NCBI GenBank assembly: GCA_018261955.1
Contig: JAGTRK010000003.1
Location: 248,001-312,000, forward strand
DNA: 64,000 nucleotides
Source of the DNA: Burkholderiaceae bacterium
GTDB lineage: Bacteria > Pseudomonadota > Gammaproteobacteria > Burkholderiales > Burkholderiaceae
Direction: 5' to 3'
Position 1 is the first letter of the stretch. Every line of letters starts with the position of its first letter. Positions 1 through 64,000 of the stretch are shown in pieces. Both the position numbers and the translations under genes were made by a program. The notes beneath the pieces are model-generated. The model did not search any database. It was not told the DNA's origin and saw nothing but the letters and a program-made list of their open reading frames with translations.

Positions 1-502
1 TCAATTGAAATAACTCACGATAGGCTTTCGGCGGCTTGCTTTGCTCGGCTTCCTTGCGTGCGTTGCGCACCAAGGCGCGCAAAGGCTGCGCATCAATGCT
101 TGGAAAATCGCTCAAAAATTGCGTGATGGCTTTATCCTTGGCAATCATTTCTGTGCGATAACGCTCAATCCGATGGAGCAATGCGGTCGCGGCCGTCGAT
201 GAACCTTTGAGTTGTTTGAGTTTCTCAACTATGGGTGCGGTGTCTTCACTGCGCATGATTTTGCCGATGTACTGCATTTGGCGGCGGTGCGCGCCGTGCG
301 TGGGGATGCGTTGGTACTCTTTAATCGCCTCACGCAATTCATCCGACATCGGGGTTTTTTTCAGCGCGTCTTTAGACAACGCAACCAATTCTTCGCCCAA
401 ATCTTGCAATTCGTGCATTTGTTGTTTGCGTTTGGTTTTACTGATTTTATCGACGCCGTCTGTTTCGTGCGAGCCGTCGATTTTGTAGATGGTTTCCGCC
501 AT
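1..502 (-). CDS. darP: Ribosome-associated protein DarP (YjgA, DUF615 family), 3' end cut by window
   Basis: The reverse strand encodes 167 residues beginning MAETIYKIDGS, a highly charged, Lys/Glu-rich helical protein. It reads in frame to the window edge, so only the last residues and the stop are missing; the E. coli protein is about 183 residues. The central part (PMSDELREAIKEY, then HGAHRRQMQYIGK) is typical of the family. DarP binds late 50S ribosomal precursors and assists large-subunit maturation in the cytoplasm. It is divergent from pmbA with a 92-bp gap, the common arrangement in beta- and gammaproteobacteria. The start is ATG at 502; no other upstream start is attractive. Confidence 0.9.
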   Translation of the reverse strand, partial: MAETIYKIDGSHETDGVDKISKTKRKQQMHELQDLGEELVALSKDALKKTPMSDELREAIKEYQRIPTHGAHRRQMQYIGKIMRSEDTAPIVEKLKQLKGSSTAATALLHRIERYRTEMIAKDKAITQFLSDFPSIDAQPLRALVRNARKEAEQSKPPKAYRELFQL

Positions 503-594
503 GTTACTCTCTGTGTTTCTGTGTGCAATGACCGCGCAAAAGCGGTATCATGTGCGCCAATTGGTTCATAAAAAATACAAGGAATACACCTCAT

Positions 595-1950
595 ATGTCT
601 GTTCAGTTTGATTATACACGCAACGCGTTTGAAACCATCGCCCAAGACGCGTTGTCGATTGCAAAAAAAGTCGGCGCGAGTGCGTCCGCAGTTGAAATTT
701 CTGAATCCAATGGCTTATCGGTCACGTCGCGCAATGGTGCGGTCGAAACCGTCGAGCACAACCGCGACAAATCACTGTCGATTTCGGTGTACGTCGGCAA
801 ACAACGTGGCTTTGCCAGCACCTCGGATTTTTCGGATGTAGCAGTGCGCAGCACCGTTCAAGCAGCGTATGACATTGCCAAATTCACTGCGGCTGACCCC
901 TGCGCAGGCTTGGCTGAAAAAAAATACTTGTATCAAGCGAACCGCAAACACGCTGATTTAGACCTATTTCATCCGTGGGATTTAAGCACCACCGATGCGA
1001 TTGCCTTAACTTTGGCGGGTGAGCAGGCGGCTTTTGATGCGTGCAAATACATTAAAAATTCAGATGGCGCGAGTGTGTCCACGCATCAAGGGCATTTTAT
1101 TGCTGCGGCGAGCAATGGTTTTATGAATGGTTATGGCTACTCGCGTCATTCGCTCAGCGTGGTGCCGATTGCGCAAAAAGGCAAAAACATGGAGCGTGAT
1201 GTTTGGTACGCTTCAAACAGAGATGCCCAGCAATTTTCGGACATTCGCGAAATTGGCGCGTATGCAGCCGCCCGTGCGGCGGCGCGTTTGGGTGCGCGTA
1301 AAATTGCTTCACGCACGTGCCCTGTGTTGTTTGAAGCACCCTTGGCGTGTGGTCTGCTCGGCAATTTTACCCAAGCCATCAGTGGCGGTGCACTGTACCG
1401 CAAAACTTCGTTTTTATTGGATGCGATGGGCACGCGGATTTTCCCCAAACATGTCCAAATTGTCGATGATCCATTTGTACCGCAGGGCATGGGCAGTGGT
1501 TATTTTGATGATGAGGGCATTGCGGCACAGCGCCGTGAATTGGTACAAGCGGGCGTTTTGACAGGTTATCTGCTCTCGGTCTACACCGCGCGCAAACTCA
1601 ACATGCAACCGACAGGCAATGCCAGTGGTTCGCACAATTTACGCATGAGCAGTGGTCAAACCAAGAAATCCGATGATTTTTCAGCGATGTTAAAAAAACT
1701 CGGTACAGGTTTGTTGGTGACTGAGTTGCTCGGCTCGGGCGTGAATTATGTCACGGGCGATTATTCGCGCGGCGCAAGTGGTTTTTGGGTAGAGAATGGC
1801 GTGATTGCCTATCCCGTGCATGAAATCACGATTGCGGGGAATTTAAAAGACATGTTTCAGCAAATCGTTGCGATTGGCGCGGATGAAATCATTCGTGGTA
1901 CCAAACAAACGGGCTCGATTTTAATTGAGAATATGACCATCGCTGGCTAA
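595..1950 (+). CDS. pmbA: Metalloprotease subunit PmbA (TldE)
   Basis: A 451-residue protein, the same length as E. coli PmbA/TldE. TldE pairs with TldD to make a cytoplasmic metalloprotease that trims modified peptides (microcin B17) and unfolded substrates; its partner is at 20106-21587. As expected for TldE, the HExxxH zinc motif of TldD is absent. The Gly-rich C-terminal half (GTGLLVTELLGSGVN, GASGFWVENG) is characteristic. An in-frame ATG at 550 would add 15 residues, but ATG at 595 follows an AAGGA ribosome-binding site and gives the family N terminus (MSVQFDYTRNAF), so it is preferred. The next gene follows after 4 bases. Confidence 0.95.
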   Translation: MSVQFDYTRNAFETIAQDALSIAKKVGASASAVEISESNGLSVTSRNGAVETVEHNRDKSLSISVYVGKQRGFASTSDFSDVAVRSTVQAAYDIAKFTAADPCAGLAEKKYLYQANRKHADLDLFHPWDLSTTDAIALTLAGEQAAFDACKYIKNSDGASVSTHQGHFIAAASNGFMNGYGYSRHSLSVVPIAQKGKNMERDVWYASNRDAQQFSDIREIGAYAAARAAARLGARKIASRTCPVLFEAPLACGLLGNFTQAISGGALYRKTSFLLDAMGTRIFPKHVQIVDDPFVPQGMGSGYFDDEGIAAQRRELVQAGVLTGYLLSVYTARKLNMQPTGNASGSHNLRMSSGQTKKSDDFSAMLKKLGTGLLVTELLGSGVNYVTGDYSRGASGFWVENGVIAYPVHEITIAGNLKDMFQQIVAIGADEIIRGTKQTGSILIENMTIAG

Positions 1951-1954
1951 CACC

Positions 1955-2299
1955 ATGTACGAACACAAAAAACAAGCAGTCATTTCGCGTCAACAGTTCA
2001 ATCAACGCATTCAAAAACATTTGTTTGCGGTGCTGTTGTTGTTAATGATTTCTCTGGCGTTTGGTATGTTGGGCTATCACGGCTTTGAACATTTATCATG
2101 GATGGATGCGTTTTTAAATTCAGCCATGTTATTGGGCGGCATGGGACCCGTGAATACGCCTGTGACCTCAGCGGGCAAATTGTTCGCGGGTTTGTATGCC
2201 TTGTATGCAGGCTTGGTGTTTATTGTCACTGCGGCATTGATATTTTCACCGATTGCCCATCGGATTTTGCATCAATTTCATTGGGATGAGAATGATTAA
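1955..2299 (+). CDS. Small two-helix membrane protein with ion-channel-like pore layout
   Basis: A 114-residue protein of unknown function. Seen: a basic N terminus, a hydrophobic helix at about 23-45, a short amphipathic stretch SWMDAFLNSAMLLGGMGPV at about 49-67, the sequence SAGKLFAGLYALYAGL leading into a second helix at about 73-100, and a His-rich tail. This helix / re-entrant pore / helix order and the DAF-x-NS and GKLF-x-LYAL words resemble the pore module of 2TM potassium channels. The filter position reads GGMGPVN instead of TVGYG, so potassium selectivity cannot be assumed. It starts 4 bases after pmbA and is probably co-transcribed. Its stop overlaps the convergent azlD stop by 4 bases. 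Confidence 0.8.
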   Translation: MYEHKKQAVISRQQFNQRIQKHLFAVLLLLMISLAFGMLGYHGFEHLSWMDAFLNSAMLLGGMGPVNTPVTSAGKLFAGLYALYAGLVFIVTAALIFSPIAHRILHQFHWDEND

Positions 2300-2631
2300 A
2301 TCAGTCCGTTGACCAGCACCACATACAACGCAATTCCACCAAATAAACTGAGCAAATAATTCTTAAAAACCAGTTGCAATACCGCAGTAAAACCGATGCC
2401 TATTAGCGAAAATTGAACTTCGCTCACATGCTGGGCTTTATAGACTTCTGAGGCATACACCACCAAAATCAACATCATAATCAGTGGAAAACGGTTTTGA
2501 ATAAAAGCGATGAATGGATGCTCGTTGAGACTGTCTTTGAAGAAAAACGGTAGGGCGCGCAAGCCCCAAGTGACCAACATCATCACCACTATCATCAAGG
2601 CAATATACCACAGACTGACGGGTGGATTCAT
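2296..2631 (-). CDS. azlD: Branched-chain amino acid exporter small subunit, AzlD family
   Basis: A 111-residue, very hydrophobic protein with about four membrane helices and the AzlD-type motif TWGLRALPFFF near residue 25. AzlD partners with AzlC in the inner membrane to export branched-chain amino acids or analogues. An upstream in-frame start near 2760 would add 43 non-hydrophobic residues that overlap azlC; the ATG at 2631 overlaps the azlC stop as ATGA (2628-2631), showing translational coupling, and is chosen. The true substrate is inferred from the family only. Confidence 0.9.
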   Translation of the reverse strand: MNPPVSLWYIALMIVVMMLVTWGLRALPFFFKDSLNEHPFIAFIQNRFPLIMMLILVVYASEVYKAQHVSEVQFSLIGIGFTAVLQLVFKNYLLSLFGGIALYVVLVNGLI

Positions 2632-3311
2632 GGTGCCTCCTGCGCGATTGGGCGATTTTGCCGTGCTGTGAAATAATAATCCAGCATCAACAGCAACAGG
2701 GCAATCGCACTGGCCGTGACCAAAAAGTAATTGGGCAAAAGCCAAGTTGCCGCAAGGCAAGCCATCACCCCAATACCGATGTTTTTCAGTGCGGGATTGG
2801 ACTTGATTTGCTCGATGAGCAAAATCACAAACAACGCGGTGAGCGAAAACTCGATTCCCTTAATCGGTGGGATGGAGGTCGCCAACAACGCACCCATCGC
2901 AGTTCCCATGACCCAGTATGAGTGATTGAGTGCGACGATGGACAGAGCATTTTTAGGTGTTGCGTCTTTGGAACTGGTCAGCAAAGAATAGGTTTCATCG
3001 GTGATGCCGAACATAAAATAGGCTTTTTTTGCCCAAGTGTGCGGTACGAAATCATACAGCGACAGCCCGAAGAAAATATGGCGTAGATTGATGAGGAAGG
3101 TTGCTATCGCCGTATCCATCAAGGACGCATGATTGACCACCAAACCGACCGCGAGAAACTGCGCTGCGCCAGCAAAGACAAACACACTAAAAATAATCGG
3201 GATGTACCACGCAATGCCTTGCGAGACCATCAGAAAACCAAAGGTAATCCCCAGTGGGATATAGCCCAGAAAAACGGGCAGGGTGATGGTGAATAACGAA
3301 GTAGGTTTCAT
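2628..3311 (-). CDS. azlC: Branched-chain amino acid exporter large subunit, AzlC family
   Basis: A 227-residue integral membrane protein starting MKPTSLFTITLPVFLGYIP, with the AzlC signature around GYIPLGITFGFLMVSQG and NLRHIFFGLSLYDFVPH. It is the large permease subunit of the AzlCD pair, which exports leucine, valine and related compounds from the cytoplasm. It is coupled to azlD by a 4-base overlap. It lies 60 bases downstream of the LysR gene on the same strand, so the regulator may be co-transcribed with or control the exporter; this is inference from position. Confidence 0.92.
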   Translation of the reverse strand: MKPTSLFTITLPVFLGYIPLGITFGFLMVSQGIAWYIPIIFSVFVFAGAAQFLAVGLVVNHASLMDTAIATFLINLRHIFFGLSLYDFVPHTWAKKAYFMFGITDETYSLLTSSKDATPKNALSIVALNHSYWVMGTAMGALLATSIPPIKGIEFSLTALFVILLIEQIKSNPALKNIGIGVMACLAATWLLPNYFLVTASAIALLLLMLDYYFTARQNRPIAQEAP

Positions 3312-3371
3312 ATGGAGTTAATGAATAATGGGTACGCGATTATAGATTTAAATAAGAATTGTTTCATTGAA

Positions 3372-4286
3372 TCAGTGGGGTGTGGCAAAACCATTATTTT
3401 TATAACGCAAGGCTTCCGCCAATATGGACAAGGCAGGCGATGACTGCCGACGGCTTGGGTAGTACAAGTGATAGCCCATGAACGGTTGACACCAGTCTGC
3501 CAGCACTGAGACCAGTCGTCCTTGAGCAATATGCTCGGTCACCATGTCTTCGGGTAAAAATGCCAAACCCGCGCCTGCCAATGCCGCGCGTAGGATGTGT
3601 GTGCCGATGTTGAACACCAGTTGCCCATCGCTGCGCACGTTAACTACTTGACCATTTTTTTCAAAATCCCACACCAGCAACCCGCCGTGGGTGGGCAGGC
3701 GCAGGCCAATGCAGTTGTGTTTTTCGAGTTCTGTGGGGTGTTGCGGAATGGTGTGTTGGGTAAAGTATTCAGGCGTGCCGACCACCGCCACGCGAATATC
3801 AGGGCCGATGCGTACCGCAATCATATCTTTGGCCACGCTGTCGCCCAAGCGGATACCCGCGTCGTAGCGGTCGGCGACGATGTCGATTAAACCATAGTTG
3901 ACCGCCACCTCGACTTTAATGTCGGGATACTCAGGCAAAACCCGTGCAAGAGCAGGCCACAAGATTGCATCGGCGGCGTGCTCGGCTGTAGAAATGCGCA
4001 CCGTTCCCGCGGGTTTGTCGCGCAATTCGCTCAAGGCCGCCAACTCCGCCTCGATGTCTTCAAAGCGCGGGCCGATGGTGCGCAAAAGTCGCTCGCCTGC
4101 CTCGGTCGGCGACACACTGCGCGTCGTGCGCATGAGCAGACGCACGCCCAAACGCGCCTCCAATCCACGCATGGTGTGGCTCAACGCTGATTGCGACACG
4201 CCGAGTTGCGCAGCGGCGCGGGTGAAGCTGCCTGCGCGAGCAACGGTTAAAAAAGCCTGTAGGTCGTTAAAATTTTCGCGTGCCAT
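3372..4286 (-). CDS. LysR-family transcriptional regulator
   Basis: A 304-residue LysR regulator. The winged helix-turn-helix occupies residues 1-65 (FLTVARAGSFTRAAAQLGVS, then the LysR recognition-helix region SALSHTMRGLE), followed by a two-lobe effector-binding domain from about 90 onward. Overall it resembles the CrgA/PgrR-like subgroup. It is divergent from the SnoaL/hydrolase/SMP-30/MFS run, with a 162-bp shared control region that contains a 17-bp TN11A-type palindrome (4333-4349). The effector is unknown. It could regulate the divergent run, azlCD downstream, or both. Confidence 0.93.
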   Translation of the reverse strand: MARENFNDLQAFLTVARAGSFTRAAAQLGVSQSALSHTMRGLEARLGVRLLMRTTRSVSPTEAGERLLRTIGPRFEDIEAELAALSELRDKPAGTVRISTAEHAADAILWPALARVLPEYPDIKVEVAVNYGLIDIVADRYDAGIRLGDSVAKDMIAVRIGPDIRVAVVGTPEYFTQHTIPQHPTELEKHNCIGLRLPTHGGLLVWDFEKNGQVVNVRSDGQLVFNIGTHILRAALAGAGLAFLPEDMVTEHIAQGRLVSVLADWCQPFMGYHLYYPSRRQSSPALSILAEALRYKNNGFATPH

Positions 4287-4332
4287 GCGGATTCCTGAGA
4301 TTTATAGATGCAAGATTGATGAGAAATACTCA

Positions 4333-4349
4333 TAAGTCTATGCGACTTA
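4333..4349. promoter_or_regulatory. Candidate LysR-type operator
   Basis: TAAGTC-tatgc-GACTTA is a perfect 6-bp dyad with a 5-bp spacer, containing the T-N11-A core that LysR proteins bind. It lies 47 bp upstream of the LysR start, in the divergent region, where autoregulatory sites usually sit. Binding is inferred, not shown. Confidence 0.5.
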
Positions 4350-4397
4350 GCCAGTATAGTCAAAAATCATTTTGCTCACTATCATGTCATTTATCGA

Positions 4398-4415
4398 TGC
4401 GGCAATTGTGCCGCA
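4398..4415. promoter_or_regulatory. Second dyad in the divergent control region
   Basis: TGCGGCA-attg-TGCCGCA is a perfect 7-bp inverted repeat with a 4-bp spacer, 34 bp before the SnoaL-like start. There is no U-run, so it is more likely a protein-binding site (or 5' leader hairpin) than a terminator. Confidence 0.35.
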
Positions 4416-4448
4416 CTCGTTGATTGTATTTCTGATAAGGAGAATCAC

Positions 4449-4907
4449 ATGAACACATTAGAGCAACGTATTCAAAAACTCGAAGACACCGCCGCACTCA
4501 AAACCATCGTGGACCACTTTTCAAACTTGGCTGATAAAAAAGAACTTGCCACACAAATGCTTTTATTCACCCAAGATGCGGTGGTCGAAACGTATTTTGA
4601 AGGTGAATTGTTTGCCGCCATGAAAGGCCGCGAGGAGATTTTAGCAACCTTCACCAACTTCACCCAAAATTTTGACACCATGTACCACATGAACGGTCAA
4701 TTCACCGCACACATCAACGGCGATACCGCAACGGCGGATCATTATGCGTTAGTGGTACTGGTCAATACTGTGGAAGGTCAAAAACACCGCAACACCAATG
4801 GCGTGATTTATAAAGACGAATACGTCCGCCAAAATGGTGAGTGGCTGATTTCAAAGCGGGTGGCGAATTTTACGTGGCGTGACAATCAAGTCATTCAACT
4901 GTCTTGA
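4449..4907 (+). CDS. SnoaL-like / NTF2-fold protein
   Basis: A 152-residue cytoplasmic protein with no signal peptide. The pattern of an N-terminal helix (LEQRIQKLEDTAALKTIVDHF), an acidic strand (FTQDAVVETYF), GREEILATF, HMNGQFTAHINGD and the final strand EWLISKRVANFTW matches the SnoaL-like branch of the NTF2 cone fold. Members include small isomerases, hydratases and ligand-binding proteins, so the reaction cannot be named. AAGGAG lies just before the ATG. It is the first gene divergent from the LysR regulator. Confidence 0.8.
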   Translation: MNTLEQRIQKLEDTAALKTIVDHFSNLADKKELATQMLLFTQDAVVETYFEGELFAAMKGREEILATFTNFTQNFDTMYHMNGQFTAHINGDTATADHYALVVLVNTVEGQKHRNTNGVIYKDEYVRQNGEWLISKRVANFTWRDNQVIQLS

Positions 4908-4995
4908 GTGATAGTTTGAGTGGAAACACAACGGAGCATGACTGGCTTGCATGTGCAACACATCATGTTCCGTTTTGATATAGGAGAAAATAATC

Positions 4996-6513
4996 ATGAG
5001 CACATTATCCCATCAGCGAGACGCCCGCAAAATCATGCAGCACATTGCCCACTGGAGCCTATTGGCGGCGATGAGTGTGCTCATCACTGCGTGTGCCAGC
5101 ATCGGCAACAGCGTTACATCAACCAGCAGCGTAAACAGCGCGAACGTTTTACCCGCCATTATTTCGCCGCCTGCAATAGGTCATCCGATGAGTGCGACCG
5201 TCATGCCTCTAAAAAACTATGGTTATACGGAGAACGAATATTTCATTAAAGGTCAAGCCAGCCGCTATCGCATCACAGACCCGATGCGCGATGCACAGGT
5301 GATTGATTCTGGTCATCCTTATGCCACAAGGGTTTTGGTGCGACGACCCAGTGATTCAGCACGGTTTAATGGCACGGTCATCGTTGAATGGTTAAATGTT
5401 TCATTGGATCAAGACGTTGATTTTGTATTTGGTGCGACCCGTGAATTGTTGGTGCGAGAAGGATATGCTTGGGTAGGTGTCAGCGCGCAGCGCAACGGCA
5501 TTGAAGCCATGAAAAAATGGAATCCTGAGCGGTATGATGAGTTGAACGTGGGCGCATCGAATATTGACCCCGCAAGTGGCAAACCCGTGGATCCTGCTGA
5601 CCCAACGATTATGGCCGTTGGTGGTGATGTGCTCGCTTGGGATATTTTTTCTCAGGTCGGTCAGCTGGCCAAGTCAGGCGCGTCACAGATGATGGGGGGC
5701 TTGAAAGCCAAAAAACTCATTGCAGCGGCGGAATCACAATCGACACTCAAGGTATCGACTTATTACAACACCATTCAACCTTTGCATCGGGTGTATGACG
5801 GTTTTTACTTTTATGACCGCAGTGGGCTGCTGCGTACAGACACAGGTGTTAAAAGCATTGCTGTGGGCACAGAGATATTCACAGCATTGATGAAACAAGC
5901 CCCGCAAAAAGACACCGACCATCAAATTTGGTGGGAAATCAACGGCGCATCACATTTTTCACTCGATGAAATTGAGCATTACGTTGACCCGATGATTCAA
6001 CGCGACGGTGCGTTTCGCAACGCCAGCGGCGTGGCATTGACTTTATCCGAATTGACCAATGCCAAAGGCGCGTGTAGCCCCGCCACCATCTATAGCCGCG
6101 TACCCAATGGCGATGTGCTCAAAGCCGCCATGAGTGGGCTCAATAGATGGATAGCAGGCGGTGCTGCGCCCGCGAGTGCACCACGTTTTATGGTGGACAA
6201 CCAAGCCGCCCCACAATACGTGCGTGATACCAACGGTCAAATTCTCGGCGGCATTCGCACCGCCGCACAAGATGCACCGATGGCAACCAATGCAGGTATT
6301 GGCAAAGGCGCATGGTTCTGCGGGCCATCAGGCAACCACGTGGACTTCACCCCAACGCAGATGTGCCAACGTTATGGTAGCCATGACAACTATGTGACAC
6401 AAGTGCAATCCATCGTCAATGCCAATGTTCGAAGTGGCGTGTTGCTGCCTGAGGAGGCACAAAAAACAGTTGATGGTGCAAAAGCCACCGCGTTTTCTTG
6501 TTCAGCGAATTGA
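4996..6513 (+). CDS. Alpha/beta-hydrolase-domain lipoprotein
   Basis: A 505-residue protein with a type II signal peptide: basic N-region, hydrophobic core at about 18-31 and lipobox ITAC with Cys33, predicting a lipid-anchored envelope enzyme. The mature part resembles the large alpha/beta hydrolase-domain family with a nucleophile-elbow-like AAAESQSTLK (about residue 242) and a C-terminal region with CGPSGNHVDFT. Likely a serine hydrolase or esterase of unknown substrate. The ATG at 4996 follows AGGAG with 9-base spacing; Met14 is an alternative that would also keep the signal peptide. It sits between the NTF2-fold and SMP-30-like genes. Confidence 0.82.
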   Translation: MSTLSHQRDARKIMQHIAHWSLLAAMSVLITACASIGNSVTSTSSVNSANVLPAIISPPAIGHPMSATVMPLKNYGYTENEYFIKGQASRYRITDPMRDAQVIDSGHPYATRVLVRRPSDSARFNGTVIVEWLNVSLDQDVDFVFGATRELLVREGYAWVGVSAQRNGIEAMKKWNPERYDELNVGASNIDPASGKPVDPADPTIMAVGGDVLAWDIFSQVGQLAKSGASQMMGGLKAKKLIAAAESQSTLKVSTYYNTIQPLHRVYDGFYFYDRSGLLRTDTGVKSIAVGTEIFTALMKQAPQKDTDHQIWWEINGASHFSLDEIEHYVDPMIQRDGAFRNASGVALTLSELTNAKGACSPATIYSRVPNGDVLKAAMSGLNRWIAGGAAPASAPRFMVDNQAAPQYVRDTNGQILGGIRTAAQDAPMATNAGIGKGAWFCGPSGNHVDFTPTQMCQRYGSHDNYVTQVQSIVNANVRSGVLLPEEAQKTVDGAKATAFSCSAN

Positions 6514-6687
6514 TTTTAAATGTCATGCTCTTTTTTCAGCTATTGGTGAATTGACTTCATATGAATATACCCATTTCACCGTATCGTAAACAATCACATC
6601 AATCGTTGTGCTGATGGTTATGTGTTGGCTCCATCACAGCCCATCACTTATTTAAACATCAATTTATTAAAAAATTAGGAAACCAAT

Positions 6688-7692
6688 ATGTCACCCACCC
6701 AATTGAAACTCAAAACCATTCTCAGCCTCGGTGCAGCCACTCTCGCTTTTGCATTGGTTGGTTGCGCCCATACACCAAACCCAGCGACACACTCAACCGT
6801 TATTGAGTTCACTGGCGAGACCATTTACCCCGAGAGTGCTTTTTGGTCAGCCAAACAAAACCGATTTTTTATCGGCTCCGTGCGCCATGGCGACATTGGC
6901 ACGGTGGATACGCAAGGACATTACCAAGCATTCATCCGCAGCCAATCCACCCCGTCTACATTTGGCATACACATTGATGACAAACGAAACCACCTATGGG
7001 TCACGATTGACGACTTAGGTACCAGTGACAAATCCAGCCCTACCACTCAAGGAAAACTCGCAGCCGTTGCGCAATACGATTCAAAAACAGGGCAACAACT
7101 GGGCTATTGGGATGTCACACCCTTGACTGCTGGAGCCCATGTGGCCAATGACATCGCATTGGATGATGTAGGCAATGCCTACATTACCGATAGTTTTGCC
7201 AATGTGATTTATTGCATTGATACTCAAGGCCAAATCAGCGTTTTTGCAGACAGCCCGCTGTTTAAAACGGGGGCATCATTTGGTTTAAACGGCATTGCCT
7301 ACCACTCCGATGGTTATCTGTTGGTGGGCGCATGGAACAGCGGCGAGTTATTCAAAGTCAATATCAACCAGCCACAGAATGTGCGCAAAGTAGCTTTACC
7401 CGAAACACTCGCAGGCAAAGGGATGGATGGTATCGCATTGCTCGATGCCAACCACCTCATCGCCGCAGTGAGTTTTGAGAATCGTACGGTCAGTATTGAA
7501 TCAACGGACGACTGGAACACCGCACAGCTAATCGCCTCTCAGCCGACCATCAGCACCTATCCATCAGCGGTGGCGATCAAAAATGCACAGGCATGGACGC
7601 TCAACTCACGCTTGGACAGTTTGCTTGACCCAAAGGCCAGCAAAGTCAATTCATTTATGTTGCAAAAATTTCAACCCACCTTGGGGCAATAA
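6688..7692 (+). CDS. SMP-30/gluconolactonase-like beta-propeller lipoprotein
   Basis: A 334-residue protein with a lipoprotein signal peptide ending LVGC (Cys26). The mature part shows repeated beta-propeller-type strands: YPESAFWSAKQNRFFIGSV, HVANDIALDDVGNAYITDS, FGLNGIAYHSDGYLLVG and GMDGIALLDANHLIA. The Glu and Asn-Asp positions resemble metal ligands of the SMP-30/gluconolactonase family, which hydrolyses lactones. Localisation to the periplasmic side of a membrane is predicted. With the preceding hydrolase lipoprotein it may act on the same ester or lactone compounds; that link is inference. Confidence 0.8.
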   Translation: MSPTQLKLKTILSLGAATLAFALVGCAHTPNPATHSTVIEFTGETIYPESAFWSAKQNRFFIGSVRHGDIGTVDTQGHYQAFIRSQSTPSTFGIHIDDKRNHLWVTIDDLGTSDKSSPTTQGKLAAVAQYDSKTGQQLGYWDVTPLTAGAHVANDIALDDVGNAYITDSFANVIYCIDTQGQISVFADSPLFKTGASFGLNGIAYHSDGYLLVGAWNSGELFKVNINQPQNVRKVALPETLAGKGMDGIALLDANHLIAAVSFENRTVSIESTDDWNTAQLIASQPTISTYPSAVAIKNAQAWTLNSRLDSLLDPKASKVNSFMLQKFQPTLGQ

Positions 7693-7789
7693 CATCATCA
7701 GCGCGCAGACGATGAAGCGACAACCCTGCAAGCGTTTTGAATGAAATGACGGGGGTGTAAGCCCAAATCCATTGATTTTGAAAGATACT

Positions 7790-9211
7790 ATGACTACAAA
7801 CACCACACCATACCAGCCTCGAAAAGCCATTGTACTGACCATTATTTTGGTCAGCTACCTCATGCTGCTGCTCGATATTTCCATTGTCATTACAGGTCTG
7901 CCCAAAATTGAGCAAGAGTTAAACTTTACCACCACTGAGTTGACGTGGGTGCAGAGTTTGTACACTTTAACCTTTGGTGGATTTTTATTGTTGGCGGCGC
8001 GGGCGGGTGATATTTTTGGGCGGCGGCGCATGTTTGTCATGGGTTTGACTGTGTTTATCCTCGCTTCTGTTTTGATTGGTTGGACGCAGTCGGCGGAGTG
8101 GATGCTCAGTGCGCGTGCGGTGCAGGGCATGGGCGCGGCGATTTTAGCGCCATCGACTTTGGCCTTGATGTCCACGAATTTTGCCGAGGGTGAGGAGCGT
8201 ACCCGCGCGGTGAGCTACTACGGCGCAACGGCGGGCGTGGGCGCGAGTATTGGTTTGGTCTTGGGTGGTATTTTTGCCGATTGGCTGTCGTGGCGGGTTG
8301 GGTTTTTCATCAACCTGCCCGTTGGTTTGGCTTTGATGTACGGCGCGCTGCGCTATTTGAAAGAAACCGAAAAACAAACGGGTCAATTGGATGTCATGGG
8401 CGCGCTGACTTCGACCATTGGCATGGGCAGTTTGATTTATGGCATCGTGCGCGCGGCTTCTCAGGGTTGGGGCAACGCACTCACAGTCACCGCTTTGCTG
8501 CTTGGCGTGGTTTTTTTGGCGGTTTTTGTGTGGAACGAATCCCGCGCCGAGCAGCCGATTATGCCGCTGCGTTTGTTTGCTAACCGCGAGCGCGTCGGTG
8601 CGTATGTAGCTCGTCTGCTGTTTTTGGGGTCAATGGTCGGCTTTTGGTTTTTCACCACACATTTTTTGCAAGGCGTATTGGGCTACACACCATTTGAGGC
8701 TGGGCTGGCATTCTTACCCACGACCGTGGTGAATTTTGCTGCCGCATTGATGGTCACACGCCTCACCACCGTCATGGGCGGCGGCGCAGTGGGTAATGGC
8801 CGACTGTTGTTTGTCGGCTTATCGATAACGCTGTTGGGCATGGGCTGGCTCGCCCAAGTCTCGGCCAACACCCATTATATATCTGGCGTTGCGCTGCCCA
8901 TGGTGTTGCTCGGCGTGGGACAAGGTTGGACATTAAGCCCGCTCACCGTCGCAGGCATTGCAGGCGTGAGCGAACAAGACGCAGGTGCCGCATCAGGCGT
9001 GGTTAACGCCTTCCATCAACTGGGCGCATCGCTGGGCTTGAGCATTTTGGCCGTGGTATTTGCGCATTCATACACAGGCACAGCCGATAACGTCGCCGTA
9101 TTGGCGCACCGCATCGGCAATGTGTTTTTAGCAGGTGCGTGGATGCTCATATTGGCGTTGGTGGTTGTGTGGTTGTTAATTATTCGTACCCCGCATACTG
9201 TGATGGATTAA
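7790..9211 (+). CDS. MFS drug/metabolite exporter, DHA2 (EmrB/QacA-like)
   Basis: A 473-residue transporter with about 14 membrane helices. Motifs of proton-coupled DHA2 exporters are visible: LDISIVITGLPKIEQEL in helix 1, the helix 2-3 loop ARAGDIFGRRRMFVMG and the antiporter motif region GAAILAPSTLALM. It probably extrudes toxic compounds or a pathway intermediate from the inner membrane. A TTG at 7772 could add six residues, but the ATG at 7790 is preferred. Its stop overlaps that of the convergent ECF gene by 4 bases. Confidence 0.92.
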   Translation: MTTNTTPYQPRKAIVLTIILVSYLMLLLDISIVITGLPKIEQELNFTTTELTWVQSLYTLTFGGFLLLAARAGDIFGRRRMFVMGLTVFILASVLIGWTQSAEWMLSARAVQGMGAAILAPSTLALMSTNFAEGEERTRAVSYYGATAGVGASIGLVLGGIFADWLSWRVGFFINLPVGLALMYGALRYLKETEKQTGQLDVMGALTSTIGMGSLIYGIVRAASQGWGNALTVTALLLGVVFLAVFVWNESRAEQPIMPLRLFANRERVGAYVARLLFLGSMVGFWFFTTHFLQGVLGYTPFEAGLAFLPTTVVNFAAALMVTRLTTVMGGGAVGNGRLLFVGLSITLLGMGWLAQVSANTHYISGVALPMVLLGVGQGWTLSPLTVAGIAGVSEQDAGAASGVVNAFHQLGASLGLSILAVVFAHSYTGTADNVAVLAHRIGNVFLAGAWMLILALVVVWLLIIRTPHTVMD

Positions 9212-9945
9212 ATTTCATTCATCAAGATTAGAATGACCAAAGTGATTAGAAACACCCAAGCATGGCGTTTTTGCGCACGTGTGCTTTGATAATTGTAATA
9301 AAACGTCTTGCGCGCGCTGCTCGCGTGCAACCCACGCGCACGCAAACTCATCGCACCGCGCGTCGCATGACGCAGGGCAAAAATCAGTATGGGCAACCAT
9401 TGCAAGAATTTTTCACGCCAATTCAAGCCGCGCAAAGTTGCCGAGAGTATGATGCGGCGAATTTCTGCGCGCATGAGTTCAATCGAGCCAAAGCCCAGTT
9501 GCAGTGCGTAGGCAATGTTCATGGATAACCAACCGCGTTGTAAGGCAAAACTCACGACATCGCGCAGGTTGAGCATTTTGCCCGACATCAGCGCGACCCA
9601 AGTCATGGTGGTGACGCGCAGCAAAATTTGATTGGCTTTATGGATGGTATCGGGCGTGCGCTCGGCGACAAAAACCATATTCCACAACCAAATTGACCAT
9701 GAGAGCAACAACGCCAATCCCAAACGGATGACAATGCTGCGCCAAGTCATGCCTTGAATTCGTGCCAAAATTGCCAATGCGAGTGCGAGTACCACGACTG
9801 TATGCCATGCCATTGGCAAGGCCACACCGATAAAAAACAGCATCAATATGCCCAGTACATGCGCATCGTGTAACGGGCGGGAGCGGATGGGGGCGTTGCT
9901 GTGGGTGTTCAAACGAAGGGTGTTGAAACGAGCAGTATCCATCAT
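9208..9945 (-). CDS. ykoC: ECF transporter T component (YkoC/EcfT type)
   Basis: A 245-residue membrane protein with helices in the N-terminal half and the EcfT coupling motifs near the C terminus (ATLRGLNWR and SLRARGLHAS, the A-R-G type boxes that contact the ATPases). It forms an energy-coupling-factor importer with the tandem ATPase and YkoE encoded just upstream. Its ATG overlaps the ATPase stop as ATGA (9942-9945), and a second ATG three bases later is also possible. Last gene of the TPP-riboswitch-controlled operon. Confidence 0.88.
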   Translation of the reverse strand: MMDTARFNTLRLNTHSNAPIRSRPLHDAHVLGILMLFFIGVALPMAWHTVVVLALALAILARIQGMTWRSIVIRLGLALLLSWSIWLWNMVFVAERTPDTIHKANQILLRVTTMTWVALMSGKMLNLRDVVSFALQRGWLSMNIAYALQLGFGSIELMRAEIRRIILSATLRGLNWREKFLQWLPILIFALRHATRGAMSLRARGLHASSARKTFYYNYQSTRAQKRHAWVFLITLVILILMNEI

Positions 9946-11285
9946 GTTACCACCGCCTCAATAACTTCTAAATGCTGATGGCGAATGCGCCAAGTTTGGT
10001 CGGCAATCGCTTGGTGCAACACTGGGTCGTGGGTAATCACAATCAGGGCGTAGCCCGCGGATTTGAACGACTGTATCAATCGGGTGATGCGCTCGGCATT
10101 AAGCGCGTCCTGCCCAAAAGTTGGCTCATCCAAAATGATGAGCGATTTTTTAAGCAAGATGGGAAACAGCAAGGTTAAACGGCGTTTTTGCCCTTCGGAG
10201 AGTTGATGCGGCGAGCGTTTAGCGCAGTGATCCAAACCAAACTGTGTCAGTGTGGCGGGTACATCGGTCACGCCCAATTGCGTCAACTCCTCCGCTACGG
10301 TATCAAAGAAAAAATGGCTGTCAGGGTGCTGAAACACATACATCATCTGTACGCGCGGTTTCACCGACAGTCCCGATGCGGTGAGGTCAATTTCACCCGA
10401 CAAAGGTTTGAGCAATCCAGCCAAGGTGTTGAGCAGGGTGGATTTGCCCGAGCCGTTGTCACCACAGAGCACGGCGCATTCGCCTGATTGTAAAGTCGCA
10501 TGGGCAATAGAAAATAGCGGATTTTTTTTGTCATAACCGATGACTAAATTGCTTAAGTTTAAAGTGATTTTAGACGGTGCATCGGGCAATGTGAATGATT
10601 GAGGATGCGCGCGTTCATGTTCGAGTTCAGTACTCGTTAAGTCGAGATATTGCGCAACGGGCAATTCACGGATGACCCCGCGTTCATTGATGTACCAGCA
10701 AATGTCCACAAGTGGCACGGCTTCACGGTGGTGGTCAATCAAAATCACGCAGGCGTTTTGCTTGAGCGTGTGCAGCGTACGGTAAAAATCCGCCCGCATT
10801 TGTGGGTCTAAAAAAGCCGTTGGCTCATCCAATAATAAAACTTTGGGGTCAGTGGCTAACATGGATGCGAGCAATAATCGCTGTGCCTGACCGTGCGAAA
10901 GTTTGGCCGTGGGCATCATTTCAAAATCTGCCAAACCAAATTGTGCCAACAATTTTAAATGCGTGTGCATCTCGCTGGGGCTGTCTTGGCGGTGTTCTAA
11001 ACTGAAGAAAAATTCCTCGCCGACACGCTCGTGCACGATTTGCGTATGCGGGTTTTGCGATAGGTACAGGGCATCGGGCGCAATCGCAGGATTGCCACCA
11101 CTGAGCGTACCGTGGATGAACTCAGGGTGCAAACCTTTGATGAGATTGAGCAAAGTGGATTTACCCGCGCCGCTCGCACCCGTCAACCAAATCAGCCCCG
11201 TAGCGGGTAAAGACAGCGGCGCGGGCAGGTGTATGCCCGTGGCAGTTCGGGCGTAGCTAAACTCAAATGCAGGCAAACAATTCAA
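9942..11285 (-). CDS. ykoD: Tandem-domain ABC ATPase of ECF transporter (YkoD type)
   Basis: A 447-residue fusion of two ATPase domains. Domain 1 has Walker A GASGAGKST (36-44), signature LSHGQAQRLLLAS and Walker B VLLLDEPTAF. Domain 2 has Walker A GDNGSGKST, signature LSEGQKRRLTLLF and Walker B LIILDEPTFG. This fused form is typical of YkoD, which powers the YkoEDC importer of the thiamine precursor HMP. The only sensible start is TTG at 11285, with AGGA about 7 bases upstream; a short ATG reading frame just before it closes at once. It is 42 bases downstream of ykoE and coupled to ykoC. Confidence 0.92.
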   Translation of the reverse strand: MNCLPAFEFSYARTATGIHLPAPLSLPATGLIWLTGASGAGKSTLLNLIKGLHPEFIHGTLSGGNPAIAPDALYLSQNPHTQIVHERVGEEFFFSLEHRQDSPSEMHTHLKLLAQFGLADFEMMPTAKLSHGQAQRLLLASMLATDPKVLLLDEPTAFLDPQMRADFYRTLHTLKQNACVILIDHHREAVPLVDICWYINERGVIRELPVAQYLDLTSTELEHERAHPQSFTLPDAPSKITLNLSNLVIGYDKKNPLFSIAHATLQSGECAVLCGDNGSGKSTLLNTLAGLLKPLSGEIDLTASGLSVKPRVQMMYVFQHPDSHFFFDTVAEELTQLGVTDVPATLTQFGLDHCAKRSPHQLSEGQKRRLTLLFPILLKKSLIILDEPTFGQDALNAERITRLIQSFKSAGYALIVITHDPVLHQAIADQTWRIRHQHLEVIEAVVT

Positions 11286-11327
11286 GTGCTCATCCTATGG
11301 TCGGCGTTCATTTCAAAGGCAAAGGTT

Positions 11328-11957
11328 TCAGCGGTCTTGAGCAATTAAAAAACCGTCCAACAAACCTGTTTTGAGCAAGCGTTTTCCAAGGAAATGACTC
11401 AAGCCTGCGGCAAATATCCAACTGGAAACCACAAATATCAAGAGTTGCAGCGTGTTAAAAGTGATGCTCAGGTTGTCCTGCTCTTGGCTGAAAAAATCAT
11501 AGCCAAAACTAAAGATTGCCGCCATGCTCGCCGCCAACATCAGCACCGCAAAATTCCATTTGCGGTAAAAAAACAGCATGAACACCAACTCCGCGCCCAA
11601 ACCTTGGAGTAATCCATACACCAGCGCGCTCATACCCCACTGAGTAATGATGCCTTCCACGCCCGCAGAGACCAGCGAGCCAAACAATGCAATGCTCGGT
11701 TTGCGCACCATATAACCAAAAAACACAGGCGCGAGCAACCAAAAGCCATCCAAGCCGCGTTTGATGCCCAAAGGTTTGAGTAAAGGTTCTTTCAAAATAT
11801 CATAAACCAAAGTCCATGCCCAATACGCCACCCCCATGGCGGCAGCCATTACGGCGACCGAAACCCATTCTTGCAAAGTGATGGAGCGAAACAGTGCCGC
11901 AGGTGAGCGCGGTGCCTTGTGTTGTGGATGATTGGGTGAAACCATAGATGTATTCAT
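11328..11957 (-). CDS. ykoE: ECF transporter S component for thiamine precursor (YkoE type)
   Basis: A 209-residue membrane protein with about five to six helices and a hydrophilic N terminus. The first helix region (WVSVAVMAAAMGVAYWAWT) and PVFFGYMVRKPSIALFGSL match YkoE, the substrate-binding subunit of ECF importers for hydroxymethylpyrimidine or thiamine. It is the first gene behind a TPP riboswitch on the same strand, which independently supports the thiamine link. Transcribed with ykoD and ykoC. Confidence 0.9.
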   Translation of the reverse strand: MNTSMVSPNHPQHKAPRSPAALFRSITLQEWVSVAVMAAAMGVAYWAWTLVYDILKEPLLKPLGIKRGLDGFWLLAPVFFGYMVRKPSIALFGSLVSAGVEGIITQWGMSALVYGLLQGLGAELVFMLFFYRKWNFAVLMLAASMAAIFSFGYDFFSQEQDNLSITFNTLQLLIFVVSSWIFAAGLSHFLGKRLLKTGLLDGFLIAQDR

Positions 11958-11962
11958 ACGAG

Positions 11963-12046
11963 TCCTTTCCTACGCAGGGATTATCCTGACAGGTTCAAAG
12001 GGTATTTCTCAGATTGAGCCGCCCCATGCGACTAACCACCCCTAAG
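11963..12046 (-). promoter_or_regulatory. TPP riboswitch (ykoE operon)
   Basis: On the reverse strand the conserved TPP aptamer elements appear in order: AGGGGTGGTT, the core CTGAGAAATACCC, TTTGAACCTG, then the P4-P5 arm ending CCTGCGTAGGAAAGG. The ykoE start is only a few bases downstream, so control probably works by masking the ribosome-binding site when thiamine pyrophosphate is bound. Confidence 0.95.
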
Positions 12047-12186
12047 ACATTAAAGCCGCGCCATTATGCTAATGAAACTTTTAAAAGTCAATCAACACGT
12101 CAATTGAGATGAGGAAACGAATCAGTTGGTCATTGTCCAAAAAAGTGGCATAATCGCGTCCGTGTGTGTCATCGCGCATGCACATC

Positions 12187-12270
12187 CGCTAGGGGTGTCA
12201 CAGATAAAAATATCCGTGACTGAGAAATACCCTTTGAACCTGATCTGGGTTGTACCAGCGTAGGAAAGCG
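12187..12270 (+). promoter_or_regulatory. TPP riboswitch (thiM-thiE)
   Basis: All aptamer landmarks are present: GCTAGGGGTG, a P3 stem GTCAC...GTGAC, core CTGAGAAATACCC (from 12220), TTTGAACCTGATCTGG and ACCAGCGTAGGAAAGC. An A/U-rich imperfect hairpin follows (about 12270-12300, GAAAAAATT...AATTTTTTC) and may be the expression platform. It lies back to back with the ykoE riboswitch, about 140 bases apart. Confidence 0.96.
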
Positions 12271-12339
12271 AAAAAATTCAACCGCGTGTTCAATTTTTTC
12301 CCCACCTGTTCAACTCGATTTTTATGAAAGCAAATCGAG

Positions 12340-13179
12340 ATGTCACTTCAATCAACAACGCACACGTCACAGATTTCTGCACATGACCTGTGGCAGGATG
12401 TGCTTGCCGTGCGTGCGAACGCGCCATTGGTGCACAGCATCACCAATTTTGTGGTCATGAACTTCAATGCCAATGTTCTGCTCGCACTCGGCGCATCGCC
12501 CGTGATGGCGCATGCGTGTGAAGAAGTCGCCGATATGGCGAGCATCGCAGGCGCATTGGTACTGAATATTGGCACACTTGAGCCCGACTGGATAGAGGCG
12601 ATGAAAATTGCCCATACGCAGGCACATGCGCGTGGCATCCCTGTGGTGCTCGACCCTGTGGGTGCGGGTGCAACGCCATACCGCAATCAGGCATTGTCTG
12701 AACTCATCGCCAACGCTTCGCCATCCATCATCCGTGGCAATGCCTCAGAAATCATGAGTGTGGCGGGTTTGGCGACTGCCACCCGTGGCGTGGACAGTTC
12801 GGTTGGCTCGAATCAAGCGTTAGACAGCGCACAGATTTTGGCGCAAAAAATCAACGGTGTGGTCTGTGTCTCGGGCGCAACCGATTATGTATTGGATGCG
12901 CAAGGACGTGCCGCACATTTGAATAATGGGCACATTTGGATGACCAAAGTCACGGGTGTGGGCTGCTCCGCCAGTGCTATGGTGGGCGCATTTGCCGCAG
13001 TGCAGTCGGATTTATGGCGCGCGACACTGGCTACGATGGCTTATCTGGGCGTGGTTGGCGAAGTGGCGTATGAGTTTGCGAAAAACCAAGGCGTGGGCGC
13101 GTATCAAATCCACTTATTAAATGCCTTACAAAATTTAGATGAAGCGACTTTTGTGCAACGGTTGAAACTCAATGATTGA
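12340..13179 (+). CDS. thiM: Hydroxyethylthiazole kinase
   Basis: A 279-residue ribokinase-fold enzyme that phosphorylates 4-methyl-5-hydroxyethylthiazole with ATP so the thiazole half of thiamine can be salvaged. Family features: [27 protein letters not shown] at the start, [11 protein letters not shown] in the middle, RGNASEI, and the catalytic loop [15 protein letters not shown] near residue 210, with the cysteine typical of ThiM. It is the first gene behind the forward TPP riboswitch and overlaps thiE by 8 bases. Confidence 0.96.
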
Positions 13180-13831
13180 TTTCACTCCCACTCAAATCAA
13201 ACAAGCCTTGCGTCTGTATTTGGTCACCGATGATGCCTTGTGTCTGCACCATTCATTGTTGGATGTGGTGCAGTTGGCGGTGCAATCGGGCGTGACCTGC
13301 GTGCAATTGCGCGAGAAACATTTGCCAACAGGTGAGTTTGTCGAGAAAGCCCGTGCGTTGCAAGCCATCATCCAACGCCACGCGCCGCATGTGCCGCTCA
13401 TCATCAATGACCGCGTCGATGTTGCACTGGCGGTGGGTGCTGACGGTGTGCATGTCGGGCAGTCTGATATGGCGGTCGCGGATGTGCGCCGTTTGATGAT
13501 GGTTGGTGTGGTTGGACTGTCGGTAGAATCGATGGATGATGTGCGCGAGGTTGAAAAAATGCGCGCTCAGGGCATAAACATTGATTACCTTGGCGTCAGT
13601 CCTGTGTTTGGCACAATGACCAAATCAGACATTGCACCACCTTTGGGTTTGGAAGGGGTTGCCAAAATGCGTGCTTTGACCGATTTACCTTTGGTGGGCA
13701 TCGGTGGTGTTCACGTTGGCAATGCGCATCAAGTCATACAAGCAGGCGCGGATGGCATCGCCGTGGTCAGCGCGATTTGCTCGGCACGGCGTCCTGATGA
13801 GGCGGTTCGGGATTTGTTGGCGCAGTTGTAA
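13172..13831 (+). CDS. thiE: Thiamine-phosphate synthase
   Basis: A 219-residue TIM-barrel enzyme that joins HMP pyrophosphate with thiazole phosphate to give thiamine phosphate. Visible motifs: [49 protein letters not shown] and the phosphate-binding [20 protein letters not shown]. The start ATG at 13172 lies inside the end of thiM (8-base overlap), indicating coupling. A 133-bp inverted-repeat element follows before thiD. Confidence 0.96.
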
Positions 13832-13879
13832 ATACTCAAAAGACAGTCTGATGAATATAGGAAATCCTTAACCAAAATA

Positions 13880-14012
13880 CCGTCATTCCCGCATGGGGTT
13901 AGCGGGAATCCAGCCAAACGCGGAGCGTTTGTTCAACATCTACGTTTTGATAATCGTTCTAAAAGTTAGAATAACAAACTGGATTCCCGCTAACCCCATG
14001 CGGGAATGACGG
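13880..14012. repeat. 133-bp element bounded by perfect 34-bp inverted repeats
   Basis: The left arm (13880-13913) and right arm (13979-14012) are exact reverse complements over 34 bases, separated by a 65-bp centre. Each arm is itself a partial palindrome, ATTCCCGC...GCGGGAAT, recalling the ATTCCC-N-GGGAAT repeats of Neisseria (dRS3), though with a longer spacer. The centre also holds TTCTAA-aag-TTAGAA. No coding capacity and no clear target duplication. It is likely a small mobile (MITE-like) or REP-like repeat; transcribed, it would fold into a long hairpin between thiE and thiD. Confidence 0.85.
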
Positions 14013-14051
14013 CATATCTACAACCACATTTACATAAAAATAGGAACAAAC

Positions 14052-14903
14052 ATGACACTACACTACCCACGCATCCTATCCATCGCAGGCTCAGACAGCG
14101 GCGGCGGCGCGGGCATCCAAGCAGATCTCAAAACCTGTTCGGCTTTGGGCTGCTACGGCATGACCGCCATCACCGCAATTACCGCGCAAAACACACTCGG
14201 CGTAGTTGGCATACATGCGATTCCCTCTGAAATGCTGCGCCAACAAATTGATGCCGTGGTCAGCGATATTGGTGTCGATGCGGTGAAAATTGGCATATTG
14301 CATGACCCCGAAGTCGTCCACATCGTTGCCCAAGCGATTCGCCAGTATCGCTTCAAACACATCGTGCTCGATCCCGTGATGGTCGCCACCAGTGGCGACG
14401 CGCTGATTGCGCGTGAGACGATTGCAGTTTTGGTCGAGGAATTGTTTCCCTTGGTCAGCGTCATCACGCCGAATTTGGACGAGGCGAGTTTGTTGCTGGC
14501 TCGTCCGATTCAATATGTGCATGAGTTAAACGCTGCTACGCAGGATTTACACACTTTGGGTGCGCCTGCGGTGCTCCTCAAAGGCGGGCATTTGGCAGAG
14601 CAAAACGAAGGCGCGCAAGTGACCGATGTCTTGCTGTACCCGCAGGATGGTGAGATGCACGCGCAGACCTATACCAGTCCACGCATCATCAGCCGCAATA
14701 CGCACGGCACGGGCTGTACACTGTCATCGGCGATTGCTTGCTATTTGGCTTTGGGTGCGTCTTTACCTGATGCGGTGGCACAAGCGCGGGTGTATATTGT
14801 GCAGGCGATTGAGCAAGGAAAAAATGTGCAGACAGGGCAGGGGCATGGGCCACTCAATCATGGATTTGCACCTGTGGTGATGCGAAAAATTACTGAAAAT
14901 TAA
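14052..14903 (+). CDS. thiD: Hydroxymethylpyrimidine/phosphomethylpyrimidine kinase
   Basis: A 283-residue ribokinase-fold enzyme that phosphorylates HMP and then HMP phosphate, giving HMP pyrophosphate for ThiE. Motifs: IAGSDSGGGAGIQADLKT (residues about 8-25), LDPVMVATSGD, TPNLDEASLLL, LKGGHL and the catalytic NTHGTGCTLSSAIACYLALG near residue 218. It is separated from thiE by the 133-bp inverted-repeat element, so it may depend on read-through or on its own promoter. Confidence 0.96.
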   Translation: MTLHYPRILSIAGSDSGGGAGIQADLKTCSALGCYGMTAITAITAQNTLGVVGIHAIPSEMLRQQIDAVVSDIGVDAVKIGILHDPEVVHIVAQAIRQYRFKHIVLDPVMVATSGDALIARETIAVLVEELFPLVSVITPNLDEASLLLARPIQYVHELNAATQDLHTLGAPAVLLKGGHLAEQNEGAQVTDVLLYPQDGEMHAQTYTSPRIISRNTHGTGCTLSSAIACYLALGASLPDAVAQARVYIVQAIEQGKNVQTGQGHGPLNHGFAPVVMRKITEN

Positions 14904-14994
14904 CGTGGGAGCCATGAAAGGTCACTACTCTTAATATTCACATAACCTTGTTCAATTATAATCACGCGACTATTAATAATGCCGAAAGTCCAAA

Positions 14995-15903
14995 ATGAAT
15001 TCTTTAAAAAAGTTTATGTACCTCTCGATTGCCACAGCCGTGGCAACCATTACGCTGAAAATGTTGGCGTATTTTATGACGGGTTCGGTAGGTCTGTTTT
15101 CGGATGCCTTGGAATCCTGCGTGAATTTGGCGGCGGCGGTGGTGGCCTTGATTATGTTGACCATCGCTGAGAAACCTGCCGATGACGCGCATCCCTTTGG
15201 TCATACCAAGGCCGAATATTTTTCAAGTGCAATTGAAGGTGCTTTGATTTTGTTGGCGGCGTTTAGCATTATTTGGACGGCAGTGCCGAAATTGTTTCAT
15301 CCACAAGCCTTGGAAAACTTAGGTATAGGGCTGGCAGTGGCATTGGGTGCTTCGCTTCTAAATTTGGTCACGTCGTTGATTCTAATTAAAAAAGGCAAAG
15401 AAAACCACTCAATTGTTTTAGAAGCCGACGGCAGACATTTGATGACGGATGTATGGACTTCAGTCGGTGTGTTGGCTGGGATTGGTTTGGTGAAACTTAC
15501 GGGCTGGTTGATACTGGATCCAATTATCGCGATTGCGGTCGGTTTAAATATTGTATGGACAGGTTATCATTTGATGATGCGCTCGGCGCACGGCTTGCTT
15601 GATTCGGGGATTTCAGCAGAAGAAAATGCTAAAGTGATGGCGGTGTTAGATAGCTACAAAGCCAAACAAGGCATTGATTATCATGCATTGATGTCACGTC
15701 AAGCGGGACAACACAAATTCATTAAGATGCACGTTTTGGTTCCTGAAGACTGGTCAATTAAACAAGCGCATGACTTAGCAAATAACGTTGAGAGCGACAT
15801 TCGCAATGTGTTTCAAACGCCGACCTCAGTATTTACGCATATAGAGCCATTGGGTGATGTGGATGAGGTTGATGAAATGGGGGCAACCATTGTACCCGTT
15901 TAA
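14995..15903 (+). CDS. Cation diffusion facilitator (CDF) family transporter
   Basis: A 302-residue inner-membrane antiporter with about six helices and a cytoplasmic C-terminal domain. CDF features: FMTGSVGLFSDALESCVNLAAA in helix 2, where the Asp is a metal ligand; HPFGHTKAEYFSS after helix 2; and HLMTDVWTSVGVL in helix 5. It exports divalent metals such as Zn, Fe or Mn; the Ser/Asp arrangement does not let me name the ion. The start is ATG at 14995. Its stop codon is embedded in a 10-bp inverted repeat. Confidence 0.93.
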   Translation: MNSLKKFMYLSIATAVATITLKMLAYFMTGSVGLFSDALESCVNLAAAVVALIMLTIAEKPADDAHPFGHTKAEYFSSAIEGALILLAAFSIIWTAVPKLFHPQALENLGIGLAVALGASLLNLVTSLILIKKGKENHSIVLEADGRHLMTDVWTSVGVLAGIGLVKLTGWLILDPIIAIAVGLNIVWTGYHLMMRSAHGLLDSGISAEENAKVMAVLDSYKAKQGIDYHALMSRQAGQHKFIKMHVLVPEDWSIKQAHDLANNVESDIRNVFQTPTSVFTHIEPLGDVDEVDEMGATIVPV

Positions 15904-15917
15904 TAATGGGTACAATG
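15888..15917. terminator. Inverted repeat between convergent genes
   Basis: CATTGTACCC-gtttaataat-GGGTACAATG is a perfect 10-bp stem with a 10-base loop that covers the stop codon of the CDF gene (15901-15903) and lies before the convergent cytX stop. There is no U-run on either strand, so it is at best an atypical transcription end or mRNA-stabilising hairpin. Confidence 0.35.
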
Positions 15918-15947
15918 TAAAACTGCCGAAAACTCATCTATCATAAA

Positions 15948-17216
15948 TCAGCGATTGCGAAAAATCATTCCCAAACCCAAAGTCATGAGTAAACTCGGTA
16001 TGGCAGAGCCAAACTGCGGTGCGTAGTGGCCGCACAAATGAAACACCGCAATGCCAATCAGCCAAATTACTGCCGATGATATGTGAATGGCGGGCGCATT
16101 GACGCGCTCATCCAAGGTGGTTTTGAATGATAAACGAGCAATAATCACGCCATACAGCGGCACAAAAACCGAACTGAGCATCAATAAAAAGGATTCTAAA
16201 CCGTGCATGTCTAAGAGCATGGCGCACAACACGGCGACGATTGCCAAGTATTTGCCCCAAGTGGCGATGTGGATGTTTGAGAACAAATGATTGAGCGATA
16301 CCGCGCCTGAGTGCACATCACCGTAGGCGTTGTCCATTTCATCCACGAGGATTAAGCCCAAGGCAATCAAGCCAAATTGTGCCAGCAGTATCGCGCTGAC
16401 CAAGCCGACATCGGGTGCGGTGGTACTGACCACCAGTACGCCCAAGCCGTAGCACCAAATATTCGCAATCACGTAGCCTAACCACGTGCCCTTAAACGCA
16501 GAGGTTTTGTGCGCGCCCAATTGACCATAACGCGCATAGTCCGCAACCAAAGGCAACCACGACACAGGCATGGCAATCACCAAATCAATCGCAGCGAGCG
16601 TGCTCATTTCGCCTGTACCTGTTCTGTGCCAAAATGCGCTCAAACCGCCATCGGCTTGAACCACGCGCAAGATAAATTGCACCGATAACCACACCAGAGA
16701 CAATACCACCAAGGGCAAGGCGTAACGTCCAATCACGCGACGCACCAGTTTGATCATTGAACTGGAAGCCAATAAAAACAACAATCCACCAAAAAAAGCA
16801 GTCACCGCAAATGGTAACCAAGCAGCATTTAATCCCGTGGTTTGGCTGATGATGGCGGTGAAACCATCGCGCATGATGACCAATTCAAATGCCGTCCAAC
16901 CGAGCAGTTGAATGATGTTGAGCACGACAGGTAGTTTGGCAAAGCCCCGTCCATAAGTCGCCTGCATCAAACCTGCGCTGGATAAGCCGTGATTGCATCC
17001 GAGTTGCGCTACCCAAGCCAGCAGAGCAGAGCCCAATACAGAACCCACAACAATTGCAATCAGAGCAGAGCGCGTGCCCAGTGCAGGAATCAGGTACGCG
17101 CCCATTTGCATGACCAGTAAACCCACGCCGAGTGAAAACCACAGCGAAGCATGGTCGCGCAAGGTGAAAATACGGTCAGAATTTGAAATAGCAGATGACG
17201 ATGACGCAGTGGTCAT
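15948..17216 (-). CDS. cytX: NCS1-family permease, probable hydroxymethylpyrimidine transporter CytX
   Basis: A 422-residue membrane protein with about 12 helices, related to cytosine/purine permeases (LWFSLGVGLLVMQMGAYLIP near the start; VSWLPLVADYARYG in the middle, a conserved NCS1 site). The CytX subgroup is usually under TPP control and takes up the pyrimidine precursor of thiamine. Here a TPP riboswitch ends a few bases before the ATG, which supports that assignment over plain cytosine transport. Direct substrate evidence is lacking. Confidence 0.88.
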   Translation of the reverse strand: MTTASSSSAISNSDRIFTLRDHASLWFSLGVGLLVMQMGAYLIPALGTRSALIAIVVGSVLGSALLAWVAQLGCNHGLSSAGLMQATYGRGFAKLPVVLNIIQLLGWTAFELVIMRDGFTAIISQTTGLNAAWLPFAVTAFFGGLLFLLASSSMIKLVRRVIGRYALPLVVLSLVWLSVQFILRVVQADGGLSAFWHRTGTGEMSTLAAIDLVIAMPVSWLPLVADYARYGQLGAHKTSAFKGTWLGYVIANIWCYGLGVLVVSTTAPDVGLVSAILLAQFGLIALGLILVDEMDNAYGDVHSGAVSLNHLFSNIHIATWGKYLAIVAVLCAMLLDMHGLESFLLMLSSVFVPLYGVIIARLSFKTTLDERVNAPAIHISSAVIWLIGIAVFHLCGHYAPQFGSAIPSLLMTLGLGMIFRNR

Positions 17217-17220
17217 AATG

Positions 17221-17306
17221 AGTCCTTTCCTTCGCGGGCATTATCCCGACAGGTTCAAAGGGTATTTCTCAGATTGCACCGCACCATGCGATGAACCACC
17301 CCCAAG
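17221..17306 (-). promoter_or_regulatory. TPP riboswitch (cytX)
   Basis: The reverse strand shows GGGGGTGGTT, CTGAGAAATACCC, TTTGAACCTGTCGGG and CCCGCGAAGGAAAGGACTC, the standard TPP aptamer order. It is very close in sequence to the ykoE riboswitch and lies about as close to its start codon, suggesting the same translational mode of control. Confidence 0.95.
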
Positions 17307-17469
17307 ACATAAAGCGGCGACATTATGCAAAGGTCTGTGTTTAAAGTCAAATAAATGAATTTGTTTTTGACAGGCACACTCATTATTTGAGGTGGGATGT
17401 CATCCCGATGGAATGCTTGGGTGTTATGGACACGCCGAATAATCGGTGTTTTTTGCTAAGGAGCAAATC

Positions 17470-17823
17470 ATGAGTGCGTTTAAAGATTTATTGCAACAAG
17501 CCGAAGCCTTGCTGCGCCAAGCGACCAATGGCAGCCAAGGGCAGGCGAATGACTTGCGCCAAAATGCGCAAGACTTGCTGGAAAAAGTCAAAGCCAGCAG
17601 TCAGGTGTTGCAAGATGAAGCGGTGGGTAAAGCCAAACAAATGGGTGAAGCCACACAAAATTACGTCAAAGAAAACCCGTGGCAAGCCGTGGGCATTGCG
17701 GCGAGTTTGGGTTTGCTGTTGGGCGCATTGATGAAAAAAGAGGGTGGTTTGGATGATGCAGGGGATGAAGTTGCATCTGACCCAAAGGTTCTTGAGGCAG
17801 TGCCACCGACATTAGAAATATAA
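17470..17823 (+). CDS. DUF883 (ElaB/YqjD-type) membrane-anchored protein
   Basis: A 117-residue protein with a long Gln/Ala-rich amphipathic helix (residues 1-70, predicted coiled coil), the conserved KENPWQAVGIAASLGLLLGA segment that forms a C-terminal membrane anchor, then an acidic tail. ElaB/YqjD relatives sit in the inner membrane and can bind ribosomes in stationary phase. The acidic tail after the anchor is longer than usual. The ATG at 17470 follows AAGGAG; an upstream in-frame start at 17446 is less likely. Confidence 0.9.
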   Translation: MSAFKDLLQQAEALLRQATNGSQGQANDLRQNAQDLLEKVKASSQVLQDEAVGKAKQMGEATQNYVKENPWQAVGIAASLGLLLGALMKKEGGLDDAGDEVASDPKVLEAVPPTLEI

Positions 17824-18135
17824 ACCAATTTTGAGTCATACCAAGGGGCAAAATTTTTTGCCCCTTCTTCGTAAATCAAAAATAATCTGGGGATTTTGGA
17901 AAATCATGTTTTTGTACAAGTCATTTATCAGAATACATTTCACCACAAAAATCATCCAGTTCTCTACCCATTAAATATCAGCTTGCTGAAACAACAAGTG
18001 GTATCCAACCAATATTGGGCATTTTATCAAAGCCAATGTGCTGTTTTTTTCATAACGAGTTGGTTCTGATAAACCGATAGAAACAAATCCAGTTACAATG
18101 TCGGTTACTCAATTTTGATGGCTAATGGATTAAGC
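17824..18135. other. Intergenic region with one hairpin
   Basis: The 312 bases between the DUF883 gene and the ybeD-like gene hold one GC-rich hairpin at the left (see 17843-17866) and otherwise AT-rich sequence. No further gene with a ribosome-binding site was seen. Promoters for the lip genes presumably lie in the right half, but no clear pair of boxes stands out. Confidence 0.6.
17843..17866 (+). terminator. Rho-independent-type terminator after DUF883 gene
   Basis: AAGGGGCAAAA-tt-TTTTGCCCCTT forms a strong symmetrical hairpin 20 bases after the stop. The trailing sequence is TCTTCG rather than a long U-run, so efficiency is uncertain. Confidence 0.6.
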
Positions 18136-18405
18136 ATGACCACCGAAAAAACCACTTTACTTGAATTTCCTTGCGAGTTTCCCTTAAAAATCATGGGCAA
18201 ACAGGCTGAAGAATTTGCGCAAACCATCACCCAAGTGGTACAACAATTCGCGCCCGATTTTGACCCCGACACCATGGAAATGCGCCCATCTTCTACGGGT
18301 AAATACATGGGCTTAACCTGCACGATTAACGCCACCAGCCAAGTGCAGTTGGACGATTTGTACCGCGCGCTCACCTCGCATCCCATGGTCAGCGTGGTGT
18401 TGTGA
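18136..18405 (+). CDS. DUF493 (YbeD-like) protein
   Basis: An 89-residue cytoplasmic protein: [15 protein letters not shown] near the start, [19 protein letters not shown] in the middle and a hydrophobic C terminus. It matches the ferredoxin-like YbeD/DUF493 family in length (E. coli 87) and in its position before lipB, a widely conserved pairing of unknown meaning, possibly regulatory. An upstream ATG at 18118 would add six residues; neither start has a strong ribosome-binding site. Its TGA overlaps the lipB ATG by one base. Confidence 0.88.
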
Positions 18406-19064
18406 TGTCGCACACTGAGTTTATGACACCTCTGATTCGTGCGTTGGGTCGCGTGGAGTACACGCCGACTTTTGAGCAGATGCAGGCTTTGACCGTAGCA
18501 CGCGGGGCGGATTCCCCCGATGAATTTTGGTTGCTCGAGCACCCACCTGTGTTCACTTTGGGGCAAGCGGGATTGGAATCACACCTGCTGCATGCCACGC
18601 AAATCCCATTGGTGCACACCGATAGAGGCGGGCAAATTACCTATCATGGACCAGGGCAGGTGGTGATTTATATGTTGCTTGACCTCAAACGCCGTGGCAT
18701 GATGGTTAAAGAATGGGTGCGACGCATCGAAGAAGCGATTATTTTAACTTTGCGCGATTATGGTTTGCAGACAGAGCGTCATGAAGGTGCACCGGGTATT
18801 TATATTGCCAATGATACACAAGCCCACGCAGGGGCGAAAATCGCCGCCTTGGGACTGAAAGTGAAAAATGGCTGTACCTATCATGGCTTGAGTTTGAATG
18901 TGGCCATGGATTTATCACCATTTTTACAGATTAACCCTTGCGGTTACGCAGGCTTAGAAACCGTGGACATGCGCACGATGGGCGTGGAGGCCACACAGGA
19001 CACACAGGATGAAGTGGCGCGCGTATTGACAAACTATTTAACTGAACAATGGCAAATGCCATAA
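18405..19064 (+). CDS. lipB: Octanoyl-[acyl carrier protein]:protein N-octanoyltransferase
   Basis: A 219-residue LipB that moves octanoyl groups from acyl carrier protein to lipoyl domains of dehydrogenase complexes. Motifs: [18 protein letters not shown], the signature [13 protein letters not shown] (about 65-77), [20 protein letters not shown] with the catalytic Lys and INPCGYAG with the catalytic Cys. The start ATG at 18405 overlaps the preceding stop (TGATG); Met7 is an alternative start. lipA follows after 19 bases, so the two steps of lipoate assembly are co-transcribed. Confidence 0.96.
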
Positions 19065-19083
19065 AATCATACTTGAGAACACA

Positions 19084-20043
19084 ATGAGCGAAAAAAACAA
19101 CACGACCTACGATGCGACCCAAAAGCAAAAGGCATATGACAAGGTTTCACGCATTCCCGTGAAAGTAGAGCATTCCGAAACCCTGCGCAAACCCGAATGG
19201 ATACGCGTCAGAGCCGCATCCAGCTCATCGCAGTTCACTGAAATCAAGAAAATCCTGCGCGAGCACAATTTGTTTACCGTCTGTGAAGAAGCCTCCTGCC
19301 CGAACATTGGTGAATGCTTTGGCAAGGGCACAGCGACCTTCATGATTATGGGTGACAAATGCACGCGTCGTTGCCCATTTTGCGATGTCGGACATGGTCG
19401 CCCTGATCCATTGGATGTGGATGAACCTGCGAATTTGGCGAAAACCATTGCCGCGATGAAACTCAAATACGTGGTGATTACCAGTGTGGATCGAGATGAT
19501 TTGCGCGACGGCGGCGCGGCGCATTTTGCCCAGTGCATCAACCAAACCCGCGAGTTGTCGCCCCACACGCAAGTCGAAGTGCTTGTGCCCGATTTTCGCG
19601 GTCGTTTGGATATTGCCTTGGATATTTTCAAAACCGCTTTGCCAGATGTGATGAACCACAACCTTGAAACCGTGCCACGTCTGTATAAAGAAGCGCGTCC
19701 AGGGGCGGATTATCAACATTCGCTCAAACTGCTCAAAGATTTTAAAGCACTGTATCCACACGTCACGACCAAAAGCGGTTTGATGGTCGGTTTGGGCGAA
19801 ACCGATGAAGAAATTTTGGACGTGATGCGCGATATGCGCGAACACAATATTGAGATGCTCACCATCGGGCAGTACCTCGCGCCTTCGGGACACCACATTC
19901 CTGTGCGCCGTTATGTCCATCCCGATGTGTTTAAAATGTTTGAACAAAAAGCCTATGAAATGGGCTTTACCCATGCTGCGGTGGGCGCGATGGTGCGTTC
20001 ATCTTACCACGCCGATGCGCAGGCGCACGGCGCAGGTGTTTAA
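19084..20043 (+). CDS. lipA: Lipoyl synthase
   Basis: A 319-residue radical SAM enzyme that inserts two sulphurs into protein-bound octanoate. Both iron-sulphur binding sets are visible: the auxiliary cluster [12 protein letters not shown] (about 62-73) and the radical-SAM CTRRCPFC (about 93-100). The C-terminal MVRSSYHAD carries the conserved serine of the auxiliary cluster. It acts on the octanoyl groups placed by LipB, encoded immediately upstream. Confidence 0.97.
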
Positions 20044-20105
20044 CATTTAACTTTAAAATAATCATATAATTTGTTGATTTTAAAAAAATAATCTGATTTG
20101 GAAAT

Positions 20106-21587
20106 ATGACATTACACGAAAAAAACCTCTCAATCGCGCAAGATGTATTGCTCACACCTTATGGTTTACAGGTGAGCGATTTAGACCGCGTATTTACCGA
20201 AATCAATGCACACAAAGCCGATGATGCCGATGTGTATTTTCAGTACACGCGCTCCGAGGGCTGGAGTTTGGAGGAAGGTATTGTCAAGGCGGGAAGTTTC
20301 TCGATTGACCAAGGCGTTGGCATTCGCACGGTGGTGGGTGATAAAACTGCGTTTGCTTACTCAGACAATATTCACATGGATGCGTTATTGGATGCGGCGC
20401 GGGTCACGCGTGATATTGCGCCTGTGCGCTCATTTCATGCCAAAGTCAAAGGCGTGAAAGTAAAAACCACGCAAATGACCGCCCAAGCCAACCCCTACGC
20501 GCGCGACCTGTATCTGCCGCAAGACCCGATTGCCAGTCTGAATTCGCAAGACAAAGTCGCCTTGCTCGAAAAATTAGAGCAAATGGCGCGCAAAGCCGAC
20601 CCGCGCGTGACCCAAGTCATGGTGAATATGGCGGCCGAATACGATGTGGTGTTGGTGGCGCGCGCAGATGGCACACTGGCGGCGGATGTTCGCCCACTGG
20701 TGCGTGTCAATTGCAACGTGATTGTCGAGTCCAATGGACGACGTGAACAAGGCTCGATGGGCGGCGGTGCGCGCAACGATTTTAATTATTTTACCGATGA
20801 ACTGTTGCAGATGTACGCCAGCGAAGCGGTGCGTCAGGCTTTGGTGAATTTAGAAGCGATTGCCGCGCCTGCGGGCGTGCTGCCTGTGGTTTTGGGGGCG
20901 GGCTGGCCGGGGATTTTACTGCACGAAGCGATTGGGCATGGTTTGGAGGGCGACTTTAACCGCAAAGGTTCCAGCGCGTTTTCAGGCAAAATAGGTCAAC
21001 GCGTGGCATCCAAAGGTGTGACCGTGATGGACGATGGCACGCTCGCGGGGCGACGTGGCTCGCTCAACATCGACGATGAAGGTCATCCCACGCAATGCAC
21101 GACGCTGATTGAAGATGGTATTCTCAAAGGCTATATGCAAGACGCAATGAACGCGCGCCTGATGAACACTGCGCGCACAGGCAATGGACGGCGCGAGTCC
21201 TACGCGCATTTGCCCATGCCGCGCATGACCAATACCTATATGCTGGGCGGTCAGCACACACCTGAGGAAATCATCGCTTCAGTGAAATACGGCATCTACG
21301 CGCCGAACTTCAGTGGTGGGCAGGTGGACATCACCAATGGTAAGTTTGTGTTCTCCAGTTCCGAAGCCTATTTAATCGAAAATGGCAAAATCACCGCGCC
21401 GATTAAAGGCGCAACTTTGATTGGCAATGGTCCCGATGCCCTGACCAAAATTAAGATGGTAGGCAATGACATGCAATTGGACTCAGGAGTTGGCACTTGT
21501 GGCAAAGACGGGCAAAGTGTGCCTGTGGGGGTCGGTCAACCGACTTTGCGCATAGATGGATTAACCGTCGGTGGGGCACAATTGTGA
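20106..21587 (+). CDS. tldD: Metalloprotease TldD
   Basis: A 493-residue catalytic subunit of the TldD/TldE protease. The zinc site HEAIGHGLEGD is at about residues 273-283 (HExxxH). The upstream GVLPVVLGAGWPGILL and the C-terminal FSSSEAYLIENGKI and GNDMQLDSGVGTCGKDGQ are family hallmarks; the last carries a third metal ligand. It works with PmbA, encoded at the left of the window. Slightly longer than E. coli TldD at the N terminus. Its stop overlaps the next start (TGATG). Confidence 0.96.
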   Translation: MTLHEKNLSIAQDVLLTPYGLQVSDLDRVFTEINAHKADDADVYFQYTRSEGWSLEEGIVKAGSFSIDQGVGIRTVVGDKTAFAYSDNIHMDALLDAARVTRDIAPVRSFHAKVKGVKVKTTQMTAQANPYARDLYLPQDPIASLNSQDKVALLEKLEQMARKADPRVTQVMVNMAAEYDVVLVARADGTLAADVRPLVRVNCNVIVESNGRREQGSMGGGARNDFNYFTDELLQMYASEAVRQALVNLEAIAAPAGVLPVVLGAGWPGILLHEAIGHGLEGDFNRKGSSAFSGKIGQRVASKGVTVMDDGTLAGRRGSLNIDDEGHPTQCTTLIEDGILKGYMQDAMNARLMNTARTGNGRRESYAHLPMPRMTNTYMLGGQHTPEEIIASVKYGIYAPNFSGGQVDITNGKFVFSSSEAYLIENGKITAPIKGATLIGNGPDALTKIKMVGNDMQLDSGVGTCGKDGQSVPVGVGQPTLRIDGLTVGGAQL

Positions 21588-22372
21588 TGCCAAATCACGC
21601 GATAAAATCGCGCATTCGTTTGATTTGGCTGGGTTTGTTGGTTTCAGGTTTGTTTTTGCTGTGGTGGTCTGAATTTTCGGATTGGGGGCATCGCTTGGAA
21701 TTTTGGATCAGTCGGCAGTTTTATGAAGTTGGCGTGGGTTTCCCCTTAAAAAACTCTGCCTCGTTTGAGTTTTGGTGGCATAAGTTTCCCAAATATGCGG
21801 TGTATGCTGTGCCTGTTTGGGCGCTCATCAATATTGTGTACGGCGTTTTTAAACGCAAACAGTTTGATGTTGCCCACACAATCGAGTGGCAACGTTGGCT
21901 GGCGGTGCTGTTGGTTGGTTTACTCGTGCCATTGTTGTTGTCGTCTTTAAAAAAACTCACCAATCAAGCCTGCCCGTGGAGTTTGGCCGAGTTTGGTGGT
22001 ACATTGCCCTATGTGCATCTATTGGATCCACGCCCGTGGGCGGCGCGCTCACAAGCCTGTTGGCCTGCGGGTCATGTGGCAGTCGGTTTGTCATTGTTGG
22101 TGGTGAGTTTTGTCGGTGGTTTTCCACGCACATTGTGGCAAAACACGGCTCAGTGGCAAAAACCGCGCTCGGCATGGTTGTCCGCGCGGGCATTTGCCGT
22201 TTATGCCGTGGGGCTATCGATGGTTTTGGGCTTTTCCCAAGTGATGCGCGGCGCGCACTTTATTTCGCATCAATTTTGGTCTCTGTGGATTGTGTTGGTG
22301 TTTTTGATGCTCTGTGTGCATTTGGGGCTGATTAAAACCCATTGGTGGACGTTAAATCATGCAAATAGATAA
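21587..22372 (+). CDS. PAP2-family phosphatase, membrane-bound
   Basis: A 261-residue membrane protein with about five helices. The three phosphatase motifs are recognisable in relaxed form: LKKLTNQACPWSL, WPAGH (for PSGH) and GFSQVMRGAHFISHQFW (for SR-x5-H-x3-D, with Gln in place of the usual Arg). Lipid A phosphatases and undecaprenyl-pyrophosphate phosphatases share this layout with the active site facing the periplasm, so an envelope lipid phosphate is the likely substrate. The ATG overlaps the tldD stop; an in-frame start 90 bases upstream lies inside tldD and is rejected. Confidence 0.88.
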   Translation: MPNHAIKSRIRLIWLGLLVSGLFLLWWSEFSDWGHRLEFWISRQFYEVGVGFPLKNSASFEFWWHKFPKYAVYAVPVWALINIVYGVFKRKQFDVAHTIEWQRWLAVLLVGLLVPLLLSSLKKLTNQACPWSLAEFGGTLPYVHLLDPRPWAARSQACWPAGHVAVGLSLLVVSFVGGFPRTLWQNTAQWQKPRSAWLSARAFAVYAVGLSMVLGFSQVMRGAHFISHQFWSLWIVLVFLMLCVHLGLIKTHWWTLNHANR

Positions 22373-23381
22373 ACAACATTGGCTCAATGATTTGCTCAAT
22401 GAAGCGCACAGCCTTGGCGCGAGTGATATCCACTTGTCGCCAAATAAACCGCCGATTTTTCGCATTGCAGGGCAGTTGCGTTCAATGAGTCATTTTGAAA
22501 ATAGTTCATCAGACAGCATACAAGCATGGTTGACACAGCAACTGCCACAACACAATATTCAAGAAAATCAACAGGTTAATTTTGCCTTTAACCATTTTGA
22601 CACAGAGCAACGTGTGCGTGTGACCGTCTATCAAACCACAAGCGGTATTTCTTTGGCATTACGTCTGCTCTCTAAATTACCCCCTGCGCCAGACGTTTTG
22701 GGCCAGCCGAGATTTTTGAGTCAAATCTCACCGTTTGCTCAGGGCTTGGTTTTGGTCACAGGACCGACGGGCAGCGGAAAATCCACTACGCTTGCCAGTT
22801 GGCTCAATGCTGCCCAAATGAAACATCCTGCGCATTTTGTGACCATTGAAGATCCGATTGAGTATGAATTTCCACAGGGCCAAGGTTTGGTACATCAGTG
22901 TGAATTGGGAACGCATTTTGCCAATCATGAAGGTGCTCTAAGTGATGTGTTGCGCCGCGACCCCGATGTCATATTGCTTGGTGAATTGCGTGATTTGGCG
23001 AGCATTGAATTGGCATTGCGTTTTGCGGAAACGGGGCATTTGGTTTTGGCAACGCTGCACAGTGCGAACGCCACTGATGCGATTTTGCGCGTGGTGGATG
23101 TGTTTCCTTCGACCAGTCGTGATTTTGTGCGTCATGTGTTGTCGAATGTGTTGCTCGGTGTGGTGGCGCAACGTTTATTCACTTGCCATACGCCGACTGC
23201 CCATCAAGGACGGATTGCCAATTATGAAGTGCTGACCAATACCTCGGCGGTCAAAAACCTGATTAAAGAACACAAAGAAGCCCAACTGTCCTCAGTGATG
23301 CAAACCAGTGCAACGCACCACATGATGACCTTTGATCAACATCGGCAGGAATTGACCAGTTCGGGCTTATTGCCGCGATAA
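22359..23381 (+). CDS. PilT/PilU-type type IV pilus retraction ATPase
   Basis: A 340-residue cytoplasmic hexameric ATPase. Seen: N-terminal PAS-like part with ASDIHLSPNKPPIFRIAGQL, Walker A GPTGSGKST (about 135-143), the Asp box, Walker B VILLGELRD and the His box ETGHLVLATLHS. The C terminus VKNLIKEHKE resembles the AIRNLIRE retraction motif of PilT. It powers pilus retraction for twitching and DNA uptake. It overlaps the PAP2 gene by 14 bases. No other pilus gene lies nearby apart from the FimV-like gene at 46.6 kb, so PilT and PilU cannot be told apart by context. Confidence 0.9.
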   Translation: MQIDKQHWLNDLLNEAHSLGASDIHLSPNKPPIFRIAGQLRSMSHFENSSSDSIQAWLTQQLPQHNIQENQQVNFAFNHFDTEQRVRVTVYQTTSGISLALRLLSKLPPAPDVLGQPRFLSQISPFAQGLVLVTGPTGSGKSTTLASWLNAAQMKHPAHFVTIEDPIEYEFPQGQGLVHQCELGTHFANHEGALSDVLRRDPDVILLGELRDLASIELALRFAETGHLVLATLHSANATDAILRVVDVFPSTSRDFVRHVLSNVLLGVVAQRLFTCHTPTAHQGRIANYEVLTNTSAVKNLIKEHKEAQLSSVMQTSATHHMMTFDQHRQELTSSGLLPR

Positions 23382-23418
23382 GTTGGCATGAATAAGCCAA
23401 ATATAGGACGAATTTTCC

Positions 23419-23907
23419 ATGAATCCACACACATTGTCGGACTTTACGGTTAAAAATAATTTAAACGAGTCGGTTTCGTTGGCGCAGTATGCAGGGCAAG
23501 TGGTTTTGGTGGTCAACACTGCCAGCGCGTGCCGATTCACGCCGCAATATGCACAACTGCAACAATTGCACGAACGTTATTCAGCGCAGGGGTTACAGAT
23601 TTTGGCGTTTCCTTGCAATCAATTTTTACAGCAAGAGCAGGGCGATAATGCTGAAATTCAGCAGTTTTGCGAGCGATTTTCGGTGGGTTTTCCCATCATG
23701 GATAAAATCGAAGTCAATGGCGCACGCGCCGATCCGTTTTGGCAATGGTTGCGGCGCAGCGCACCTGGGGTCTTGGGCAGCACCCGCATCAAGTGGAATT
23801 TCACTAAATTTTTAATTGCGCGCGATGGGCAAACGGTGCAACGCTTTGCGCCCGTCACTTCACCTCTGGACATAGTAGGTTCAATTGAGGCATTGCTCAA
23901 ATCGTGA
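23419..23907 (+). CDS. Glutathione peroxidase family protein
   Basis: A 162-residue thioredoxin-fold peroxidase. The active-site segment is NTASACRFTPQY with Cys38 in place of selenocysteine; the usual Gly after KC is Arg here. The partners Gln (FPCNQFLQQEQG) and Trp (KWNFTKFLI) of the catalytic set are present. A second Cys in FPCNQF suggests a resolving role, so the reductant may be thioredoxin rather than glutathione. No signal peptide, so a cytoplasmic site is expected. Confidence 0.93.
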   Translation: MNPHTLSDFTVKNNLNESVSLAQYAGQVVLVVNTASACRFTPQYAQLQQLHERYSAQGLQILAFPCNQFLQQEQGDNAEIQQFCERFSVGFPIMDKIEVNGARADPFWQWLRRSAPGVLGSTRIKWNFTKFLIARDGQTVQRFAPVTSPLDIVGSIEALLKS

Positions 23908-23946
23908 GATAATGCGGAGAATTTTTCAATCCCGAAAGAACACACA

Positions 23947-25842
23947 ATGAGTGATATTTCACAAGAGACACACCACAGCGCGGGTAAACAAGCAATGGCG
24001 GGCTTGGCACTTGCCGCGTTGGGCATTGTATTTGGTGACATTGGTACCAGTCCACTGTATGCGATGAAAGAGTCGATGGGTGAGCATTACAAACTCACGC
24101 ATGATTTACCCACGATTATGGGGATTTTATCCCTAATTTTTTGGGCGGCGATTTTGGTGGTGTCGGTTAAATACGTCACCTTTATCATGCGTGCGGACAA
24201 CAAAGGTGAGGGCGGTATTCTGGCACTCATGGCGTTGACTCTGCGCGGCAAAGAAGGTAATCCGAAGTACCGCTGGGTGCTGATTGTCGGTATTTTGGGT
24301 GCGTCCTTGTTCTACGGTGATTCGGTGATTACGCCTGCAATTTCTATCCTATCGGCGGTTGAGGGTTTAGAGGTTGTTGCTCCTGCTTCTAAGGATTGGA
24401 TTATTCCAATTTCCTTGGCGATTATCACAGGCTTATTTGTGGTACAAAAGCACGGCACTTCGCTGATTGGTAAATTTTTTGGACCGATTTGCGTGCTGTG
24501 GTTTGCTTCTTTGGGGGTGTTTGGCGTGCTGCAAATTGTCCAACATCCAATGATTTTGCAAGCTTTAAGCCCGCATTATGCGGTGGCTTTTTTTATAGAC
24601 AATCAGTTCAAAGCCTTGCTGGTCATGGGCTCGGTATTTCTGGCCGTCACGGGTGGTGAGGCTTTGTATGCCGACATGGGACACTTTGGGCGTAAACCGA
24701 TTATGCTCGCGTGGTATGGTTTGGTGCTGCCCTCGTTGATGCTCAATTACTTTGGTCAAGGCGCGTTTTTACTCGGTCATCCTGACGGCGCGACCAACCC
24801 ATTTTTCTTAATGCTACCCACTTGGGCAACTGCGCCGATGGTGCTTTTAGCCACTTTGGCAACGATTATCGCATCGCAAGCGGTGATTTCAGGCGCGTTT
24901 TCTCTGACCAGCGCGGCCATTCAATTGGGCTACTGCCCGCGCCTGCGCATCGTCCACACCAATGCACACGAGCGTGGGCAAATTTACGTGCCGTTTATCA
25001 ATTGGCTGTTGTTTGGTTTGGTGGTGTTTGCGGTGCTGTTCTTTAAAACTTCGACCAACTTGGCATCCGCCTACGGTATCGCGGTGACCACCACGATGTT
25101 GATTGACGATGTTTTACTGCTCGTGGTGATGTTGACGATTTGGAAGTGGTCAAAACCAGCGGCAATTGGCTTATTTATTGCATTATTTGCCATGGATGTT
25201 TCATTTTGGGGTGCTAATCTCAAAAAATTCTGGGATGGCGGTTGGTTTCCTGCCTTATTGGGTTTAATCACATTCACCATATTGATGACTTGGAAACGCG
25301 GTAAAGAATTGGTTTATCAACGCACCGAAGGCATCAATTTGCCGTTAGAGCCATTTATGCAAAGTTTAATCACGCACCCACCACAACGGGTTGAAGGCAC
25401 AGCGATTTTCATGCATTCCAACCTGTCGGTCGTGCCGAACTCTTTGCTGCACAACCTCAAGCACAACCGCGTGTTGCACGAGCGCGTGGTGTTTTTGAGC
25501 ATCAAAACCGAAGACATTCCTTTTGTGAATGAGGATGAAAAACTCGATATTCGTGAAATCGCGCAGGATGTATTCGTTGTGCATGGATTCTTTGGCTTTA
25601 AAGAAGAACCGAGCATTGAAGACATGCTCTCGCGTTGCGCCAAGGCAGGGCTAAAAATGGAGATGATGGACACATCGTTCTTCCTAAACCGCGAAACTGT
25701 AATTCCAAGCAATTTGCCGGGTATGGCGCTGTGGCGTGAAAAACTGTTTGCACTGATGATGCGCAACTCATTGCGCGTGACCGACCACTTTAAAATCCCA
25801 CCGAATCGTGTGGTTGAAATGGGTACGCAGATTGAGATTTAA
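23947..25842 (+). CDS. kup: Low-affinity potassium uptake protein Kup
   Basis: A 631-residue proton-coupled K+ importer with about 12 helices and a C-terminal cytoplasmic domain. Signatures: LGIVFGDIGTSPLYAMKESM at residues about 21-40, NKGEGGILALMAL and GGEALYADMGHFG. It is close in length to E. coli Kup (622). Transcribed alone and followed by a strong terminator at 25872. Confidence 0.96.
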   Translation: MSDISQETHHSAGKQAMAGLALAALGIVFGDIGTSPLYAMKESMGEHYKLTHDLPTIMGILSLIFWAAILVVSVKYVTFIMRADNKGEGGILALMALTLRGKEGNPKYRWVLIVGILGASLFYGDSVITPAISILSAVEGLEVVAPASKDWIIPISLAIITGLFVVQKHGTSLIGKFFGPICVLWFASLGVFGVLQIVQHPMILQALSPHYAVAFFIDNQFKALLVMGSVFLAVTGGEALYADMGHFGRKPIMLAWYGLVLPSLMLNYFGQGAFLLGHPDGATNPFFLMLPTWATAPMVLLATLATIIASQAVISGAFSLTSAAIQLGYCPRLRIVHTNAHERGQIYVPFINWLLFGLVVFAVLFFKTSTNLASAYGIAVTTTMLIDDVLLLVVMLTIWKWSKPAAIGLFIALFAMDVSFWGANLKKFWDGGWFPALLGLITFTILMTWKRGKELVYQRTEGINLPLEPFMQSLITHPPQRVEGTAIFMHSNLSVVPNSLLHNLKHNRVLHERVVFLSIKTEDIPFVNEDEKLDIREIAQDVFVVHGFFGFKEEPSIEDMLSRCAKAGLKMEMMDTSFFLNRETVIPSNLPGMALWREKLFALMMRNSLRVTDHFKIPPNRVVEMGTQIEI

Positions 25843-25871
25843 TCGGGTCTGACGAGCATAAAAACAAGTTT

Positions 25872-25899
25872 TAAGGGAGCGAATCGCTCCCTTATTTTT
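25872..25899 (+). terminator. Rho-independent terminator of kup
   Basis: TAAGGGAGC-gaatc-GCTCCCTTA forms a 9-bp stem followed by TTTTTC, 30 bases after the kup stop. A second, weaker GC hairpin (CCGCGGC...GCCG) lies near 25957-25973 without a U-run. Confidence 0.85.
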
Positions 25900-26072
25900 C
25901 ATCGCAACAAAATATTCATGTTATGCGTTGCGTTGTGTCATACAGAAACACCAATAACCGCGGCTAAAAGCCGCCGTGGCTATGGTGCATTTGGACGGCA
26001 TGGTTTACAATACGCGTTTGCAAACACGGCATGGTCGTGTATGAATATCTCGTTTACTAAAAAGAATACATT

Positions 26073-27383
26073 ATGAAACCAATCAAAGTCGGTATTGCAG
26101 GCATGGGCGTGGTCGCCAGTGGCGTGGTTAGCGTGTTGGAACGCAACCAAACTGAAATCGCGCGTCGTGCAGGGCGTGGCATTGAAGTCACCGTGGTCGC
26201 TGAACGTACCCCAAATAAAGCCGCGCATTTGGCAGAAAAAGGTGTGCAAATCGTCAACGACTTATCGGCTTTGGCGAGCCATCCCGATGTTGACATCGTG
26301 GTTGAACTTATGGGTGGATACGAGCCTGCACGCACGTTTGTATTGGAAGCCATCGCCAATGGCAAACACGTGGTGACGGCGAACAAAGCCTTGCTCGCGG
26401 TGCACGGCAATGAAATTTTCAAAGCTGCGCAAGACAAAGGTGTGACCGTGGCATTTGAAGCGGCGGTTGCAGGTGGCATTCCTGTGATTAAAGCTTTGCG
26501 CGAAGGCTTGTCTGCCAACCGCATCGAATGGATTGCAGGGATTATCAACGGTACGACCAATTTCATCCTCACACAAATGCGCGATAAAGGTTGGACATTT
26601 GCCGACGCGCTCAAAGTCGCGCAAGAGTTGGGTTACGCCGAAGCCGACCCGACCTTTGACGTAGAAGGTGTCGATGCAGCGCACAAAATCACCTTGATGA
26701 GTTCGCTCGCATTTGGCGTACCGATTAACTTTGAAGCTGCTTCAATTGAAGGCATCAGCCAACTGGCGGCGCAGGACATCGTTTATGCTGAAAAATTCGG
26801 CTATCGCATCAAACTGTTGGGCATCACCAAGCGCACCGATGCAGGCATCGAACTGCGCGTACACCCCACCTTAATTCCAGAAAACCAACTGATTGCCAAC
26901 GTCAACGGCGTGATGAATGCGGTGATGATTAAAGGCGATGCAGTTGGCGCAACTTTATACTACGGCGCGGGCGCGGGTTCATTGCCAACGGGCTCAGCGG
27001 TGGTGGCAGATTTGATTGATGTGACCCGTTTACACACTGCTGACCCTGAACACCGCGTGCCACACCTTGCATTCCAACCCGACGCGTTGGAAAACATCCC
27101 CATGCTGCCATTGTCCGCGGTGAAAACGCGTTATTACCTGCGCATGACTGTGCAAGACAAAACGGGTGTGTTGGCAGACGTGACCCGAATTTTGGCCGAC
27201 CGCAACATCTCGGTGGACGCGATGATGCAATCCGAAGCCGACGACACCGCTCACGAAGCGCAAATCGTCATCATGACCCACGAATGCATTGAGTCAGACA
27301 TTGATGCGGCGCGTGAAGCCATCAAAACATTGCCGAGCACATCGGGCGAGGTGGTCAAACTCAGGGTTGAGCAGTTGGGTTAA
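26073..27383 (+). CDS. hom: Homoserine dehydrogenase
   Basis: A 436-residue monofunctional enzyme reducing aspartate semialdehyde to homoserine for threonine and methionine synthesis. It has an N-terminal Rossmann motif (VGIAGMGVVASGVVSVL), the catalytic region GIINGTTNFILTQM and ELGYAEADPTFDVEG, and a C-terminal ACT domain from about residue 350 (YYLRMTVQDKTGVLADVTR) for feedback control. The substrate comes from Asd, encoded at 45.5 kb. It is followed directly by a terminator, with no thrC, although the two are often paired. Confidence 0.96.
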   Translation: MKPIKVGIAGMGVVASGVVSVLERNQTEIARRAGRGIEVTVVAERTPNKAAHLAEKGVQIVNDLSALASHPDVDIVVELMGGYEPARTFVLEAIANGKHVVTANKALLAVHGNEIFKAAQDKGVTVAFEAAVAGGIPVIKALREGLSANRIEWIAGIINGTTNFILTQMRDKGWTFADALKVAQELGYAEADPTFDVEGVDAAHKITLMSSLAFGVPINFEAASIEGISQLAAQDIVYAEKFGYRIKLLGITKRTDAGIELRVHPTLIPENQLIANVNGVMNAVMIKGDAVGATLYYGAGAGSLPTGSAVVADLIDVTRLHTADPEHRVPHLAFQPDALENIPMLPLSAVKTRYYLRMTVQDKTGVLADVTRILADRNISVDAMMQSEADDTAHEAQIVIMTHECIESDIDAAREAIKTLPSTSGEVVKLRVEQLG

Positions 27384-27401
27384 ACCCGCTGAGACACATA
27401 T

Positions 27402-27430
27402 AAAGCGGGCGACGTGCCCGCTTTTGTTTT
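27402..27430 (+). terminator. Rho-independent terminator of hom
   Basis: AAAGCGGGC-gacgt-GCCCGCTTT stem followed by TGTTTT, 18 bases after the hom stop. Confidence 0.88.
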
Positions 27431-27570
27431 AAAAATTTTACAGAATGCAATGACAATAGCAAAAATTGGATTGGGATTGGGGGCACTGGCCCACCCTACG
27501 ACTCGGAATGCGCGAAGAATGTTTTAGAAGCACTACTAAGAAATCCTCAGTAGTTCGATAATAGGAGTGA

Positions 27571-28578
27571 ATGATGTCTAACTCAATGAATATCAATAGC
27601 GATTTGATGATTTATCAGACAGACTCGGGTGCGCTGGAGGTGCGGTTTGATGGCAAGCACGATACGGTTTGGTTATCGCAGGCGCAGATGGCGGAGTTGT
27701 TCGAAAGTTCAACAGATAATATTAGTTTGCACTTAAAAAATATTTATTTAGAGCAAGAGTTGAGCGAGCAAGCAACTACCGAGGATTACTCGGTAGTTCG
27801 CCAAGAGGGAACGAGACAGGTTAAGCGCAACTTGAAGCACTATAATTTAGATGCCATTATATCAGTGGGCTATCGTGTCAGCTCCAAGCGTGCGGTGTTG
27901 TTTCGCCAATGGGCAACCCGAACCTTGCGCGAGCATTTGACCCAAGGCTTTACCGTGAATCAAGCGCGTTTGGCGCAAAATGTAAAAGCATTTGAGGCTG
28001 CGTTGGCGTTGGTGCAAAAGGCGGCGGCATCAAGTGAACTGTCGTCGGATATGGGGCGCGGTCTCGTTGATGTGTTGGCGCGGTATGCGCAGACGTTTTT
28101 GTTGTTGCAGCAGTATGATGATGGTTTGCTCGATGAGCCTGCTGCGCAGAGCGGTGGGGTTTTGGCTTCACTTGATGATGTGCGGGCTTCGCTGTCGCGG
28201 CTCAAGGCTGATTTAATCCGTCGTGGCGAGGCGACTGAGTTGTTTGCCTTGGAGCGCGGTGATGGTTTGGCGGCGTTGTTGGGTAATCTTGAGCAGTCGG
28301 TGTTTGGTTCGGCGGCGTACCCGAGCGTTGAGTCCAAGGCGGCGCATTTATTGTATTTTGTGGTGAAAAATCATCCATTTACCGATGGCAATAAGCGCAG
28401 CGGGGCTTTTTTATTCGTTGATTTTCTCAATCAAAACAGGCGATTGTTGAGCGCGGATGGCGTACCGATTATCAATGATGTGGGTTTGGCAGCCTTGACA
28501 TTGCTCATCGCCGAGTCAGCGGCGGAGCAAAAAGAGGTGATGATTAAGTTGGTGATGAATATGTTGGCGGCGGGTTAG
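27571..28578 (+). CDS. RhuM-Fic/Doc fusion protein
   Basis: A 335-residue protein of two parts. Residues about 8-125 match the RhuM (virulence) domain, with WLSQAQMAELFESSTDNIS, VRQEGTRQVKRNLKHYNLD and ISVGYRVSSKRAVLFRQWA. Residues about 175-335 form a Fic/Doc domain with the catalytic loop HPFTDGNKRSG (268-278). The GNKR form, with Lys where AMP-transferases have Gly, is that of Doc, a kinase of EF-Tu, so nucleotide or phosphate transfer is possible. No cognate antitoxin gene is adjacent; self-inhibition or a target elsewhere must be assumed. ATGs at 27571 and 27574 both follow AGGAG. Confidence 0.88.
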   Translation: MMSNSMNINSDLMIYQTDSGALEVRFDGKHDTVWLSQAQMAELFESSTDNISLHLKNIYLEQELSEQATTEDYSVVRQEGTRQVKRNLKHYNLDAIISVGYRVSSKRAVLFRQWATRTLREHLTQGFTVNQARLAQNVKAFEAALALVQKAAASSELSSDMGRGLVDVLARYAQTFLLLQQYDDGLLDEPAAQSGGVLASLDDVRASLSRLKADLIRRGEATELFALERGDGLAALLGNLEQSVFGSAAYPSVESKAAHLLYFVVKNHPFTDGNKRSGAFLFVDFLNQNRRLLSADGVPIINDVGLAALTLLIAESAAEQKEVMIKLVMNMLAAG

Positions 28579-28581
28579 GCG

Positions 28582-29073
28582 ATGTTAACAATTACATTAA
28601 TTTCCGTCAGCCACAAGCAGCCCAAATGGGTGGTAGATGCGTTTGAGGAGTATGCCAAACGTCTGCCTGCGCGTGAGTTGGCTTTGCAATGTAAGGAGTT
28701 GAAACCTGAGCCGCGTGCATCGGACAGCGACAGTGCAATCGCGCAGGCGATGCGTGCCGAAGCGGTTAAAATTCAAGCCGCCATCCAAACGATGCCCAAA
28801 GGCGCGCTGATTTTGGCTTTGGATGAGCGCGGCGAAGCGGTCACGAGTGTGCAGTTGGCGCAAAAATTGCAGTTTTGGCAAAACGAATACAATCATGTTG
28901 TGTTGGTCGTGGGTGGTGCAGATGGTTTGGATGCAGCGTTTAAAGCGCAGTGTCACGGTTTGTTGCGTTTGTCGAATTTGACCTTGCCGCACGGCATGGT
29001 ACGAGTGTTGTTCGCGGAGCAGTTGTACCGCGCTTATACGATTAATATCAACCACCCATATCACCGAGTGTAA
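28582..29073 (+). CDS. rlmH: 23S rRNA pseudouridine-1915 N3-methyltransferase RlmH
   Basis: A 163-residue SPOUT-class methyltransferase that uses SAM to methylate pseudouridine 1915 in helix 69 of 23S rRNA within the 70S ribosome. Hallmarks: ALDERGEAVTS, VVGGADGLDAAFK and the C-terminal RVLFAEQLYRAYTI...HPYHR. The family length is about 155. It begins 3 bases after the RhuM-Fic stop, so it is probably transcribed with that gene. Confidence 0.95.
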   Translation: MLTITLISVSHKQPKWVVDAFEEYAKRLPARELALQCKELKPEPRASDSDSAIAQAMRAEAVKIQAAIQTMPKGALILALDERGEAVTSVQLAQKLQFWQNEYNHVVLVVGGADGLDAAFKAQCHGLLRLSNLTLPHGMVRVLFAEQLYRAYTININHPYHRV

Positions 29074-29109
29074 TGCTTGGTATGGCAGTGATTAGAATTT
29101 CCTAAGTTT

Positions 29110-29736
29110 ATGAATCCATTGCATTTTCCAAAAATTTATTTGGCATCACAAAGCCCTCGGCGTGCTGAATTGCTCAAGCAAATTGGTGTGCCGTTTGAGG
29201 TGGTGTTGCCGCACGATGCGGCGGCTGCCGAGCGTTTAGAAATTCCTTTACCAGACGAAAATCCTGTGGATTATGTTCAACGGGTATGTTTGGCAAAGGC
29301 GCAAATGATGCAAGCGCAAATTGCTAATAATCCTAAATTCGCTGATCGTGTGCATCCGATTTTGTGTGCCGATACCACGGTGGTGTTTGACAACCGTATT
29401 TTAGGTAAACCCGAAGATGCAGAGCACGCGGCGCAAATGCTGCGCATGCTCTCGGGCAATACCCATGAGGTCTATACCGCTGTGGCATTGGCAAGTACGC
29501 GAGGGATTGAGCAAGCATTGGCGCGCAGCATGGTGCGCTTTCATCCCTTGAGCGAATCCGATATTCAGGCGTATATTGCCAGCGGCGAGCCTTTTGGTAA
29601 AGCGGGCGCGTATGCGATTCAGGGTTATGGTGCCTGCTGGGTGGCGCATCTGTCGGGCAGTTTTTCTGCGGTTAAGGGTTTGCCTATTTTTGAGGTGGCG
29701 CAAATGTTGCGTCACTTGGCGCAACCCAATACATAA
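29110..29736 (+). CDS. Maf-family nucleotide pyrophosphatase
   Basis: A 208-residue cytoplasmic enzyme with the Maf motifs IYLASQSPRRAELLKQIG (residues about 9-26), LCADTTVVFD and GEPFGKAGAYAIQGYGA. Maf proteins hydrolyse non-canonical or modified nucleoside triphosphates, sanitising the pool. Placed between rlmH and rng, the usual betaproteobacterial order, where the gene is thought to be the dTTP/UTP (YhdE) type; the specificity is not proven by the sequence. Confidence 0.92.
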   Translation: MNPLHFPKIYLASQSPRRAELLKQIGVPFEVVLPHDAAAAERLEIPLPDENPVDYVQRVCLAKAQMMQAQIANNPKFADRVHPILCADTTVVFDNRILGKPEDAEHAAQMLRMLSGNTHEVYTAVALASTRGIEQALARSMVRFHPLSESDIQAYIASGEPFGKAGAYAIQGYGACWVAHLSGSFSAVKGLPIFEVAQMLRHLAQPNT

Positions 29737-29777
29737 CGGCTATAATGGGCTCCTTTACACACTGAGCAGTCTATTTT

Positions 29778-31256
29778 ATGAATCAAGACATCTTAATCAA
29801 CACCACCGCTGCAGAAACCCGCGTAGCGGTATTGGAAAATCGCCGCATCGAGGAGATTTATATTGAGCGTCAATCCAATTTGGGCTTGGTCGGTAATATT
29901 TATTTAGGTAAGGTTGTGCGCGTCTTGCCTGGGATGCAATCGGCATTCATTGAAATTGGTTTGGAGCGTACGGCTTTTTTGCACGTGGCGGACATGGCAA
30001 TTGCCACCCATAGTCTGACCGCAACTCAAGCCGCGACACAAAATGCTTTGCCTCCGATAGAGACTCAATTATTTGAAGGACAAACAGTTTTGGTGCAGGT
30101 CATCAAAGATCCCATCGGTACCAAGGGTGCGCGTTTATCGACCAAAATCAGTATTGCAGGGCGATTGTTGGTGTATTTGCCCAAAGAGAGTGGTATTGGT
30201 GTGACGCAACGTGCTGAATCGGAGGAGGAGCGCGAATTACTCAGAAAGCGTTTAACGCAGTTACTGGGGGAGCATCCCGACGGTGGTTATATTATTCGTA
30301 CGGCTGGTTTGAACGCGCCGATTGAAGAGTGGCAAAACGACATTGATTACCTCAAGCGTACATGGGAGGAAATCGGTTCGCAACGTTTGAAAAAAACCGC
30401 ACCAACCTTGATTCACCGTGACTTGACCTTGGCGCAGCGGGTTTTGCGTGATATGGTCACTCAAGAGATATGTTCGGTCTATTGCGATGATGCCGATACC
30501 TTGGCTCAATTGCAGGAATTTGCCGATGTCTATATGCCTTCAACCGCTCAATATCTCAAACTCGCACCCGTTGAGCGTCCTTTATTTGATACTTATGATG
30601 TGGAAGCAGAAATTGATTTGGCTTTGCAACACCGTGTGGATTTGAAGTCGGGCGGTTATCTGATTATCGAGACCACTGAAGCGATGACCACGATTGATGT
30701 CAACACAGGCAGTTATGTGTCGGGGCGCAACTTCGCCGACACCATTTTGAAAACCAATTTAGAAGCCGCGTTTGAAATCGTGCATCAACTGCGCCTGCGC
30801 AATTTGGGTGGCATGATTATTTTAGACTTTATTGACATGCAGGATGCGGCACACAACGAACACGTATTGAATGTACTGCAAAAAGAGTTTGCCCGTGATC
30901 GAACGCGCATTGCGGTGCATCCGTTTTCACCTTTGGGTTTGGTCGAGGTGACGCGCAAGCGCACACGCGAATCGTTGGCACAACTGCTCTGCGAACCATG
31001 CCCGATGTGTGAAGGGCGGGGTATGGTGAAAACCACCCGCACGGTTTGCTATGATATTCTGCGTGAGATTCGCCGTGAGGCGTGTCAATTCAACGCCACT
31101 GCCTTTCGCGTGGTGGCCAATCCCGATGTGATTGATATGCTACTCGATGACGTTGCACCACATTTGGCGGCATTGTCCAATCAAATTGGCAAGCCGATTT
31201 CTTTGCAAGCGCAGAGTATGTTTTTTCAGGAACAATACGATATTATTTTGATGTAA
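29778..31256 (+). CDS. rng: Ribonuclease G
   Basis: A 492-residue endoribonuclease of the RNase E/G family that matures 16S rRNA 5' ends and degrades mRNAs. An S1-like RNA-binding domain spans about 38-125 (YLGKVVRVLPGMQSAFIEIG), the catalytic domain includes TIDVNTGSYV and GGMIILDFIDMQ with metal-binding Asp residues, and CEPCPMCEGRG carries the zinc-link cysteines. It lacks the long RNase E C-terminal scaffold, which fixes it as RNase G. The stop lies within the terminator stem. Confidence 0.96.
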   Translation: MNQDILINTTAAETRVAVLENRRIEEIYIERQSNLGLVGNIYLGKVVRVLPGMQSAFIEIGLERTAFLHVADMAIATHSLTATQAATQNALPPIETQLFEGQTVLVQVIKDPIGTKGARLSTKISIAGRLLVYLPKESGIGVTQRAESEEERELLRKRLTQLLGEHPDGGYIIRTAGLNAPIEEWQNDIDYLKRTWEEIGSQRLKKTAPTLIHRDLTLAQRVLRDMVTQEICSVYCDDADTLAQLQEFADVYMPSTAQYLKLAPVERPLFDTYDVEAEIDLALQHRVDLKSGGYLIIETTEAMTTIDVNTGSYVSGRNFADTILKTNLEAAFEIVHQLRLRNLGGMIILDFIDMQDAAHNEHVLNVLQKEFARDRTRIAVHPFSPLGLVEVTRKRTRESLAQLLCEPCPMCEGRGMVKTTRTVCYDILREIRREACQFNATAFRVVANPDVIDMLLDDVAPHLAALSNQIGKPISLQAQSMFFQEQYDIILM

Positions 31257-31281
31257 AAAAGGCGAAACATTCGCCTTTTTT
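31255..31281. terminator. Terminator between rng and the nitroreductase gene
   Basis: AAAAAAGGCGA-aacat-TCGCCTTTTTT is a perfect 11-bp stem with an A-run and a U-run, so it can work in both directions between these convergent genes. Confidence 0.9.
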
Positions 31282-31297
31282 ATACCGTGAAATGGTA

Positions 31298-31954
31298 TTA
31301 AATGTCCGAGAAAATCACATCCTGCGGTAAACGCGATTTGGGCAAAGTTTGGTTGATGTCCGACTCAGCATGGTAGCCCAAGGCAACAATCACCGAAGCA
31401 TTTAACCCCTTCAAACGCAAACCCAATTCCTCATTGAGCACACTGGAATTAAACCCTTCAATCGGGCAAGCATCAATCCCCATGAAACTCGCGCCAAGCA
31501 ACAGTGCGCCCAAAGCGATGTACACTTGTTTTTCCATCCAGTGTTGCGCGTCTTTGAGCTCGTAGCGGTGCATATTGGCATAAAAACTGCGTCCTGTATG
31601 CTGACCTTTTTTAAACTCATCATTGGCAAAACGCCCGTCTCGGTCTTCTTGCTCAAGCAGTTGTAACAAATATGCCTCGTCTATGATACTTTTGGTGCAC
31701 AGCACGATGACGTGTGATGCGTCGAGAATTTTGCTGCTGTTGAACTGATGCCCCGCATCGGTGGCTTTGGCAATGCGCGCTTTACCTTCAGAACTGTTGG
31801 TGATGACGAAATGCCACGGTTGCGAATTGGTCGAGGAGGGGGTGTATTGCAACAGGGTTTTTATCTCGGTAATTTGTGCTTCACTGAGTTTGCGCGTGGC
31901 ATCAAATACCTTGGTGGTTTTGCGTTTTGTGGCGAGTTCGCTCAGACGGGTCAT
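31298..31954 (-). CDS. nfsB: Oxygen-insensitive NAD(P)H nitroreductase (NfsB-like)
   Basis: A 218-residue FMN-dependent reductase with the NfsB pattern: KVFDATRKLSEAQITEIKTL, LLQYTPSSTNSQPWHFVI for FMN binding and MGIDACPIEGFN. It reduces quinones and nitro compounds by two-electron transfer in the cytoplasm. Length and motifs are those of the E. coli enzyme (217). Single gene, convergent with rng. Confidence 0.93.
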   Translation of the reverse strand: MTRLSELATKRKTTKVFDATRKLSEAQITEIKTLLQYTPSSTNSQPWHFVITNSSEGKARIAKATDAGHQFNSSKILDASHVIVLCTKSIIDEAYLLQLLEQEDRDGRFANDEFKKGQHTGRSFYANMHRYELKDAQHWMEKQVYIALGALLLGASFMGIDACPIEGFNSSVLNEELGLRLKGLNASVIVALGYHAESDINQTLPKSRLPQDVIFSDI

Positions 31955-32015
31955 GTTGGCTCCTGTTTTTAGGGAAAAATTTTGTACACAAATTCTACAC
32001 GAATTTAAAAAACAA

Positions 32016-32414
32016 TCAATGTGTTTTGCTCATCCAAGCAAAAGTCAATGCGACCATTAAAATCCCCAAACCCACACTGGCACTGACATACGCGGTTGCG
32101 TACAGCCATTCGCCTTTGCGCATCAGATACCAAGTATCCAAGCCAAAACTGGAAAAAGTCGTAAAACCGCCCAGAACACCCGTGATGAGCAATAAGCGCA
32201 GTTCGGCGTTAAATGATGACAATCGTTCAATCAACACCGCGAAGATACCAATCAAGGCGCAACCCAAAACATTCACCAACAGCGTGCCCCAAGGAAAGCC
32301 CACCGCGTTGTGCGAACTGACCCAGCGCATGGTCAAAGCGGACAATACATAGCGTCCCACCGAGCCAAGTGCGCCACCGATGGCGACCAAACTGAGTGTG
32401 ATGAATGGATTCAT
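32016..32414 (-). CDS. crcB: Fluoride ion channel CrcB (Fluc)
   Basis: A 132-residue protein with four membrane helices. The Fluc motifs are clear: GGALGSVGRY near the N terminus, GTLLVNVLGC with the channel Asn, and TGVLGGFTTFSSF with the Phe-box and TTFS track. It works as an antiparallel dimer that lets fluoride leave the cytoplasm. An upstream in-frame start at 32540 would overlap nth and is rejected; ATG at 32414 follows AGAGG. No fluoride riboswitch was recognised in the short upstream gap. Confidence 0.95.
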   Translation of the reverse strand: MNPFITLSLVAIGGALGSVGRYVLSALTMRWVSSHNAVGFPWGTLLVNVLGCALIGIFAVLIERLSSFNAELRLLLITGVLGGFTTFSSFGLDTWYLMRKGEWLYATAYVSASVGLGILMVALTFAWMSKTH

Positions 32415-32424
32415 GGTGTATCCT

Positions 32425-33084
32425 CTATTTTTGGGATTCAGACAGATATTCAGGCAGAATTTTACCCTTAAACGCGCACAAATCCTCAACCATGCACGCC
32501 CCGCATTTTGGCTTGCGTGCGGTGCATACATAACGACCATGCAAAATCAGCCAATGGTGCGCATCGACGAGGAATTCTTTGGGAATGTTTTTGAGCAATT
32601 TTTGCTCGACTTCGAGCACGTTTTTGCCTTTTGCCAAACCTGTGCGGTTGCTCAAGCGGAAAATATGCGTATCGACCGCCATGGTTGGCTCACCAAAGAT
32701 GGTATTGAGGATGACGTTGGCAGTTTTGCGCCCAACGCCTGGAAGTGCTTCTAAAGCCTTGCGGTCATGGGGCACTTGGCTGTTGTGCTGTTCAATCAGC
32801 ATTTGACACAAACCCATGATGTGGCGGGCTTTGCTGCGAAATAAACCAATGGTGTTGATGTAATCCATCAACCCCTCTTCGCCCAAAGCGAGTATGGCTT
32901 CAGGGGTATTGGCAACAGGGTAGAGCCGCGCGGTGGCTTTGTTCACCCCGACATCGGTTGCTTGCGCCGATAAAACCACCGAAATCAATAATTCAAAAGG
33001 GGTGCTGTACACCAACTCTGTGTTTGGATGTGGATTCGCCGCTTGAAGGCGGCGAAAAAATTCGTATCTATCAGCGGGGCGCAT
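32425..33084 (-). CDS. nth: Endonuclease III
   Basis: A 219-residue bifunctional DNA glycosylase/AP lyase for oxidised pyrimidines. Features: helix-hairpin-helix ALPGVGRKTANVILN with the catalytic Lys, the catalytic Asp in VDTHIFRLSNRTGL, and the iron-sulphur cysteines in VCTARKPKCGACMVEDLC near the C terminus. It is 9 bases downstream of the DsbA-fold gene on the same strand, with crcB following 10 bases later, so the three are probably one transcript. Confidence 0.96.
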   Translation of the reverse strand: MRPADRYEFFRRLQAANPHPNTELVYSTPFELLISVVLSAQATDVGVNKATARLYPVANTPEAILALGEEGLMDYINTIGLFRSKARHIMGLCQMLIEQHNSQVPHDRKALEALPGVGRKTANVILNTIFGEPTMAVDTHIFRLSNRTGLAKGKNVLEVEQKLLKNIPKEFLVDAHHWLILHGRYVCTARKPKCGACMVEDLCAFKGKILPEYLSESQK

Positions 33085-33093
33085 GATGAACCA

Positions 33094-33705
33094 TTATGCG
33101 GCTTCGGTTTTGCGTTTGAGTGCGGCTTCGAGTTGATCCATGCGATCAAAGCCCCAGAATGGTTCGCCGTCGAGCAAGAAAAAAGGCGAGCCAAACACGC
33201 CTTTGGCAGTCGCCAAATCAATTTCTGCACGCAATTGTTCGCGTGTATTGGCACTGCTGATGCCCGTGCTGACCTCTTCGGCATCCATGCCTAAAGATTG
33301 GGCAATCGCCACCAAAGTCTGCGTGTCGCCTATGTTTTTTCCCTCAACATAATAGGCTTTGAAAATCGCTTGCGCCAATTCAATGCTGCGATTTTCACCA
33401 AACTTGTTCTCTGCCCACATCACCGCACGCGATGCGTAGCGCGCATCCAGCACTTGTACGCTCGGTTCTGTGTATGCAATGCCGTTAAACTGCGCGGTGC
33501 GCGTTTGATCGCGCTTTTGATATTCTAATTTGACGGGGATTTGTGATAAACCTGTGCCGCTATTGGTCGGTTTGAACTGCTCGCCCACAAACGGATGCCA
33601 ATCCACATGATGACCGTATTGGCTCGCCAATTCATTGATGCGCGTGCTGGCAAAGTAACCATAAGGCGAGGTGAAGTCAAAGTAAAAATCAATGCGTTTG
33701 TTCAT
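33094..33705 (-). CDS. DsbA-fold 2-hydroxychromene-2-carboxylate isomerase-like protein
   Basis: A 203-residue thioredoxin-like protein of the HCCA isomerase/DsbA-like family: IDFYFDFTSPYGYFAST at the start and GVFGSPFFLLDGEPFWGFDR near the end. The catalytic CxxC of true DsbA is replaced by SPYG, with Ser13 in the place that binds glutathione in kappa-class transferases, so a glutathione-dependent isomerase or transferase is likely. No signal peptide. A longer reading frame to 33873 runs into the next gene and is rejected. Confidence 0.88.
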   Translation of the reverse strand: MNKRIDFYFDFTSPYGYFASTRINELASQYGHHVDWHPFVGEQFKPTNSGTGLSQIPVKLEYQKRDQTRTAQFNGIAYTEPSVQVLDARYASRAVMWAENKFGENRSIELAQAIFKAYYVEGKNIGDTQTLVAIAQSLGMDAEEVSTGISSANTREQLRAEIDLATAKGVFGSPFFLLDGEPFWGFDRMDQLEAALKRKTEAA

Positions 33706-33721
33706 AAAATCCTTAATTAAA

Positions 33722-33928
33722 TCAGTGTGCTGCAATTTTTTCGCCTGCTTTGAGGCGGTATTCTGTACCGCAATACGGGCACGTACCCACGCCATGATCC
33801 AATGTGAGGTACACCAACGGGTGGCTGTTCCACGCTTGCATATTTGGGTTGGGGCAACGCACAGGCAAATCATGTGCGGTCAATTCCACTACTTTTGGGT
33901 GCGAGAGGTCGGGATTGGTTGAGTTCAT
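33722..33928 (-). CDS. Zinc-finger (CHCC type) small protein
   Basis: A 68-residue protein with VRCPNPNMQAWNSHPLVYL followed by TCPYCGTEYRL: Cys, His, Cys-x2-Cys in the zf-CHCC order. This family includes the bacterial relatives of the mitochondrial complex I subunit NDUFS6, but standalone bacterial members have no settled role. The ATG at 33928 is preferred; an upstream in-frame start at 33961 gives a non-conserved extension. Confidence 0.88.
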   Translation of the reverse strand: MNSTNPDLSHPKVVELTAHDLPVRCPNPNMQAWNSHPLVYLTLDHGVGTCPYCGTEYRLKAGEKIAAH

Positions 33929-34035
33929 AGCAATTCCTAAAAAATGGGTAACGATGCGCATTATATAACAAAGCGCAGGCGTTTTAATTTTAAGCGCGCA
34001 AATTGGTTATAATTGACCATCAAATAGGAGCCATC

Positions 34036-35400
34036 ATGGCAAAACCAACTAAAAACCAATACGTCTGCTCAGATTGCGGCGGCGTATCCGCCAAATGGTC
34101 GGGACAATGTCCACATTGTCAGTCGTGGAACACCTTGATTGAGACCGCCCCCGAAAAATCCAGTAGCAACCGCTTTGCCGCACTCGCACCGACCGCACCA
34201 GTACAGGCGTTGTCGGAGATTCATGCGCAGGATGTGCCACGTTTTTCCAGTGAAGTGCCTGAATTTGACCGCGTATTGGGCGGCGGCTTGGTGCCTGGCG
34301 GCGTGATACTCATCGGCGGCGATCCTGGAATTGGTAAATCAACCCTTTTGCTGCAATCGCTTGCCATGTTATCAAAGACGCGCTCGGTGCTTTATGTGAG
34401 CGGCGAGGAATCGGGGGCACAAATTGCCCTGCGTGCGCAACGTTTGGACGTATCGGACGCGCACATGCAGTTTCAAGCCGAAATCAATTTAGACAGCATT
34501 ATCAATACATTAACGCAACTTAAACCCAATGTTGCGGTGATTGATTCCATCCAAACCATGTATTCGGGTGAACTCTCATCCGCACCCGGTTCGGTCGCGC
34601 AGGTGCGCGAATGCGCGGCGCAACTCACGCGCGTGGCAAAAGCCACGGGCATCACCTTGATTATGGTCGGACATGTGACCAAAGAGGGCAGTTTGGCGGG
34701 GCCACGGGTGTTGGAACACATCGTTGATACGGTTTTGTATTTTGAAGGCGACACGCAGTCATCCTTTCGTCTGATTCGCGCGTTTAAGAATCGCTTCGGC
34801 GCGGTCAATGAATTGGGCGTGTTTGCCATGACCGAAAAAGGTTTGAAAGGTGTGACCAACCCATCGGCGATTTTTCTTTCACAACACAACGACGATGTGG
34901 CTGGCTCTTGTGTGATGGTCACGCAAGAGGGCACACGACCGCTGCTGGTAGAGATTCAAGCCTTGGTCGATGCCTCGCATGCACCGAATGCGCGGCGGTT
35001 GTCGGTCGGTTTGGAGCAAAACCGTTTGGCGATGTTGCTTGCGGTGCTACACCGTCATGCGGGTGTCGCGTGTTTTGATCAAGACGTGTTCATTAATGCG
35101 GTGGGCGGTGTCAAAATTACTGAACCTGCGGCGGATTTAGCGGTGCTATTGGCGATTGTGTCCTCTTTGCGCAATAAGCCCTTGCCCAAAGGCTTGGTGG
35201 TATTCGGTGAAATTGGCTTGGCGGGAGAAGTTCGTCCTGCACCTCGTGGTCAAGAACGCCTCAAAGAAGCCGCCAAATTGGGCTTTACCACCGCGTTGAT
35301 TCCCAAAGCCAATGCTCCCAAGCAAAAAATTGAGGGGATGAAAATCATCGCGGTGGAGCGCATTGAGCAGGCTTTGGCGAAAGTACGGGAAATGGATTGA
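34036..35400 (+). CDS. radA: DNA repair protein RadA
   Basis: A 454-residue RecA-like ATPase that drives branch migration in recombination. It has an N-terminal zinc finger (CSDCGG...CPHC, residues about 10-30), Walker A GDPGIGKST near residue 96, the RadA signature KNRFGAVNE, and a C-terminal Lon-like domain (GLAGEVRPAPRGQERLKEA). Start chosen at ATG 34036 behind TAGGAG; upstream in-frame codons to 34003 have no such site. Divergent from the zinc-finger gene. Confidence 0.96.
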   Translation: MAKPTKNQYVCSDCGGVSAKWSGQCPHCQSWNTLIETAPEKSSSNRFAALAPTAPVQALSEIHAQDVPRFSSEVPEFDRVLGGGLVPGGVILIGGDPGIGKSTLLLQSLAMLSKTRSVLYVSGEESGAQIALRAQRLDVSDAHMQFQAEINLDSIINTLTQLKPNVAVIDSIQTMYSGELSSAPGSVAQVRECAAQLTRVAKATGITLIMVGHVTKEGSLAGPRVLEHIVDTVLYFEGDTQSSFRLIRAFKNRFGAVNELGVFAMTEKGLKGVTNPSAIFLSQHNDDVAGSCVMVTQEGTRPLLVEIQALVDASHAPNARRLSVGLEQNRLAMLLAVLHRHAGVACFDQDVFINAVGGVKITEPAADLAVLLAIVSSLRNKPLPKGLVVFGEIGLAGEVRPAPRGQERLKEAAKLGFTTALIPKANAPKQKIEGMKIIAVERIEQALAKVREMD

Positions 35401-35491
35401 GTAGAATGAATGATAGTTTGTCATTTTTTCCTACCCAACTGATTTTTTAGGTACAATCACCCTACGTTGTTATTTTTTTAAAGGATTTATC

Positions 35492-35932
35492 ATGAAACGT
35501 TTTATTAAAACCACTGCGGCTGTGGCGACTTTGATTGCGACACAGTCTGTTATGGCGCAAGAAATCACTCAAGCGCAAAAAGATGCCACTGCAAAGTTGG
35601 TTTCTGAATGTGTGGTGAAATATGCACCCGCTAATTGGGAAATGGTGACCACCATTTTGGATCGTACTGATCCTAAAAAAGCGATTATATATAACAAAGC
35701 ATTGATTAAAGATACCAAACAATTGGTGGATATTGATGTGTCAAAATGTGACATCAACAAACAAGCCAATGATTTGTTGAAATTCCAAGCTCTTTTACCT
35801 GCTGACCAAGTCAACTGGAAATCTTTGGTCTTGCGAGTTAATCCTAAAGGTGGTTACGAAGTGTTCACCAATATTGCTTGGGAAAGAATGATCGCCAAAC
35901 AACGGGCGACCAATCAGAAAAAACCGAAGTAA
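35492..35932 (+). CDS. Small exported protein of unknown function
   Basis: A 146-residue protein with a cleavable signal peptide (MKRFIKTTAAVATLIATQ, cleavage expected after VMA at 23). The mature 123 residues are rich in Lys, Ala and Asp and contain two cysteines (SECVVKY and SKCDINK) that could form a disulphide in the periplasm. I do not recognise the family. It has AAAGGA ahead of the ATG, its own strong terminator downstream, and no obvious operon partner. Confidence 0.8.
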   Translation: MKRFIKTTAAVATLIATQSVMAQEITQAQKDATAKLVSECVVKYAPANWEMVTTILDRTDPKKAIIYNKALIKDTKQLVDIDVSKCDINKQANDLLKFQALLPADQVNWKSLVLRVNPKGGYEVFTNIAWERMIAKQRATNQKKPK

Positions 35933-35977
35933 TCTCGAGTCTTTTTAACTTGTAAAAATTCATTGAGATTTCAAAAA

Positions 35978-36013
35978 TAAAGGGGAGACGTCAGTCACCC
36001 CTTTATGTTTTGT
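35978..36013 (+). terminator. Rho-independent terminator after the exported protein
   Basis: TAAAGGGG-a-GAC-gtca-GTC-a-CCCCTTTA is an extended stem followed by TGTTTTGTTG. It lies between this gene and the convergent glnE. Confidence 0.82.
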
Positions 36014-36057
36014 TGTCTGGAGTCCAAATTTTGGTCAATAGCACCAAGACATTAAAT

Positions 36058-38784
36058 TCATTGTCCCAAAACTTCAACCCGCAATTGATTCACCGCGGTC
36101 ACGTATTCGGTCACCGTTTCTGCTTCGACCCTCGGTTTGACCACATTTTGCAAACGCGCGATGTGTTGCAAATGGCGGTATTCACGATAAGCATCGCCGC
36201 AACGGGTACCCAATCCTTGGCTGATTAAACCCGCTCGTTCAGCCTTTTCAAGTAAGGCAATATTTCCTTTATTATCAAGAAGTTCTGGATGGGTATTCGA
36301 GTAGCTTAATATCATTGCCTGCACACAAAATTCAATGTCAACCATGCCACCAACATCGTATTTGAGGTCAAACAATTCAGTTGGGTTGGGGTGACCTGCT
36401 TGAAGTTTGCCACGCATGTCTAAAATTTCATGGCGCACCGCATCAAGTTCTCGCGGTTGAGCCAGAATCTCGCGGCGGCATTGCTCGAACCATGTGCCGA
36501 CAGACGCATCTCCTGCGCAAAAACGTGCGCGAGTAAGTGCTTGAAACTCCCAAAACCATGCCGATTGACGTTGGTATTGCTCAAACATCTTGGTCGAGAC
36601 CACCATCAAACCGCTGTCGCCATTCGGTCGCAGGCGGTAATCGGTCTCAAATAATACGCCCGCACCCGTGGGTGCGGTCAGCCAATTATCCAAACGCTGC
36701 GCAAACCGCGCGTAAATCATGCCCGCTTCTGGGTCAGCATCTTCATAAATAAAGACCAAATCCAAATCCGACGCGTAGCCCATTTCTTTACCGCCGAGTT
36801 TACCATACGCAATGATGGCCAATTTGGGCGCGTCAATGTGCTTTTTGTTAAATGCGTTCCAGCAGTGGGTCAGGGCACATTGCAGCATGACATCGGTCAA
36901 ATCAGACAAGTGATCGGCGAGTTGTTCAACCGTCCACAAGCCATCCAATTCTTGCGCGAGCAGGCGGAAAATTTGACTGTGGTGGGTCTCGCGTAAAATG
37001 TCCATTTGTCGTTCAACATCGGGTGCGGTGTGCGCCAACAAATCATTCAGATGGCTTTGCAGTTGTGGCCAATCAGGCGCACGATGCAATTGTTCAATAT
37101 TGAGCAATTCATCGAGCAAAATCGGGTGTGCCGTGAGGTAATCGGCCGCCCAACGAGAACGCGTGAGCAGTTCGACCAAACGTTCCATCGCCTTGGGAAA
37201 TTCGACCAATAGGGCTAAATAACTGCTGCGTCGGCTGATGGCATCGAGAAAATTCCACACCCGACGCAACCATTCCGTGGGTAATTGTGTATCGGGATTT
37301 TGTGCCACCAAGGTGCGCGCGCCGCTGAGGATGAGTTGCTGATAACGCGCTAAACTGCGTTCAGGCAGCAGCGATAAACGCGGATTGGTACGGGTCTGCT
37401 CGTATAAATCCTGTACTTCTTGATGTGATTCAAAATACGCCCACAGGCTCGCCAACTCATCACTTTGTCTATCATCGGTGTTTGCAGCAGTCTCTTCGCT
37501 TGAATAATCAAATAAGGTATTGAAATACTGCTCAACCTGTTTTTGCCCAACCCGCAATTGGGTTTCTAATTCGTCATAACTCGCATAACCCATTGCATTC
37601 GCCAAGCGCGCGCGTAATTCAGACTCAATCGGAATTTGCTGGGTTTGCGCATCGTTGAGGTATTGAATCCGATGCTCGAAATGACGTAAAAACACGTAGT
37701 GTGCATGTAATTGTTCGGCAATGCCCGCATCCATCAAACCTGCATTTGCCAACTCGGGTAAAACCGCCAAAGTGGCTTTTTGTTGTAACTTCGGCACGCG
37801 CGCACCCTTGATGATTTGTGGCAATTGCACAGAGAACTCGATTTCGCGAATGCCACCAGAACCGATTTTAATGTCTTCAGATTCAGGATTTTTGACAGCG
37901 CGGGCATGGGCTTTATCGCGAATTTTACTGTGCACGTCGCGCAGTGCGTCAATCGCGTCATAATCTAAATACCGTCTAAAAACAAAAGGTTGCACCATTT
38001 GCTCGAGAAAATGTGATGCGTCCGTTGGATTAATCAAACGACTTTTCAGCCACACAAACCGCTCCCAAGCGCGCGCTTGTGTGAACAGATATTTTTCTAA
38101 AGTATTCAAACTCACGCACAGCGCACCCGATGCACCATTTGGGCGTAAGCGCATATCCACACGAAACACAAAACCGTGCTCATTCACATCATCGAGTAAT
38201 TTAATCACCCGTTTGCCCACCCGCTCAAAAAATTCGCTGTGCGAGAGGGTGCGAATGCGTTTGTCGGGCTGTGCGGCAGGCACAACGGTTTCGCCTTCGT
38301 GCTCAAATACAAACACCAAATCCACATCGGATGAGACATTGAGCTCGTTACCCGATAATTTTCCCATACCCATGACCCACAAAGGCATTGCGCTGCCCGT
38401 AGTTTCAGAGCGTGGTTCACCATGAACATCGCACAAAGTTTGATAACTGTGTTCCAGTGCGTGCATCACTGAGACATCGGCGAGTGCGCTGATGGTCTGT
38501 GTGACCGCATTTAAACTGGATTCTGTTGGGGCGTGCGTTAAATCAAACTCCATCATTGCCAACATGATTAGTGCGCGGACTTTGCGCATCGCCGCGCCCA
38601 CAGCATATTCAACATCATGGTGCGCAGGTGTGTGTTGCACAAACAATTGCATCACATCTGCTTTAGATAAAGGCAAACGCGCACTCAAAGCCTGTACTTC
38701 CTCGGGCAAAACCCGCCCAGAGTCGAGCATTCGTTGGGCGTATTGAGAATAGGAATAGCAAGTCAATGAATAATTCGTGCGCAT
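36058..38784 (-). CDS. glnE: Glutamine synthetase adenylyltransferase/adenylyl-removing enzyme
   Basis: A 908-residue bifunctional enzyme that adds AMP to, and removes it from, glutamine synthetase in response to PII proteins and glutamine. The two nucleotidyltransferase domains are visible: N-terminal removing domain with GMGKLSGNELNVSSDVDLVF and RLRPNGASG; C-terminal transferase domain with YGKLGGKEMGYASDLDLVF and RLRPNGDSG. ATG at 38784 follows GGGGGAT; an in-frame ATG at 38808 is less likely. Slightly shorter than E. coli GlnE (946), mostly at the N terminus. Transcribed alone. Confidence 0.96.
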   Translation of the reverse strand: MRTNYSLTCYSYSQYAQRMLDSGRVLPEEVQALSARLPLSKADVMQLFVQHTPAHHDVEYAVGAAMRKVRALIMLAMMEFDLTHAPTESSLNAVTQTISALADVSVMHALEHSYQTLCDVHGEPRSETTGSAMPLWVMGMGKLSGNELNVSSDVDLVFVFEHEGETVVPAAQPDKRIRTLSHSEFFERVGKRVIKLLDDVNEHGFVFRVDMRLRPNGASGALCVSLNTLEKYLFTQARAWERFVWLKSRLINPTDASHFLEQMVQPFVFRRYLDYDAIDALRDVHSKIRDKAHARAVKNPESEDIKIGSGGIREIEFSVQLPQIIKGARVPKLQQKATLAVLPELANAGLMDAGIAEQLHAHYVFLRHFEHRIQYLNDAQTQQIPIESELRARLANAMGYASYDELETQLRVGQKQVEQYFNTLFDYSSEETAANTDDRQSDELASLWAYFESHQEVQDLYEQTRTNPRLSLLPERSLARYQQLILSGARTLVAQNPDTQLPTEWLRRVWNFLDAISRRSSYLALLVEFPKAMERLVELLTRSRWAADYLTAHPILLDELLNIEQLHRAPDWPQLQSHLNDLLAHTAPDVERQMDILRETHHSQIFRLLAQELDGLWTVEQLADHLSDLTDVMLQCALTHCWNAFNKKHIDAPKLAIIAYGKLGGKEMGYASDLDLVFIYEDADPEAGMIYARFAQRLDNWLTAPTGAGVLFETDYRLRPNGDSGLMVVSTKMFEQYQRQSAWFWEFQALTRARFCAGDASVGTWFEQCRREILAQPRELDAVRHEILDMRGKLQAGHPNPTELFDLKYDVGGMVDIEFCVQAMILSYSNTHPELLDNKGNIALLEKAERAGLISQGLGTRCGDAYREYRHLQHIARLQNVVKPRVEAETVTEYVTAVNQLRVEVLGQ

Positions 38785-38961
38785 AAATCCCCCGTTAATA
38801 ATTTGCACTATTATATCGTGTAACAGGTGTGTTTTAGTTGGGTCAAGCAGCGATTGTGGTGATTAAACTGCTTCGTTGCTATGGCGGAAATCGCTTAAAA
38901 CCGCTACAATGGAACCCTTAGTCCATTGGATGTACGATGGATGTATTGAAAAGGCAGACAC

Positions 38962-40062
38962 ATGGCTGGAAGCACATTTGGACAACTTTTTTGCATCACC
39001 AATTTTGGCGAGTCACACGGCGCGGCGATTGGTTGCGTAATTGATGGTTGCCCGCCGAATATGGCTTTGTCAGTTGAGGATATTCAACCTGACTTAGACC
39101 GTCGTCGCCCTGGAACCTCGCGCCACGTCACACAACGCCAAGAAGCCGATCAAGTGGAAATTTTGTCAGGGGTGTTTGAGGGCAAAACCACAGGCACACC
39201 AATTGCCTTATTGATACGCAACACCGACCAAAAAAGCGGTGACTATGGCAATATCGCTATGCAATTTCGCCCTGGACACGCCGATTACACCTATTGGCAA
39301 AAATACGGCATTCGCGATTATCGTGGCGGTGGACGTTCCTCCGCACGCACCACTGCGCCGATGGTGGCAGCAGGTGCGGTGGCAAAAAAATGGCTGCGCG
39401 AGCAGTTTGGTACACAGATTCGTGGTTGTATGACCGCATTGGGTGAAATCAATATCCCCGTCAACGATTGGGCGCAAACGGGTGTTAATCCATTCTTCGC
39501 AGCAGATGCCGCGATTGTGCCGCAATTGGAGCAGTATATGATAGACCTGCGTGCAGCGCAGGATTCGGTTGGCGCGCGTTTGTTGGTTGAGGCGCATCAT
39601 GTCCCTGTGGGCTTGGGCGCACCTTTATTTGATAAGTTGGATGCCGACATTGCCTATGCGATGATGGGCGTGAATGCGGTCAAAGGCGTTGAAATTGGCG
39701 ATGGCTTTGGTGTTGTCGCCCAAAAAGGCTCCTACCACGGTGATGCCATGCGTCCAGAGGGATTCCAAACCAACCACGCAGGTGGCATACTCGGTGGGAT
39801 TTCATCGGGTCAACCGATTAGCGTGCACGTGGCGATTAAACCCACTTCAAGCATCAGCTTGCCGCGCGAGTCAGTGGATATAGATGGCAATCCCGTGGAA
39901 GTCATCACAAAAGGGCGGCACGATCCGTGCGTGGGCATACGAGCCACGCCGATTTTAGAGGCGATGTTGGCTTTGGTTTTGATGGATCATGCGTTGCTGC
40001 ACCGAGCGCAAAATGGTGATGTACAGGTTTCAACCCCGAAACTTTCTCAAATAGGAGATTGA
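38962..40062 (+). CDS. aroC: Chorismate synthase
   Basis: A 366-residue FMN-requiring lyase that converts EPSP to chorismate, the last step of the shikimate pathway feeding tryptophan (trpF, trpB at 49-51 kb) and other aromatics. Signatures: [17 protein letters not shown] at about 15-31, [42 protein letters not shown] and the C-terminal [17 protein letters not shown]. The stop overlaps or touches the start of the next gene. Confidence 0.97.
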
Positions 40063-40064
40063 TG

Positions 40065-40886
40065 ATGTTTAAATTCAAAATATTGGCTTTGGCAGTATCC
40101 ACTGTGTTTTTAACCGCTTGTGGCACGCCACAACAAACCACCAACGACACTGCGGCGGGTGTCAATCGCCAACAAAGATTCTCGATTTCCAGTGAGGCCT
40201 TAAACGCTGAGGCAGCAAAAGCATATTCAGAAGTGATTGCAGAAGCACGCGCAAAAAAAATATTGGATACTAATCCTGCGATGGTCGCTCGCGTCAAGCG
40301 CATCACCAGCAACTTAATTGCCAAAGCCCCTGTAATTCGTGCAGATGCAGTCAAATGGCCTTGGGAAGTGCATGTCATAACCCTTGATGAAGAAAATGCA
40401 TGGTGTATGCCACACGGCAAAATGGCGATTTACAGCGGTTTGATCACCAAATTAAAGTTAACTGATGCAGAAATTGCTCAAGTGATGGCACATGAAATCA
40501 CCCATGCCCTGCGTGAGCATTCGCGTGAACAAATGTCTCAACAACAAACCACAGATTTGTTCGCAAGTGTCTTGGGTGCGGTGGGACAGGCGTATGGTAT
40601 TTCAGGCGCAAATGAGTTTGCTTCACTTGGCGCAGATTTGGGCTTTAACTTGCCGTTTTCACGCACCCACGAAACCGAAGCGGATTTATTGGGAATGGAA
40701 TTGGCAGCGCGTGCGGGCTATAACCCCGATGCGGCAGTCACTTTGTGGGATAAAATGTTGGCATCGGACGGTGCAGGCACGCCACAATTCCTAAGTTCTC
40801 ACCCGAGCCCAGAAAATCGTAAAGCGACTTTGCAGGCAAACGCCAACAAAGTTCGTGGTTTATACAATGCTTCGGCGAAAAAATAA
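40065..40886 (+). CDS. M48-family zinc metalloprotease lipoprotein
   Basis: A 273-residue protease with a lipoprotein signal peptide (lipobox LTAC, Cys19). The zinc motif HEITH is at about 143-147 (MAHEITHALREHSREQM), and the third ligand is the Glu in THETEADLLGMELAARAGY. It resembles LoiP/YcaL-type envelope proteases that degrade misfolded outer-membrane proteins. Two ATGs (40062 and 40065) follow AGGAG; 40065 gives better spacing. Linked to aroC by overlap, so probably one transcript. Confidence 0.92.
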   Translation: MFKFKILALAVSTVFLTACGTPQQTTNDTAAGVNRQQRFSISSEALNAEAAKAYSEVIAEARAKKILDTNPAMVARVKRITSNLIAKAPVIRADAVKWPWEVHVITLDEENAWCMPHGKMAIYSGLITKLKLTDAEIAQVMAHEITHALREHSREQMSQQQTTDLFASVLGAVGQAYGISGANEFASLGADLGFNLPFSRTHETEADLLGMELAARAGYNPDAAVTLWDKMLASDGAGTPQFLSSHPSPENRKATLQANANKVRGLYNASAKK

Positions 40887-40909
40887 TTTTTGAAACTTGA
40901 TTGATTTTT

Positions 40910-42328
40910 ATGGCACAGACTTTATACGATAAACTTTGGAACATGCATGTCATCCGCGAGGAACAAGATGGCATGGCGTTGATTTATATTGACCGTCAAC
41001 TTTTGCACGAAGTCACCAGTCCGCAGGCATTTGAAGGGTTGAATTTACACAATCGTCCCGCGTGGCGCATCAATGCCAACCTTGCGGTGTGCGACCACAA
41101 TGTACCGACGACCGATCGCTCGCAAGGCAATGCGGGGATTGTGGATCCCGTATCGCGCTTGCAGGTAGAAACCTTGGACAAAAACTGTGACGCATTTGGC
41201 ATCACCGAGTTCAAAATTAAAGACATCCGCCAAGGCATCGTTCACGTCATCGGACCAGAACAGGGCGCGACCTTACCAGGTATGACCATCGTTTGTGGCG
41301 ACTCGCATACTTCCACTCACGGCGCAATGGCAGCATTGGCCTTTGGTATTGGCACATCTGAGGTTGAGCATGTGCTCGCCACGCAATCGATGATGATGAA
41401 AAAAGCCAAAAATATGCTGGTACAGGTTGATGGCGTTTTGTCCCATGGTGTGACCGCGAAAGACATCGTGTTGGCAGTGATTGGGCAAATCGGTACAGCG
41501 GGCGGTACGGGCTATACCATTGAGTTTGCAGGTTCTGCGATTCGTGCGCTGAGCATGGAAGGGCGCATGACGATTTGTAATATGGCGATTGAAGCGGGCG
41601 CGCGCGCGGGCTTGGTCGCGGTCGATGACAACACCATCAACTATTTCAAAGGCCGCACCTACGCACCACAAGGACAAGAATTTGAGTTGGCAGAGAAATT
41701 CTGGCGCACTTTGGTCTCCGATGAAGGCGCACAGTTTGACCGCGTGGTGAAACTGCAAGCCGAATTGATTAAACCGCAAGTCACTTGGGGCACTTCACCT
41801 GAAATGGTGGTGGCAGTTGATGCCAATGTGCCCGATCCTGAGCAAGAGAAAGACGCAGTCAAACGCGATGCGATGGAACGTGCTTTGCAATACATGGGCT
41901 TAGAGCCACGCACGCCCATCAACGCAATTAACGTGGATAAAGTCTTTATCGGCTCGTGTACCAACAGCCGCATTGAGGACATGCGTGCTGCGGCGTGGGT
42001 GGTGCAGCGTTTGGGGAAAAAAGTGGCCAGCAATGTCAAATTAGCTTTGGTCGTGCCGGGGTCGGGTTTGGTCAAAAAACAAGCAGAATCTGAAGGTTTG
42101 GACGTGATTTTCAAAAACGCAGGCTTTGAATGGCGTGAACCTGGGTGTTCGATGTGTTTGGCAATGAATGCAGATAGATTGGAAGCGGGCGAACGTTGTG
42201 CTTCGACCTCGAACCGTAATTTTGAAGGTCGTCAAGGTGCGGGCGGTCGCACGCACTTGGTCAGTCCTGCAATGGCGGCTGCTGCTGCGATTGAAGGGCA
42301 TTTTGTTAATGTGGCTGAATTGTTTTGA
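40910..42328 (+). CDS. leuC: 3-isopropylmalate dehydratase large subunit
   Basis: A 472-residue aconitase-family subunit holding a 4Fe-4S cluster; with LeuD it isomerises 2-isopropylmalate to 3-isopropylmalate. Cluster ligands appear in [14 protein letters not shown] and in GCSMCLAMN. Other family motifs: [20 protein letters not shown] and [15 protein letters not shown] near the C terminus. The ATG at 40910 is used; an upstream TTG would add three residues. It is separated from leuD by two small envelope-protein genes. Confidence 0.97.
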
Positions 42329-42344
42329 TTATTAAGGAGGAAAT

Positions 42345-42701
42345 GTGAAAGTAAAAGTAGTTTTTACTACTCTTTTTTTAGTAGGATTGGGTGGTTACTT
42401 TTTGAGCGCGCCCAAAGGCGTGAGTTCAGATCAAAAAGCAGCCTGTGAGGCGGCCTTGGATAAGCGGGGTGGTTCAGCCCCTTCCATTGCTGAACTCAAA
42501 AAACAATGTAATGATGTTGGTATGGTGGCAATGATGCAAGCGCAAGGACAGAACGAATCCGCTCAAGATGCAGCTAAACGCATTAGTGCTGCTAATCAAG
42601 CAGAAGTTGGCGCTAATGGCTTACAAATGTTTTTTTTAGGACTTTCATTGGTGGGTTTTTTGGGTTTGTTGTTTTCATTTTTTAAAAAGAAATCTCTATA
42701 A
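42345..42701 (+). CDS. Small membrane protein of unknown function between leuC and leuD
   Basis: A 118-residue protein with a hydrophobic N-terminal segment (VVFTTLFLVGLGGYFLSAP), a polar middle with two cysteines (KAACEAAL and KKQCNDVG) and a C-terminal helix (FFLGLSLVGFLGLLFSFF) ending in lysines. This suggests a periplasmic loop held by two membrane segments, possibly with a disulphide. The start is GTG at 42345 behind a near-perfect AAGGAGG; the ATG two bases earlier closes at once. I do not recognise the family. Confidence 0.75.
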   Translation: MKVKVVFTTLFLVGLGGYFLSAPKGVSSDQKAACEAALDKRGGSAPSIAELKKQCNDVGMVAMMQAQGQNESAQDAAKRISAANQAEVGANGLQMFFLGLSLVGFLGLLFSFFKKKSL

Positions 42702-42711
42702 GGAGTTTGTG

Positions 42712-42858
42712 ATGCGTAAATTATTGTCTTTAGTAACAGTTGCCTTGGTTGTATTGGCTGGTTGCAATACTGTTAGAGGAACCGTTAATGGTTTGGGTAA
42801 AGACACCCAAAAAGCAGGTGAATGGGTTCAAGAAAAAGTACCTGCCAATCCGCAATAA
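42712..42858 (+). CDS. Entericidin-like small lipoprotein
   Basis: A 48-residue reading frame: MRKLLSLVTVALVVLAGC gives a lipoprotein signal with lipobox LAGC (Cys18), then NTVRGTVNGLGKDTQKAGE and a short Lys/Gln tail. The N-T-x-x-G-x-G-x-D-x-x-x-x-G pattern is that of entericidin A/B, small membrane lipoproteins first described as a toxin-antidote pair in E. coli. Only one copy is present. AAGGAG precedes the ATG. It lies 10 bases after the preceding small membrane protein and 92 bases before leuD. Confidence 0.88.
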   Translation: MRKLLSLVTVALVVLAGCNTVRGTVNGLGKDTQKAGEWVQEKVPANPQ

Positions 42859-42950
42859 CCTCAATTGATTGCCAATACGGCACTCAATACAATAATTTTC
42901 CTGTGACTCAAGCGGTTGAGTCATGGGTTTGATTTGTTTTTGGAAAATGT

Positions 42951-43613
42951 ATGGAACAATTTACCCTGCACACGGGCTTGGTCGTGCCTTTGGATCGTGA
43001 AAATGTCGATACCGATGCGATTATCCCCAAGCAATTTTTGAAATCCATTGCGCGCACAGGTTTTGGCGAAAACCTGTTTGACGAATGGCGTTATTTGGAT
43101 GTCGGTCAGCCGGGTATGGACAACTCAACACGTCCCATCAACCCAGATTTCGTCCTCAATCATGCGCGTTATCAAGGCGCAAGCGTGTTGCTTGCACGTG
43201 ATAATTTTGGCTGTGGTTCGTCGCGAGAGCACGCACCTTGGGCACTGGTTCAATACGGTTTTCGTGCGGTGATTGCGCCTTCATTTGCGGATATTTTCTT
43301 CAATAATTGCTATAAGAATGGATTGTTACCCATTGTTTTAAAAGAAAAAGAAGTCAGTCAACTATTCGATATGACCAAAGCCCAAGTCGGTTTTGAAGTC
43401 ACGATTGATTTGCCTGAACAAGTCGTTCGTGCAGGTGACTCAGTCTTTACATTCGACATCAGCGATTTTCGCAAATATTGCATGGTCAATGGCTTTGATG
43501 ACATTGGCTTGACTTTGCGCCACGCAGATGAAATCCGTGCGTTTGAAGCACAGCACTTGATGAAATACCCGTGGTTGGCGAACGCACAATTGGATTCAAA
43601 TAAAATCGCTTAA
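42951..43613 (+). CDS. leuD: 3-isopropylmalate dehydratase small subunit
   Basis: A 220-residue swivel-domain partner of LeuC. Motifs: [20 protein letters not shown] near the start, [16 protein letters not shown] (about 82-97) and [17 protein letters not shown]. Together with LeuC it carries out the isomerisation step of leucine synthesis. It is followed by leuB after 28 bases. Confidence 0.97.
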
Positions 43614-43641
43614 TACTTAATAGATAGTAAACAGGTAAAAA

Positions 43642-44721
43642 ATGACACAAAATATTTTATTGTTGCCTGGTGATGGCATCGGTCCTGAAATCATGGCGCA
43701 AGCGGTGCGCGTACTCGAAAAGCTCAAAACCGATGGTTTAGACATTGCTTGGGATACAGCTTTGATTGGCGGTTGCGCCGTGGACGCAACGGGCGTACCT
43801 TTGCCGCAGGAGACATTGGATAAAGCCGAAAAAGCCGAAGCGGTCTTGCTCGCGGCAGTGGGCGGACCACAATACGATAATTTGCCGCGTGAACAACGTC
43901 CCGAGCGCGGTTTGCTCGCTATTCGTAAGGCGATGAATGTGTTTTCAAACTTGCGCCCAGCGATTGTCTATCCTGAATTGGTCGAGGCTTCGACTTTGAA
44001 ACCTGAAGTGGTTTCGGGCTTGGACATCATTATTGTGCGCGAGTTGGTCGGTGACATCTACTTTGGCGAGCCTCGTGGGATTGAAGTGCGCGATACGGTA
44101 AACGGCAGTGAGCGTGTTGGCTTCAACACCATGATTTATTCAGAGTCTGAAATTCGTCGCATTGCCCACAGCGCGTTTAAAACCGCACAAAAACGGGCAA
44201 AAAAACTCTGCTCCGTGGACAAAATGAATGTTTTAGAATGCACCCAATTGTGGCGTGATGTGGTAATTGAAGTCTCTGCCGAGTATCCAGACGTGGAATT
44301 GAGCCACATGCTGGTGGACAATGCAGCGATGCAATTGGTGCGCAATCCCAAGCAGTTTGACGTGATGGTCACGGGCAATATTTTTGGTGACATTTTGTCG
44401 GATGCCGCGTCAATGTTGACAGGCTCCATCGGTATGTTGCCATCGGCATCAATTGATGCGAATGGCAAAGGCTTGTACGAGCCGATTCATGGTTCTGCAC
44501 CTGATATTGCAGGCAAAAACATGGCCAATCCATTGGCAATGATTTTGTCGGTGGCCATGATGTTGCGCCACAGTCTAAACCAAATCGCTGCGGCCGATCG
44601 CGTGGATGCGGCGGTCAAAAAGGTATTGGCACAAGGCTATCGCACGGGCGACATTATGACCGTGGGTGGTACAAAAGTCGACACGGTTGAAATGGGTGAT
44701 GCGGTATTGGCGGCACTGTAA
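43642..44721 (+). CDS. leuB: 3-isopropylmalate dehydrogenase
   Basis: A 359-residue NAD-dependent enzyme that oxidises and decarboxylates 3-isopropylmalate. Features: [19 protein letters not shown] at the N terminus, [13 protein letters not shown], the RxxLxxxxNxRP-type substrate loop, and the C-terminal [20 protein letters not shown] and [14 protein letters not shown] (cofactor and metal sites). Third gene of the leucine cluster here; leuA is not in the window. Confidence 0.97.
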
Positions 44722-44804
44722 CCAAACTTGGCCGTGGTTCAATGCTCAAAAACCGCAAACGCACGCAGCGATAATAGTGAGATCCTAAGCAATTTGGAGT
44801 AAAC

Positions 44805-45401
44805 ATGAGTTCATTTAAGAAAATTTTATTACTTTTAGGTTTTCTATTTTTTATCGTATTTGTGTATTTTGGGTATCAATTTTTAAAACTCAAGGAAGTC
44901 GAAGTTGGCGGACAGAGTATATCCACTGCCAGTGTGGCAGCATCTGCTGCAGAGGATGAATGTCGTGATTCTGTGAGCGGCAAAATGTACGATTATTTCG
45001 TAGGCACTAACAGCGCGAACATTAGAGCAAACGCTGGCACAAATCACTCTATTGTCACAGTGCTGTCGCAAAATGACCTTGTTTTAAAATTAGATGAAAA
45101 AACCGTCATGCCCGATTTAACGCATCCCATCACACGAAAAGATGTTTTATTTACAACGGCGAGCGCGACATTTACCTTGCCTGCCAATATGATGGTTCAA
45201 GTTGTGGATGTAGAGTCAGATGCCAGTACCATGGTTCGCATCCGTTATGAGCACCCAGAATTGGGGATTTTGGAAGCACGAGTTCCCAAGGATGTTTTGG
45301 ATTTAACGGAAGAACCTAAATTGTGGTTTAAAATACGCACCCGTACGGGCGAAGAAGGTTGGGTATCTCGTCGTTTGCTGAGCACCTTGGATGCATGTTG
45401 A
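44805..45401 (+). CDS. Membrane-anchored SH3-like domain protein
   Basis: A 198-residue protein with one N-terminal membrane segment (about residues 5-25) and a periplasmic part. Bacterial SH3 features occur around NSANIRANAGTNHSIVTVL and near the C terminus (TRTGEEGWVSRRLL), separated by an unusual 100-residue insert with a predicted beta structure. Cysteines occur at DECRDS and at the very C terminus. Such domains often bind peptidoglycan or proteins in the envelope. Function unknown; it sits between leuB and asd, where no conserved partner is known to me. Confidence 0.75.
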   Translation: MSSFKKILLLLGFLFFIVFVYFGYQFLKLKEVEVGGQSISTASVAASAAEDECRDSVSGKMYDYFVGTNSANIRANAGTNHSIVTVLSQNDLVLKLDEKTVMPDLTHPITRKDVLFTTASATFTLPANMMVQVVDVESDASTMVRIRYEHPELGILEARVPKDVLDLTEEPKLWFKIRTRTGEEGWVSRRLLSTLDAC

Positions 45402-45486
45402 TTGGGTTAAAAGCAGGTAGGTATAAAATTTTTGGCAGTAGATGTGGGTTTTGATATTATTTTTTAATGATGATTTTTTGGGGTAA

Positions 45487-46611
45487 ATGATGCAAAGAGT
45501 GGGTTTGGTCGGTTGGCGTGGTATGGTCGGTTCGGTTTTGATGGATCGTATGGTGGCGGAAAATGATTTCGCGCATTTTGAACCTGTGTTTTTCAGCACC
45601 TCAAATGCGGGCGGTGCTGCGCCCACGATTGCCAAATCTGACGGTGTTTTGCACGATGGCAATAGTGTCGATGCGCTCAAAACCTGCGACATTATTGTGA
45701 CCTGCCAAGGCGGCGACTACACCACCGAGATGTTTGGCAAACTGCGTGCATCGGGCTGGAATGGCTACTGGATTGACGCGGCTTCGACTTTGCGCATGGA
45801 AAAAGACGCGATTATCGTACTCGACCCTGTGAACATGCCTGTGATTGAAAATGGTTTGAAAAATGGCGTGAAAAACTACGTGGGTGGCAACTGTACCGTA
45901 AGTTTGATGATGATGGCATTGGATGGTTTGTTCAAAGCCGATTTGATTGACTGGATGACTTCGATGACTTATCAAGCGGCATCGGGCGGTGGCGCGGCAA
46001 ATATGCGTGAATTGGTCACGCAAATGGGCTTATTGAATGCAGAAGTGGCGGATTTGCTCGCTGACCCACGTTCATCAATTCTCGAGATTGACCGCAAAAT
46101 CGCCGCCAAAATGCGTGAAGCGGATTATCCCGCCGAGCATTTCGGCGTGCCTTTGGCAGGCGGCTTGATTCCGTGGATTGACAAAGATTTGGGTACAGGT
46201 CAGTCCAAAGAAGAGTGGAAGGGCGCGGCAGAAACCAATAAAATTTTGGGCAAAACCGAAGGTCAAGCAGGCTTTATCAATGTCGAAGGCTTGTGCGTGC
46301 GCATCGGCGCGATGCGTTGCCATTCGCAAGCGCTGACCATCAAACTCAAACAAGACGTGCCACTGGACGAAATCAACGACATGTTGGCCAAAGCGAATGA
46401 CTGGGTCAAGGTTGTGCCGAACGAGCGCACCGCGTCCATGAATGATTTAACCCCAACGGCTGTGACTGGGACTTTGAGCGTGCCCGTTGGACGTTTGCGC
46501 AAAATGGCAATGGGTGGTGATTATCTTTCTGCTTTTACCGTCGGTGACCAATTACTGTGGGGCGCGGCTGAACCACTGCGTCGTGTGTTGCGGATTATTT
46601 TGGCTCAATAA
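45487..46611 (+). CDS. asd: Aspartate-semialdehyde dehydrogenase
   Basis: A 374-residue NADPH enzyme making aspartate semialdehyde for lysine/diaminopimelate, threonine and methionine. It starts with the Gram-negative type motif [18 protein letters not shown]; the catalytic Cys is in [14 protein letters not shown] (about 138), and the active His in [15 protein letters not shown]. Two ATGs (45487, 45490) are possible. Placed in the conserved order leuB-asd-fimV-truA. Confidence 0.97.
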
Positions 46612-46621
46612 AAAGGTTGCT

Positions 46622-48205
46622 ATGTTGGCTCAAACGGTCTCAAAAAATTGCATCAAAAAACCATTATCCACTCGCTTTCGCATCGGTGTGGCGGGTGGTT
46701 TGGTGTTGGTTGCATGCAGTCTGAACGTTTGGGCAGAGCCTGCCACCAATCGATACCTGCAGTCGCGTTTGATTCAAACGGATGAGGTTGGCAATGTGGT
46801 GATTCAAACGCGCAAAGGTGATTCTTTGCGCGTGATTGCCCAACAATACTCTCGTGTCAACAACATCCCGTTTGCGCGGGCTTTAGAGATTTTGCAAAGC
46901 ACCAATGCATCACAATTTCCCAATGGTGATGCCGATCAAATGCTGATTGGCACGCGCTTGGTTTTACCTGCTAAAAACCAAAACTCCGAACCAATTGCTG
47001 CCGTTGTTCCACCACCCGCATCGGTGGCTGAAACCGCCAGCAGTGTCGGTGTGAGCCCTTCAGCAACCTCCGAAACCACGTCCAACACGCCGTCTGCTGT
47101 CGCGCCATCAAACTCAGCGCAAACGCTTGATAACAACAATGACAACGCCACCGTTGCCACCTTGAAGCAAACATTCCATTCGCTGCGCGTGCAACTGAAC
47201 CAATTTGAGAACAAATTACAAGCGCAAATACAGGATACGGCTGTTGCACCGTACTATGCCAAACTCAAATCATGGTTTTTAGCGGTTCCTGCGTCTCTTT
47301 GGCTCATCATTATTCCGACGATTTTATTGATATGGATGGTTGCACGCTTAACCCGTCGTTTTGCTGAGCCCGAGATTGTATTGGAATCCAAAGATGATGG
47401 GGTGCAGTCAAGTCTCTCGAAGGTCGAGCCCGCGCACGAACACATTGTCAACACTGACCGTTCAGAGTCACTCGCCACAACAGAAACGCCAGCGGCACGC
47501 GTACCCGAGCATGTGATTGAAGGTTGGACGGCATCTGCGCGAACAGAGCCCGCAGCAGCAGTGCTTTCAACCGCCATGGGTAACGAGCACGGTCAGACAA
47601 GCCCTGAGCACAGTGAACACAAAGCGGTTTTAGTTGCATCGCAAGATGCGGGCGTACCTGCCGTGCAAGATAACCCAACAACATCTGAATCAGCAATCAG
47701 CCAGCCTCGTTCGACCGAAGCACCTTTACCAGCCAGCACCGAGCCTACTCAAACTGAAATCACTGAAACCACCACGCCGCCAAGTTTTGACAAACTCAAG
47801 CAGGTTTTAAATGGCTTGACGGCCGATCAATTGGATTTGCGCAGCATAAAAACGAATCATCACGCGAATCAATCAAGCCAAGACCTCAGCGAGAAAACCA
47901 CCGATGTGAACGCTGTATTGCAACAATACGCTAAACGCGTAACGGCGACACCCGCCGAGCACACCATTCAGTATGGGGTGTTTAAAGAGCGCGCTCGTTT
48001 GCAAAAATGGATGCATGCCTTGAGCCCCGAACAGTTGCTCAGCCACGCCCAGTCTGCTCATCAACAAGCGCAGGGCGAGGTGGCGCAATACATTTTGAAC
48101 GAAGTTTTACTGCGTGGAGACGCGGCGCAGTGCACACAGGCTTTGGATTTGCGCCATGCGTGGTTGACACCCACCCACCGCCAAACTAACAACGAGGCAA
48201 AATAA
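46622..48205 (+). CDS. FimV-like LysM-type inner-membrane protein
   Basis: A 527-residue protein. Seen in order: signal-like N terminus (about 18-42), a FimV/LysM-type peptidoglycan-binding motif around residues 55-115 (QTRKGDSLRVIAQQYS...GTRLVLPAK), a Pro/Ser/Thr-rich linker, a short coiled coil (HSLRVQLNQFENKLQAQI), a membrane segment near 225 (SLWLIIIPTILLIWMVARL), a long acidic low-complexity region, and a C-terminal FimV-type helical cap from about 480. FimV affects type IV pilus and polar functions. It is shorter than many FimV proteins (about 900). The position between asd and truA fixes the assignment. The ATG at 46622 is used; earlier in-frame starts lie inside asd. Confidence 0.85.
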   Translation: MLAQTVSKNCIKKPLSTRFRIGVAGGLVLVACSLNVWAEPATNRYLQSRLIQTDEVGNVVIQTRKGDSLRVIAQQYSRVNNIPFARALEILQSTNASQFPNGDADQMLIGTRLVLPAKNQNSEPIAAVVPPPASVAETASSVGVSPSATSETTSNTPSAVAPSNSAQTLDNNNDNATVATLKQTFHSLRVQLNQFENKLQAQIQDTAVAPYYAKLKSWFLAVPASLWLIIIPTILLIWMVARLTRRFAEPEIVLESKDDGVQSSLSKVEPAHEHIVNTDRSESLATTETPAARVPEHVIEGWTASARTEPAAAVLSTAMGNEHGQTSPEHSEHKAVLVASQDAGVPAVQDNPTTSESAISQPRSTEAPLPASTEPTQTEITETTTPPSFDKLKQVLNGLTADQLDLRSIKTNHHANQSSQDLSEKTTDVNAVLQQYAKRVTATPAEHTIQYGVFKERARLQKWMHALSPEQLLSHAQSAHQQAQGEVAQYILNEVLLRGDAAQCTQALDLRHAWLTPTHRQTNNEAK

Positions 48206-48999
48206 TGCCGCGCATTGCCTTGGGGCTACAATACGATGGTCGTGCGTTTCAGGGCTGGCAATCGCAAGTACAAGGTCAAACGGTACAAGACACTTTGCAA
48301 AAAGCCTTGAGCCAATTCGCCACTGTTCCCGTACAGGTGCAATGCGCAGGGCGCACCGATACAGGCGTTCATGCGCTGGAACAAATCGTGCATTTTGACG
48401 TGGGGTTCAAGCGTGACATCCATGCTTGGGTGCGCGGCACAAACACCTTTTTGCCCGAAACTGTTGCCGTGCGTTGGGCGCGCGAAGTCAGTCCAGAATT
48501 TCATGCGCGTTTTGATGCGTTTCAAAGAACCTACCACTATGTGATTTACAACCATCCAACGCGCTCGCCCATCTGGGCAGGACGGACAGGGTGGTATCAT
48601 AAGCCGTTGGACGCAGACAAAATGCATGCGGCGGCGCAAGTCTTGGTGGGCGAGCATGATTTTTCGGCATTTCGCGCATCGGAATGTCAAGCCAATTCGC
48701 CAATCAAAACCCTGTATCATATTAAGGTCGAGCGTTTTGGCGATTGTGTATTGATTGGCATCAGCGCGAATGCGTTTTTGCACCACATGGTGCGCAATAT
48801 TGTTGGCAGTTTGATTTATATTGGCGCGGGCAAACAGCCGCAGGAATGGTTGGGCTTTTTATTAGCGCAAAAAAACCGTGCACTGTCAGCCCCGACATTC
48901 TCGCCCGCGGGCTTGTATTTATCGGCGATTCATTACCCAGAAGCGTATGATTTACCTGCGCCGCGCGACGATTTTTTGCAGGCTTTGGGACTCAAATAG
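48205..48999 (+). CDS. truA: tRNA pseudouridine(38-40) synthase
   Basis: A 264-residue enzyme that isomerises uridines 38-40 in the tRNA anticodon arm. The catalytic Asp is in CAGRTDTGVHALEQ (about 49-62); LGLQYDGRAFQGWQSQ near the start and FLHHMVRNIVGSLIYIG near 190 are conserved. The ATG overlaps the preceding TAA, showing coupling to fimV. trpF follows after 8 bases. Confidence 0.97.
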   Translation: MPRIALGLQYDGRAFQGWQSQVQGQTVQDTLQKALSQFATVPVQVQCAGRTDTGVHALEQIVHFDVGFKRDIHAWVRGTNTFLPETVAVRWAREVSPEFHARFDAFQRTYHYVIYNHPTRSPIWAGRTGWYHKPLDADKMHAAAQVLVGEHDFSAFRASECQANSPIKTLYHIKVERFGDCVLIGISANAFLHHMVRNIVGSLIYIGAGKQPQEWLGFLLAQKNRALSAPTFSPAGLYLSAIHYPEAYDLPAPRDDFLQALGLK

Positions 49000-49007
49000 A
49001 GACGAAT

Positions 49008-49631
49008 ATGCGAACACGTGTTAAATTTTGCGGATTCACCCGTGAACCAGACATCCAAGCGGCCGTCGCACTCGGCGTGGATGCACTTGGCTTCGTGTTG
49101 TATGAAAAAAGTCCGCGTTATGTCAGTGCCGAGCGCGTGGCGCAACTGTGTGCCCATGTGCCCGCCTTTGTCAATATTGTCGGTCTATTCGTCAACTCAA
49201 CCGTGCCACAAATCACCCGCATCTTGAGCAAAACCCCCATATCAACGATTCAACTGCATGGGGATGAAAGTTGGAATTTTGCTTTGAACGTTAAAAAAAT
49301 CATGCAACGCCCCGTGATTAAAGCCGTGCGTGTCAACCCACAAACCGACTGGGATGAGGTGGCGCATTATGTGGATCAATTGTCAGGCGTTCTGCTCGAT
49401 GCCGATTCGAGTGTTTATGGGGGTTCGGGGCATGGTTTTGACTGGGCACATATTCCAAGCGCATTGCGAGGCAAAATCATCCTCAGCGGTGGATTGAGCG
49501 TGGACACTGTTAAAAATGCCATAGACACCGTTGCGCCGTATGCGGTCGATGTGTCATCGGGCATTGAGTCTGCTAAGGGCATTAAAGATGCAGAGAAAAT
49601 GCGATTATTTTTAGAACAGGTTCGAGGGTAA
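49008..49631 (+). CDS. trpF: Phosphoribosylanthranilate isomerase
   Basis: A 207-residue TIM-barrel enzyme for the third step of tryptophan synthesis. Motifs: VKFCGFTREPDIQAAVALG with the catalytic Cys, IQLHGDE, LLDADSSVYGGSGHGFDW with the catalytic Asp, and ILSGGLSVDTVKNAI and DVSSGIESAKGIKD near the C terminus for phosphate binding. It is 152 bases upstream of trpB; the gap holds no gene I can support. Confidence 0.96.
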   Translation: MRTRVKFCGFTREPDIQAAVALGVDALGFVLYEKSPRYVSAERVAQLCAHVPAFVNIVGLFVNSTVPQITRILSKTPISTIQLHGDESWNFALNVKKIMQRPVIKAVRVNPQTDWDEVAHYVDQLSGVLLDADSSVYGGSGHGFDWAHIPSALRGKIILSGGLSVDTVKNAIDTVAPYAVDVSSGIESAKGIKDAEKMRLFLEQVRG

Positions 49632-49783
49632 TACGAGCCAATAATCAAAGACGGCTGGGCTATTGGCATCACCAGCACCAATGGGGACGACTGCTGAACT
49701 TTGTCTAACGCACTTGCCACTCAGGCATCTCTCAAACGATTGACAGTCTGTGATGAAAAACAACTAAGGATTAAGGAAATACC

Positions 49784-50977
49784 ATGTACAACTACCCGGA
49801 CGACACAGGACACTTTGGCATTTACGGCGGTCGCTTCGCCTCAGAAACCCTCATTCCTGCACTGGATGAGTTAAACGAAGCCTATCAAACCATCGTGCCC
49901 ACAAAAGCTTTTCAAGACGAATACGCTTATGAGCTCAAGCACTTTGTCGGTCGCCCCTCGCCGATTTACCATGCCAAGCGTTTATCGAGTGAAAACGGCG
50001 GCGCGCAAATTTACCTCAAACGCGAGGACTTGAACCACACAGGCGCGCACAAAATCAACAACGTCATTGGACAAGCACTGTTGGCGCGCCACATGAGTAA
50101 ACCACGCGTGATTGCTGAGACAGGGGCAGGGCAGCACGGCGTGGCGACGGCAACGATTTGTGCGCGGTTTGGTTTGCAATGCGATGTGTACCAAGGCGCA
50201 GAAGACGTGGCGCGACAAGCCGCCAACGTCTATCGCATGAAGTTACTCGGCGCGAATGTCATACCCGTTGAATCAGGCTCGCGCACACTCAAAGACGCGC
50301 TCAACGAAGCCATGCGCGACTGGTCCACCAACGTTGAAAATACCTTCTACATCATCGGTACCGTCGCAGGGCCGCATCCGTATCCAGCGATGGTGCGTGA
50401 TTTTCAGCGCGTGATTGGCGATGAATGCTTGACGCAAATGCCCGAAATGATAAACAAACAACCCGATGCGGTGGTCGCTTGTATCGGCGGCGGTTCCAAT
50501 GCCATGGGAATTTTTTATCCCTACATTCCGCATGAAAACGTGCGATTGATTGGCGTAGAAGCAGCGGGCGACGGCATTGACACGCCACGCCACGCCGCGT
50601 CATTGGGCAAAGGCTCGGTCGGTGTATTGCATGGCAACCGCACCTACATACTGCAAGACAAAAATGGCCAAATCACCGAAACCCATTCGATTTCGGCAGG
50701 TTTGGACTACCCAGGCGTTGGCCCCGAGCACGCGTGGCTCAAAGACAGCCAACGCGCCGAATACGTCGCCATCAACGATGCCGAAGCCTTAGACGCATTT
50801 CATACCTTGTGCCGAATTGAGGGCATCATTCCTGCACTTGAATCCTCACATGCTGTGGCGTATGCCTTGAAACTGGCGAAAACCATGTCGCCTGAGCAAA
50901 ACATACTGGTGAATTTATCTGGGCGCGGTGACAAAGACATGCACACAGTGGCTGAAAAAAGCGGATTGGTATTGTAA
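49784..50977 (+). CDS. trpB: Tryptophan synthase beta chain
   Basis: A 397-residue PLP enzyme that condenses indole with serine. The PLP Lys is in [17 protein letters not shown] (about 82-98), the phosphate loop is [12 protein letters not shown], and [13 protein letters not shown] is the catalytic Glu region. The start ATG follows AAGGAAAT. The usual next gene trpA is absent: two hairpins and the dipeptide transporter follow instead. Confidence 0.97.
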
Positions 50978-50998
50978 AATTGTACTGTTTTTATCGAT

Positions 50999-51024
50999 AA
51001 ATCCCTGTGATTTTGCAGGGATTT
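50999..51024 (+). terminator. Hairpin after trpB
   Basis: AAATCCCTG-tgattttg-CAGGGATTT, 22 bases after the trpB stop; no U-run beyond the three Ts of the stem, so possibly a stabilising rather than a terminating hairpin. Confidence 0.5.
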
Positions 51025-51073
51025 CAGACTGCCGACACACATCTGAATACTGAATAAGATGATTCTGTCAAGA

Positions 51074-51108
51074 AAGCCCCCATAACGCAAGTTGTGGGGG
51101 CTTTTTTA
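51074..51108 (+). terminator. Rho-independent terminator downstream of trpB
   Basis: AAGCCCCCA-taacgcaagttg-TGGGGGCTT followed by TTTTTATC: a strong GC stem with a U-run, most likely the true end of the trpF-trpB transcript. Confidence 0.9.
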
Positions 51109-51449
51109 TCTATCCGTTTCAAAAGCATAGCGAACCGATGTGATAACAGCGTATTGGCAGAAAAACTTCCCAATGCTTATGAATAAGGGAAAGCCGCAAA
51201 AAATAGAACCACTTTAGAGCAAAATAACTTTTTTCATTTTTTATTCACTTTTTGCCCATTATGTTGTTGAATATGGGTACTTTGAGGCGTATATTCTCGT
51301 TGCATGCGAAACGGAGATACCGTCGCAGGGTTGTATAGGGACACTTTGCACAACGAATACCGCAACCACAATGGGACTAAGTGATGTGCTTGCAAATGTG
51401 TTTTAAAACAGATGAAATAAATCTGATATCACACTTTAAAGGAACTTGT

Positions 51450-53090
51450 ATGTTTAATAAAACTTTGAAATATACGGCGATAATGTTGGGTATTTTGGGT
51501 ATGGTCGCGTGTGGCAAGAGCGCGGATAAAGCCAGCGGCGAAAAAGTGGCGGGCGCAAGTACTGGCAAAACTTTGGTATATTGTTCTGAAGGCAGTCCAG
51601 AAGGTTTTGACCCGGCGCAGTACACAGCGGGCACTACTTTTGATGCGGCTTCATACCCAATTTTTAATATGTTGACGCAGTTTAAACGCGGTGAAACCAC
51701 AGTAGAGCCCGGATTGGCCGAGAGTTGGGATGTCGCGAAAGACGGTAAGACCTACACTTTCCATTTGCGCAAAGGGGTGAAATTCCACACCACCGAGTAT
51801 TTCAAACCCACGCGTGATTTTAATGCCGATGACGTTGTGTTTTCTTTCCAACGCATGATTAACAAAGACTTTGCATTTAATAAAGCCTATCCAGCGGAAT
51901 TCCCGTATGCGTCTGATATGGCATTACCAGACAATATTGTTTCGGTCACGAAAGTGGATGACAACACGGTTAAAATGACGCTCAAAGACGTGGATGCTGC
52001 GTTTATTCAAAACATTGCCATGCCTTTTGCAGTGATTCAATCGGCTGAGTATGCCGCACAACTGGAAAAAGCAGGTAAAGCCAGTGACCTCAATGTATTG
52101 CCCGTCGGCACAGGGCCGTTTGTGTTCAAGTCTTATCAAAAAGACACACAAATTCGCTATGTGAAAAACCCTGATTACTGGGCAAAAGACGATGTGAAAA
52201 TTGATAACTTGGTCTTTAGCATCACCAAAGACTCTTCCGTGCGCGCACAAAAAGTCCAAGCGGGTGAGTGCAATGTGTCGGCTTATCCAAAAACCGCAGA
52301 AATTGAAGCAGCGAAAAAATCAGGTAAAGTTACTGTAATGGATCAACCTGGGTTTAACGTTGGCTATTTGGGTTATAACGTTGAAAAAGGACCTTTGGCA
52401 AAACTTGAAGTGCGCCAAGCCTTGGATATGGCGATTAACAAAGACGCGATTTTACAAGCTGTTTATCAGGGGTCAGGCATCAAAGCCACCAATCCGATGC
52501 CGCCGACTCAATGGTCATACAATCCAAACCTCAAGGATGCACCGTATGATTCAGAAAAAGCCAAAGAATTGCTCAAACAAGCGGGCGTTCCTGCAGATTA
52601 CACCATCAATTTGTGGGCCATGCCTGTGCAACGTCCCTACAATCCGAATGCCAAATTGATGGCGGAAATGGTGCAAGCGGATTGGGCAAAAATCGGCGTG
52701 AAAGCCAATATTATCAGTTATGAATGGGGTGAATACCTCAAGCGTGCGAAAACTGGTGAGCCAGATGCCATCATCGTCGGTTGGACGGGCGACAATGGTG
52801 ATCCAGACAACTGGTTGGGTGTAAATCTCAGTTGTAAAGCCGTCAATGGCAATAATTATTCACGTTGGTGTAACAAAGACTTTGATAAGTTGGTCACTGA
52901 TGCGGTGAGAACTACGGACAAAGCAGCGCGTACCGATATGTATATGAAAGCGCAAGAAATCTTCAAACGTGAATTACCGTGGACCACCATGGCGCATTCG
53001 GTGGTGACCGTGTTTACAACGCCGAATGTCATTAACTATAAAATCAGTCCATTTGGTGCTGTGATATTCGAAGGTGTTGATTTAAAATAA
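51450..53090 (+). CDS. dppA: Dipeptide/oligopeptide ABC transporter, substrate-binding lipoprotein
   Basis: A 546-residue family-5 solute-binding protein. The signal peptide ends in lipobox MVAC (Cys20), anchoring it to the membrane. SBP family features: LVYCSEGSPEGFDPAQYTAG, KTYTFHLRKGVKFH, PVGTGPFVFKSYQKDTQIRY and LDMAINKDAILQAVYQGSG. The Asp-rich C-terminal hinge region (GWTGDNGDPDNWL) is typical of DppA, which binds dipeptides and haem. Start chosen at ATG 51450 behind AAAGGA. The permease and ATPase genes follow, after a terminator-like hairpin. Confidence 0.92.
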   Translation: MFNKTLKYTAIMLGILGMVACGKSADKASGEKVAGASTGKTLVYCSEGSPEGFDPAQYTAGTTFDAASYPIFNMLTQFKRGETTVEPGLAESWDVAKDGKTYTFHLRKGVKFHTTEYFKPTRDFNADDVVFSFQRMINKDFAFNKAYPAEFPYASDMALPDNIVSVTKVDDNTVKMTLKDVDAAFIQNIAMPFAVIQSAEYAAQLEKAGKASDLNVLPVGTGPFVFKSYQKDTQIRYVKNPDYWAKDDVKIDNLVFSITKDSSVRAQKVQAGECNVSAYPKTAEIEAAKKSGKVTVMDQPGFNVGYLGYNVEKGPLAKLEVRQALDMAINKDAILQAVYQGSGIKATNPMPPTQWSYNPNLKDAPYDSEKAKELLKQAGVPADYTINLWAMPVQRPYNPNAKLMAEMVQADWAKIGVKANIISYEWGEYLKRAKTGEPDAIIVGWTGDNGDPDNWLGVNLSCKAVNGNNYSRWCNKDFDKLVTDAVRTTDKAARTDMYMKAQEIFKRELPWTTMAHSVVTVFTTPNVINYKISPFGAVIFEGVDLK

Positions 53091-53100
53091 TAAAATTTGA

Positions 53101-53129
53101 CCACCCTTGATATTCAAGGGTGGTTTTTT
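53101..53129 (+). terminator. Terminator between dppA and dppB
   Basis: CCACCCTTGA-tat-TCAAGGGTGG followed by TTTTTT, 10 bases after the dppA stop. It should cut most transcripts after dppA, giving an excess of binding protein over permease. Confidence 0.92.
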
Positions 53130-53267
53130 GTGCTACAACGTTTAGCCATTTCATTCAATAAACAGATGTTTTTATTGGAGCAGGTTTGACAGATTTTTGT
53201 ATCAAATATTGCTTGTAATAAGAGCCAAATAACTAACAGAAAAACAATATTGGGGAAAGGCGCACAC

Positions 53268-54284
53268 ATGCTGTCCTATATTTTTCGCCGTTTTTTGGTG
53301 TTGATTCCAGTTTTTTTTGGGTTGACGCTATCTACTTTTGCACTGATACGCTTGGTTCCAGGTGACGTGGTTGAAGTCATGATGGGCGAGCGACGGGTTG
53401 ACCCCGTTTTGCACGCACAAGCCATGCAACGACTGGGTTTGGACAAGCCTTTGATTGTCCAGTATGGGGATTATCTTTTGCGTTTGCTGCAAGGTGATTT
53501 TGGCAAATCATTCCGCGACCAAACACCTGTGCTCAATGATTTTTTCGCGCACTTCGTTCCAACTTTAGAATTGGCTTTGTCGGCAATGGTCATTGCATCC
53601 GTGCTTGGGGTGGCCTTAGGGATTATCGCCGCCTTGCGTCGCGGCAGTTGGTTGGATTACACCTTGATGACAGGGGCTTTGGCGGGCTATTCGATGCCGA
53701 TTTATTTGCTCGGGCCGATTTTGACAGGGATTTTTGCCCACACTCTGGGACTGTTGCCTGTGTCTGGGGTGATTAGTGTTTCAAAATATTTGGATGTTGC
53801 ACCGCTGTATGGCTCATGGTTGCTGGGCTCGTTGTTTTCTGAGCAATCTGGCGCATTTTGGGATGTGCTGAAACACTTTGTCTTACCTTCTATTGCCTTG
53901 GCGACCATTCCATTGGCAACCATAGCGCGGATGACGCGCTCGGCGATTTTAGAGGTTTTGGGTGAGGACTATGTGCGTACCGCGCGTGCGAAAGGTTTGT
54001 CGCCTTGGCGAGTGATTTTGGTGCATGTGCTGCGCAATGCGCTGATTACCGTGGTGACGGTGATTGGCTTGCAAATGAGCACATTGTTGGCAGGCGCCAT
54101 TTTGACGGAAACGATTTTTAGTTGGCCCGGTGTCGGCAACTGGTTGCTCGATGGTTTTCACCATCGGGATTATCCGATTGTGCAAAACGGCATTTTGCTG
54201 GTCGCCAGTGCTTTAATGATTGTCAGTTTGTTGGTGGATATTTTGTACGGCTTTATCAATCCACGCATCCGCAACGCAGAATAA
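53268..54284 (+). CDS. dppB: Dipeptide ABC transporter permease DppB
   Basis: A 338-residue inner-membrane permease with about six helices: the long N-terminal family motif FGLTLSTFALIRLVPGDVVEV and the EAA loop EDYVRTARAKGLSPWRVILVH (about 237-257) that contacts the ATPases. It pairs with DppC to form the channel. The ATG at 53268 is chosen; an upstream TTG would add six residues. Confidence 0.93.
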   Translation: MLSYIFRRFLVLIPVFFGLTLSTFALIRLVPGDVVEVMMGERRVDPVLHAQAMQRLGLDKPLIVQYGDYLLRLLQGDFGKSFRDQTPVLNDFFAHFVPTLELALSAMVIASVLGVALGIIAALRRGSWLDYTLMTGALAGYSMPIYLLGPILTGIFAHTLGLLPVSGVISVSKYLDVAPLYGSWLLGSLFSEQSGAFWDVLKHFVLPSIALATIPLATIARMTRSAILEVLGEDYVRTARAKGLSPWRVILVHVLRNALITVVTVIGLQMSTLLAGAILTETIFSWPGVGNWLLDGFHHRDYPIVQNGILLVASALMIVSLLVDILYGFINPRIRNAE

Positions 54285-54297
54285 AAAGGAATCATTT

Positions 54298-55200
54298 ATG
54301 TCCAATACATTGATTGTTTCCACCACATCTGTCACGATGCCCACGCCGTGGGAATCTTTTTACCGCTCGTTTATCAGCAATAAAGGCGCGGTTTTGGGTT
54401 TGGTGATTATGTTGATTTTGGTGGTCGTTGCCTTGTTTGCCAATTTTTTGGCACCGCATGATCCACTGCGACTGTACACAGGCAAAGAGCAATTACCACC
54501 CGCCATATTTGGCGGGGAGGCTCAGTTTATATTTGGCACCGATGATGCGGGGCGCGACACACTCTCGCGCGTCATGTATGGCACGCGCTATTCTCTATTT
54601 ATCGGCTTGGCAGCAACTTTGCTATCGGCCGTGGTCGGGGTGTTTTTGGGCTTGGCGGCTGCGTTTTGGCCCAAGCGTTTGGGTAAATTCATCATGCTCA
54701 TCAATGACATCATCATGGCTTATCCCAGTTTGCTTTTAGCGATTATCATTGCCGCGATTTTGGGACCATCGATGACCAATACCATTATCACGATTGCCTT
54801 GGTGTGCTTGCCACCGTTCATCCGCTTGACCCGTGCCACCGCGATGGTGGAATTGCAACGCGATTATGTGATGGCATCCAAGGTGATGGGTGCGGGTACC
54901 ATTCGATTGCTGTTTGTCACCGTTTTACCCAACTGTTTGGCTCCGCTGATTGTGCAAGCAACGATGATATTCTCATCTGCGATTTTAGAAGCGGGTGCAA
55001 TCGGCTTTCTGGGTTTTGGCGTGCAACCGCCTTTGCCTGAATGGGGAGCGATGCTCGGAACGGCGCGTCAATACATTCAAAGCAATGTTTGGATGGCGAT
55101 TTTTCCTGGCTTGGCGGTGTTTATTTCTGCTTTGGCAATTAACTTAATGGGCGATGGTTTGCGCGATGCACTTGACCCTAAACTCAAGCAGGTGTCCTAA
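54298..55200 (+). CDS. dppC: Dipeptide ABC transporter permease DppC
   Basis: A 300-residue permease with an N-terminal helix ([22 protein letters not shown]), the [16 protein letters not shown] segment typical of DppC/OppC, and the EAA loop [14 protein letters not shown]. Start at ATG 54298; an earlier in-frame ATG lies inside dppB and is rejected. Its TAA overlaps the ATG of dppD. Confidence 0.93.
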
Positions 55201-56204
55201 TGAATCATTCCCAATTATTACAAATTGAGCAACTGAGTGTGACGTTTGGCGTCGGTGAGCGCGCATTTAGAGCAGTTGATGATGTGAGTGTGTCTTTGAA
55301 TCAAGGTGAAATTTTGGCGATTGTAGGCGAGTCTGGCTCAGGTAAATCGGTGGCCATGATGGCTTTGATGGGCTTGTTGCCCGACAGTGCGCGGGTACAC
55401 GCCAAACAATTGATGTTCAACGGACACAACTTGCAAACCATCAGTGCCGCTGAGCGTCGCCAAATCATCGGCAAAGATATTTCGATGATTTTTCAAGATG
55501 CAATGACCAGTTTGAATCCCAGTTTTACCATCGAAATGCAACTGGGTGAGGTGTTGCGCACGCATTTGGGACTGCGCGGTGATGAGATTCGTCGGCGCAT
55601 CTTGGAGTTACTCGATCAGGTCGAGATTTCGGATGCGGCTTCCCGCTTAAAAGCCTATCCGCATCAACTCTCAGGCGGTATGTGTCAGCGCGTGATGATT
55701 GCCATGGCGATTGCCTGTGAGCCCAAATTACTGATTGCTGACGAGCCAACGACCGCTTTAGACGTGACCGTGCAGGCGCAAATTATGGATTTATTGCAGC
55801 GTTTGCAAGCCGAGCGTGGCATGGCGATGATTTTAATTACCCATGATTTGGGCTTGGTGGCGCAAAATGCCCAACACATCGCTGTGATGTATGCGGGGCA
55901 GGTGATAGAAACCAGTACCGTGCCGCATGTTTTTCAGTCGCCTTGTCATCCCTATACCGAAGCCTTGTTGGCAGCGATTCCAGAGTTTGCGGTTGGTCAA
56001 AAGCGACTGCAGAGTTTGGCAGGGGTGGTTCCCAGTCAGTATGATCGGCCAACGGGCTGTCTGCTGTCACCGCGTTGCCCATACGTGCAAGACCAATGCA
56101 ATACGCCGCCCGTGATGCAAAAAACGCCATTCGGTCAGGTGCGTTGCATTGCCAATGATTTGTCTGCTTTGAAACAGGCACAGAAAATGAAGGAGTTGGT
56201 ATGA
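55200..56204 (+). CDS. dppD: Dipeptide ABC transporter ATPase DppD
   Basis: A 334-residue ATPase: Walker [13 protein letters not shown] near residue 41, Q-loop [13 protein letters not shown], signature [16 protein letters not shown], Walker [13 protein letters not shown], and the oligopeptide-transporter C-terminal extension with Cys-x-x-x-x-x-x-Cys ([10 protein letters not shown]), which may hold an iron-sulphur cluster in relatives. Translation is coupled to dppC and to dppF, whose ATG overlaps its TGA. Confidence 0.95.
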
Positions 56205-57166
56205 GCGCGAATGTATTGGAAGCGATTGATTTAACGCGCCATTACCCGATTGCCCAAGGTTTTGGCAAAGGTAAGAAAGTGGTCAAAGCCCTCAACGGCG
56301 TGTCATTCACACTGAGCGCGGGCAAAACTTTGGCGGTGGTCGGTGAATCAGGCTGTGGCAAATCGACTTTGGCGCGTCAACTGACCCTGATTGAACTGCC
56401 GACCGCGGGCAGTTTGCTCATCAACAATGAAAGCGTCACGGATTTATCCAAGTCGGAGTTGAAAAACCTGCGCACCCAAGTGCAAATGGTGTTTCAAAAT
56501 CCGTATGCCTCGCTCAATCCGCGTCAAACCATCGAATACCAATTGAGTGAGCCTTTGACCATCCACACGAACTTGTCGCGCACCGAGAAAAAAGAGCGCG
56601 CCATAGACATGATGCGTCAAGTCGGTTTGCGCCCCGAGCACGCTTTGCGTTATCCGCACATGTTTTCGGGCGGGCAGCGTCAGCGCGTTGCCTTAGCGCG
56701 TGCGATGATGCTCAATCCGAAAATCGTCATTGCCGATGAGCCGACTTCGGCCTTGGACGTGTCAATTCAGGCGCAAGTGCTTAATTTATTTATGGATTTA
56801 CAAGAGCAATACCACACCGCTTATGTGTTCATCTCGCACAATCTGTCGGTGGTGCGCCATGTGGCGCACGATGTGATGGTGATGTATTTGGGTAAAGTGG
56901 TGGAATACGGCAGTAAAGAAACCATTTTTGAACACGCTTTGCACCCGTACACCAAAGCATTGCTCTCCGCCGCGCCAACTTTGCATGGCAAAACCACGCA
57001 AATCAAATTGGCGGGTGAATTGCCCAGTCCGCTCAATTTACCAACAGGATGCGCCTTGCATCAGCGTTGTCCTTATGCCACCGAGCAGTGCGCTCGAGAA
57101 GAGCCCGCATTGCGCTCTTTTGCAGGCAGACAAATTGCTTGTCATCGAGTGGAGGAAATTGCGTAA
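56201..57166 (+). CDS. dppF: Dipeptide ABC transporter ATPase DppF
   Basis: A 321-residue ATPase partner of DppD: Walker [14 protein letters not shown] near 52, Q-loop [13 protein letters not shown], signature [15 protein letters not shown], Walker [15 protein letters not shown] and the C-terminal cysteine extension ([13 protein letters not shown]). Overlaps dppD by 4 bases. With dppA-B-C-D it completes a dipeptide-type importer, which supplies amino acids from peptides and may carry haem. Confidence 0.95.
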
Positions 57167-57192
57167 TTAGTCCAGTCTTGAGCCTTATTTTC

Positions 57193-57201
57193 TGTTAAAA
57201 T
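57193..57201 (+). promoter_or_regulatory. Extended minus-10 promoter, candidate for carA
   Basis: TGTTAAAAT matches the TG-n-TATAAT extended minus-10 pattern, about 300 bases before the carA start. No well-spaced minus-35 box is present. Transcripts from here would contain the whole folded leader. Confidence 0.4.
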
Positions 57202-57251
57202 CTCGCAGATTTAATTTTTAAGCAAACGTATTGCGCGATGATAAAAAAGAA

Positions 57252-57328
57252 AGCCCGATGATACTTCGGCAAACCAGCCGCCACCACACATCACACAGTG
57301 ATTGGAAGGGCGGCTTTTTTTCGGGCTA
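57252..57328 (+). terminator. Nested leader hairpin with terminator features
   Basis: Inner stem: AGCCGCC (57276-57282) with GGCGGCT (57309-57315), followed by TTTTTTT; the loop holds a small ATCAC/GTGAT hairpin. Outer stem: AGCCCGA (57252-57258) with TCGGGCT (57322-57328), which closes after the U-run. The inner hairpin is a plain intrinsic terminator; the outer pairing may decide whether it forms. The 5' outer arm overlaps the end of the 7-codon MIKKKAR frame. Confidence 0.65.
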
Positions 57329-57383
57329 TTGATTCTTATATCAAGAAACCTTTGTACAGTCTTCCTTTGAGGGATTTTGACAA

Positions 57384-57415
57384 TTTTTAAGTCTTGGAAA
57401 TCAAAGACTTAAAAA
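57384..57415. promoter_or_regulatory. Perfect 12-bp inverted repeat upstream of carA
   Basis: TTTTTAAGTCTT-ggaaatca-AAGACTTAAAAA, spaced 8 bases, lies directly after a TTGACA box (57377-57382) and about 80 bases before the carA start. A repressor operator over a second promoter is the simplest reading; no matching minus-10 is clear. Confidence 0.45.
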
Positions 57416-57495
57416 TCGCCGAAATACTTTTAATGTTGTTATGCAAAGGTTTCTATCAAGCCATATCATTGCAAAAAACAGTTAAGGAGCGTCTT

Positions 57496-58641
57496 GTGTT
57501 ACCCATATTTTCTTCCCAATTTTCCAAAGCGATTTTGGCACTGGCCGATGGCACGGTGTTTCAAGGTTATGGCATCGGTGCAACGGGGCATGTGGTTGCC
57601 GAAGTGGTGTTCAACACCGCCATGACAGGTTATCAAGAAATCCTCACCGATCCTTCATACACAGGGCAGATGGTGACGCTCACCTATCCGCATATTGGTA
57701 ATGTCGGCGTGAACAGCGAGGATGTGGAAGCGGATAAAATCTATGCGGCGGGCTTGATTATCAAAGACTTACCCGCGATTGTGAGCAATTTTCGCGCCGA
57801 GCAATCTTTGTCTGACTATTTGAAAGCCAACAACATCGTAGCGATTGCGGGCATTGATACCCGCGCTTTGACTCGAGTCTTACGTGAAAAAGGTGCGCAG
57901 GGTGCTTGTATTTTGGTGGGCGACGATGTCGAGCAAGCCAAAACCTTGGCCAAAGGCTTTGGTGGTATGGCGGGGCAAGATTTGGCAAAAGTCGTTAGTT
58001 GCACCACTCCATATCAATGGACAGAAACTGAGTGGCAACTCGGTACAGGTTTTGGCACGCAAACCCAACCCAAATTTAAAGTGGTGGCGTATGACTTTGG
58101 CGTCAAGCGCAACATCTTGCGTATGTTGGCTGAGCGCGGTTGTGACATCACGGTGGTGCCTGCACAAACGCCAGCATCCGAAGTGTTGGCCATGAATCCT
58201 GATGGCGTATTTTTAAGCAATGGCCCTGGCGACCCTGAACCCTGCGATTATGCAATTGCGGCAACACGTGCGTTTCTCGATAAAGGTTTGCCAGTGTTTG
58301 GCATTTGTTTGGGACATCAAATTTTGGCTTTGGCCGCAGGGGCAAAAACCCTGAAAATGAAATTTGGTCACCACGGCGCGAACCACCCTGTGAAAGATTT
58401 GGATACGGGGCGCGTGTCGATTACTTCACAAAACCACGGCTTTGCGGCGGATGAAAAAACCTTGCCCGCGAATGTACGCGTGACGCATGTGTCTTTGTTT
58501 GATGGTTCTCTGCAAGGCATCACGTTTACCGACAAACCCGCATTCTCGTTCCAAGGTCACCCAGAAGCCTCACCGGGTCCGCACGATATTGCGTATTTGT
58601 TTGACCGTTTTGTTGAAAACATGACTGCGAGTAAAAACTAA
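57496..58641 (+). CDS. carA: Carbamoyl-phosphate synthase small (glutaminase) subunit
   Basis: A 381-residue subunit that releases ammonia from glutamine and passes it to CarB. The C-terminal class I glutamine amidotransferase domain has [16 protein letters not shown] with the nucleophile Cys, [11 protein letters not shown] (oxyanion loop) and [13 protein letters not shown] with the His-x-Glu. The N-terminal region [19 protein letters not shown] is typical. GTG at 57496 with AAGGAG 6 bases upstream is preferred over a TTG at 57394, which would lie within the 12-bp dyad. carB is 4.2 kb downstream. Confidence 0.96.
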
Positions 58642-59336
58642 TGTTTGGCATTACCGATATAACCACCTATGTCATCGGCGTGATTGCTGTGATATTGCTG
58701 CCTGGGCCGAACTCAATGTACACGCTCGCAGTGGCTGCGGGGCAGGGTGTGCGTCGCGGTTACAGCGCGGCATTGGGCGTGTTTGTTGGCGATACAGTAT
58801 TGATGGTGCTTGCGACCTTGGGTGCGGCGACCGTGCTGAAAACCGCACCACAATTGTTTTTAATCTTAAAAACCATCGGTGGTGTGTACTTGGGTTATCT
58901 TGGTATCAAGATGCTGATGGGCGCGTACGGTATTTGGCAAAACCGCGCGAATATTTCGGCTCAAGCCTTGTTGGAGCAGAACACCACTATCGATGGGCAA
59001 CATGCGAGCACATTGGTCAACGAATCCGCCAGCGGCTCACCATTCGTCAAAGCCCTGTTGGTCAGCCTGATTAACCCAAAAGCGATCTTGTTTCTCGTGT
59101 CGTTCTTTGTGAACTTTGTTCGCCCCGATGCTTCGCATCCGTATTTGGCGTTCACAATTTTGGCCTTGATATTGCAGTTTTTTAGTTTCGTGTATTTGTC
59201 GGTGCTAATTTTTGCAGGCGCGCGCCTGGCAAATGTATTTCGTTCACGACCACTTTGGATGGTTACAGGCACGGGAGCAGTTGGCGCATTGTTTGTCGGC
59301 TTTGGCGCGAAATTGGCCACCGCGACTTTGGAGTAA
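58641..59336 (+). CDS. LysE-family amino acid exporter
   Basis: A 231-residue inner-membrane protein with about six helices. It has the LysE/RhtB signature LLPGPNSMYTLAVAAGQGVRRG and GVYLGYLGIKMLMGA, and SLINPKAILFLVSFF in the second half. Members export amino acids such as leucine, threonine or lysine. It overlaps the carA stop by one base (TAATG). A carA-exporter-carB order is common in Burkholderiales; here other genes separate it from carB. Confidence 0.92.
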   Translation: MFGITDITTYVIGVIAVILLPGPNSMYTLAVAAGQGVRRGYSAALGVFVGDTVLMVLATLGAATVLKTAPQLFLILKTIGGVYLGYLGIKMLMGAYGIWQNRANISAQALLEQNTTIDGQHASTLVNESASGSPFVKALLVSLINPKAILFLVSFFVNFVRPDASHPYLAFTILALILQFFSFVYLSVLIFAGARLANVFRSRPLWMVTGTGAVGALFVGFGAKLATATLE

Positions 59337-59339
59337 AAC

Positions 59340-60062
59340 ATGACGCAACTTTCTGTCAACATCAATAAAATAGCCCTGATTCGCAACTCACGCGGGCGCA
59401 ACTTTCCCGATGTGGTTGCATTTTCAGAGCAATTTTTAAACCTTGGTGCGCATGGCATTACCCTGCATCCTCGCCCTGACCAGCGTCATGCGCGCTACTC
59501 GGATGCGCACGAACTGAAAGCATTGTGCGACAAGCACGGCAAAGAATTAAACATCGAAGGCAATCCAACCGCAGAGTTTCTCGATGTGGTCAAAGCGGTT
59601 CGACCAGCGCAATGCACCCTCGTGCCCGATGACCCGAACCAAGTCACCTCGGATCATGGTTGGGATTTGGTGCGCGATGCCGAGTTTTTACGCAGTGTGT
59701 GTGCGGATTTGAATGCGCACGGCATCCGCGTGAGTTTGTTTGTCGATTATGACAACCCCGATATTGCACTGGCAAAAGAATTGGGTGCGCAGCGGGTGGA
59801 GTTGTACACCGAACCCTATGCAGAAACCTACGGCACGGTGGAAAATAACGCGGTATGGGCGCAGTTTGCCCGCGCGGCAAAAATTGCTCAAGACGCTGGT
59901 TTGGGCGTGAATGCTGGGCATGATTTGAATTTAGAGAATTTAGCGCGTTTTATCGAGATACCGAATATTTTGGAAGTATCGATTGGACACGCCTTGGTGG
60001 TGGAATGCTTGCAAATGGGGATGGAGAAAACCTTGCAAGCCTATATGGACATTCTCAAATAA
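59340..60062 (+). CDS. pdxJ: Pyridoxine 5'-phosphate synthase
   Basis: A 240-residue TIM-barrel enzyme that closes the pyridine ring from amino-acetone phosphate and deoxyxylulose phosphate, the last step of the DXP-dependent vitamin B6 pathway. Signatures: LSVNINKIALIRNSRG, GITLHPRPDQRHARYSD, NIEGNPTAEFLDVV and the C-terminal GLGVNAGHDLNLENL and VSIGHALVVECLQMG. It starts 3 bases after the exporter and is followed directly by the EamA gene. Confidence 0.96.
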   Translation: MTQLSVNINKIALIRNSRGRNFPDVVAFSEQFLNLGAHGITLHPRPDQRHARYSDAHELKALCDKHGKELNIEGNPTAEFLDVVKAVRPAQCTLVPDDPNQVTSDHGWDLVRDAEFLRSVCADLNAHGIRVSLFVDYDNPDIALAKELGAQRVELYTEPYAETYGTVENNAVWAQFARAAKIAQDAGLGVNAGHDLNLENLARFIEIPNILEVSIGHALVVECLQMGMEKTLQAYMDILK

Positions 60063-60977
60063 ATGGCGAGAAAATTAGCCTACGCGCAAATGACCGCTTC
60101 CATGCTGCTTATCGGCAGTATGTTTGTGGTGAGCAAGGTCATCGTGGCGCACATCCCTGTGATGACGGCTTCGTTTTTTCGGCAGTTTTTGGCGTGTTTG
60201 GCTTTGGTCGCAGTTTTGCTCTGGCGCAATCGCTATGACGAAAAAGTGGTGTGTCCACCGATTAACAAGCGCGATCAATGGATTTTGTTTATCCAAATTT
60301 TTTGCGGCATATTTTTGTTTAGTTTGCTACTGTTGTGGGGCGTACAGCGCACCAACGCGATTGACGCGAGCATCATCACCAGTGCGACACCGTTGTCGAT
60401 GATGTTGTTTGGTGTGGTGTTTTTGAGCGAGCGCATGACGTGGCTACGAGGTGTGGCTCTTATCTGTGCCTTGGCAGGTGCGTTGGTGATGAATGTTTAT
60501 GGTGCGCAGGCACATGCGGGCACCACAAACAATGCATCCAATGTATGGTTGGGTAATCTACTGATTGCAGGTGCGGTGCTGTTTGAGGGCGTGTTTTTTG
60601 GGGCGCAAAAATTATTGAGCCGTCCTTTGCCGAGTATTTGGCTGATGGTGATATTGACCGCTGGGGCAAGTGTGTTGTTCACGCCGTTTGCGCTGTATGA
60701 TGCGCTGATCTTTGATTTTAGCCATGTGCCGCTGTATGTCTGGGGCTTGGTGGTGTACACAGGGGTGTGCATCACGGCTTTCGGGGTATTGCTGATGCAC
60801 GCGGGCATCAAACAAGTGCCGAATAGCAGCGCATCGGTGTTTACAGCCTTGATGCCCGTGAGTGGTGTGGTGCTGTCGGTGCTGTTGTTGAACGAATCGT
60901 TTCAATGGTATCACCTGTTGGGTATGATTTTGGTGATGATGGGGATGGGGTTGATTGTGGGGGAAAAAGAAAAATGA
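60063..60977 (+). CDS. EamA-family (DMT superfamily) exporter
   Basis: A 304-residue transporter with ten predicted helices in two five-helix EamA repeats (about 1-145 and 155-300). Typical words are QRTNAIDASIITSATPLSMMLFG and GVLLMHAGIKQVPNSSASVFTALMPVSG. The substrate is unknown. It begins immediately after the pdxJ stop. Its own stop TGA is within the ATGA that starts the restriction endonuclease. Confidence 0.92.
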   Translation: MARKLAYAQMTASMLLIGSMFVVSKVIVAHIPVMTASFFRQFLACLALVAVLLWRNRYDEKVVCPPINKRDQWILFIQIFCGIFLFSLLLLWGVQRTNAIDASIITSATPLSMMLFGVVFLSERMTWLRGVALICALAGALVMNVYGAQAHAGTTNNASNVWLGNLLIAGAVLFEGVFFGAQKLLSRPLPSIWLMVILTAGASVLFTPFALYDALIFDFSHVPLYVWGLVVYTGVCITAFGVLLMHAGIKQVPNSSASVFTALMPVSGVVLSVLLLNESFQWYHLLGMILVMMGMGLIVGEKEK

Positions 60978-61717
60978 AAAAATACCAATTAGGCTTTATT
61001 TCGGATAAAGCGATTTTTGAACATGTTAAATCAACGGTGTTGAAATACCGCTTCGTCATCGACTTGGAAACGTTTAATTCAAATATTGTTGACCCAATTA
61101 AATTAACTTTTGACGCAAAAGTTTACAACAAGACGATTGAGCAAGTTATTCAAGATGAAGTGACGCGTCAATTAGATAAATCAAATAACAACCATATCGG
61201 ATACTTTCACCAAAATTTATTTGGCTTGCTGAATGCGGATTGGACAGTACCTAGCAAAGGTTTTGATGTTGTCAATGAGAAACAAAAAATATTTGTGGAA
61301 ATGAAAAATAAACATAACACCATGAATTCAAGTTCATCGCAAAAAACCTACACGCGAATGCAAGCTAAATTGCTGAATACGCCAAAAGCACAATGTTTTT
61401 TAGTTGAGGTCATCGCGAAGAAAAGTCAAAATCAACCGTGGATTGTTAGTTTAGACGGTGAACGCGTAGTCAATGATAAAATACGTCGAGTGTCCATCGA
61501 TAAATTTTATGAATTTATTACGGGTGATGGGCTCGCTTTCCATAAATTATGTACGCAACTTCCTGTCATCATTGATGATGTGATTGAGCATTTAGGACGT
61601 GATAATTTGATAAAAAACACTGTGTTATCTGAACTGTGCGCTGTTTCTTCGCAAGATATATTGAAAAGAATTTATAAACTATCGTTCAAAGACTATCAAG
61701 GATTTCGAGATGAATGA
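60974..61717 (+). CDS. Type II restriction endonuclease, Eco47II/Sau96I family
   Basis: A 247-residue protein: KKYQLGFISDKAIFEHVKST at the start, the central stretch NHIGYFHQNLFGL and KGFDVVN, then a PD-(D/E)xK-like centre IFVEMKNKHNTMNSSSSQKT (about 111-130). This is the pattern of the Eco47II family, which cuts GGNCC-type sites; the exact specificity is inferred. The gene is clearly AT-richer than its neighbours, pointing to horizontal gain. It overlaps the EamA gene by ATGA and the methylase gene by 8 bases. No control protein gene is present. Confidence 0.85.
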   Translation: MKKYQLGFISDKAIFEHVKSTVLKYRFVIDLETFNSNIVDPIKLTFDAKVYNKTIEQVIQDEVTRQLDKSNNNHIGYFHQNLFGLLNADWTVPSKGFDVVNEKQKIFVEMKNKHNTMNSSSSQKTYTRMQAKLLNTPKAQCFLVEVIAKKSQNQPWIVSLDGERVVNDKIRRVSIDKFYEFITGDGLAFHKLCTQLPVIIDDVIEHLGRDNLIKNTVLSELCAVSSQDILKRIYKLSFKDYQGFRDE

Positions 61718-62807
61718 TTTGTTTGCCAATCAACTTTGGGATGACGAGTTACAGGTTAGTCCCAAACGTACTTACCGCTCGGTAGAGTTGTTTGCGGGTG
61801 CGGGTGGTTTGGCTTTGGGCTTGGAAAAAGCAGGGTTTGAAGCAGTGTTGCTCAATGAATTAGATAAATCTGCGAGTGCGACATTGCGTACTAATCGTCC
61901 CAATTGGAATGTGGTTGAAGGCAGTATCAGTGATATAGATTTTAGTCCGTACCATGGACAAGTGGATTTTTTGTCGGGTGGCTTTCCCTGTCAGGCTTTT
62001 TCATATGCTGGGAAAAGTCGTGGGTTTGAGGACACGCGTGGGACGATGTTTTTTGAGTTTGCCCGTGCGATTTCAGAAATTTCACCTTTGGTATTTATGG
62101 GGGAAAATGTCCGTGGATTGACCACACATGACAATGGTAAAACCTTGAAAGTGATTAAGCAAACGATTGATGAATTGGGTTATTACTTGGTTGAACCACG
62201 GGTTTTGAACGCCATGAATTATTTTGTCCCTCAGAAAAGAGAACGAATTTTTTTGATTGGTATTCGTAAAGACCTTGTTGATAGTGGCAAATTCGTTTGG
62301 CCCGCACCGTTTAGTAGAGTGTTGACGATGAAAGACGCGCTTAAAAAAGGGATACTATACGATTGTGATGTGCCTAATTCGCATGGGCAAGTTTATCCGC
62401 AACGCAAAAAAGAAATTTTAGATTTAGTACCTGCGGGTGGATATTGGCGTGATTTGCCTGATGTCATTCAGCGTGAGTACATGAAAGGCAGTTATTTTTT
62501 GGGGGGTGGGAAAACAGGAATGGCTCGTAGAATATCGTGGGATGAGCCATGCTTGACACTGACTTGTGCGCCAGCACAAAACCAAACAGAGCGATGCCAC
62601 CCAGAACAGACACGTCCATTAACCGTGAGAGAGTATGCTCGAATTCAAACTTTCCCCGATGATTGGGTATTTGAAGGTTCAATGACGCAACAATACAAAC
62701 AAATAGGAAATGCTGTGCCTGTAAATTTAGGTTTTGCGATGGGGCGTGCGCTAATCCGATTGATGAACCAGATTGATGCAAAAGCGCATTTAAAAATTGC
62801 CGTATAA
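61710..62807 (+). CDS. DNA (cytosine-5)-methyltransferase of the R-M pair
   Basis: A 365-residue C5 methyltransferase. Motifs in order: I ELFAGAGGLALGLEKAGF (about 27-44), IV GGFPCQAFSYAGKSRGF with the catalytic Cys, VI MGENVRG, VIII QKRERIFLIGIRKDL, a short target-recognition region (about 220-285) and X QQYKQIGNAVPVNLGFAMG. It protects the host from the adjacent endonuclease, so it should methylate a GGNCC-type site. The endonuclease stop lies inside its 5' end. carB starts 41 bases later and may be read from the same transcript. Confidence 0.95.
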   Translation: MNDLFANQLWDDELQVSPKRTYRSVELFAGAGGLALGLEKAGFEAVLLNELDKSASATLRTNRPNWNVVEGSISDIDFSPYHGQVDFLSGGFPCQAFSYAGKSRGFEDTRGTMFFEFARAISEISPLVFMGENVRGLTTHDNGKTLKVIKQTIDELGYYLVEPRVLNAMNYFVPQKRERIFLIGIRKDLVDSGKFVWPAPFSRVLTMKDALKKGILYDCDVPNSHGQVYPQRKKEILDLVPAGGYWRDLPDVIQREYMKGSYFLGGGKTGMARRISWDEPCLTLTCAPAQNQTERCHPEQTRPLTVREYARIQTFPDDWVFEGSMTQQYKQIGNAVPVNLGFAMGRALIRLMNQIDAKAHLKIAV

Positions 62808-62848
62808 ATTAGATATTAATTGAATTGAAAAAAGTTGGAGTATAAAAA

Positions 62849-64000
62849 ATGCCAAAACGTGAAGACCTAAAATCCATCCTAATCATCGGTGCGGGGCCGA
62901 TTATTATTGGGCAGGCGTGTGAGTTTGACTATTCTGGGGCGCAGGCGTGTAAAGCCTTGCGTGAAGAAGGCTACCGCGTGATTTTGGTGAACTCCAATCC
63001 TGCGACGATTATGACTGACCCAGAGATGGCGGATGCGACGTATATCGAGCCGATTACTTGGGAAGTGGTCGAAAAAATCATTGAGAAAGAGAAGCCCGAT
63101 GCGATTTTGCCGACCATGGGTGGACAAACGGCTCTGAACTGCGCCTTGGATTTGTTCCATCAAGGTGTATTGGCAAAGCACAATGTGCAATTGATTGGCG
63201 CGTCACCCGAGGCGATTGACAAGGCGGAAGATCGCATGAAGTTCAAGGACGCGATGACGAAAATCGGCTTGGGCAGTGCGTTATCGGGCATTGCCCATAG
63301 CATGGAGGAGGCTTTTGCGGTGCACGCGATGATTGCCAAAGCGAACAACAATTCAGGCTACCCAACCGTAATTCGCCCATCGTTTACCATGGGCGGTACG
63401 GGTGGCGGGATTGCGTATAACCGCGAAGAGTTTGAGGAAATTTGCCGCCGTGGCTTGGATTTATCACCCACCAATGAGTTGTTGATTGAGGAGTCTTTGC
63501 TCGGCTGGAAAGAGTACGAAATGGAAGTGGTGCGCGACAAGAAAGACAACTGCATCATTGTCTGCTCGATTGAAAACTTAGACCCAATGGGCGTGCACAC
63601 AGGCGACTCGATTACGGTTGCGCCAGCGCAAACCTTGACGGATAAAGAATATCAAATCATGCGCAATGCGTCACTGGCGGTATTGCGAGAGATTGGTGTC
63701 GATACTGGCGGGTCTAATGTGCAGTTTTCGGTCAACCCCGATACAGGGCGCATGATTGTGATTGAGATGAATCCGCGTGTGTCGCGCTCATCGGCATTGG
63801 CATCGAAAGCGACGGGTTTTCCGATTGCGAAAATCGCTGCAAAACTGGCGATTGGCTACACTTTGGATGAGTTGAAAAATGACATTACGGGTGGACAAAC
63901 ACCCGCATCGTTCGAGCCATCGATTGACTACGTGGTGACCAAGATTCCACGCTTTGCGTTTGAAAAATTCCGCGAAGCTGATCCGCACCTAACCACGCAG
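62849..64000 (+). CDS. carB: Carbamoyl-phosphate synthase large subunit, N-terminal part
   Basis: The first 384 residues, open to the window edge; the full protein is about 1,075. It shows the first ATP-grasp carboxyphosphate domain: [20 protein letters not shown] at about 11-30, [44 protein letters not shown] and [19 protein letters not shown]. It uses ammonia from CarA to make carbamoyl phosphate. The ATG follows TTGGAG. It lies downstream of the R-M genes rather than next to carA. Confidence 0.97.

What the first reader, a model, noticed from the sequence alone, without database searches (positions are those of the whole stretch)
60974..62807. Type II restriction-modification pair lodged inside the car gene cluster and coupled to an exporter
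Seen: the endonuclease ATG overlaps the EamA stop (ATGA at 60974-60977), the methylase start overlaps the endonuclease by 8 bases, and carB starts 41 bases after the methylase. The endonuclease gene is AT-richer than its surroundings. A selfish module read through from biosynthetic genes, with carB downstream, would be hard to lose by deletion, and endonuclease translation would depend on the exporter gene. No control protein is visible, so balance between the two enzymes may rest on this coupling.
Basis: partly seen in the sequence, partly recalled or inferred. Interest (0 to 1): 0.6.

Follow-up and report, generated by a model that had tools for sequence, protein, structure and literature searches.

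The report
Restriction-modification pair in variable car pocket
A freshwater bacterium carries a DNA-cutting defence enzyme and its protecting partner inside the cluster that makes carbamoyl phosphate, at a spot where closely related species carry different foreign genes or nothing, and the protecting enzyme has lost a control-like domain that its relatives have.

Summary
"One selfish module, hard to lose" is only partly right. The genome belongs to the Hydromonas/Formosimonas group (Burkholderiaceae). In one congener (about 86% DNA identity) carB follows EamA after 26 bp; in the other the same junction holds other cargo (unknown 302-aa gene plus a MntA/HepT-like toxin-antitoxin pair). In the group 7 of 9 loci have >300 bp of extra DNA directly before carB, against 1 of 40 and 1 of 63 in wider sets. 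So this is a variable pocket, like the Neisseria "minimal mobile elements", now holding an RM system. With no promoter or terminator standing out, host read-through plus translational coupling most likely sets the enzyme ratio (inferred). GGNCC specificity is likely (family; fold match to EcoO109I) but untested.

The parts
57394..58641 (+). carA, carbamoyl-phosphate synthase small subunit (listed from a TTG; true start probably further in)
   Evidence: Pfam/NCBIfam; homology to congeners begins at residue 20
58641..59336 (+). LysE/LeuE-type exporter, the gene found between carA and carB in many Burkholderiaceae
59340..60062 (+). pdxJ, pyridoxine 5'-phosphate synthase; found here in the three genomes of this genus, as a truncated remnant in L106, not in the other loci surveyed
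60063..60977 (+). EamA-family transporter; last few codons differ between the three congeners
60959..62817 (+). extent of the DNA without counterpart in the empty-site congener G001 (27 bp between the aligned blocks there)
   Evidence: blastn collinearity breaks
60974..60977 (+). ATGA overlap of EamA stop and endonuclease start
   Evidence: sequence
60974..61717 (+). Eco47II-family type II restriction endonuclease, 247 aa
   Evidence: PF09553 E=4e-83; AlphaFold model closest to EcoO109I
61265..61306 (+). candidate PD-(D/E)xK catalytic residues D98 ... E109-x-K111, invariant in 10 aligned homologues
61710..61717 (+). 8-bp overlap endonuclease/methylase
61710..62807 (+). C5-cytosine DNA methylase, 365 aa, motifs I, IV, VI, VIII, IX, X present; lacks the N-terminal HTH-like region of its relatives
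61710..61784 (+). shortened N-terminus: 25 residues before motif ELFAGAGG, versus 73-83 in the seven other endonuclease-first pairs examined
62808..62848 (+). carB leader with GGAG ribosome-binding site; its right part (AATTGAATT...GTTGGAGTATAAAAAATG) is largely shared in the group whatever the cargo (the G089 leader differs)
62849..64000 (+). carB, carbamoyl-phosphate synthase large subunit (runs off the window)

Best explanation
The junction just before carB is a variable cargo pocket of the Hydromonas/Formosimonas group: small foreign cassettes sit between two conserved genes, most likely exchanged by homologous recombination through the flanks (mechanism inferred). In this genome the pocket holds an intact-looking Eco47II-family RM system (probably GGNCC). 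The pair has no control gene, and its methylase has lost the N-terminal HTH-like region that its closest relatives carry. Endonuclease and methylase are therefore most likely made from car-cluster read-through mRNA, with their ratio set by translation: endonuclease start overlapping the EamA stop, methylase start overlapping the endonuclease stop, each with an SD-like site. Shown: gene content, overlaps, empty and alternative sites, methylase shortening and its place in the tree. Inferred: read-through, loss of autoregulation, GGNCC specificity, recombination route.
For: Same junction in the genus: G000 RM; G001 empty; G002 302-aa CxxC protein + MntA-like + HepT-like genes. Sister genus: DUF3667 + 210-aa gene, 223-aa, 323-aa, 104-aa ORFs, one empty; L106 pdxJ remnant. 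Gap >300 bp before carB in 7 of 9 group loci vs 1 of 40 and 1 of 63 elsewhere. In G000, G002, G023, G066 and G099 the cargo genes, taken as the longest ORFs, run in carB's direction (9 of 9) and most are AT-rich (32-43% GC; the MntA-like gene 47%). Methylase: 7 of 7 other endonuclease-first pairs examined have 73-83 residues before motif I, the window 25; the window row falls on the extension-bearing side of the tree (18 of 25 rows, support 98/96; 12-row subset 92/88). Motifs intact in both enzymes. Fold match of the endonuclease to EcoO109I, E=3e-4, TM 0.60, rmsd 7.1. No + strand consensus promoter or terminator inside the insert. DprA found in 3 of 3 and ComEC in 2 of 3 genomes of the genus.
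Against: Only three genomes of the genus are held, each a different species, so within-species exchange is not seen. G000 and G001 differ by five insertions >500 bp over 73 kb aligned, the pocket included, besides rearrangement breakpoints, so the pocket is one of several variable places. Consensus promoter scans are weak evidence of absence. DprA and ComEC were also found over cut-off in 10 of 14 control genomes, Escherichia coli among them, so they do not show competence. The HTH label is weak by Pfam: above the curated cut-off in 2 of 6 relatives scanned (L207, L213), weak in three, absent in L060. In the tree no starred set of up to half the rows holds the window row; the 92/88 fork is below the tool's 95/80 mark. 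GGNCC is depleted in PF09553-free G001 too (observed/expected 0.41, against 0.31 in G000), so site avoidance is no clear mark of this RM. In a published Eco47II-homologue system the GGNCC motif was predicted 'without certainty' and its methylation score was just above the cut-off (passages of PMC10305163).
Confidence: 0.7

Rival explanations
1. One reading: a single selfish RM module lodged in an essential operon and kept there because deletion would hurt carB, with the enzyme balance resting on coupling to EamA.
For: Tight co-directional packing; no control gene; PF09553 in only 2 of 61 relatives, this genome included.
Against: Non-RM cargo at the same junction in congener and sister-genus genomes, and empty sites with carB in place, show that cargo there is gained and lost between species; the endonuclease has its own SD-like site.
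Confidence: 0.12
2. A domesticated or decaying RM: the methylase lost its regulatory region because the system is degenerating or only the methylase is still used.
For: The HTH-like region is missing; in another genome (L219) the HTH-coding part of a related methylase is cut off by an in-frame stop, so decay of this region happens.
Against: Both reading frames intact; catalytic and methylase motifs conserved; the shortening is clean and the methylase start still overlaps the endonuclease stop as in L061.
Confidence: 0.15
3. Ordinary random insertion: the place before carB is no more variable than other gene junctions in this group.
For: Five >500 bp insertion differences in 73 kb aligned between G000 and G001, the pocket being one of them; in G002 the junction after carB is also about 0.9 kb longer.
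Against: Six different cargoes, a pdxJ remnant and two empty sites at one junction in nine loci, against carA-LysE gaps of at most about 375 bp in the same loci.
Confidence: 0.13

Closest known systems
Minimal mobile elements of Neisseria, notably the pheS/pheT locus
   Same: Region between two conserved genes holding different whole-gene cassettes in different strains; [quoted passage not shown]
   Different: Other bacterial group and locus; here compared between species, not strains; exchange by transformation and homologous recombination is not shown.
Eco47II-family RM systems (PF09553 + C5 methylase; GGNCC)
   Same: Endonuclease family and partner methylase type; endonuclease-first tight pairs occur in plasmid, viral-collection and genome loci.
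   Different: Methylase lacks the N-terminal HTH-like region found in the seven other endonuclease-first pairs examined; placed inside a metabolic gene cluster.
SsoII/Ecl18kI-type methylases with an N-terminal transcription-regulating region, and M.NlaX which lacks it
   Same: M.SsoII residues 1-71 regulate transcription in its RM system; M.NlaX lacks these N-terminal residues (passages of PMC3978073). Same contrast as relatives versus window copy.
   Different: Different RM family; a regulatory role of the N-terminal part is not tested for Eco47II-type methylases here.
Listeria 'immigration control region'
   Same: Chromosomal hotspot with diverse RM systems between fixed genes (start of abstract only, PMC10059834).
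   Different: Different group and locus; flanks named lmo0301 and lmo0305, not looked at further.

Membership tests
Eco47II-family type II RM system | Endonuclease matches PF09553 over its full length | tested here: met
   278 bits, profile 1-201 of 202
Eco47II-family type II RM system | Adjacent C5-cytosine methylase with intact motifs | tested here: met
   PF00145; motifs I, IV, VI, VIII, IX, X by pattern
Eco47II-family type II RM system | Recognition and modification of GGNCC | tested here: inconclusive
   Fold match to EcoO109I (its site RGGNCCY is recalled); GGNCC depletion not specific to this genome; no methylation data
Minimal mobile element (MME) | Different whole-gene cassettes between the same two conserved genes | tested here: met
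   EamA-carB in three congeners; LysE-carB in the sister genus; between species, not strains
Minimal mobile element (MME) | No integrase, transposase or terminal repeats in the cassette | tested here: met
   For the window cargo: two genes only, only short imperfect repeats
Minimal mobile element (MME) | Incorporated solely by homologous recombination in the flanks | not testable with these tools
   Needs population data; competence genes found are not specific
HTH-methylase autoregulated RM (SsoII type) | N-terminal DNA-binding region on the methylase | tested here: not met
   Only 25 residues before motif I; no HTH match
C-protein controlled RM | Small HTH control gene next to the pair | tested here: not met
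   Between EamA and carB the + strand ORFs of 30 aa or more are the two enzymes and three of 36, 55 and 37 aa inside them; a distant regulator is not excluded

The most novel reading that the evidence does not exclude
An RM system whose methylase-fused regulator was discarded after it settled in a metabolic operon: the host operon's read-through and overlapping translation replace dedicated control, and the car cluster of this group serves as a general cassette-expression site in which promoterless defence or toxin-antitoxin cargo is expressed in carB's orientation.
Probability: 0.3. Interest if true: 0.6.

Novelty: new member of a known kind. Interest (0 to 1): 0.42.

Why it matters
How a potentially lethal enzyme pair is kept in balance after transfer to a new host is often answered by a dedicated regulator. 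Here a natural experiment is available: relatives with the regulator-like region and an operon-lodged copy without it, plus congeners with the empty site or other cargo. It also gives a marker locus (the gap before carB) at which to look for new defence or toxin-antitoxin cargo in Hydromonas-like freshwater bacteria.

Tried and rejected
GGNCC avoidance as a sign of long RM residence: 92 observed vs 293 expected in 204 kb of G000 (0.31), 88 vs 216.5 in 140 kb of G001, which has no PF09553 match (0.41); CCNGG is similarly low in both (0.40, 0.43). Not discriminating.

Flanking repeats as insertion scars: only short, two-copy, imperfect repeats; rejected. A dispersed 21-bp repeat lies on the carB side of other cargo (G002, G066, G099) but is absent from the window.

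Phage origin: no tblastn match of the endonuclease in 50,697 phage records at E 1e-5; 12 loci in the viral-contig collection and 10 plasmid records, none above 60% identity, so no near donor was found. No PDB sequence match for the endonuclease. No Rfam match.

Neisseria carA-carB variable intervening sequence: recalled from an older paper, not found in the library (the passages of PMC6245113 did not help), so not used as evidence. Paper searches: no row listed was a paper on this locus (one search lists 15 of 206, 15 of 130, 8 of 14; one search found none); the three Hydromonas/Formosimonas papers were not opened.

G080's 104-aa cargo ORF overlaps a 106-aa ORF on the other strand, so its direction is unsure and it is left out of the co-orientation count. 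Not examined for the methylase N-terminus: the Bacteroides ovatus pair (L206, methylase across the record start) and the Treponema record. G109, a further sister-genus genome, was not fetched; it may be the genome of L106.

Full report
What is there. Within a run of closely packed + strand genes, carA (57394-58641), a LysE/LeuE-type exporter, pdxJ and an EamA transporter (stop 60977), lie an endonuclease (60974-61717) and a C5 methylase (61710-62807), then carB (from 62849). Pfam gives RE_Eco47II and DNA_methylase with E-values of 4e-83 and 6e-86. The pair is AT-richer than the seven neighbouring genes compared (endonuclease 34%, methylase 43%, others 49-51%). Both look intact: the endonuclease has the invariant D98 ... 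E109-x-K111 set in ten aligned homologues and its AlphaFold model (mean pLDDT 84) is closest in the PDB to EcoO109I (E=3e-4, TM 0.60, rmsd 7.1, 8% identity), an enzyme whose site, as I recall, contains GGNCC; the methylase has motifs I, IV, VI, VIII, IX and X.

Where it comes from. PF09553 is rare: 2 of 61 relatives, 5 of 300 genomes of the order; the protein itself finds 6 of 369 genomes of the class. These counts include the window's own genome. The nearest endonucleases found are 54-60% identical, so no near donor was seen.

The empty and the other site. In congener G001, at 86% DNA identity to G000 over the blocks aligned, blastn runs collinear to window 60958 and resumes at 62818, with 27 bp between the blocks in G001; carB starts 26 bp after the EamA stop there. 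In congener G002 the same junction holds about 2 kb of other cargo: a 302-aa AT-rich gene (32% GC) whose ATG also overlaps the EamA stop by 8 bp, with a weak CxxC zinc-ribbon match, then MntA-like and HepT-like toxin-antitoxin genes (the NCBIfam scores are below the curated cut-offs, Pfam PF01909 and PF01934 above). In the sister genus, between LysE and carB: a DUF3667 gene plus a 210-aa ORF (G023), a 223-aa ORF (G099), a 323-aa ORF (G066), a 104-aa ORF of unsure strand (G080), nothing (G089); L106 has a pdxJ remnant of 84 residues. Measured from the last conserved gene, more than 300 bp lie before carB in 7 of 9 loci of this group. The two control sets may share a few genomes. The control exceptions are L092 (a 216-aa ORF, phosphoglycerate-mutase-like by eye) and L171 (Burkholderia ubonensis, 2.4 kb).

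How special is the junction? Between G000 and G001 I count five insertion differences above 500 bp in 73 kb aligned, the pocket included, besides rearrangement breakpoints, so turnover elsewhere is real. But three of three congeners differ here, and the carA-LysE gap in the same group never exceeds about 375 bp. In G002 the junction after carB is also about 0.9 kb longer than in the other two. A 21-bp dispersed repeat, present in 2-30 copies per genome in eight genomes (up to one mismatch), lies within 50 bp of carB in G002, G066 and G099 but not in the window. In the five inserts with clear gene direction all nine genes, taken as the longest ORFs, run with carB, a one-sided chance of 0.03 for five independent inserts.

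The missing regulator. Seven other endonuclease-first pairs were examined (L060, L061, L194-L197, L207): all seven methylases have 73-83 residues before the ELFAGxGG motif, the window copy 25. The extension reads as HTH-like (for example 'ADIMSVSKRTVESWKKNGKV' in L060); Pfam calls it above its curated cut-off in two of six relatives scanned (L207, L213), weakly in three, not in L060. Of the eight methylase-first pairs whose methylase start could be read (L198-L202, L204, L205, L209) plus L221, three (L198, L204, L205) have a different, XRE-like extension and the others a short one or none. In a maximum-likelihood tree of 25 methylases the window row falls on the extension-bearing side (18 rows, support 98/96; 12-row subset 92/88, below the tool's mark for a firm fork; midpoint root), so the simplest history is loss on the window's branch. 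M.SsoII is a published case where such an N-terminal region regulates transcription, and M.NlaX one that lacks it (passages of PMC3978073). For the Eco47II group the regulatory role is inferred.

How it most likely works. With no + strand consensus promoter or terminator inside the insert (a weak test), I infer read-through from the car cluster. Translation: endonuclease start overlaps the EamA stop, with an SD-like GGGGGA (best predicted pairing -8.4 kcal/mol, the strongest of eight genes compared); methylase start overlaps the endonuclease stop with AAGGA (-5.2); carB has GGAG (-5.9).

Verdict. What is added is the pocket, which matches the description of a minimal mobile element (passages of PMC3898611 and PMC3082526) except that only species, not strains, could be compared and the recombination route is untested, and the loss of the methylase's regulator-like region in the operon-lodged copy.

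Noticed in passing
L035:4043-4951: Unknown 302-aa AT-rich protein with a C-terminal CxxC zinc-ribbon-like end, first gene of the G002 cargo, start overlapping the EamA stop; no PADLOC match and only weak Pfam/NCBIfam ones. Possible defence gene.
   Followed up: partly
L035:5102-5768: MntA-like nucleotidyltransferase and HepT-like genes, second part of the G002 cargo.
   Followed up: partly
L064 / L103, before carB: 323-aa, 32% GC protein with hydrophobic C-terminal stretches (by eye) as the cargo in Hydromonas sp. HYPMRC01; no Pfam or PADLOC match at E 0.01.
   Followed up: no
L035:5940-5960, L062:9051-9071, L064:724-744: Dispersed 21-bp repeat GCGGGTCRAGCCCRCAATGAC within 50 bp of carB in three species with different cargo; 2-30 copies per genome. 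A copy also lies near LysE/pdxJ in G001 and G002.
   Followed up: partly
L106:8687-9145: Truncated pdxJ (84 of 240 residues) between LysE and carB, a remnant suggesting that pdxJ once sat here more widely.
   Followed up: no
L219, upstream of the methylase match: Related methylase whose HTH-coding part is separated from it by an in-frame stop.
   Followed up: no
L171:8640-11023: About 2.4 kb insert between LysE and carB in Burkholderia ubonensis LMG 20358, the one exception among the 63 comparison loci.
   Followed up: no
window 51402: Collinearity with G001 begins only here; the first 51 kb of the window have no match longer than 150 bp in the 140 kb of the G001 contig compared.
   Followed up: no
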